Below are positions 1-28,301 of a DNA stretch of 28,301 bases, piece after piece. A program made the translations under genes and the position numbers. The notes beneath the pieces are model-generated. The model ran no database searches. It had not been told where the DNA came from and was given only the letters and a program-made list of their open reading frames with translations. Within the stretch, counting starts at the first letter, position 1; each line of letters opens with the position of its first letter. Location of the stretch: positions 1-28,301 of IMG/VR virus record IMGVR_UViG_3300035199_000448; one strand, written 5' to 3'. This DNA is from a virus.

Positions 1-606
1 GACGATAGGCATGTCAGAGACTTGGTGCGCGCAGGATTCAACGATCAGCTGGAGGGCGTATACGTGTGCTGGCGTGACGACCTTTTTTACAACCACATCG
101 ACGGGGAACCAATCGGCGGTCACGAGGCAACCGACGAACGGTGGTCGGTCAGCACGTTTTGTATTTCCGACCCTAAGCACGATACTCGGTTCCTTGCGTT
201 CAAGGATCGGGGAGTGCCCGACAGTCCCGCAACGTGGACGGTCCTCATAGGCAGGGAGAGTGCTGATCCAGCGTGCATGCATGGCGACGACTTTCCGCAC
301 CCCAATGACATTGCAAACTGGGGGGCGCTCGTAACGGAAGATGCCGAAGACATTGAGGCTGTACTACGAGCGATCTTCGACCATCAGTACTACGATGCAT
401 CGAGGGAGTATACGATCCGCCGATCTGGATGGGCGCTGATCACTCAGACAGCGTCCCTCATCAGCACTGAAGGCATCGAAGCGATCCGAGAAAACGCCGA
501 AGAATACATCGAGGTCAAACGCGACTTCACGGGCATCGGCTGGGTGACCAAAGTCGAGGAATGGAAGCATACGCCAGACGACGAGACAATTGAAATAACA
601 GGCTGA
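1..606 (+). CDS. Unknown protein, 5' end cut by window edge
   Basis: The reading frame is open from the first base of the window to the TGA at 604-606 (at least 201 residues), so the true start probably lies upstream; a TTG at 22 is an in-frame alternative but has no clear ribosome binding site. The protein is acidic and rich in Trp, Asp and Glu. It has no recognisable catalytic motif, signal peptide or membrane segment. Composition and length suggest a soluble cytoplasmic phage protein. It is followed by 134 bases with no gene, then another small acidic protein on the same strand. I do not recognise the family. Confidence 0.6.
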   Translation, partial: DDRHVRDLVRAGFNDQLEGVYVCWRDDLFYNHIDGEPIGGHEATDERWSVSTFCISDPKHDTRFLAFKDRGVPDSPATWTVLIGRESADPACMHGDDFPHPNDIANWGALVTEDAEDIEAVLRAIFDHQYYDASREYTIRRSGWALITQTASLISTEGIEAIRENAEEYIEVKRDFTGIGWVTKVEEWKHTPDDETIEITG

Positions 607-740
607 ACTCCACATCCAACGACACTTGCGTTCCCCAGGGAAACATATCAAACTAGGAATATCCACGAGGCTGGTCAGCTTCGAGTTCAATGCCCCGACT
701 CTTTGCTGGCTAGCCTTTTTTCAATGGAGGAGAATACACC

Positions 741-992
741 ATGGTGGCTTTCGATTTCCCCGAGTGTGACGACGACGCTGCGATTAAGAGAACAATAAAG
801 AACCTCGGTGGCATGGTCGAGAGGTTGCTACCTGACTCTGCTGCCCACGTTCTCATCGTGATCGGCAACAACGGCACGAATCACTGCACATACGATGTAG
901 GTTCCGAGTGTCTGCCAACCCTGCTTCACGCAATTGCAGACGCCCTTGAGGGCGGGTCGGTAGACTACGACGACCCACCAGAATCTGAGTGA
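741..992 (+). CDS. Small acidic protein of unknown function
   Basis: This encodes 83 residues from ATG at 741, preceded by a strong ribosome binding site (GGAGGAG at 726-732, about 8 bases upstream), which supports translation. The protein is acidic at both ends (DDDAA near the N-terminus, a DYDDPPESE tail) with a predicted amphipathic helix at residues 14-30 and a hydrophobic strand (HVLIVIGNNG) around residues 36-45. This looks like a small alpha/beta fold. No family is recognised. It lies just upstream of the serine recombinase, separated by about 100 bases that hold a strong hairpin. Confidence 0.65.
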   Translation: MVAFDFPECDDDAAIKRTIKNLGGMVERLLPDSAAHVLIVIGNNGTNHCTYDVGSECLPTLLHAIADALEGGSVDYDDPPESE

Positions 993-1024
993 ACAACCCC
1001 CGTTGTGGTGGCGGGGTCGGGAGG

Positions 1025-1060
1025 GGGCGCGTCGGGCTAGATAGCCTTCCCGGCGCGTCC
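1025..1060. other. 12-bp inverted repeat before the recombinase gene
   Basis: Bases 1025-1036 can pair with 1049-1060 across a 12-base loop: twelve consecutive pairs including two G-T wobbles, almost all GC. A T-rich stretch (TTTTCTTTT at 1069-1077) follows about 9 bases later. It could be a leaky transcription terminator, an mRNA leader hairpin, or a binding site for the recombinase encoded immediately downstream. The sequence does not decide between these. Confidence 0.45.
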
Positions 1061-1091
1061 AACCTCCCTTTTCTTTTAGGAGGAGACACCG

Positions 1092-1829
1092 ATGATTGGA
1101 TACGTGAGATATTCACCCAGGGTCACAGTGGCCCGTCGCAAGTCGCGAGAACCGAAGGGTACTGGCGGTGACTCGCCGGTCAACTCAATAGAAAACCAGA
1201 AGGATCAGGTACAGCGGTGGCTCAAGAGTCATGGTCGCGACCCCCTAGGTGACAGCGACTGGATAATCGACGAGTTGACATCTGCCAGGACGACGCCACT
1301 CCGAGATCGAGCAGGGGGTGCTGAACTCCTAGCCCGCATCAGGGCTGGCGAGCGTGAGGTGATATCGAGTCGGATCGACCGTCTATTCAGGAACGTGCCG
1401 GATGGCCTGACCCAACTGGAGGAGTGGAAGAAGAAGAAGGTTAGCCTGTACCTCGCTGATGGGGTAGCGATAGACCTCTCAACTACGTCAGGATGGGCAT
1501 GCTGTACAATTCTCCTGATGACCGCAGAATTCTATCCGCGATACGTCGCGGAAGCCACGAGGTCAGCCAAGCTCAGTCAGCAGCGCGACGGGCAGCGGGT
1601 ATCACGCCACGCCCCCTATGGTTTCCGCCTCTGCCCTGACAACCCAGAGCTAATAGAACCCGACGAACGCGAGCAGGTTGCGATCACTGAGATCGTCAGG
1701 CTGCGGGAGTCGGGTTTGAGCATGCAACAAATCGCTCGACAAATGGATGAGTCAGGCGTACAATCTCGGTCGGGTAAGAAGTGGTATCCGAATGCCGTGC
1801 GGCGAATCATTGCACGCCACGGCGATTGA
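1092..1829 (+). CDS. Serine recombinase (resolvase/invertase family), short form
   Basis: A 245-residue site-specific recombinase that would cut and rejoin DNA through a serine-DNA link. The N-terminus IGYVRYS carries the expected catalytic Ser8 and Arg6. The second active-site motif SRIDRLFRN supplies Arg97 and Arg100 (equivalent to the paired Arg of KLDRLGR in resolvases), and the AEF.....AEATR helix follows. Compared with gamma-delta resolvase there is an insertion of about 20 basic residues between Ser8 and the ENQ helix (residues 9-33). The C-terminal 80 residues contain APYGFR and a helix-turn-helix (GLSMQQIARQM) followed by GKKWYPNAVRRI, resembling the start of the 'recombinase' domain, but the zinc ribbon and coiled coil of large serine integrases are absent. 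The ribosome binding site AGGAGGAG lies 9 bases before the ATG. It could serve as phage integrase, invertase or resolvase. Confidence 0.87.
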   Translation: MIGYVRYSPRVTVARRKSREPKGTGGDSPVNSIENQKDQVQRWLKSHGRDPLGDSDWIIDELTSARTTPLRDRAGGAELLARIRAGEREVISSRIDRLFRNVPDGLTQLEEWKKKKVSLYLADGVAIDLSTTSGWACCTILLMTAEFYPRYVAEATRSAKLSQQRDGQRVSRHAPYGFRLCPDNPELIEPDEREQVAITEIVRLRESGLSMQQIARQMDESGVQSRSGKKWYPNAVRRIIARHGD

Positions 1830-1843
1830 ACTGGGAGAATAAG

Positions 1844-2314
1844 ATGTCAGGCGTACGACTCAGCGTGACCACGGGTAGCTTTCTCACCACCACTACTGAC
1901 CAGACCCTCATGCAGGTGATCGCCGCTGCAAACCACGGGGCACTTATCTACCGGATACAAATCGATGTGAACCCCAACGGGATCGGCAGCCCGGCTGTCG
2001 GGCAGTACCACGTTGAGCGGCAGTCTGATGCGGGTAGCGTAACGGGAGCCGTCACGGCGTACAAGCTTGGCCCAGACCCCGAGACCGTGCAGACTACCGC
2101 CTCCTACAAGGCAACCAGCGAACCGACACTGGATAGTATTATATCCGCGAAGCGACTCGCCACATTCGGGGGCACGGGGATCACCACTGTTTTGTTCAAT
2201 TACCCCAGGGGTCTGAAGCTAGATGGCGGCGAGCGAATCGGAGTTGTTCAAGTGCTGTCTGCTACACCATCGCCCTATCCAAAAATCTCTGTCAGTATTG
2301 ACCTTGAGGAATAA
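1844..2314 (+). CDS. Probable beta-rich virion surface protein
   Basis: This encodes 156 residues. I take ATG at 1844 (GGGAG 7-8 bases upstream, 14 bases after the recombinase stop) rather than upstream in-frame starts that would overlap the recombinase gene. The product is rich in Thr, Ser, Gly and Val, begins SGVRLSVTTGSF, and alternates short hydrophobic strands with turns. It has no Cys and no membrane segment. This composition is typical of small phage decoration, head-fibre or tail-accessory proteins. That assignment is inferred from composition only; no family motif was found. The next gene begins 3 bases after the stop. Confidence 0.6.
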   Translation: MSGVRLSVTTGSFLTTTTDQTLMQVIAAANHGALIYRIQIDVNPNGIGSPAVGQYHVERQSDAGSVTGAVTAYKLGPDPETVQTTASYKATSEPTLDSIISAKRLATFGGTGITTVLFNYPRGLKLDGGERIGVVQVLSATPSPYPKISVSIDLEE

Positions 2315-2317
2315 GAC

Positions 2318-2422
2318 ATGCCTAAATCAAAGTCCAAGTCGAAGAAGAAGTCCAAGTCGAAGAAGAAGAAGGGAAGCTCCACGGCTAAGTCGAAGGCGAA
2401 GTCTTACAGGATGGCATATTGA
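2318..2422 (+). CDS. 34-residue Lys/Ser-rich basic peptide
   Basis: A very small gene: ATG at 2318, three bases after the previous stop, with GAGGA about 8 bases upstream. It reads through SKSKSK, SKKKSKSKKKK and AKSKAKS tracts to YRMAY and TGA at 2420-2422. About half the residues are Lys and a quarter Ser. It resembles protamine-like or histone-tail-like peptides and would bind nucleic acid non-specifically. Its stop overlaps the TTG start of the downstream nuclease gene (TTGA), a typical sign of translational coupling. That overlap supports it as a true gene despite its length. Function is inferred from composition only. Confidence 0.6.
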   Translation: MPKSKSKSKKKSKSKKKKGSSTAKSKAKSYRMAY

Positions 2423-2769
2423 GCGAGCGCCCTCCTCACGGTGTATGCCTTCCCGTACATTACGTTTCTTCCAGGGACGGGGATACGATCCTAGTGTCCC
2501 TGGGATCTGACGGTGGACTCGTCTGGCCCATCAGGTTGGACTCCATCAATTGCCCCGAGAAGCGAGACCCAGGTGGATTCGAGGCGCACGACTACGTGAT
2601 CAAGCTGCTGTCTACAGCTAGAGAACTGAGCGTGTGGGTAGAGGCACCGAAGAAGAAGAACATCCTGCGTAGCCTGTCGTTCGACCGCATCGTCGGCAAC
2701 CTTTACATCGAGGGCAAGGGGTGGCTGACCGACCTACTGGTGGAAGCGGGTCACGCTAAGCGGGTGTAA
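2419..2769 (+). CDS. Staphylococcal-nuclease-like (TNase) endonuclease
   Basis: A 116-residue thermonuclease-fold protein that would hydrolyse DNA or RNA phosphodiester bonds with calcium. Residues DGDTI (20-24), IRLDSINCPE with Arg39 and Glu47, and SFDRIVGNLY with Arg90 match the spacing of the catalytic Arg35, Glu43 and Arg87 of staphylococcal nuclease (Arg to Glu is eight residues in both). The C-terminus LLVEAGHAKRV matches the family's final helix. There is no signal peptide, so it would act in the infected cell. The only in-frame start after the upstream TAA at 2386 is TTG at 2419, overlapping the stop of the basic peptide. Its 3' end overlaps the convergent gene on the minus strand by 14 bases. 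Confidence 0.85.
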   Translation: MSERPPHGVCLPVHYVSSRDGDTILVSLGSDGGLVWPIRLDSINCPEKRDPGGFEAHDYVIKLLSTARELSVWVEAPKKKNILRSLSFDRIVGNLYIEGKGWLTDLLVEAGHAKRV

Positions 2770-3142
2770 GATATCCCCTCTGCTTTAGCTTCATAGCTAC
2801 TGTTTCTTCGCTGCCTCCCAGGCAGATATGTGCGGGGATAGGTGAGATTGGTTGCTCACTAACTACCTGGGGCATTATTCCGTCAGGAACAAACAGGGCC
2901 AACTCTTCGCCATCCATTAGTTCCGACATGTAGCTCATCGCTTTGTGTTCTGTACTGGGCCTGACCTTGAACGAGTCGAACAATTGGGACAGGGTGAGAA
3001 CCATACCGACCGTGCCCTGGATGCGAACCTGCACGATTCTAGAACTGAGTACACTGTGCAGCGTGCAAGGCTGACGCCACCCAAAGAATGAACGAAATAT
3101 CTGGTGGTGTTCTAATTTCTCTCGTTGACTCTTGCCGGGCAT
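2756..3142 (-). CDS. Unknown small protein, start uncertain
   Basis: The last gene of the leftward cluster, converging on the nuclease gene with a 14-base overlap. The frame is open for 128 residues from ATG at 3142, but neither this start nor the internal ATG at 3004 (82 residues) has a convincing ribosome binding site. The C-terminal part (MSELMDGEELALFVPDG and following) looks like a compact acidic domain. The first 45 residues are less protein-like, so the shorter form is plausible. No family is recognised. Confidence 0.45.
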   Translation of the reverse strand: MPGKSQREKLEHHQIFRSFFGWRQPCTLHSVLSSRIVQVRIQGTVGMVLTLSQLFDSFKVRPSTEHKAMSYMSELMDGEELALFVPDGIMPQVVSEQPISPIPAHICLGGSEETVAMKLKQRGYLTPA

Positions 3143-3151
3143 CTAAAGAAT

Positions 3152-3177
3152 CCCGACGCGCCATCCATTGCGCGTCG
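3152..3177. repeat. 7-bp inverted repeat between small genes
   Basis: CGACGCG (3154-3160) and CGCGTCG (3171-3177) form a perfect 7-bp stem with a 10-base loop in the gap between the genes ending at 3194 and starting at 3142. On the minus strand it is followed by GGGATTCTTTAG, which is a poor terminator tail. The 11-mer CCCGACGCGCC at 3152-3162 is the reverse complement of GGCGCGTCGGG at 1026-1036, in the left arm of the hairpin before the recombinase gene. Confidence 0.4.
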
Positions 3178-3193
3178 AGAGGTCCATCCTTGG

Positions 3194-3364
3194 TCAGTCG
3201 TAGTACCTGTCAGCGTCGAGGTAAACCCTTGCCCCCTCTTGATAGCCGAGATCGATGAGAACGTCAACCAGCAATCTATCAGCTACCTCGTGAGCCGCCG
3301 ATGGATCGTACCCATCGTCAGGGAATATCTCGCGCATACGCTCGTGGAACTCGTGAGGGGTCAT
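3194..3364 (-). CDS. Small acidic protein of unknown function
   Basis: I chose ATG at 3364, two bases after the TAG of the upstream PLA2-like gene and preceded by GGGTGG, giving 56 residues. An ATG at 3382 would add six residues and overlap the upstream gene. The protein is acidic and begins MTPHEFHERMREIFPDDGYD, followed by a predicted helix (AAHEVADRLLVDVLIDLGY). It may be a short helical protein. No family motif, signal peptide or membrane segment is seen. The tight spacing indicates co-translation with the upstream gene. Confidence 0.55.
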   Translation of the reverse strand: MTPHEFHERMREIFPDDGYDPSAAHEVADRLLVDVLIDLGYQEGARVYLDADRYYD

Positions 3365-3366
3365 GG

Positions 3367-3744
3367 CTACCACCCAATGCATCGGGTCCAGAATGACTCA
3401 CAGAAAGCCCTGATGAACCTGGGCCTAGGTTCAGTTGTCCAGTTGAAGTTGCGATGGCCCCAAAGCCTGACCTCCAGCCAGTAGATGGTGGCTAGAAACT
3501 TCCCGAGGTCACAGCTTCTCAGGTTGCGATACAGCTTGGCGTCTGCCGTGAACCTCTCCTTCTTTCCACCCCCTGAGTTGTAGTGGAAATCGTGGACATG
3601 ACATGCTGGGGTCAGAAGCACAGCGAAGCAGCGATCCATCGATGCGGAACACCCATTCGATGTGAAGTCATCGGGTGGGTGTGGCCCCACTAGCCTGACC
3701 AGGATGTCCTGGGGCAGGTTTGCGTTGCGGTACTCTGAGGGCAT
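3367..3744 (-). CDS. Phospholipase A2-like protein with CxxHDxxY motif
   Basis: This encodes 125 residues. The ATG at 3744 shares one base with the TGA of the upstream gene (TGATG); a GTG one codon earlier is the alternative. Residues 48-55 read CHVHDFHY, an exact CxxHDxxY, the catalytic helix signature of secreted phospholipase A2 and of the parvovirus VP1 unique region, with His51 as general base and Asp52 as calcium ligand. GCSAS at 31-35 is where a calcium-loop Gly would be expected, and a second Asp at 68 (TADAKLYRNLR) fits the catalytic network. Cys32, 39, 48 and 77 could pair. There is no signal peptide. The expected reaction is hydrolysis of the sn-2 ester of phospholipids, so membrane attack at lysis or entry is possible. 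Activity is unproven. Confidence 0.65.
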   Translation of the reverse strand: MPSEYRNANLPQDILVRLVGPHPPDDFTSNGCSASMDRCFAVLLTPACHVHDFHYNSGGGKKERFTADAKLYRNLRSCDLGKFLATIYWLEVRLWGHRNFNWTTEPRPRFIRAFCESFWTRCIGW

Positions 3745-4166
3745 CACAATGGCCTGATGGTTGCGGTATGATCCGGTGCTGGCTGCACCACTGCCGGTGG
3801 ATCTTCCACAGCTTCAGGCTGTCTGTCCATAGCTATTTGAGATCCGAGCAGCACGCCAGCCCCTATTGCACCGGCTCCAATAGTCTTCGCGAGGTCTTTC
3901 ATAACACCAGTTGCAGGCGGGTGAGGTGCCTGTTTCTGCAACTGGATATCGCCAGTGATGGTAAGGTCACCCACGTCATCCTCCTCTTCTGCCTCCACTG
4001 AAGCCTGCATGCCAGCGGCTTGAGACATGGCGACATGTCCCTCCCTGGTCCTTCGTCTTGCTGCTGCCAGCATGGCCCGGTGGTCCTCAAGGCCCACCGC
4101 TGATGCTGCCGCGCCCAGTTGCACTAGCTTCTGATCCAGGTTGTCCAGCGCCGTCTGTAGCGGCAT
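3744..4166 (-). CDS. Unknown protein with a weak hydrophobic segment
   Basis: This encodes 140 residues from ATG at 4166, chosen because a strong GGAGGAGG lies 7 bases upstream; longer in-frame starts would lack such a site. The N-terminal half is helical and Ala/Arg-rich (LDNLDQKLVQLGAAASAVGL, then AAARRRTREG), followed by an acidic patch (EAEEEDDVGD). A Gly/Ala-rich stretch TIGAGAIGAGVLLGSQIAM near residues 100-118 could be a weak membrane segment. The tail is proline-rich. It overlaps the upstream gene by 80 bases in another frame and the downstream PLA2-like gene by one base. A membrane-associated role is possible but not shown. Confidence 0.6.
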   Translation of the reverse strand: MPLQTALDNLDQKLVQLGAAASAVGLEDHRAMLAAARRRTREGHVAMSQAAGMQASVEAEEEDDVGDLTITGDIQLQKQAPHPPATGVMKDLAKTIGAGAIGAGVLLGSQIAMDRQPEAVEDPPAVVQPAPDHTATIRPL

Positions 4167-4314
4167 GATAATCCTCCTCCATTCGCTTGCGGATCTTGTC
4201 CACCTTCCCCGTGACATGCGACAGGAAAGCTTCAGGCCCCATCTGCCATGCCAGGGCAGAGGCGTGCGCCTCGTCGTCAGCTTTCCGAACTCGCTCTACC
4301 GGGCTACTCACCAC
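4087..4314 (-). CDS. Small unknown protein overlapping its neighbour
   Basis: This encodes 75 residues starting at one of two consecutive GTG codons (4314 or 4311); the first shares a base with the upstream TAG. The N-terminal 45 residues look helical and charged (VERVRKADDEAHASALAW, then VDKIRKRMEEDYH). The last 30 are Gly/Ser-rich and low in complexity. The codons for MEEDY contain the GGAGGAGG ribosome binding site of the next gene, with which it overlaps by 80 bases. Position within a chain of stop-start overlaps supports it as real. No family is recognised. Confidence 0.5.
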   Translation of the reverse strand: MVSSPVERVRKADDEAHASALAWQMGPEAFLSHVTGKVDKIRKRMEEDYHAATDGAGQPGSEASATGRGSISGGP

Positions 4315-4619
4315 TAGCCACCAGTTGTTTGGCTACCGGCTGGTGAGTTGGCTTCAATACGGCTGCGCCCGGAACCAGCCTCGCTCGCAACTTTCATCCC
4401 ATGGGCTGCCATAACCGTTGGCGAGGTCATTGCGATGGCCCACATGCTTGCTGCATCTGCTGCTATCTGGTCAAAGCGACCTACTCTCCTGCCTGTTGCG
4501 GCACCAAACTCGCCGCCCATGCCGGTTAGTACGACTTCCATATTTCCTTTTTCTGCAATTTGCTCAGGCATCTCTACATCTCCTTCTGGTGAAACGGATA
4601 AGGTTACGCTATCAGACAT
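4314..4619 (-). CDS. Unknown 101-residue protein
   Basis: ATG at 4619 shares a base with the upstream TAA (TAATG) and has GGAGG 7 bases before it. The N-terminus is acidic and beta-like (SDSVTLSVSPEGDVEMPEQ). The middle contains a moderately hydrophobic Ala/Met stretch (IAADAASMWAIAM) around residues 52-64, too short and too polar to be a sure membrane span. The C-terminus is Gly/Ser-rich. No motif is recognised. Its neighbours on both sides are equally small and uncharacterised, forming a co-translated block below the protease gene. Confidence 0.6.
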   Translation of the reverse strand: MSDSVTLSVSPEGDVEMPEQIAEKGNMEVVLTGMGGEFGAATGRRVGRFDQIAADAASMWAIAMTSPTVMAAHGMKVASEAGSGRSRIEANSPAGSQTTGG

Positions 4620-4951
4620 TACTGGGCCTCCAATAGTCCCTCGACTCGTATCTTCAAGGGGTTGGGAGGATGTGCTTGTATCCTGAATACCTCTTGGTTG
4701 CTTGCTATTCCCGTTGGCGTTGGCACTGGGATGCGTTGATTTCCATCCTGGTAGTATCCGTCGCCGTCCACGTCGTCGTAGATTTCCAGCACCACTGGTG
4801 GGATAGATATCTCTCGTGATTCCAGCGCTTCGATGCGTTTCAATATCTTATCTAACGTGTCTTCCAGTCTCCCCTCATCAATCGGTGGAGGAACAGGTGT
4901 CTCCCTGGTTCCTTCGGGTGGCCTTCGATTGCTAGGTGATGATGGCCCCAA
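4619..4951 (-). CDS. Coiled-coil protein with an Asp-rich, EF-hand-like loop
   Basis: This encodes about 110 residues from TTG at 4951, the first possible start after the TGA of the protease gene (4973-4975), with which it is in the same frame. No good ribosome binding site precedes it. It has a proline-rich N-terminus (RRPPEGTRETPVPPP), a short coiled coil (LEDTLDKILKRIEALES, residues 29-45) and an Asp-rich loop DDVDGDGYYQDG (residues 59-70) that resembles a calcium-binding loop. Function is unknown. It may arise by reinitiation after the protease gene or, less likely, by readthrough of the TGA. Confidence 0.55.
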   Translation of the reverse strand: MGPSSPSNRRPPEGTRETPVPPPIDEGRLEDTLDKILKRIEALESREISIPPVVLEIYDDVDGDGYYQDGNQRIPVPTPTGIASNQEVFRIQAHPPNPLKIRVEGLLEAQ

Positions 4952-4972
4952 CCTGGGGCTACGCCTGGGCGG

Positions 4973-5593
4973 TCACGTTCTGCCCCTGCATGCGGCGGTT
5001 GCAAACTCTGCGATGCACCCCCGAATCGCGTACATCACGCGACCCTTGATAGGGCCACCCCATAGCACGGCGACCAGCTTGTTGTCAAAAACTATAGCCC
5101 CCCCGCTGTCACCTGATATTGCGTTGCCATCCACCTCGATTTCATGCCGTCCACTATCGCTGGCCCGGTATCCGTTGACAGTCGTATTCCAAAGCGTCAA
5201 CTTCCCGGTGGTCCCTCCGAACCCAGCAACTTGAACAGGGTGACTGGCGCGTGGGCGGTGATCCAGTGTGGCAACTGGCAGAGTGGCTGTACCATCTGGA
5301 ATCGCCAACTGAATCACCGCTTGATCCGCTTTACTGTCTTTCCAAATGACTGTGCCATTAGATTTGAAACCGTTCTCCCACTTAGCGACCACCTTGGTTG
5401 CTCTACCAACAACGTGATGATTGGTCAGCAGCGTACCGACGCCATCGTCAACCGACACCAACACGCCAGTTCCCCTGGCATTGCCGGCGGTCACAGTGCA
5501 GAGTGCGTCAACCCAGGCGGGATCTTCGGCGTGAAGAATTAGCGGCATCAAGAGGGCCAGCGCAACTGACCTGATCGCTTTTCGGAAATCCAT
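4973..5593 (-). CDS. Exported trypsin-like serine protease
   Basis: A 206-residue S1-type protease. The N-terminus has a basic start (MDFRKAIRS), a hydrophobic core (VALALLMPLIL) and an HAE cleavage site near residue 22, a classic Sec signal peptide. The catalytic triad is visible: LLTNHHVV with His60, DSKADQAVIQLA with Asp90, and GDSGGA with Ser163, followed by VFDNKLVAVLWGG as in HtrA/glutamyl-endopeptidase relatives. There is no PDZ domain. ATG at 5593 is preceded by GAGGAGGCAGGG. It would act outside the cytoplasm, cleaving periplasmic or extracellular proteins. The gene lies below the CsrA-like gene. A phage-encoded secreted trypsin-like enzyme is uncommon; a role in lysis, superinfection control or host modification is only inferred. 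Confidence 0.87.
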   Translation of the reverse strand: MDFRKAIRSVALALLMPLILHAEDPAWVDALCTVTAGNARGTGVLVSVDDGVGTLLTNHHVVGRATKVVAKWENGFKSNGTVIWKDSKADQAVIQLAIPDGTATLPVATLDHRPRASHPVQVAGFGGTTGKLTLWNTTVNGYRASDSGRHEIEVDGNAISGDSGGAIVFDNKLVAVLWGGPIKGRVMYAIRGCIAEFATAACRGRT

Positions 5594-5600
5594 TTCCCTG

Positions 5601-5674
5601 CCTCCTCGATGCTGAGAGCCGCCCGCATCTTGCGGTGTGAGCGTTGGAGGAGGAGACTTGCTTCTCGGCTCCCA
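5601..5674 (-). promoter_or_regulatory. Structured leader of the protease gene
   Basis: Between the CsrA-like stop and the protease start the minus strand holds an outer stem of 8 pairs (GGGAGCCG with CGGCTCTC, one wobble) enclosing an inner hairpin CCGCA-AGA-TGCGG, just upstream of the GAGGAGG ribosome binding site (5601-5607). Inside the outer loop is TCTCCTCCTCC (5646-5656), complementary to that binding site. This could form alternative structures that hide or expose the start. It is seen by eye only; no folding energy was computed. Confidence 0.35.
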
Positions 5675-5686
5675 GCTTGTGTTTAC

Positions 5687-5866
5687 TTAATTCGACCTAC
5701 GCTTTCGGGGGCTGTCAACCCGTCTCTTCTTTTTCCGGTGTGTCACCCTGGTCTTATGGGGCGCGTCGAAGCGTGCGACCAGCCTTCCCTTTTTCCTGTG
5801 GATCAGGATATCACAGGGGCCATCGACCCGTATGACATCGCCGGGCGACAGGTTGCGGTGCAGCAT
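5687..5866 (-). CDS. csrA: CsrA/RsmA-like RNA-binding protein
   Basis: A 59-residue protein, ATG at 5866 with GGAGG 5 bases upstream and stop TAA at 5687-5689. It lines up with CsrA along its length: Gly9, then a VIRVDGPCDILI strand, the Lys-Gly-Arg turn (KKGRLVARFDAP, Gly27 aligning with CsrA Gly27), the Ala-Pro pair at 35-36, and THR with His43-Arg44 in the same positions as the His43-Arg44 of E. coli CsrA, where Arg44 binds RNA. The tail is very basic (RKKKRR, RKRRSN) instead of the usual helix. CsrA family proteins bind GGA motifs in mRNA leaders and control translation. It could act on host or phage mRNAs, including the GGA-rich leader of the protease gene below it. The homology call is from motif alignment by eye. 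Confidence 0.72.
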   Translation of the reverse strand: MLHRNLSPGDVIRVDGPCDILIHRKKGRLVARFDAPHKTRVTHRKKKRRVDSPRKRRSN

Positions 5867-5896
5867 GGATGCCTCCAGGGTGGGAAGCTGCCCATG

Positions 5897-6493
5897 CTAA
5901 TCCATTTCCGGCTGCGCCTCCAGATACGATTTCAACTTGCGTGGATCTCGCAGGTGTTTTAAGGGCATCTGGAGACAGGGGCCACTGCGCATCGTGTACT
6001 GCTCGGCGTGCGCGACAAACTCCTCCCAGAGGCACCACCCCTGGAACTCACCTTCCGTGATCCTCTCGGGATCTTCTGGCTGGTGTCGCTCGGTGAACGT
6101 GAACGTGTAGATATCTACCGCCTGGGGCTGCACGTCCCGCACCCTCACCCCGGCGATGTTTAGTCTCTCGGTGTTCTTGTTATCGATCCGCAGACCGTAC
6201 CGGCTAACGAAGTCCCTCTTGAAATCTCTGCGAGTGTCATCCTCATCCACGGGCAGGTCTATCAAGTGACCAATGATGTACTCGCCCATCAGCCCATCGT
6301 AGTGGGGGTTTTTTTTCATACCCTTCCTCCACTCGTCGCCGGTTCTCACGTCCCTGTCGTGCCGGATCTTCGCGTGCTTCAGGGCCTTGACGTGCCAGTC
6401 GTATGGACACCGCACCCAGATCGATCCCTCGTGCGAACCAAGGTTGGGGTACGCAGAGTTGCGAACCTGTCTTCGCTGTTTCAAAGATGTCAT
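5897..6493 (-). CDS. Unknown protein, possible PD-(D/E)XK nuclease-like fold
   Basis: This encodes 198 residues from ATG at 6493, with GGGAGG 6 bases upstream. The N-terminal third is basic and helical (HVKALKHAKIRHDRD). GLMGEYIIGHLIDLPVD (about residues 67-83) resembles the helix with a conserved Glu at the start of many phage PD-(D/E)XK-like proteins. A run of beta-like segments follows (RYGLRIDNKN, RVRDVQPQAVDIYTFTFTER) and then a Trp-rich stretch (FQGWCLWEEF). I do not see a clear D-x(n)-ExK catalytic core, so the nuclease idea is weak. It lies immediately below the helicase gene, which fits a DNA-metabolism role. Confidence 0.6.
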   Translation of the reverse strand: MTSLKQRRQVRNSAYPNLGSHEGSIWVRCPYDWHVKALKHAKIRHDRDVRTGDEWRKGMKKNPHYDGLMGEYIIGHLIDLPVDEDDTRRDFKRDFVSRYGLRIDNKNTERLNIAGVRVRDVQPQAVDIYTFTFTERHQPEDPERITEGEFQGWCLWEEFVAHAEQYTMRSGPCLQMPLKHLRDPRKLKSYLEAQPEMD

Positions 6494-6506
6494 CCTAACC
6501 TCCCTG

Positions 6507-7880
6507 TTAGAAAGTTACGTTTGCCCCCCAGTCAGGCTGTTGGACTCCGTTCTTGAACGTCGTGGTGTCCCGGTCCCAGTGTATGTTAAACGCACCAACC
6601 GGGCCATTCCTCTGCTTCACGACCATCAGTGAATACTCGTCTACCTCGCCCTGTTTGTTGTCATGTTTGTGAATGAAGATCACAACGTCTGCATCCTGCT
6701 CTATCGCTCCCGACTCCCGCAAGTGGTGCAACCTGGGCTTCTCGTCGGAGGCCCCCCGATTCAACTGGCAGCAACATACCACGGGTATATCCAACTCCAG
6801 GCTCATCCTTTTGAACTCCCTGGATATGCTGGCTACGTCCCTCTCACGCCCCTCTCTCCTCTTCAGTTGGCTGGGACTGGGTGTCACTAGCTGGAGATAG
6901 TCCACCAACACCATGCCAATTGGCAGCTTACTGGAAGACAGCATGGCCCTCAGCTGGAGTGCTATGTTCTCGGGGGAAAACCTCCCTCCCGTGACCACAT
7001 CCATGGGCAGACCCTTTATCACGTCGCATGCCTCCAGCACCACATCGCGAGTGTCCCCCAGCATCCCTGACCGCAGCTTGCGACTCTCGACCCCGCTAAT
7101 GGAAGACAACAGGCGGTCACATAGCTCGTCAGCGTGCATCTCCAGGCTGTACAGCACGGCACGAGGGCCACCCTCCGCTACGTGATGCGCAATATTTAAA
7201 GCGAGGCTCGTCTTACCCACCCCAGGTCGGGCGGCAATCACAATCAACTGTCCCTTCCTGAACCCGCCGCCAAGCAGGGTATCCAGGTCGGAGAATCCCG
7301 TGGGGCTGATGCGTCTGGCCCGCTGCTCGTTGGTCTCAGAAAGTCGCTCCTCAAACCTCTCCACCAGCCTACTGGTCGGTGCAATATCAGCCGCCATCTT
7401 GCGTGCTTGGGCTGCGTATAGATCCGATATGGTCTGGGCCAGCCTGTCCTGCACAGACTCCTCCCTCGCCTGTGAGGCCCTCAGAGCTTCATAGAGCGAC
7501 GTTTGCATTTTACGCTCTATGCTCCACTCCCTCACCTTTTCGGCGTAGAAGAGGGCGTGTGGCCCCGTAGGAACGATCCTGCCTATCACCTTCGTCAGAA
7601 CCTCCAGCCCGCCAGCCTTCTCTAGGGTTTCCGCTTGGCGCAGGTGGGTGACCAGCAGAGTGGGGTCACACTTCTTCTCCCTCGTCCACATGTGGAAGAT
7701 GGCATCATAGAGAACCTGATGAGCCTCGGGAAAAAAGTCTTCCGCTGTTACTGTCTCGCGCACGAGGTTCAGTTGGGTGCTGCTTACCATGATCGCAGCC
7801 AAGCAGCCGATCTCTGAGTCCTCGTCCCAGGGCAGTGTGGCCCCCAGGTCAATCGCCTTAGTCGTCTCACGCTTTGCCAT
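6507..7880 (-). CDS. dnaB: Replicative DNA helicase, DnaB-type
   Basis: A 457-residue hexameric helicase that would unwind DNA ahead of the replication fork. ATG at 7880 was chosen for its GGAGGAAGGG ribosome binding site; upstream in-frame starts lie inside the preceding gene. The N-terminal domain opens with LPWDEDSEIGCLAAIM, typical of DnaB. The RecA-like ATPase domain has Walker A ARPGVGKTS (Lys at about 223), the MGVLVD-type Walker B as MVLVDYLQLV (Asp at about 327), CCCQLNRG, and the DnaB signature LRESGAIEQDADVV followed by the arginine-finger region KQRNGPVG. It lies directly after the putative initiator gene, overlapping it by 14 bases, as helicase and loader genes often do. Confidence 0.95.
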   Translation of the reverse strand: MAKRETTKAIDLGATLPWDEDSEIGCLAAIMVSSTQLNLVRETVTAEDFFPEAHQVLYDAIFHMWTREKKCDPTLLVTHLRQAETLEKAGGLEVLTKVIGRIVPTGPHALFYAEKVREWSIERKMQTSLYEALRASQAREESVQDRLAQTISDLYAAQARKMAADIAPTSRLVERFEERLSETNEQRARRISPTGFSDLDTLLGGGFRKGQLIVIAARPGVGKTSLALNIAHHVAEGGPRAVLYSLEMHADELCDRLLSSISGVESRKLRSGMLGDTRDVVLEACDVIKGLPMDVVTGGRFSPENIALQLRAMLSSSKLPIGMVLVDYLQLVTPSPSQLKRREGRERDVASISREFKRMSLELDIPVVCCCQLNRGASDEKPRLHHLRESGAIEQDADVVIFIHKHDNKQGEVDEYSLMVVKQRNGPVGAFNIHWDRDTTTFKNGVQQPDWGANVTF

Positions 7881-8427
7881 TCCCTTCCTCCATTCCGAGT
7901 TCAATCCGTTGACGTTGAAGTTCCTCGCGAGACAGCATAGGCACGTCCTCACCACCCCGCGTCCTACGCCCCCCTTTTTTCGAAAGGGGGGTAGGGGGGT
8001 TTAATACTCTTCTCTTCTCTTCTCTGGTCACGCTCATGTCACGTTCGGAGCGTGACATTTTTGGGACAGAATCGTCCCGCGCATTCCTCTTGCGAATCGC
8101 CGCAAGTCCCCTGGCCTTAGCACCTTGCGACAGATGTCGCTCGAAGTTGGGGATGTGGATAACGGGTCGGTCACCACTGTCGTCGTACTCCAGCCACCCG
8201 ACCTCGACTAGCAATTCTGGGAACCCCGGCAAACCAAGACGACGCCCGAGGGACACAAGCGTGACACCTGTCACGCTGCCAGCGTGACATTGGCGTGACA
8301 CCCACGACCAGAAAGCGTGACAATAACCCACGATTGTCTCCTCCCTGACCTCCAGTTTCTCTGCCATCTCCAGCACAGCGGGATCTTCCATCAGGTCTAG
8401 CCGCATCTTGATCCAGTCGCCTGCCAT
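7867..8427 (-). CDS. Putative replication initiator/organizer protein
   Basis: This encodes 186 residues from ATG at 8427 (GGAG 8 bases upstream). The N-terminal 120 residues have the look of a winged-helix phage replisome organizer: WIKMRLDLMEDPAVLEMAEKL, then a helical GYCHAFWSWVSRQ, LVSLGRRLGLPGFPELLVEVGWL and IPNFERHL. The C-terminal third is basic and low in complexity, partly created by a palindromic repeat (NPPTPLSKKGG). The gene ends inside the start of the DnaB gene, which supports a helicase-loading or origin-binding job. It also contains eight copies of a GCGTGACA-type repeat in different codon phases. The family assignment is inferred from architecture and context, not from a signature motif. 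Confidence 0.65.
   Translation of the reverse strand: MAGDWIKMRLDLMEDPAVLEMAEKLEVREETIVGYCHAFWSWVSRQCHAGSVTGVTLVSLGRRLGLPGFPELLVEVGWLEYDDSGDRPVIHIPNFERHLSQGAKARGLAAIRKRNARDDSVPKMSRSERDMSVTREEKRRVLNPPTPLSKKGGRRTRGGEDVPMLSREELQRQRIELGMEEGNGKA
7969..7999. repeat. C6T3/A3G6 palindrome inside the initiator gene
   Basis: CCCCCCTTT (7969-7977) and AAAGGGGGG (7983-7991) form a perfect 9-bp stem with a TTTCG loop, followed by TA and a second run of six G. Palindromes of this form, encoding PP-L-KKGG-like peptides, are known as interspersed repeats in several bacterial groups. Here it lies in frame in the basic tail of the initiator protein. Confidence 0.6.
8025..8058. repeat. Iteron-like cluster I (3 copies)
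   Basis: Three copies related to GCGTGACA: inverted at 8025-8034 (one mismatch), inverted at 8036-8045 (one mismatch) and direct at 8049-8058. The second and third make an inverted pair ATGTCACG-N5-CGTGACAT. They lie next to a polypyrimidine tract (8008-8025) and the 7969-7999 palindrome. They read in different codon phases of the overlapping gene, pointing to selection on the DNA itself. Confidence 0.65.
8258..8323. repeat. Iteron-like cluster II (5 copies), candidate origin
   Basis: Five exact copies of GCGTGACA in 66 bases: direct at 8259-8266, inverted at 8269-8276, direct at 8282-8289, 8293-8300 and 8315-8322. The first two form a 20-base inverted repeat (9-bp arms, 2-base spacer). The last three are spaced 11 and 22 bases, about one and two helix turns. 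They lie inside the putative initiator gene just upstream of the DnaB gene. This is the layout of a phage replication origin such as that in lambda O. Confidence 0.7.
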
Positions 8428-8447
8428 TTTTTTCTCCGTAAAAAAAG

Positions 8448-8477
8448 ATTTAACCTACGATGCCCTTCTGTTAAAAT
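8448..8477. promoter_or_regulatory. Possible divergent promoters
   Basis: The 88-base AT-rich gap between the divergent genes holds TTTAAC-N17-TAAAAT on the plus strand (8449-8477) and TTAACA-N15-TTAAAT on the minus strand (8474 to 8448). They could drive the lone plus-strand gene and the initiator/DnaB operon. Matches to the sigma-70 consensus are partial and the minus-strand spacing is short. Confidence 0.3.
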
Positions 8478-8515
8478 ACCCACCTCGCATTAACAAGACG
8501 GGCCTATGTACCACC

Positions 8516-8848
8516 ATGGAAGATCCCGAAATCCTGCGCTACGGGGCGCTGCCTCTAGTCTGCCTCATACTGTACGTCGTCATAGACAAAGTTGTAGTAC
8601 CCCTGGTTAACGAGTGGCGGAATGGATGGCGACACACTGAGGATGGAGGAAGCTCTGGAGGACACAGTAACGGTACTCTCGCCTCGGAATACCGAGTGGC
8701 ACGCCTTGAGCAGGATCTTCACGAGCTTCGAGTCGCGGTTGAGGAAGCTAGAAGGGCGACTGACGCAGAGGTGCGAGACATCCGAGTCAGCGCCCAGGTA
8801 AGCCAAGCTATCCTCAAACGACTGGAACGCCGCTTCGACGACCTCTAG
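8516..8848 (+). CDS. Single-pass membrane protein with coiled coil (holin/spanin-like)
   Basis: This encodes 110 residues from ATG at 8516, the only plus-strand gene between 2769 and the right end. After a short acidic N-terminus (MEDPEILRYG) comes one clear membrane segment (residues about 11-31, LPLVCLILYVV...VVVPLV), then a Gly/Ser linker and a heptad-like coiled coil (RLEQDLHELRVAVEEARRAT, residues about 62-81) ending in ILKRLERRF. The layout resembles small phage lysis or membrane-anchored accessory proteins, but no holin or Rz signature is present. The ribosome binding site is weak. It starts in a divergent gap with a possible promoter and ends with a 4-base overlap with the convergent beta-helix gene. 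An upstream in-frame start at 8408 would invade the divergent gene and is rejected. Confidence 0.65.
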   Translation: MEDPEILRYGALPLVCLILYVVIDKVVVPLVNEWRNGWRHTEDGGSSGGHSNGTLASEYRVARLEQDLHELRVAVEEARRATDAEVRDIRVSAQVSQAILKRLERRFDDL

Positions 8849-10062
8849 TCCACAGGCTCCCACCTGTAGTCGGGCAGGTGTTCCGGCTTCCCGTTGGCTG
8901 CCTGCGAACCCTCGTTGTAAGTGTGATGGATAAACCCATGCGCCCTCCCCCTCGCTGGCTTCCACTGCCAGTTGATACCCATCTTGCTGACCCTGGGAAG
9001 TTTCTCTAGGTCATCGTGATTGCCAGCTATCACATCGCGCCCATCGCAGTAGCAATTGTAGAACGAGTTGCACCGACCCCACTGGTTGATGTTCGCGCTC
9101 CTGTTGGCGATGCTCCTGTGGTTGCGAACGCTGCACCACTTTGCGTCGGTGCTTAGATCGATACCGTTCAACCCATTCTTGTAGGTCAAGCAATCGGTCA
9201 CATTGAAACTACCAGCCCCGAGGACGATGCCGGTGTTGGTGTTGTTATTAGCACTGGTTCCGCGCAGGTTTATCCCCATGGGAAACGGGCAGTTGCTGCC
9301 ATCAGCTCCAGCCGGTGGTTCACCGCTGAACCCCTGGAGGAATATCCCATTGCCGTTGTTGTCGTAGCTTCCCCCGACTACGTTAACCCCGAAGACAGGG
9401 ATGCGATCCCGCGTCACAGTGTGATCACGCCAGGGAGCGTACTTGAAAGTCAGCCCGTTGTCATTGCTGTAACAGTGGACCGATATTATGTCGCAGCCAC
9501 CTGATGCACCGTGCGTGATGTCGATACCGTCACCCGTAGCCCCCTCGCCCGCCGTCACCCTGCCGTTGTGATGGCACTTTGCGTTTTGGATCAACAACTT
9601 CACGTTGTCGTTTCCAACCTTAATGCCGTCGTAATAGGCGTGGCTGTAGTGGCCCCCGAGGATGCTGACGTTGGTCGTGTACGCCAACCAGAGGTTCCAG
9701 TTTTTGGGAGACATTGAGAAGTGACAGTTGTTAAGGGTCACGTCCTCGCAGTGCTGCACCCAACAGATTGTCTGGTGCCTCGTGCCACCGCTGTCTCCGC
9801 TTCCAATGATGCGAACATTGTCCAGTGTGATGCGGTTGCTCTTCAACATCGTGATGATGCCAGACAATCTACCAAGGTCGTCTGGTTCTGCGATGATAGT
9901 CATGTCACGAAGAGTAACGCACTCAACCCGGTCGATGTGAAAAGGCATAAAGTCCCAGCCAGCGAGAAGCAGATAGGTTCTACCCTCGCCGTCTAGGATC
10001 TGACCAGACCTCGGTACAATAGACTCTCGGATAATGTTATCGGCAGGCAAATGAATAGTCAC
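8845..10062 (-). CDS. Right-handed beta-helix protein (tailspike/pectate-lyase-like)
   Basis: This encodes 405 residues from GTG at 10062 (GGGAGG 9 bases upstream), overlapping the previous stop by four bases (GTGA). Residues about 40-330 show regular beta-helix coils: VTLRDMTIIAEP, ITLDNVRIIGSGDSG, VTLNNCHFSMS, VSILGGHYSH, then GDGIDITHG, GNGIFLQGF, NTGIVLGAG and LNGIDLSTD, with Asn ladders (NNGNG, NNNTNTG). This is the pectate-lyase superfold of phage tailspikes and depolymerases, which bind or cut host polysaccharide. There is no obvious N-terminal virion-binding domain. Its place at the end of the recombination operon is unusual for a tailspike. It could also be a surface-modifying enzyme. 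Catalytic residues cannot be assigned by eye. Confidence 0.82.
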   Translation of the reverse strand: MTIHLPADNIIRESIVPRSGQILDGEGRTYLLLAGWDFMPFHIDRVECVTLRDMTIIAEPDDLGRLSGIITMLKSNRITLDNVRIIGSGDSGGTRHQTICWVQHCEDVTLNNCHFSMSPKNWNLWLAYTTNVSILGGHYSHAYYDGIKVGNDNVKLLIQNAKCHHNGRVTAGEGATGDGIDITHGASGGCDIISVHCYSNDNGLTFKYAPWRDHTVTRDRIPVFGVNVVGGSYDNNGNGIFLQGFSGEPPAGADGSNCPFPMGINLRGTSANNNTNTGIVLGAGSFNVTDCLTYKNGLNGIDLSTDAKWCSVRNHRSIANRSANINQWGRCNSFYNCYCDGRDVIAGNHDDLEKLPRVSKMGINWQWKPARGRAHGFIHHTYNEGSQAANGKPEHLPDYRWEPVD

Positions 10063-10475
10063 GCTAGTTCCTCCCTGAGCAAAAGTTTCCTTGTTGGCTT
10101 GTCTTCTAGTGCGCTGACAGACGCATAGTATTCAACCGGGTGGGTGCGGTCAGCGCGGTTGATTTCCAACGCCGACACATACGGGCGAGCCGCATCGTGA
10201 TAAGCCTTGAGGCGTTCGACCAATATGGTCGAGGCCCCCATGTCTTTCTTTATCACTGATAGCTGGGCGCGAAGGAGTTTGTTGGACGCCTTTGCTTTAT
10301 TGTGTTGCGCGTCCAGCTTTTCGTTGACAGATTTAAACCCGCTAGATTCTTCCTGCACTTTCGCCAGCAACTCCCTTACAGCCAGGAGTTCCTTGTGTAA
10401 CTCCTCCGCTGTGACAGGTTCCTTCTTCGTCTTCTTTTTCTTCGGTTCGGTCTTCTTCTTCTTCTTCTTCGTCAT
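10059..10475 (-). CDS. Lys-rich coiled-coil protein
   Basis: This encodes 138 residues from ATG at 10475, 5-6 bases after AAGGAGGT; a GTG one codon earlier is the alternative. The N-terminus is a lysine tract (MTKKKKKKTEPKKKKTKKEP) followed by a long predicted coiled coil (AEELHKELLAVRELLAKVQE through KASNKLLRAQLSVIKKDMG, residues about 23-82) and a mixed C-terminal domain. It would bind nucleic acid or a partner protein. It lies between RecT and the beta-helix gene, overlapping the latter by four bases and following the recT stop by 23 bases. Possibly an accessory DNA-binding protein; no family is recognised. Confidence 0.7.
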   Translation of the reverse strand: MTKKKKKKTEPKKKKTKKEPVTAEELHKELLAVRELLAKVQEESSGFKSVNEKLDAQHNKAKASNKLLRAQLSVIKKDMGASTILVERLKAYHDAARPYVSALEINRADRTHPVEYYASVSALEDKPTRKLLLREELA

Positions 10476-10498
10476 CACTACCTCCTTGTTGTATGCTG

Positions 10499-11560
10499 CT
10501 ATACGAGCGTCTTCTGGGTACTGGTAGAAAGCTGTGCCTCGCGGATCTTACGCAACGACAGTAAGCCATCCCGCTCATCGTTCGTCAATTCAGGGTCTGC
10601 ACTGACAAGGTCGTAGTGATCCCGCAGCGTAGAGGTGTTGCGCTTCTTTCGTGCCTCATTCCAGAAACCGCTGATCGTGGGAATCGCCTCGACAACAGCC
10701 TGGGCCTGATCGACAAGAGACAGTGTGGCGTCAGGCGCTACGGTCTCCACCTCCTCCTCCTCGACGACCGACTCTTCCTGCGGAACCAGTGACTGCAACA
10801 TAGCAGTAGCGCGCTGCATCTTATCGCCAGCTCCCTGTGAGTTGATCACAGTACCCTCGATGTGTGTATGCTCAGACAACTCCTCCTGCATGGCTAGACG
10901 CTGAAGCTCTGCACTCACCGGCACCAGACCGCGATTCACCATGTCCCTAATGACAGTTTTCTTTGCCATCGTTGCGAAGCTGGTTTTCCACGGGCTGTCG
11001 CTCTTGTTGTGCGACGGCGAATATTTTTTCATGTGGGCATCTATCTTTGCTCGACCCCATACGCTTCGCTGCTTACCCCCATCCTTCATGGTGACCACGC
11101 AATAGGCGTGCGTGATCGGGCGACTCTCCCTGTCGGGGTCTTCGCTTGGTATGTGCTGGATGCTGGGTGAATCACCCAGGGTGTACTTGAAGAAATCTCC
11201 CTCCAACACCACCTCCAAAGTTGTGGTTGATATCTCGCCCGAACGCCGCATGAGAGATAGCAAGCCCTTGTATCCGACCACCAAGGTGCATTCAGAGCCG
11301 TAAGGGACGAGGTACGCTTGGCCCAGTGTGCCATCCATCTCCAGGCCCAGCGTACTGGCCTGGGCAATCGAGGAGAACAGAGATACCTGGGTGCATTCGA
11401 GCAGCTTAGGATTCTTTCTCAGACACCCCAGAACCAGGGATGTCATCCGGTCGGGGGAGAGATGCTTGGGCAGCCCCTCGTACAATTTGCTCATCATTTC
11501 GGGCGTCCTCATCAGATCTCTGATCTGATCCACTTTCCTCACCATTTGATTCTTCGCCAT
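10499..11560 (-). CDS. recT: RecT-family single-strand annealing protein
   Basis: A 353-residue recombinase that would coat single-stranded DNA and anneal it to complementary strands, working with the YqaJ-type exonuclease two genes upstream. ATG at 11560 follows a strong GAGGAGGAG site. RecT hallmarks are present: LFSSIAQASTLGLEMDGTLGQAYLVPYG in two parts (SIAQASTLGLE and GQAYLVPYG), LVVGYKGLLSLMRRSGEI, VWGRAKIDAHMKKYS, SPWKTSFATMAKKTVIR and RGLVPVS. After about residue 225 the conserved core ends and an acidic, variable tail begins (ESVVEEEEVETVAPD), which may bind a partner such as SSB. Its first 155 bases overlap the end of the acidic gene upstream in another frame. Confidence 0.95.
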   Translation of the reverse strand: MAKNQMVRKVDQIRDLMRTPEMMSKLYEGLPKHLSPDRMTSLVLGCLRKNPKLLECTQVSLFSSIAQASTLGLEMDGTLGQAYLVPYGSECTLVVGYKGLLSLMRRSGEISTTTLEVVLEGDFFKYTLGDSPSIQHIPSEDPDRESRPITHAYCVVTMKDGGKQRSVWGRAKIDAHMKKYSPSHNKSDSPWKTSFATMAKKTVIRDMVNRGLVPVSAELQRLAMQEELSEHTHIEGTVINSQGAGDKMQRATAMLQSLVPQEESVVEEEEVETVAPDATLSLVDQAQAVVEAIPTISGFWNEARKKRNTSTLRDHYDLVSADPELTNDERDGLLSLRKIREAQLSTSTQKTLV

Positions 11561-11720
11561 CGTCAGTCTCCTCCTCAATGAGATTTAACATAGAGTCAGC
11601 CGCCGCGCGACCGTCCTCATCTAGTCCACCCGCCAAGTCGCGGATGGTTTCGCTGTGCTGCATCAGCAGTTCAGCCAGCTCCATCGACAGTTGATGGGCC
11701 TCGGTAATCAGTTCCTCCAT
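11406..11720 (-). CDS. Acidic protein overlapping recT
   Basis: This encodes 104 residues from ATG at 11720, 20 bases after the exonuclease stop; an ATG at 11774 would overlap that gene. The N-terminal half is a helix pair (MEELITEAHQLSMELAELLM, then SETIRDLAGGLDEDGRAAAD). The C-terminal half is strongly acidic and Ser-rich (IEEETDDGEESNGEES). The codons for IEEETDD carry the recT ribosome binding site, and the frame runs 155 bases into recT. Translation of the N-terminal half is likely; whether the full overlap is used is less sure. Its charge suggests a DNA mimic or a partner of the exonuclease/annealase pair. Confidence 0.55.
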   Translation of the reverse strand: MEELITEAHQLSMELAELLMQHSETIRDLAGGLDEDGRAAADSMLNLIEEETDDGEESNGEESGSDQRSDEDARNDEQIVRGAAQASLPRPDDIPGSGVSEKES

Positions 11721-11739
11721 TTTGCTTTTCTCGGTAACG

Positions 11740-12843
11740 CTAATCGCTCTCGATACTACTCGGTGCCTCGGCATCGATGATCCCCCTCGCCGCCTCGATC
11801 TTGGCCTTGTTGTTACTGCGCCGCAGCACCCGGTCAGAGCGAGGCTTCACCTCGTACCCCTTCCTCTCCTGGGTCTTGAACGTGTACGCCGCGCCGTTGT
11901 TCAGAACCCCCATCTCACCGCTCTGGATTCGAGCGATAAGAGTTGCCTTGCAGAACCCAGAAATCACATCCGCCTTACGCCGCAGGGCCATGGCAGCCTG
12001 ATTGATTTCATCGACCACATCGTACTCGGGTTCCAACTCGACGACCTTGCCAGAAAGCTCGTTGATAAAGAGGGCCTTCAGGCTGTCGATCTGCGATGCA
12101 ATATTGCTGTCAACCACATCGGGGGCTACACGCTTCTCCACGTTGTTCATCCAGAAGTCTCGCTCCTTGGCGATGAGCGCCGACTGGAATTCCTCGACCT
12201 CCACGAACCCGAAATACTTGACGCGCAGGCCACCGTAACCGGCGAGCAGGCAGGCGAGTACCCCCCAACTGTAGCCCATCACCGCCATCGCATGCTGGAC
12301 CTGACACATGTATTCCAACGGGTACTCCATGGCGTTATCCCCCCAGTCGCTTTCATGACCAGAGGTCTTTATCTCCAGCACGCCACGACCCTTTAGCTTG
12401 TCGAACGCCTCGGCAGGAAACCCGTCGAACAGTTCCAGAACCTTATCGTTCGGCTCCTGAATCCAGCCATCCAGGGTCGCCGTCATCCAGCGATTCTCCG
12501 CATGCCTTTGAATCTTATAGCGACCTGGATTGATAATGCCGTGCGGGTCGTCGGGGAAGAAGTGCTGCTTCGCCTTCTGCCGGATACGACCCTCGGCGTA
12601 ATTGCCCCACTCAATCGCCTCGTTAACCTCCTCATCCACTTTTATGTCTTCAGCGTTGACAGCTTCTGTCACCTTATCCTTCCAGACTGTTATCGGCTTA
12701 CAGTAACGAGACAGGCCACACGCTGCCGCTGCATCGGATGCGCCCAGCCCCTCCTTCCTTAGCTTCAACCACGCCTCTTTCTTTTTTCTCCGCTCGGCTG
12801 CACTCCGCGCGGAGTCAATCCCCTTAGCTGGTGGCAACACCAT
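11740..12843 (-). CDS. YqaJ-type (lambda-exonuclease-like) recombinase nuclease
   Basis: A 367-residue 5'-3' exonuclease of the YqaJ family, the usual partner of RecT, which resects double-stranded ends to give single strands. The N-terminal LGASDAAAACGLSRY...VWKDK is the family signature. The catalytic core of the PD-(D/E)XK fold is visible as EWGNYAEGR (Glu84), TATLDGW (Asp125) and LEIKT (Glu157, Lys159), followed by the YMCQVQHAMAVMG helix. The C-terminal third is helical, with a KVVELEPEYDVVDEINQAA segment typical of these phage proteins. ATG at 12843 has AAGGAGC 9 bases upstream and overlaps the HTH gene by 20 bases. Confidence 0.9.
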   Translation of the reverse strand: MVLPPAKGIDSARSAAERRKKKEAWLKLRKEGLGASDAAAACGLSRYCKPITVWKDKVTEAVNAEDIKVDEEVNEAIEWGNYAEGRIRQKAKQHFFPDDPHGIINPGRYKIQRHAENRWMTATLDGWIQEPNDKVLELFDGFPAEAFDKLKGRGVLEIKTSGHESDWGDNAMEYPLEYMCQVQHAMAVMGYSWGVLACLLAGYGGLRVKYFGFVEVEEFQSALIAKERDFWMNNVEKRVAPDVVDSNIASQIDSLKALFINELSGKVVELEPEYDVVDEINQAAMALRRKADVISGFCKATLIARIQSGEMGVLNNGAAYTFKTQERKGYEVKPRSDRVLRRSNNKAKIEAARGIIDAEAPSSIESD

Positions 12844-13048
12844 TCTTCTTGCTCCTTTCTTTTTCCCTGGCCTCCCTGGCCCGTTGCTTCTTGAGCAATC
12901 GAAGCGAGGATAAGGGTATCATCCACGCCCTCGGGCTGAACTTACTGGCTCCCTCCAGGGTGCCGTCGATGCACATCTGCCTGATGCGGGCATCTGTTAC
13001 CCCCATCTCATCAGCAGCCTCCATTGAATTCAGAATCGTCTTACGCAT
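12824..13048 (-). CDS. Small helix-turn-helix protein, first gene of the recombination operon
   Basis: This encodes 74 residues from ATG at 13048, with AGAGGAGTG about 6 bases upstream; a further in-frame ATG at 13126 is rejected because it lies upstream of the promoter. Residues 10-45 (SMEAADEMGVTDARIRQMC, IDGTLEGASK, FSPRAWMIP) match the pattern of excisionase/MerR-like winged-helix domains that read a helix followed by a wing ending in W-x-IP. The C-terminus is a basic helix (KKQRAREAREKERSKK). It may regulate its own promoter 40 bases upstream or act as a directionality factor for the serine recombinase. That role is inferred. Confidence 0.75.
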   Translation of the reverse strand: MRKTILNSMEAADEMGVTDARIRQMCIDGTLEGASKFSPRAWMIPLSSLRLLKKQRAREAREKERSKKNGVATS

Positions 13049-13089
13049 GTTGCACTCCTCTCTTGATGTCCCAACCCCGCACTTATCCC

Positions 13090-13117
13090 ATATTAACGCT
13101 AACAGAAGCGGTGTCAA
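13090..13117 (-). promoter_or_regulatory. Sigma-70-type promoter of the recombination operon
   Basis: On the minus strand a perfect -35 box TTGACA (13117-13112) is followed after 16 bases by TAATAT (13095-13090). Transcription would begin near 13082 and read the HTH gene at 13048. The spacer contains the near-palindrome TTAGCGTTAA, a possible operator. It lies just beyond the terminator of the upstream structural operon, which supports an independent start. Confidence 0.6.
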
Positions 13118-13124
13118 GAGGCAC

Positions 13125-13153
13125 AAAAAAACCCAGCCGAAATCGACTGGGTT
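13125..13153 (-). terminator. Intrinsic terminator after the giant virion gene
   Basis: Reading the minus strand, AACCCAGTCG-ATTT-CGGCTGGGTT forms a 10-bp stem with one G-T pair and a 4-base loop, followed directly by a run of T (to 13125). It lies 20 bases after the stop of the 3110-residue gene and just before the next promoter, so it separates the structural and recombination units. Confidence 0.85.
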
Positions 13154-13173
13154 CCTGGGGTGGGTAGGGGGGA

Positions 13174-16100
13174 CTACCCTCCACCGTATCTCGCCCAGTT
13201 AGATCGCAGGCGATCAATGTAGATGTCCTTGTCCATGTCGTACTTGTGCATGTGCCTCTCGATCTCCCTCCGACTCAGCCCGGTGCGACGGAGGAACTGG
13301 ACAGACCCCCTGACCAGCGATTTTCTGTCTTTTGCCTTCTCTTTCCACACCGCGAGGGGGGGGCCACCCGCCTTGCGATCAACCCTATACAGCAGGGGCT
13401 TAGTTGCGTTCCTTATTAGCGTCCCCATCACCTTGTCTCGCACTTTCTCTATGCCGCTCGGAACTTCGCCCTTCCAGATTGTCGGGAACTTCTCTAGTTG
13501 CCGCAGGCCAGTGGCTTCCCTTGCCATGCCTATTGCGTATTTCTGCCCCGCGTGCAGCCTCTCCTTGGGATCTCGGATATTTTCGATCTCCTTAAAGATG
13601 CCGCCGAGTATACCGGAGTACTTGTTATTAACGAAGTACGCATCACTCAACATGGAGTTCATCGGAATGTGACCAGCCAACGCCGTGTTGTATGTTTCCT
13701 TAACACCGGGCCACTGCTTTTCGTAAAAGAATTGCAGACTTCTGGAAGACTCACGATCCCTGAACAAGGTGTGCATGCCTGGGATGTCTCGCCACGTTGG
13801 TGACCTGTCACCCTTCGCTATATCAACCCACTTGGCATACCTACCGTACATATTGCCGGTCCACTGATTTGCCGCATGTTCAACTTTGACTGGCCCCCAC
13901 CCAAACTCGCCCATGGCTGGAGACGCCGTTACCTTGGCTAGCATCTTGCTTGCCCATAGCGTCGTCGGCGTTGACCTGTACTTTGGTTGCAAGTGCTGTA
14001 GTCGCATCCCCTCGATTTTCTTGTGCTTGAAGAAGTTGTGGTTAAAGCTCGTGCCGAGAAGTGGACCGCCAACAGAAATGCTACTTATTAAATCCCCAAC
14101 CTGCCCCACAAGCCTGGGGGGGGACAGCAAATGAGCCGGGGTAATAGACGCCGGGAAGATCTGCATATTGTTATCCATGACGTGCCAGAACGCATCAGAA
14201 AACGCGCTCTTGTCCTCGGTCGCCATGGCATTCAGGGAACTTTCCACGGCGTTAAACACATGGCCCGTATCATACCCCTTGGCGACGTAAATATAACTTC
14301 CGTCAGGCAACGGGATCACCCAGTACATATTCTTCACATGAGCCGGTAGCTCCACGTACCAATCCTCGTCATGCACCAAGGCCCAATAGGACAGCGCCAT
14401 GGTGGCTCCTGCGATCCACCACTCGGCAAGGTGCTTCCAGTTCCGGCGTTTGTCGGTCAACATCCTGGCAAACCCAGAACCGGGAACCTCCGTTGACGCC
14501 AGTGCCTCCACATGAATTCTCGCCAGCTTATCCGCAGCATTGACTCCCGCGCTCCAGAACATACTGACCTTGTTCATCTTCTCCCCCCACTCCCCCTGTT
14601 TCATGAAATCCAATATCGAGTCATTGGCCTCCAGAGTCGCCTGCTCTTTTATCCACAAGGGGGGCTGCTCAAGTATCCATTGCCCGTCCCACTTTCCGTC
14701 AGCGCCTTTGCTCTGCTTGTGCCACTTGTACTTTCCCTTATCTTTCCCTTTCCCGGTCACCTCCCGCATCTCGTAACCATGGGCGGCATGCACAGCGTAG
14801 TATTCTGCAACACGAGCAGATATATCACTCATTGTGACAAACGACCTTACGTTGTCGATGCTCGTCAGCCATGCAGTGCGTCCCGTCTTGGTTGTCAGTG
14901 CCTGGAGTGGACGCAGGGGATTTTTCGGCATGTCCCAAATTCCCGTCTCCTTTAGTCTCTTCACCAAGTTGGGGGTAAATCCCACGACCGGATCTTTGGA
15001 ATCCAGTATCGCCTGATTAACTTTATGGTTCACGTCCACCTCGTCACCAGACAGTTCACCGTAGAACCCGCCCATCCTGCCAGCCCTGCGATTGAACTCT
15101 TCGATTACTTCATTGTAGGGCGCACTCTTGTCACCTTTCATGTGCTTCTGGATTTGCGTTGACCACCAGTACGCAGCGCCTAACGCATTGTGTGGACTGC
15201 GTCGGCGGCTATTCATGGCATACTGAAGCGGATTGCGTATCCAATCCATCACCGCAAATGACGGGTTCAGATATACGGCACCAGCTTTCCTGATATGTGT
15301 CATCTTAGCTATCATTCGTAGCGTACCCGCTTGCGGTACGTATGGCGTCGAGTTCAACGCCTCCACCAATCGAGGATCAACCCATGCCGTGTAACGCTTC
15401 AGTTCCCCATCCTCACCTTTTATGTTCACCGAGTACTGATGGTATGCAAGCACGGTTTGCTTTGCGCCTCGCCGCCGCACCTTGTCGGATATGTCCACTG
15501 GCCCGAAGGACGAGATGGCAATATACCCGTCTTCTACTCCCTTCAGGGACGCCTGCTCGATCATCTGATCGCGTAGTTCAACCCAGTTAGTCGCGTCCTC
15601 TGGGATGTCCTCGTCTTTGTGGTATTCCTGCCACAAGTCCCTTATGGAATCCTTGACCTCATCTGTTACATCTTCGTCGCGAGGTTCCGTTTTGCTAATC
15701 TCGCGATCCTGGTCTGTTCGCGCCTTGTCGTCTCGCAAGACCGTGGCGTTATAAATATCATCAGCCTCTTGCTGGTCTAAATAAGCCTTTTTAACCATCT
15801 CCTCCAGGGTTCCATGGAGCTTCTTGTGATCGATATCACTTGCGCCTTTCTCGTCTACCGGGATGAAGTATTCGCTGATGGCACCAGCTTCCCCACCCAT
15901 CTCCTCCCAGGGGATATCCCTGTTTTCCTGTAACCTCTCGTCGAGCATCTGGAACATTGCCACTGTCTTGTGCTGCGCTGCGATTGCCTTGTACAGTTGA
16001 TTGGTTTTAATGAGCGTGGCAACGATAGGATTAACATGCGTCGTCCAGTTCTCGCTACCCGTGGCGCTTCGGTAATAGCTGTAGGTTCCTGGTGCCTTTT

Positions 16101-19100
16101 TGATTAACTTCTGGAATTTATTGACGTGGCGGTCATGGAATTCGTGCTTCTCCACCTGCCGTATAAGCGGGTAATACTTCTCGTGAGCCGCCTCTATCTT
16201 GTCGAACTCGTCAGCTTTAAGTATCCCGTGCTTACGTCGCAGTCTCTGAATGTTCCTCCACAATTGCCGAAGCATCTCTGCCATCTCCACATGCCTCTCA
16301 AGATCGGCATCGCTTTTCTTCTGGGCTTTGCGTAGCTCTGCCAGTTCTTTCTTCTCCTTGTTCGTAAGGGACTTTTTGCTTTCCAGTTCTTCTATCTGGG
16401 CCTTGCGGTCGTCCCCCCTTCGCTCTTTAAGAATAGCCGCAGCCGTGTACGCATCCATCCCGGCATCGTACCCAGGCTTTTTCCCTCCCACGACTATCGT
16501 TCTCCCATCATCGGGGTCGATCTCCACGGTTCCTGTTTGTTCCTCTGCATGCTCGGCGTGCATAAACATACTCAGCCTATTCAGGTCGCCCTCCATGTCT
16601 TCAGGGTCCAGTAGCCCCAGCGCCCTCTTTATTCCGTGATTACCCTCTGTGCCTTCGGGGTCATCAGCAATCGTGTAGACCACCGTGGTAATGTCCTCTA
16701 GTTCCCCGAGTCGTTTTTCCATGTCCTTGATTAGTGACAACTTCGCCTTCTCGATTGTCGGCAAGGCATGCAAACTCCTCAGTTCGATCTCTCGCGTCTT
16801 GCTTGGTCTCTTTCCTTCAACTTTAAGGGCCTTGACCCTGCTCAACTCCTTCTCTAGGGACGCATGGTCGGCTATCGCCTTGTCGAGTTCATCTCCCCCA
16901 ATTGCCAGGGGGTCACGTATGCCTTCTGCGAAGGCGTCCATAGACCACTGTGACTCCTTGCCGTACCACAATCGAAACACGTCACTCATGGCGGCGCGAC
17001 CACGACCCTCGTCGTCCCTACCAATCCTTAGACCCGAGCGCCGTAACAGTTTCTCCACTTGGGTGGGGAAGTGTATTTTGTCTCCATGCATCCGGTATCC
17101 CCACTCCAGTAAAGGTTCCCATGCATACCAGGATGTCCACTCCGTCCACATTTCCTTGGCGTCCCGTGTTTTCCCCGGCACCATCCTGTTGGCCTCCCAG
17201 CGATCCACCTCCCGTTGCTCCCGATACTTGTCTACGATGTCCCGCGAGCGGGCCAGTTTATCCGCTTGCTCGCTATTGCCCTCAATCCACCGCTCAAAGT
17301 ACCCATACGCAACGGGTGTTCTCGCCTCTAGGGCACGAGTGAAAATCCTCTTGTCAGCCTTTTCTACCTTTATGATTTCGCTAAGTTCATCCAGCCTGTC
17401 CAGCTGCTTGTCTGTAGCCTTACCCCCAGCGTTCTCGATTTTATTAACTATGCTCTGGAGTCTCGCCTTGGCCTCTACCGCCTTGTCGTATACCTCGCCC
17501 TCTATCAGCCCAGGCTCAGGTTCGTCTTGCATGACATATTGCCGGAAGAATTCTGCAAACCCACCCTCGATACTATCGTCCCACGACAACGCCTGTAATT
17601 CATCCTGTATCTCCCTGGCATCTGCCTTGGAAACGCCGTTCTTAATCATCTCGTCTGCGGTCCACACCTTGGTGTTGTTGGCGAATGCCTGACCCATAGC
17701 ATGTGCGGTTATGGAAATATCCAAGTTGGATCTCTCGTGGGTAAACACCATATTACGAAGCGCCCTGTAGGACGCGGCAACCCTCTTGCTCCACCTTTTC
17801 TCCATCATGAGCCGGGGCACTCCCCATATATCTTCCAACTCCTTCACCACCTGGGAATTTGCGACTCGCGCATCTGAACGACGCGCCTCGTCTATAGACT
17901 TGTAGGTTACCGTTCGCTTAGCGCCTCTAGGGAAGCGTACCGAATATCTACTGCCGGCATCCCCGGTGGGCCTCTCCGTAATATTCACGCCACGATCTAC
18001 CCAGAATGATTCTTCCGTTAACAACCTTTCCGCGACCCCAGCCTGGAACCCTTTGAAACCAGGATAGATGGATGTGATGATTTTCCTCAAGAACTTTTTG
18101 ATGCGGTTTATCAGCCTGTCTCGCTGCGCAAGATTGGCCCCCACGGCACCAGCCACAGCTTCCTCTTTCCTGAGATCGGTGTTGTGCGTAATATCCGTGT
18201 GTTTATTTACTAACGTCTTCCACTCGCTTTCTGTCCACAACCCCAGGTGCCGCGCCACATGAACCAGTTCCTCCCAGACCGATGCGTCTAACTCCTCAGC
18301 GCTCTGCTCGCCAAGATTTTCTAGTAACCGAACGATACCTATAACGCTATCGGATTCCCCGTTGCTCTTAGTAAGCTCCCAACCACCTAGAACTTCCAGT
18401 TCATCTATCTCCTCGTCAGACAACTCTTCTTCGGTATATGACTCTCTGAGGAGTGCGCGGTCTATCGTGTCTGGGTCCAGGCTTTCCAGCTTCACCCACT
18501 TGCCACCTCCCAGGTCGATATGTATTCCTGTCTTGCCACCCATCTCCCGCTTCTGAACCTTGGCCCACGGTAACAACTCCATAAGCCTCTTGATAACAGC
18601 CGCCCTGACCGGCGCTCTGTCCCTGGGTGGTGGTTCTGTTTCCCTCGCCGGAACCTCGGGCACTTCCTGCCGCTCGGCAAGTTTCTCAGACCTCTCAAGC
18701 ACCTTCTCCTCGTACAGCTTGAAGTTGGCGACATCCCGTTCGTTCTCGAACTCCTCTCCCTTGGAGTGCCTGAAGGATAGATCGTTAATGGTCGCTTCTA
18801 CTTCGGTTCTCGCGGAAGCCTCTGACGCCTCATTTTCACCAAGCATCTTCCGGCTAAGGAATTTGGTCGCTTCCGCTCTGCTCTTAAATCCGACTTGGTT
18901 GGCAAACAGCTTGGACATTGCGTCCCTGAACGGCAAGCGATCCAGATCCTTGTCCTGAATCCTCCACCTCCGACCGGCTCCCAGCTTCAATGTCAACTCT
19001 ACGCCACCCACCGTGCCAGTGCTTTCGCCTGGAGGAAAGGGTGTTTGCAGCATGCCCCTTACGGCGCGTCTAAATCCGACCACCTCCAAGGGGGCTGGGG

Positions 19101-22100
19101 GTTCTACTGCCTCGGCAACCGCTTCGGCGGCAGGGGTGGGTTTGGCTAACGTGGCCTTTGCCCTCCTAAGACCAGCAGCCTCGGCATTGATCTCGTCTGC
19201 CCTGGTTCTTTCCGCTAAAGCGTCGAACTCACCCCGGCTTACCCTTGTCCTTACGTCTTCATCCCCCAGCCACCTGCGGGTTGCAAAATGCCAGGGTTCA
19301 TGCACAGCAATAACGTCTTCGGGGTTTATGTCACCAACAAATGTGGCATCACTACTTGAGTCTTGTATTTCTTTAATACTGCCAGTTCGTTGTGATATTG
19401 TCCCGCCAATTCTCGGATCATCGTGTGGCACAGAAAACTCGACCACCAGTTTTTCCTCTATTCCCTTGGGTGGTTTTCTAGAGGCCCATATCTGATTTGG
19501 TTCGCCATACGTTTCTCCACGCGCACTGCCCATGCGTATCCCTGTACCCCGCAAAGATTCCGCTGCTCCGTGTACTTGTGTTTCCCACGGTGTTTCTTCA
19601 TCCGATGATTCCACGTTGGAATAATGAAAGAATCTAATATGGTTATCCGGTATCGCGGCTGTCCCAGGTTGCTCTGGAATTACATCATCCAGCGCATAGT
19701 CCCCCGTTGGTTCCGCGACCTCCTCGGTGACAGGGGTCTCGACAGCCGCTTCAGTGACGGGGGCAAGATCGGGATACTCAGCTAAGACTTCGGCGGGTAC
19801 GGTCTTGCCTTCCGAGAGGGCGATAGCAACAAGTCTCTCGTGGTTACTTCTGAGGATCTCGCTATCGCTGGCTGGGCCATGGGCTGTATCTATATACGAT
19901 TCCCCTGTCTCCGCGTTGATGCGTATATTCCCGATTTTACCCAACTCGCCTGATGTCATCTCGTGCGGTTCTATGGCGACAACGTCCTCGGTGACGGGGG
20001 GTTCGACAACCGATTCGGTGACGGGGGCTGGGGCAAGCGGCTTGCGTGGCCCGGTCTCCTTAGAATCAAGCTCCACATTCCATGTGAAGCCTGCCGCAGG
20101 AGTTTGCCCATAACCATCTGGGTCTGCCTGTGCATTTACCTCCTCAGTGGGCATGTCCACGTACTGAAGTTCTGACCCCTTGCGGTAATTCGCCGCATAA
20201 GACCTGTCGGTGCTGAACCACGCTGTCCCTTCATAGCGACCATGTGACGCGCTGCCGTGATACAGCCGCGTCATGCCTTTCTTTAAGGGCGGCTCCGGAG
20301 AAGGGCTAGATCCATGTCGTTGATCCGAGAGATCCTGACTCTCAGGTACAGACTCCCCCCCTGTTGTCTTTTCCGCGACAACGTCAACTTCCTCGGGTAC
20401 GACATGTTCTGCAGAATCTGTTGCGCCTTCAGGAGGGAGCCGAAGATCGGGGGTAGGGTCTGAGAGCCAGATGCCGGAATCTTGGGCTGTAGAATCTGCC
20501 GCGTCTGCGGGAGGGAGCCAGAGACCGGAATCTTGGGCTGTAGAATCTGCCGCGTCTTCAGGAGAGAGGACGATGGGTCCACCCCTCCATTTCTCTGACC
20601 CCTCTACTGCTAGTGTTGCAGCGGGATCATTTAGGGCTACTTCCTGGGGCACGTAGTTATCGCCCACTACCGCCCAACCGTCCTCCCTGGGAACCTCTTC
20701 TTCATACATGTCCCACTGCTTCTTGTTGACCGGCTTGCGGTTTGCAACACTTTCTTCTAGCTGTGCGACTGCCGCCTCCTGAGAGAATAACGCTTCGGCA
20801 AACAACGCCCTCTGATGCTTGCCTAGCTTCGGCAACGGAGTTTTAGACAACTTCTCAGCCGCTCGCCATCGCGGAACCTCACCTATGTCGCTACCTTTCC
20901 CCTCGTCAGAACCGAATGTTTTGACTATCTCTGCTACTGCCTCCCCATTGCCTTCACCGGCATCGTTCGTTGCCCTCCGGTAGTCCTTAGCCATCTCGTG
21001 CAACTCTCGTTTTCGCGAGTCGTGGACCCTATCAGCAACAGCGCCGACCCCTCTTCGTGCTGCCATCGGAACAGACAACACTGCCGCCATAAAGATCATC
21101 TCTTTTGCCGCCTCTGCCGCCATTTCAGGATCAAGCGTTCCCATCGCCTTCAATCCCTTGCCGGTTGTGCCGCCACCCAATTCCCCCTCACCAAAACCAA
21201 TAGGCTTACCAGTTACTTTTTCAGCCGCCACAGATGTCATCCCGAGAACATCGTTCAGCACCTCTTCGCTGAGTTCACCCATCATATTATGAAAACCAAT
21301 ACGATCAGACGTCCTTTTCAACTGCTGGCTAAGAGGTGACCCATCACCCTTGCGGGCTAGGCGATTTAATACAGCCTTGGACAGCATCCAATCCTTGGTG
21401 GCGTCGGAAGCGTTCAGGAAACTCCTCCCGAGCGGAGAAGCAGACAGCTTCTTTACCAAGGCGCTGCTCATCACCAACCCGCCCACCTTGGATATATCTC
21501 CACCCATCATTTCCGAACCCAATACCGACGCCGTTTTCCCGAAGGCAGCGGGGAAGTTGTGCATGAAAGCATTTAAGAACTCGCCCTTGTGGTCGTTGTT
21601 CTTAGCAACAGCATCTATCTCGCCACTGGTCTCCTTAGACACCTGGAACCTTTCGCTCAACAGCACATCCGTAAGGCCCATCTCGACGTTGTACTTCACA
21701 ACGGTCTGCGGATTGGCTGCGGCGATAGCCGTGCCACCGACCACAGCACCTGCGGCGTGCGCACTGAGCTTTTTCTTTAAGCTCACGTCAATCGCCTTCT
21801 TTGTCGCCCCAGCGGCTACCGCTTCCGCTGTTTCCTTGCCACCCTTGAGAAGTCCCTTAACCACCGCTCCCTTGGCTAAGGTGTAAGCCCCCCCGGTAAG
21901 CCCTAGCTCCGCAAACAACGGCACCAACCCCAATACCGCATCCCCGAACTTTTCAATCGTAGACCAATCGCCACGGGCAGCAGCCTCGCCGGTAGATTTT
22001 GCAGCTAGCATGTAATCGTTACGTTTTGATTTCCCGTCGCGAATACGAAGGGCAGCCATCATCCCATCGGTTGTTTCCGCTGCCGATATAATGTCCCGTG

Positions 22101-22506
22101 TAACCGGAACAGCTGTTCTCGATATGTATTCCCCCCAACTCGCCTCCTCAAAGAGTTCCTTGTTTGCGCGAACTGCTGCCGCCCACCGGGTCTGCGCGTC
22201 GTATTGTGAATCAACAGCCACGGCTGCCGGATTGGACTCTAGCAGGTCTCCTAGCTTGACATCATCCTCCTCGCGTTCACTTATCGATGCCTGCTCCTCT
22301 CGCATCATGTTCAGCTTCTCTTGATAGCCACGATGTTCCGTTTGCAGGCGATCCCGCTCCTGTTTCTTGATCCAGTCGCGCTGCTGTTGCAGCTGGGCCA
22401 TCTGAGAAGGCAGATCTGGTGGTGGTTCGACCTGCTCAGGAGACTGAAGGCTGGGGTCGGGAAGAAGCTGCTGCTCCTCCTCTTCGTCTAGCAAGTAAGG
22501 AGGCAT
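13174..22506 (-). CDS. Giant polyvalent internal-virion-type protein, 3110 residues
   Basis: ATG at 22506 is chosen (AGGAAA just upstream, 14 bases after the previous stop); a longer frame lies in the upstream gene. In order: acidic/Gln-rich coiled N-terminus; hydrophobic Ala/Gly helices (about 190-290 and 470-500); two 17-residue repeats (about 645-680); an ADP-ribosyltransferase-like segment RLYHGS...AWFSTD...AANY (747-774); PVTE repeats; a second such segment FFHYSN (959-964) to VHEPWH (1068-1073); a zincin-like segment EELVHVARHLGLW (1412-1424) whose first metal-binding His is replaced by Glu; long coiled coil (about 2030-2090); and a C-terminal region (about 2400-2800, with LNPSFAVMDWIRNPLQ and YWVIPLPDG) resembling large polyvalent-protein domain LPD38. 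Such proteins are packed in virions and injected with the DNA. No RNA-polymerase or lysozyme motif was found. Confidence 0.9.
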   Translation of the reverse strand: MPPYLLDEEEEQQLLPDPSLQSPEQVEPPPDLPSQMAQLQQQRDWIKKQERDRLQTEHRGYQEKLNMMREEQASISEREEDDVKLGDLLESNPAAVAVDSQYDAQTRWAAAVRANKELFEEASWGEYISRTAVPVTRDIISAAETTDGMMAALRIRDGKSKRNDYMLAAKSTGEAAARGDWSTIEKFGDAVLGLVPLFAELGLTGGAYTLAKGAVVKGLLKGGKETAEAVAAGATKKAIDVSLKKKLSAHAAGAVVGGTAIAAANPQTVVKYNVEMGLTDVLLSERFQVSKETSGEIDAVAKNNDHKGEFLNAFMHNFPAAFGKTASVLGSEMMGGDISKVGGLVMSSALVKKLSASPLGRSFLNASDATKDWMLSKAVLNRLARKGDGSPLSQQLKRTSDRIGFHNMMGELSEEVLNDVLGMTSVAAEKVTGKPIGFGEGELGGGTTGKGLKAMGTLDPEMAAEAAKEMIFMAAVLSVPMAARRGVGAVADRVHDSRKRELHEMAKDYRRATNDAGEGNGEAVAEIVKTFGSDEGKGSDIGEVPRWRAAEKLSKTPLPKLGKHQRALFAEALFSQEAAVAQLEESVANRKPVNKKQWDMYEEEVPREDGWAVVGDNYVPQEVALNDPAATLAVEGSEKWRGGPIVLSPEDAADSTAQDSGLWLPPADAADSTAQDSGIWLSDPTPDLRLPPEGATDSAEHVVPEEVDVVAEKTTGGESVPESQDLSDQRHGSSPSPEPPLKKGMTRLYHGSASHGRYEGTAWFSTDRSYAANYRKGSELQYVDMPTEEVNAQADPDGYGQTPAAGFTWNVELDSKETGPRKPLAPAPVTESVVEPPVTEDVVAIEPHEMTSGELGKIGNIRINAETGESYIDTAHGPASDSEILRSNHERLVAIALSEGKTVPAEVLAEYPDLAPVTEAAVETPVTEEVAEPTGDYALDDVIPEQPGTAAIPDNHIRFFHYSNVESSDEETPWETQVHGAAESLRGTGIRMGSARGETYGEPNQIWASRKPPKGIEEKLVVEFSVPHDDPRIGGTISQRTGSIKEIQDSSSDATFVGDINPEDVIAVHEPWHFATRRWLGDEDVRTRVSRGEFDALAERTRADEINAEAAGLRRAKATLAKPTPAAEAVAEAVEPPAPLEVVGFRRAVRGMLQTPFPPGESTGTVGGVELTLKLGAGRRWRIQDKDLDRLPFRDAMSKLFANQVGFKSRAEATKFLSRKMLGENEASEASARTEVEATINDLSFRHSKGEEFENERDVANFKLYEEKVLERSEKLAERQEVPEVPARETEPPPRDRAPVRAAVIKRLMELLPWAKVQKREMGGKTGIHIDLGGGKWVKLESLDPDTIDRALLRESYTEEELSDEEIDELEVLGGWELTKSNGESDSVIGIVRLLENLGEQSAEELDASVWEELVHVARHLGLWTESEWKTLVNKHTDITHNTDLRKEEAVAGAVGANLAQRDRLINRIKKFLRKIITSIYPGFKGFQAGVAERLLTEESFWVDRGVNITERPTGDAGSRYSVRFPRGAKRTVTYKSIDEARRSDARVANSQVVKELEDIWGVPRLMMEKRWSKRVAASYRALRNMVFTHERSNLDISITAHAMGQAFANNTKVWTADEMIKNGVSKADAREIQDELQALSWDDSIEGGFAEFFRQYVMQDEPEPGLIEGEVYDKAVEAKARLQSIVNKIENAGGKATDKQLDRLDELSEIIKVEKADKRIFTRALEARTPVAYGYFERWIEGNSEQADKLARSRDIVDKYREQREVDRWEANRMVPGKTRDAKEMWTEWTSWYAWEPLLEWGYRMHGDKIHFPTQVEKLLRRSGLRIGRDDEGRGRAAMSDVFRLWYGKESQWSMDAFAEGIRDPLAIGGDELDKAIADHASLEKELSRVKALKVEGKRPSKTREIELRSLHALPTIEKAKLSLIKDMEKRLGELEDITTVVYTIADDPEGTEGNHGIKRALGLLDPEDMEGDLNRLSMFMHAEHAEEQTGTVEIDPDDGRTIVVGGKKPGYDAGMDAYTAAAILKERRGDDRKAQIEELESKKSLTNKEKKELAELRKAQKKSDADLERHVEMAEMLRQLWRNIQRLRRKHGILKADEFDKIEAAHEKYYPLIRQVEKHEFHDRHVNKFQKLIKKAPGTYSYYRSATGSENWTTHVNPIVATLIKTNQLYKAIAAQHKTVAMFQMLDERLQENRDIPWEEMGGEAGAISEYFIPVDEKGASDIDHKKLHGTLEEMVKKAYLDQQEADDIYNATVLRDDKARTDQDREISKTEPRDEDVTDEVKDSIRDLWQEYHKDEDIPEDATNWVELRDQMIEQASLKGVEDGYIAISSFGPVDISDKVRRRGAKQTVLAYHQYSVNIKGEDGELKRYTAWVDPRLVEALNSTPYVPQAGTLRMIAKMTHIRKAGAVYLNPSFAVMDWIRNPLQYAMNSRRRSPHNALGAAYWWSTQIQKHMKGDKSAPYNEVIEEFNRRAGRMGGFYGELSGDEVDVNHKVNQAILDSKDPVVGFTPNLVKRLKETGIWDMPKNPLRPLQALTTKTGRTAWLTSIDNVRSFVTMSDISARVAEYYAVHAAHGYEMREVTGKGKDKGKYKWHKQSKGADGKWDGQWILEQPPLWIKEQATLEANDSILDFMKQGEWGEKMNKVSMFWSAGVNAADKLARIHVEALASTEVPGSGFARMLTDKRRNWKHLAEWWIAGATMALSYWALVHDEDWYVELPAHVKNMYWVIPLPDGSYIYVAKGYDTGHVFNAVESSLNAMATEDKSAFSDAFWHVMDNNMQIFPASITPAHLLSPPRLVGQVGDLISSISVGGPLLGTSFNHNFFKHKKIEGMRLQHLQPKYRSTPTTLWASKMLAKVTASPAMGEFGWGPVKVEHAANQWTGNMYGRYAKWVDIAKGDRSPTWRDIPGMHTLFRDRESSRSLQFFYEKQWPGVKETYNTALAGHIPMNSMLSDAYFVNNKYSGILGGIFKEIENIRDPKERLHAGQKYAIGMAREATGLRQLEKFPTIWKGEVPSGIEKVRDKVMGTLIRNATKPLLYRVDRKAGGPPLAVWKEKAKDRKSLVRGSVQFLRRTGLSRREIERHMHKYDMDKDIYIDRLRSNWARYGGG
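20474..20575. repeat. Two tandem 51-bp repeats in the giant gene
   Basis: Copies begin at 20474 and 20525 with near-identical sequence (CCGGAATCTTGGGCTGTAGA and onward) and encode the 17-residue unit ADAADSTAQDSGIWLPP. A more diverged third copy may follow toward 20410 (EGATDSAEH). They lie in a low-complexity linker ahead of the first ADP-ribosyltransferase-like segment. Confidence 0.8.
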
Positions 22507-22520
22507 GTGAGTTTCCTGAG

Positions 22521-24965
22521 TTAATCTGACATCATCAGTAAGGCGTCCCCTAAACCTAGCGGTCTGGCTTCTTCCTCGCCGATGGCGTTCCATTTGCCCA
22601 CCTGCTTCAGGTGCGCACGAATTCGTTTAGCCACAACAGCGGGTTCCGATATCGATCCTCCGGAATCCACTCCGTGGAACTTACCTATTGCCTTTGTGAC
22701 CTCGCGATGGAGAACTGAAAACTTCTCCCGGTCAGCCTTTGTCCACTTAGATAGTGGCTTGACGTTCTTTCGTACCAACTCCTCCATCTGCTCCGCAGCC
22801 TGCGTCGTTTCGCCATCAGAACCCAACTTCAACCAGGATGGACTCTCCATCGCCTCCACTAGCCTCTCGTCCCTGTAAGTAACTGCTAACTTCTGGAGGC
22901 CAGTTTTCTGATCAGAAGTCATCCGGTCCAGAGAATTACGGAGAGGATACTCGTCTAACCCCGACAAGTGCTGGTATTCGGAGACGGAGATGGTTTCCGA
23001 GTGCGATCCCCAGCCACCAGGAGGCAGACCCTTCACTAATTCGCTCGACCCGGTTGGTCGCATGAACCCCCGCTGGGTCGTGGGTTCTCCTGGGGGTAGC
23101 TCCACCTCTGGTTCTGTCTGTTCGCTGACCTGTGGTGGTGTTTCGTCTATTGCAGACTTGTTGAGATCCGCCAGGATATTTTTAACCTTCTGGGGCCAAT
23201 ACCTAGAGTCTGTTCCGTATTCTTTCCTCATATTGGAACTCAACTCGTAATACGCATTGACAATATCCTGGTTGTGTTCCAGCTGCTCAGTTTGAGGCAG
23301 TGTATTTGTCGGTATAAACTGGGGTGGAGGCGCATTGGGATCTCCTGTATTCAGGTATGCTTGCACCCGCTGCCCCACCGTGGGCGCTTGCGGCTGTTCG
23401 GGAATACCCCCCTGTGGCAGTTGCATGCCCTGTTGGGGTGGACCGCCCTGCGGGGGTTGACCTCCCTGTGGCAGTTGCACGCCCTGTTGCGGCTGACCGC
23501 CCTGTTGCGGCTGACCCCCCTGTGGCAGTTGCACGCCCTGTTGCGGCTGACCGCCCTGTTGCGGCTGACCCCCCTGTGGCAGTTGCACGCCCTGTTGGGG
23601 TGGACCGCCCTGTTGCGGCTGACCGCCCTGTTGCGATAGTATCCTAGTAGGATCGGGGCCTTCGGCGGCACCTTCTGGACGGGAGTCGTCCCTAAGAATC
23701 GGATACCGTTCCTTCAACCCCTCCATCGCCGGGAAGTCGTTGTTTAACTGTTCATACTCGCCTCTCGTCGCTGGGTCTCTAAGGAGTTCTTGTATGACTA
23801 CATCATCCTCAATATACGGCTGTTTACTCTTCGCTCTCGCTAGTTCTTTTTCTTCATCCGTCAAGTCGGTTCTTGCGTCAAGTCTAGCATCCAATTCATG
23901 CTCGAACCTTCTCTGTAGTTGTGTTCTTGCAGAGGACAACAAAGGTTTAAGGGCGGTTCTCCTTTCTTTCAGCTTCTGATCGGCTTCGTTTAGCGCCCGT
24001 TGCTTTCTCCAGTTATGTAACTCCCAAAGGACTTTATTGTCTGGTGGTTTGCCTGCCCGTAGTGCCGCGTCCATTGCTATCTGGGAGTGGATTACGTTAG
24101 ACGGTGGGCTTGTACCCAAAGCGCCCTTTCCGATAGTCCCAAGAGACTTCGTCGCGGCAGAGTAGTCCTTGAAATGGTCAGGGGCGGGGGGAGGCTTTTC
24201 TACGTCGTCCCAAACATGTTTAGTTTGCACCGTCCCCCCACGGAATTGATCTTCGGCAGTCCCCCATATCTCCCTATTGTGTGCATCCAATATAGGTGTA
24301 CCGTCAGGTCTCTCCTTCCGCACCCGCCGCTTGTTTGATTCTTGCTGCGGGCTGGGGAGGCGATTGTCTTCGTGTGCCACCAAATCTTTAGCGTTCCACA
24401 ACTCGTTGGTAAGGCCCTTGTCGTATGCGTCCTTCTGGGCCTCTGTTAAACCATCAGCCTCTGGGCTGTTGTGAAGGTCGTGTATCTTCTGCTTAATTCT
24501 CTCTATCTTTACCTTGTCCAACTCCGTAATCCGCCACTGTTCCAAGTCCTTCAGCAGGTCGTTCTGCTCCTTTGCCCGATCCATCGCCCTCTCGTCACGA
24601 CTCTTCTCCCTCTCCCCCATCATCCCCTGCTGCTCCCGCATGCGCTCCATCTGGGCACCGTGCCCCATTTGCTCGCGCCGCGCCTGCATCGCCTGACGAG
24701 CCATATCCTGTTGGCCTGCCACCGCCTGACGACCCATCGCAGCAGATTCCGCCTTGGCCTGACGGGCCATGCGCCCACGCTCCTGCATCATATCCATTTG
24801 CCGCCGGATGTTTGCTTGCCGTTTCTTTTCGGCAAGTTCAGCCAACGCCATGCGGTGCTTGCGCAGCCGCTCCCGCTCTTCCGCTTGAAATTGCGCCTGG
24901 GCACCTTCGCGTATTCCCTTTACGGCTAACGCAATAGGGCCTGCATGTCGTATTCTTGGTGGCAT
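22521..24965 (-). CDS. Coiled-coil, Gln/Pro/Gly-repeat virion-type protein, 814 residues
   Basis: ATG at 24965; the ribosome binding site is weak. Residues 20-170 form a long charged coiled coil with Met/Gln/Arg-rich stretches (MGRQAVAGQQDMARQAMQ). A mixed helical middle follows, then at about residues 440-520 a repeat tract of hexapeptides QGGQPQ/QGGPPQ/QGVQLP arranged as 18-residue units, and a C-terminal globular part (from about 600) with EYQHLSGLDEYPLRNSLDRM. There is no enzyme motif, signal peptide or membrane segment. It lies 14 bases upstream of the giant gene and downstream of other repeat-rich proteins. This fits an internal core or ejection protein packed with the giant protein, by analogy with the gp14-gp15-gp16 order in T7-like phages. 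The analogy is inferred from position and composition only. Confidence 0.8.
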   Translation of the reverse strand: MPPRIRHAGPIALAVKGIREGAQAQFQAEERERLRKHRMALAELAEKKRQANIRRQMDMMQERGRMARQAKAESAAMGRQAVAGQQDMARQAMQARREQMGHGAQMERMREQQGMMGEREKSRDERAMDRAKEQNDLLKDLEQWRITELDKVKIERIKQKIHDLHNSPEADGLTEAQKDAYDKGLTNELWNAKDLVAHEDNRLPSPQQESNKRRVRKERPDGTPILDAHNREIWGTAEDQFRGGTVQTKHVWDDVEKPPPAPDHFKDYSAATKSLGTIGKGALGTSPPSNVIHSQIAMDAALRAGKPPDNKVLWELHNWRKQRALNEADQKLKERRTALKPLLSSARTQLQRRFEHELDARLDARTDLTDEEKELARAKSKQPYIEDDVVIQELLRDPATRGEYEQLNNDFPAMEGLKERYPILRDDSRPEGAAEGPDPTRILSQQGGQPQQGGPPQQGVQLPQGGQPQQGGQPQQGVQLPQGGQPQQGGQPQQGVQLPQGGQPPQGGPPQQGMQLPQGGIPEQPQAPTVGQRVQAYLNTGDPNAPPPQFIPTNTLPQTEQLEHNQDIVNAYYELSSNMRKEYGTDSRYWPQKVKNILADLNKSAIDETPPQVSEQTEPEVELPPGEPTTQRGFMRPTGSSELVKGLPPGGWGSHSETISVSEYQHLSGLDEYPLRNSLDRMTSDQKTGLQKLAVTYRDERLVEAMESPSWLKLGSDGETTQAAEQMEELVRKNVKPLSKWTKADREKFSVLHREVTKAIGKFHGVDSGGSISEPAVVAKRIRAHLKQVGKWNAIGEEEARPLGLGDALLMMSD
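23413..23634. repeat. 54-bp tandem repeats, four units
   Basis: Units starting TGTGGCAGTTGCA begin at 23413, 23467, 23521 and 23575, exactly 54 bases apart, each encoding 18 residues (VQLPQGGQPQQGGQPQQG and variants). The two inner units are almost identical; the outer ones carry CGGGGG or GGGGTGG variants, suggesting recent copy-number change. Confidence 0.9.
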
Positions 24966-24986
24966 ATTTAAACCCGTTGCGTGTTA

Positions 24987-26249
24987 TTAAACCAACCCCA
25001 ACATCCTAAGCTCTTCCAGGGTAAGACCGCGAATGTCTCCATAGGGGCTTGTTGATGGATGTCGCATAGCCAGTTCAAGTTCGGTAAGTTGTCCCCCCGT
25101 CTTCTTTTCTGTAGCGGGCGCGCCAACAGACACCGGAGCAGCTCCATTCCCATCCAGCACAAATCGTTCAGCCCGCTCCGCTAGGGTGGTCTTTGCGGGC
25201 GAGGAGGAAAGTGTTTCTACGGGTTTTTGTTGCCGGGTGGTCGTAGTCTGCGAGGTGGTCGTAGGCTGCGAGGTGAAGGTAGGCTGCGAGGTGGGGGTGA
25301 GTGCGACCGGGTTCATCTGGGGGTGTGTCCACGCTGGTGTATTGGACACCGGATGTACTGGAGTGCCCAGATCTGTTCGCTTACCTTCCGCGTCCCACCC
25401 AGGGAGCTTATTCTCCTTTAATTGTTTAACCATCTTGTCCATGGCCCGGTCGTAATCCTCCGGCATGGACCCCCTGTTTTTTCCGTGCCTCCTAAGACGA
25501 CTCATCAACTCGTTGTGTTCCGCGCCCGTCAGCGAGTGGTCTTTCCACGATTCTTGCGAGCCACTCTGCTTGGGCTTCGCCTTCATTCTAGATTTCCACA
25601 GCTTGGTTTGCTGCACCAGTCTATTAGCTTCTTCATTTAGTTCGTTAGCGTACTCCCCCACATCTTTTCCCGATTCAAGCTGGGCCTCGCGTAACCGCCG
25701 AACAAATTGCTTGGCTCGCTCTACTGGCATTTTTATGCCCGAATCAGAACCCTTCGCAGGAGACCTAAAGGTGTAATGGGATCTAGTGGGATTTTCAAAA
25801 TGTTTAAATATCTTCTCCCAGTAGTCTTCGTGCATTTTCTCGGCGGTGTATCTTCGTTGTCTTGTGCCCCCCCTGCCCCTTGTGGTCTTTGTGGGCGGGG
25901 TCTTTTTACCCACTCTGGTGCCCTCATGCATCTCCGGTAGCCTCTCCATTTCACGTTTCTTTTTGACTCCGGTGCCCTCATGTATCTCCGGTAGCCTCTC
26001 CATTTCACGTTTCTTTTTGACTCCGGTGCCCTCATGTATCTCCGGTAGCCTCTCCATTTCACGTTTCTTTTTGACTCCGGTGCCCTCATGTATCTCCGGT
26101 AGCCTCTGCCATTCATAATTTTTTCTGACTTCAAGCCCTGGGTGATACCGACGTGTCGGATCGTCGGCTCCTGGGTCTCCTCGTTGCGCCGCCGCTAATT
26201 CTTTTTCAAGCAGCTTGATCCTGTTTTTCAGTTCAGCTACTGTAGCCAT
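24987..26249 (-). CDS. Repeat-containing virion-type protein, 420 residues
   Basis: ATG at 26249. A short leucine-zipper-like coiled coil opens the protein (VAELKNRIKLLEKELAAAQ), followed at residues about 45-110 by four 18-residue repeats of RLPEIHEGTGVKKKREME, then a basic linker (RGRGGTRQRRY), a helical domain (about 130-260), a Thr/Gln/Ser/Pro tract (TSQPTFTSQPTTTSQTTTT) and a C-terminal segment ending GLTLEELRMLGLV. The alternation of basic repeats, helical domain and Thr-rich linker suggests an elongated structural or DNA-associated protein. No family motif was found. It precedes the 814-residue gene by 21 bases and probably belongs to the same internal virion set. Confidence 0.75.
   Translation of the reverse strand: MATVAELKNRIKLLEKELAAAQRGDPGADDPTRRYHPGLEVRKNYEWQRLPEIHEGTGVKKKREMERLPEIHEGTGVKKKREMERLPEIHEGTGVKKKREMERLPEMHEGTRVGKKTPPTKTTRGRGGTRQRRYTAEKMHEDYWEKIFKHFENPTRSHYTFRSPAKGSDSGIKMPVERAKQFVRRLREAQLESGKDVGEYANELNEEANRLVQQTKLWKSRMKAKPKQSGSQESWKDHSLTGAEHNELMSRLRRHGKNRGSMPEDYDRAMDKMVKQLKENKLPGWDAEGKRTDLGTPVHPVSNTPAWTHPQMNPVALTPTSQPTFTSQPTTTSQTTTTRQQKPVETLSSSPAKTTLAERAERFVLDGNGAAPVSVGAPATEKKTGGQLTELELAMRHPSTSPYGDIRGLTLEELRMLGLV
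25917..26110. repeat. 54-bp tandem repeats, three full units and a partial
   Basis: Units beginning GGTGCCCTCAT start at 25917, 25971, 26025 and 26079, exactly 54 bases apart. The units are almost identical in DNA, including synonymous positions, so the expansion is recent. They encode the 18-residue motif RLPEIHEGTGVKKKREME. Confidence 0.93.
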
Positions 26250-26294
26250 AATGTTTATCCCGTAGTTTGTTTGCCGCAGTTGATCTTCGTTCTG

Positions 26295-27095
26295 CTACGT
26301 CGGAGTAAAGGGTCCAAACGCGCCTGCTTCCCGGTCTTTCATCCACTGATCATACGCCGGGAGTTGATCCGGTTCGTTCTGTGCGATCCACGCCCGTCTC
26401 CTTGCGCGAGCCTCTGCGCCCGCCTTGTTTTTCGCCAACTTTTTATAGTGTGCCTTCGCGGCGTTGAATGCTCCACCGAGGTGCCCCGCGCCTCCGCCAC
26501 GATGTACAAGTGGGGCTGGTCCAGGGAGCGCCCAGCTTCCTGGCGCAGATCCCGTTAAAATCGGGGCACCAGCTGCCGCCGCCATTGGAGCGTAGGCCTT
26601 TCCCGTAAACTTCGCCGGGTCATCGTACAGCGTCTGACGAATTCCAGATCCACTCTCAGGGGTGAGTACCCACCTGTCACTCGGTGAGCCGGGGATGATG
26701 GATAAGTCTGTATCCGAGGGTCTCGCCTCCATGTAAGTTGTGTGGCGGGCGGAAATCCGACCACCTGTGCCTCGTCGCTTGTTCATAAACCCCCTCCGTC
26801 GCCGATATTGCTGTGCGAGGTTTTTATCCGCAGCGAGAGCGGCTGACCACGGGCTACTCTTTTTTTTGTAGGTCGCCTGACCATACGTCTTTGACCCCTT
26901 CGGCGTTGTGACTTGATAAGGCAAGCCCGCCCTTCCTGCGGCTCTAGCTTCGTTGTAAATTTGATCAGCGCCCTTGGGGTTATCGGTCTGCTGGGACAAT
27001 CGTGAGTAATACACCGCGCGTTTCCACATATCCTCTTCTTCTTTTGTCGGTCCCAACCTTTTCAGGTTAGACGCTGGCACTCCCATTAAACCCAT
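26295..27095 (-). CDS. Basic virion-type protein, 266 residues
   Basis: ATG at 27095 with AGGAG 10 bases upstream and only 2 bases after the previous stop. The protein is basic and rich in Gly, Ala, Lys and Arg, with helical charged segments (KEEEDMWKRAVYYSRLSQQ near the start; FNAAKAHYKKLAKNKAGAEA and RARRRAWIAQ near the end) around a Gly/Pro/Ser-rich middle (APMAAAAGAPILTGSAPGSW). There is no membrane segment or enzymatic motif. Close coupling to the Gly/Tyr-repeat gene upstream and the repeat proteins downstream suggests a structural or internal virion role. The family is not recognised. Confidence 0.7.
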   Translation of the reverse strand: MGLMGVPASNLKRLGPTKEEEDMWKRAVYYSRLSQQTDNPKGADQIYNEARAAGRAGLPYQVTTPKGSKTYGQATYKKKSSPWSAALAADKNLAQQYRRRRGFMNKRRGTGGRISARHTTYMEARPSDTDLSIIPGSPSDRWVLTPESGSGIRQTLYDDPAKFTGKAYAPMAAAAGAPILTGSAPGSWALPGPAPLVHRGGGAGHLGGAFNAAKAHYKKLAKNKAGAEARARRRAWIAQNEPDQLPAYDQWMKDREAGAFGPFTPT

Positions 27096-27097
27096 GA

Positions 27098-28301
27098 TTA
27101 CGATCTCCTAAAACTGTCTGCTTGAGGTGTACCAACCTGTTGTGCCGCAGCCTTCGCAAACCACGCCTGATCTGGCGGAGTCATGCCGCTCATTCTCTCA
27201 ACAGCCCCCGCATACCTGCCACCCAATCCGGTTTGTCCATACATCGTATCCAAGTATTGCCCGAACCTTCCCTTGCCGTATCCGGCGTACTCCTGTCCCA
27301 GAAGTCCCATCGATTTATTCCAGTCACTCATCAAACCGTACTGCTGTTCCGCTTGAGGAGCAACCCAACCACCACGCTGCGCCAGTTCTGCCTGACGCAT
27401 ACCGCCCAGGGCACCAAGTCCAGCCGATTGCAATCCAAGACGACCCGACATCATAGCACTGATGTCACTACCTCGTTGTCCAAGCGCCTGACCGCCCACC
27501 TGCCCGTATCCAGCCTGTCCAGCCATCAGGGCACCGCCGTAAGCGCCAGCACCACCCATAGCCGCTTGACCGAATCCGGCTTCACCTGCCATCAGGGCGC
27601 GATTGTATGCGTCGGCACCGCCCATTCTCGCCTGACCATAACCCGCAGCTCCTCCCATCAGGGCCTGACCGGAGGCACCCAAGCGACCCATTCCAACCTG
27701 CTGCTGCACCCCCAGCCCTTGTAACTGAATACCTTCCCTGCGCCGCGCCAACTTGTCCATGTAATCCTGCTCCGCTATCTGCTGATCCCGCGCCAGCCTG
27801 CTTTGCAAGTTCATGTCTCTGCTCGACACCAACCCAGATGCCCGTGCCTGCTGGGTTAACCTGCCCCTTTCGTCCTCGAATTTCTCTTGGATGCGGGCCA
27901 ATCCTGAAGAGGTCTCGGGGTCCATCTCTAAGCCAATAGAATCCACCATGCCCTGGTAGCCCTGGCCTAATCCGCTAGCTAACTCGCCATAACCCGCACC
28001 CAGCACGCTCGCCACGTTGCCGTACCCACCCTGCATGGCCTCACCAGCACCACCGTAGGCCCCAAGAGCGTCTTCGCCCGCACCTCGATACCCGCCACGT
28101 ATGCCGCCACCGACATCACCGTAGGCGCTCTGTACATCCTGACCCAAAGCCCCATAACCACCCAGAACTCCCTGTTGAAGATTGCCGTAGGCATCTTGCA
28201 ACCCTATCGATTCTCTTTGGGATCGCCTTGTATAATCCCCCAACGCCTTGGCGTACTCCTGGCCTAATCCCTGCCTCTGTTGACTAGCCTGTTGACCGTA
28301 G
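27098..28301 (-). CDS. Gly/Tyr-rich repeat protein, 5' end cut by window edge
   Basis: The frame stays open past the apparent TTG start at 28243 to the right edge (upstream codons read YGQQASQQRQGLGQEYAKAL), so at least 400 residues are encoded and the start lies outside the window. Two blocks of degenerate 10-12-residue repeats are visible: GGYGALGQDVQSAYGDVGGG and similar in the first third, and ALMAGEAGFGQAAMGGAGAY-type units in the middle. A helical, charged segment lies between them (LARIQEKFEDERGRLTQQAR). The regular Gly/Ala/Tyr pattern suggests an extended, glycine-rich structural protein. No family is recognised. The gene is the first visible one of the structural operon. Confidence 0.8.
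   Translation of the reverse strand, partial: YGQQASQQRQGLGQEYAKALGDYTRRSQRESIGLQDAYGNLQQGVLGGYGALGQDVQSAYGDVGGGIRGGYRGAGEDALGAYGGAGEAMQGGYGNVASVLGAGYGELASGLGQGYQGMVDSIGLEMDPETSSGLARIQEKFEDERGRLTQQARASGLVSSRDMNLQSRLARDQQIAEQDYMDKLARRREGIQLQGLGVQQQVGMGRLGASGQALMGGAAGYGQARMGGADAYNRALMAGEAGFGQAAMGGAGAYGGALMAGQAGYGQVGGQALGQRGSDISAMMSGRLGLQSAGLGALGGMRQAELAQRGGWVAPQAEQQYGLMSDWNKSMGLLGQEYAGYGKGRFGQYLDTMYGQTGLGGRYAGAVERMSGMTPPDQAWFAKAAAQQVGTPQADSFRRS

Follow-up and report, generated by a model that had tools for sequence, protein, structure and literature searches.

Does the short ORF at positions 5687-5866 of the viral record IMGVR_UViG_3300035199_000448 encode a phage CsrA-like regulator, as a preliminary description of this DNA had proposed? 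The window analyzed here is the whole stretch of 28,301 nt, and the ORF (MLHRNLSPGDVIRVDGPCDILIHRKKGRLVARFDAPHKTRVTHRKKKRRVDSPRKRRSN), which occupies exactly these positions on the minus strand (5866→5687), is a genuine gene of 59 codons. A Shine-Dalgarno sequence (GGAGG, 5872..5876, minus strand) precedes its ATG with a 5-nt spacer, confirming the good ribosome binding site noted earlier. It has a positive codon score of 0.127 per codon, whereas the opposite-strand ORFs score below zero. Its GC3 is 0.72, and in both codon usage and GC3 it resembles the other genes of the phage more closely than the opposite strand does. The product is very basic (pI 11.9, net charge of approximately +14). Residues 1-44 form a putative divergent CsrA-like core, the profile match described below extending over residues 1-50, and are followed by a Lys/Arg-rich tail (residues 45-59). 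Helix 1 is missing, in agreement with the proposal that such a tail stands in place of the usual C-terminal helix.

The gene fills a gap in a dense minus-strand array that reads, in order, a replication initiation-like gene, a DnaB-like replicative helicase gene (6507..7955; phrog_19, E 1.1e-88), a 198-aa ORF of unknown family (5897..6493), the 59-aa ORF and, directly downstream, a trypsin-like protease gene (4973..5593; PF13365, E 4.9e-12) whose product has a signal-peptide-like N-terminus. A search for synteny returned no relatives of the helicase or of the 198-aa neighbor. Elsewhere on the minus strand, and unusually for a phage, the region 3367-3747 weakly matched the prokaryotic phospholipase A2 family (PF09056, E 5.7e-5, under the cut-off).

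The start of the gene coincides with a predicted RNA hairpin (5861..5899, minus strand) of 9+6 pairs (15 bp; -23.2 kcal/mol, z -2.7). Equal stability was reached by 3 of 200 shuffles, and this start is the most structured by z of the 19 genes compared. In the model, the hairpin pairs the Shine-Dalgarno sequence and the ATG, and it also holds the UAG stop of the 198-aa gene. Because it spans both the start and the upstream stop codon, it suggests that translation of the 59-aa ORF is coupled to that of the upstream gene, making the hairpin a possible translational coupling or control element. Rfam and tRNA searches returned no matches.

The 198-aa and 59-aa ORFs share a reading frame, are separated by a TAG and 10 codons, and the frame is open through the TAG. 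The 59-aa ORF could thus be, instead of an independent gene, the C-terminal end of the 198-aa protein, either decayed or reached by read-through. We consider this very unlikely: two ORFs share a frame by chance in one case out of three, the 59-aa ORF has a GGAGG and an ATG of its own, and the CsrA-like profile match begins exactly at that ATG. Moreover, TAG serves as a normal stop elsewhere in this phage, the giant gene and RecT among the genes that end in it, and recoding of TAG was rejected on the same ground. That the ORF is spurious and never translated, as its short length and lack of homologues might suggest, is more improbable still given its ribosome-binding site, positive codon score, high GC3 and place in the gene array.

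Curated libraries provided no support for a CsrA assignment. No Pfam, PHROGs or NCBIfam profile matched the 59-aa ORF at E≤10; the PHROG 8397 profile, searched with the HMMER filters on, likewise gave no match up to an E of 10, and PF02599 (CsrA) matched nothing in the whole record. The Pfam CsrA search that the preliminary description had called for therefore came back empty at E up to 10, and the ORF lies below the curated-profile match of >27 bits that defines membership in PF02599. Homologues by which conservation could be judged were sought in phages, plasmids, viral contigs and genome contigs, and none turned up. A candidate homologue was sought in 294 genomes of Planctomycetota, a CsrA-rich group, and rejected: the best E of 9.8e-4 per genome is at chance level because 294 genomes were searched, and the hits that were retrieved do not represent a homologous gene.

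These libraries are not decisive for the 59-aa ORF because Pfam CsrA also misses accepted members of the phage subfamily described below. It recognizes PTXU04 (E 1.7e-12) and BcepIL02, is weak on SopranoGao and Stean, and misses F1Pa and USP_25. Pseudomonas phages PP735386, MT491208 and similar ones encode accepted or annotated CsrA-like proteins undetected by Pfam CsrA at E up to 10, so that counts of phage CsrA-like genes based on Pfam are too low. Two csrA-like genes, one bacterial-type and one divergent, occur together in F116-like phages, E220, CF63a and PA8 among them.

Comparison with bacterial-type CsrA was scarcely more favorable. With an HMMER profile built from 211 phage and bacterial CsrA sequences, the alignment was confined to residues 14-25 of the ORF and was in the wrong register, and its score was equaled by 38 of 10,000 shuffles. 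Using hhalign, the register of the preliminary description was recovered (residues 7-41) at a probability of 2%, and 18 of 400 shuffles did as well. A position-anchored score against bacterial-type CsrA (equaled by 2 of 20,000 shuffles) was set aside, as it had been devised after the alignment had been seen. Likeness to bacterial-type CsrA beyond chance thus appears marginal, and on this evidence alone the CsrA-like claim would have failed.

At the residue level, Gly9, Gly27, His43 and Arg44 are numbered from Met1 as in E. coli CsrA, as the preliminary description had stated. Conversely, the Ala-Pro pair lies at 35-36 rather than 36-37, so that a 1-residue gap in strand 4 and a 1-residue insertion in the strand 4-5 loop are needed; without the insertion, position 44 is taken by His43 and not Arg44 in the HMMER alignments. 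The strongest RNA-binding phenotypes in CsrA map to Leu2, Leu4, Arg6, Ala36, Val42, Arg44 and Glu46 (PMC6692469). Of these, the 59-aa ORF keeps Leu2 and the Ala, as well as Arg44 and a Val if the gap is placed suitably, but it has lost Leu4, Arg6 and Glu46. Of the set in strands 1 and 5 (Leu4, Arg6, Val42, Arg44 and Glu46), only the gap-dependent Arg44 and a shifted Val remain. The statement that the RNA-binding residues stand at their exact positions was therefore overstated.

Stronger evidence came from a divergent subfamily. A tblastn search with E. coli CsrA led to weakly similar phage genes annotated as CsrA-like, and from these to PHROG 8397 ('CsrA-like regulator') and its relatives, found in phages of ~61-63 kb (among them BcepIL02, JC1, Parlo, SopranoGao, Itty13, Skulduggery and Pavtok). 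Against a profile of 25 phage CsrA-like proteins, none of them chosen with the 59-aa ORF, the ORF scored 14.5 bits, although this profile was constructed after failure of the bacterial-type test and CsrA had been picked by the preliminary description among many possible families. The match is in register, residues 1-50 aligning to model positions 1-50 with one gap. Shuffling with composition and ML preserved never reached this score in 50,000 trials (best, 9.5 bits), and the reversed sequence scored 6.2 bits. The ORF ranked first of the 215 ORFs of the window (E 2.9e-4; next best, 5.9 bits), and of 7310 ORFs taken from retrieved loci, none but a CsrA with an insertion came within 6 bits of it on this profile. 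Furthermore, hhalign against the divergent phage CsrA-like set gave a probability of 34-47% (E 2-4e-4), matched by 0 of 400 shuffles. Leaving out any subgroup kept the ORF at 11-17 bits, whereas true members excluded in this way scored 27-73 bits; the ORF thus exceeds noise but falls short of all known members. By these comparisons, its likeness to the divergent phage CsrA-like subfamily is clearly beyond chance.

The genomic context points in the same direction. As in the phages of the PHROG 8397 group, which carry a giant polyvalent/DarB-like protein, the window encodes a giant polyvalent protein of 3139 aa (13174..22593, minus strand) with a C-terminal LPD38 domain (PF18857, E 2.4e-22). Its only matches in the phage collection are in Vibrio phages D274 and 1.232.O, both bearing csrA. 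The giant protein of PTXU04, which also has csrA, matches the same C-terminal region, and BcepIL02 (4667-aa giant) and Parlo (3764-aa giant) each carry a CsrA-like gene as well. Since relatives of the giant protein and other giant-protein phages bear csrA, the prior for a CsrA-like reading is raised. Two further minus-strand proteins of the window contain repeats: one of 420 aa has four near-identical copies (RLPEIHEGTGVKKKREME) at 25733-26249, close to its N-terminus, and one of 814 aa has internal Gln/Gly/Pro tandem repeats (QQGGQPQQGG...) at 23351-23671.

Structure prediction pointed the other way. Single-sequence AlphaFold produced a low-confidence monomer (pLDDT 66, pTM 0.31), a hairpin whose modelled strands (residues 20-25 and 28-33) occupy the places expected of strands 3 and 4 in CsrA. 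The matches of this model among PDB and viral structures included no CsrA. A true phage CsrA used as a control (locus L201) was modelled with equal uncertainty (pLDDT 61), its strands arranged similarly and a helix added, yet Foldseek returned CsrA structures for it at a probability of 1.0; Foldseek also draws on sequence similarity, which gives the control an advantage. The fold search counts against the CsrA-like claim, although a model of such low quality does not amount to a refutation. The preliminary description had named a missing profile match together with another fold as grounds for rejection: the match is indeed missing from the curated libraries, whereas the model is of too low confidence to establish another fold.

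These negative results are what would be expected if the gene encoded an unrelated small basic nucleic-acid-binding protein (a beta-hairpin or small barrel with a K/R tail), for instance a replication or packaging accessory encoded beside the helicase, whose likeness to CsrA resulted from chance and shared beta-strand periodicity. This explanation accommodates the absence of a curated profile match, a score well under those of all true members, a fold search negative for the ORF and positive for the control, the very high pI of the product, and the adjoining DnaB and replication genes. It does not readily account for the first rank among the window ORFs on the phage CsrA-like profile, the failure of every shuffle to reach that score, or the lack of any non-CsrA ORF close in score. 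We regard it as a serious contender, yet a distinctly less probable one than homology to the phage group. The CsrA-like claim, upheld by the phage profile scan of 215 ORFs and by hhalign and opposed by Pfam, PHROGs, NCBIfam and the predicted fold, thus survives in a narrower form: the product of the 59-aa ORF is probably a phage CsrA-like protein that has diverged very far and bears a basic tail, a reading that we favor with moderate confidence.

As a very diverged CsrA-like protein, it would be a distant outlier of the PHROG 8397 regulators of giant-protein podoviruses. Residues 1-44 would form the CsrA beta-core and dimerize. Because most of the canonical RNA-binding edge (Leu4, Arg6 and Glu46) has been lost, the protein would have to contact RNA through the region of Arg44 and through the Lys/Arg-rich tail replacing helix 1. 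Such a protein may regulate phage or host messages by binding RNA more broadly and with less specificity for GGA, and with its start locked in the predicted hairpin together with the upstream stop, it would probably be made by translational coupling. The window contains 77 GGA-type sites (ANGGANG) where 76 are expected, an absence of enrichment that lends no support to the proposal that the phage tunes its own GGA-rich leaders. Given this result and the loss of key residues, action on GGA loops in the manner of CsrA is weakly supported; RNA binding via the basic tail is a more economical guess, and take-over of the host is speculation. An elaborated version, in which the GGA-reading beta-edge has been traded for the Arg/Lys tail, yielding a sequence-relaxed RNA-binding protein or one packaged in the virion and injected, with coupled translation from a hairpin-locked start, strikes us as unlikely.

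Phage csrA genes are already known from 30 of 2517 phages (PMC7366521). Functional evidence for CsrA-like genes in giant-protein phages comprises one knockdown, that of PTXU04 csrA, which resulted in smaller plaques (PMC11879866), and the detection of JC1 CsrA as a single virion peptide (PMC9144972). If our reading is correct, a member degraded at its RNA-binding edge but equipped with a basic tail would reveal what portion of the fold is retained in phages, and standard profiles would undercount phage CsrA-like genes.

Compared to bacterial CsrA/RsmA (PF02599), the 59-aa ORF retains the numbering of its glycines and of His43-Arg44 but has the Ala-Pro pair shifted by one and lacks a Pfam match, Leu4, Arg6, Glu46 and helix 1. 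The CsrA of Escherichia phage PTXU04 (gp28) is likewise a divergent phage CsrA alongside a matching giant protein; in contrast to the 59-aa ORF, it is clearly recognized by Pfam and keeps the TRR motif. The closest resemblance is to the PHROG 8397 group (BcepIL02 gp49, JC1 gp47, Parlo gp62, SopranoGao, LASTA, Itty13, Skulduggery and Pavtok), with which the ORF shares an M-L start, L/I in place of Arg6, PGD/PGE, a K-x-G turn, D-A-P, a length of 60-70 aa and the lack of a canonical helix pattern at the C-terminus. It is 14-25% identical to these members, and the Lys/Arg-rich tail is its own. Bcep22-like CsrA-like genes sit just before the major capsid gene, whereas the 59-aa gene adjoins the helicase side, between the 198-aa ORF and the trypsin-like gene; this pre-capsid position is not universal, as PTXU04 csrA adjoins a holin gene.
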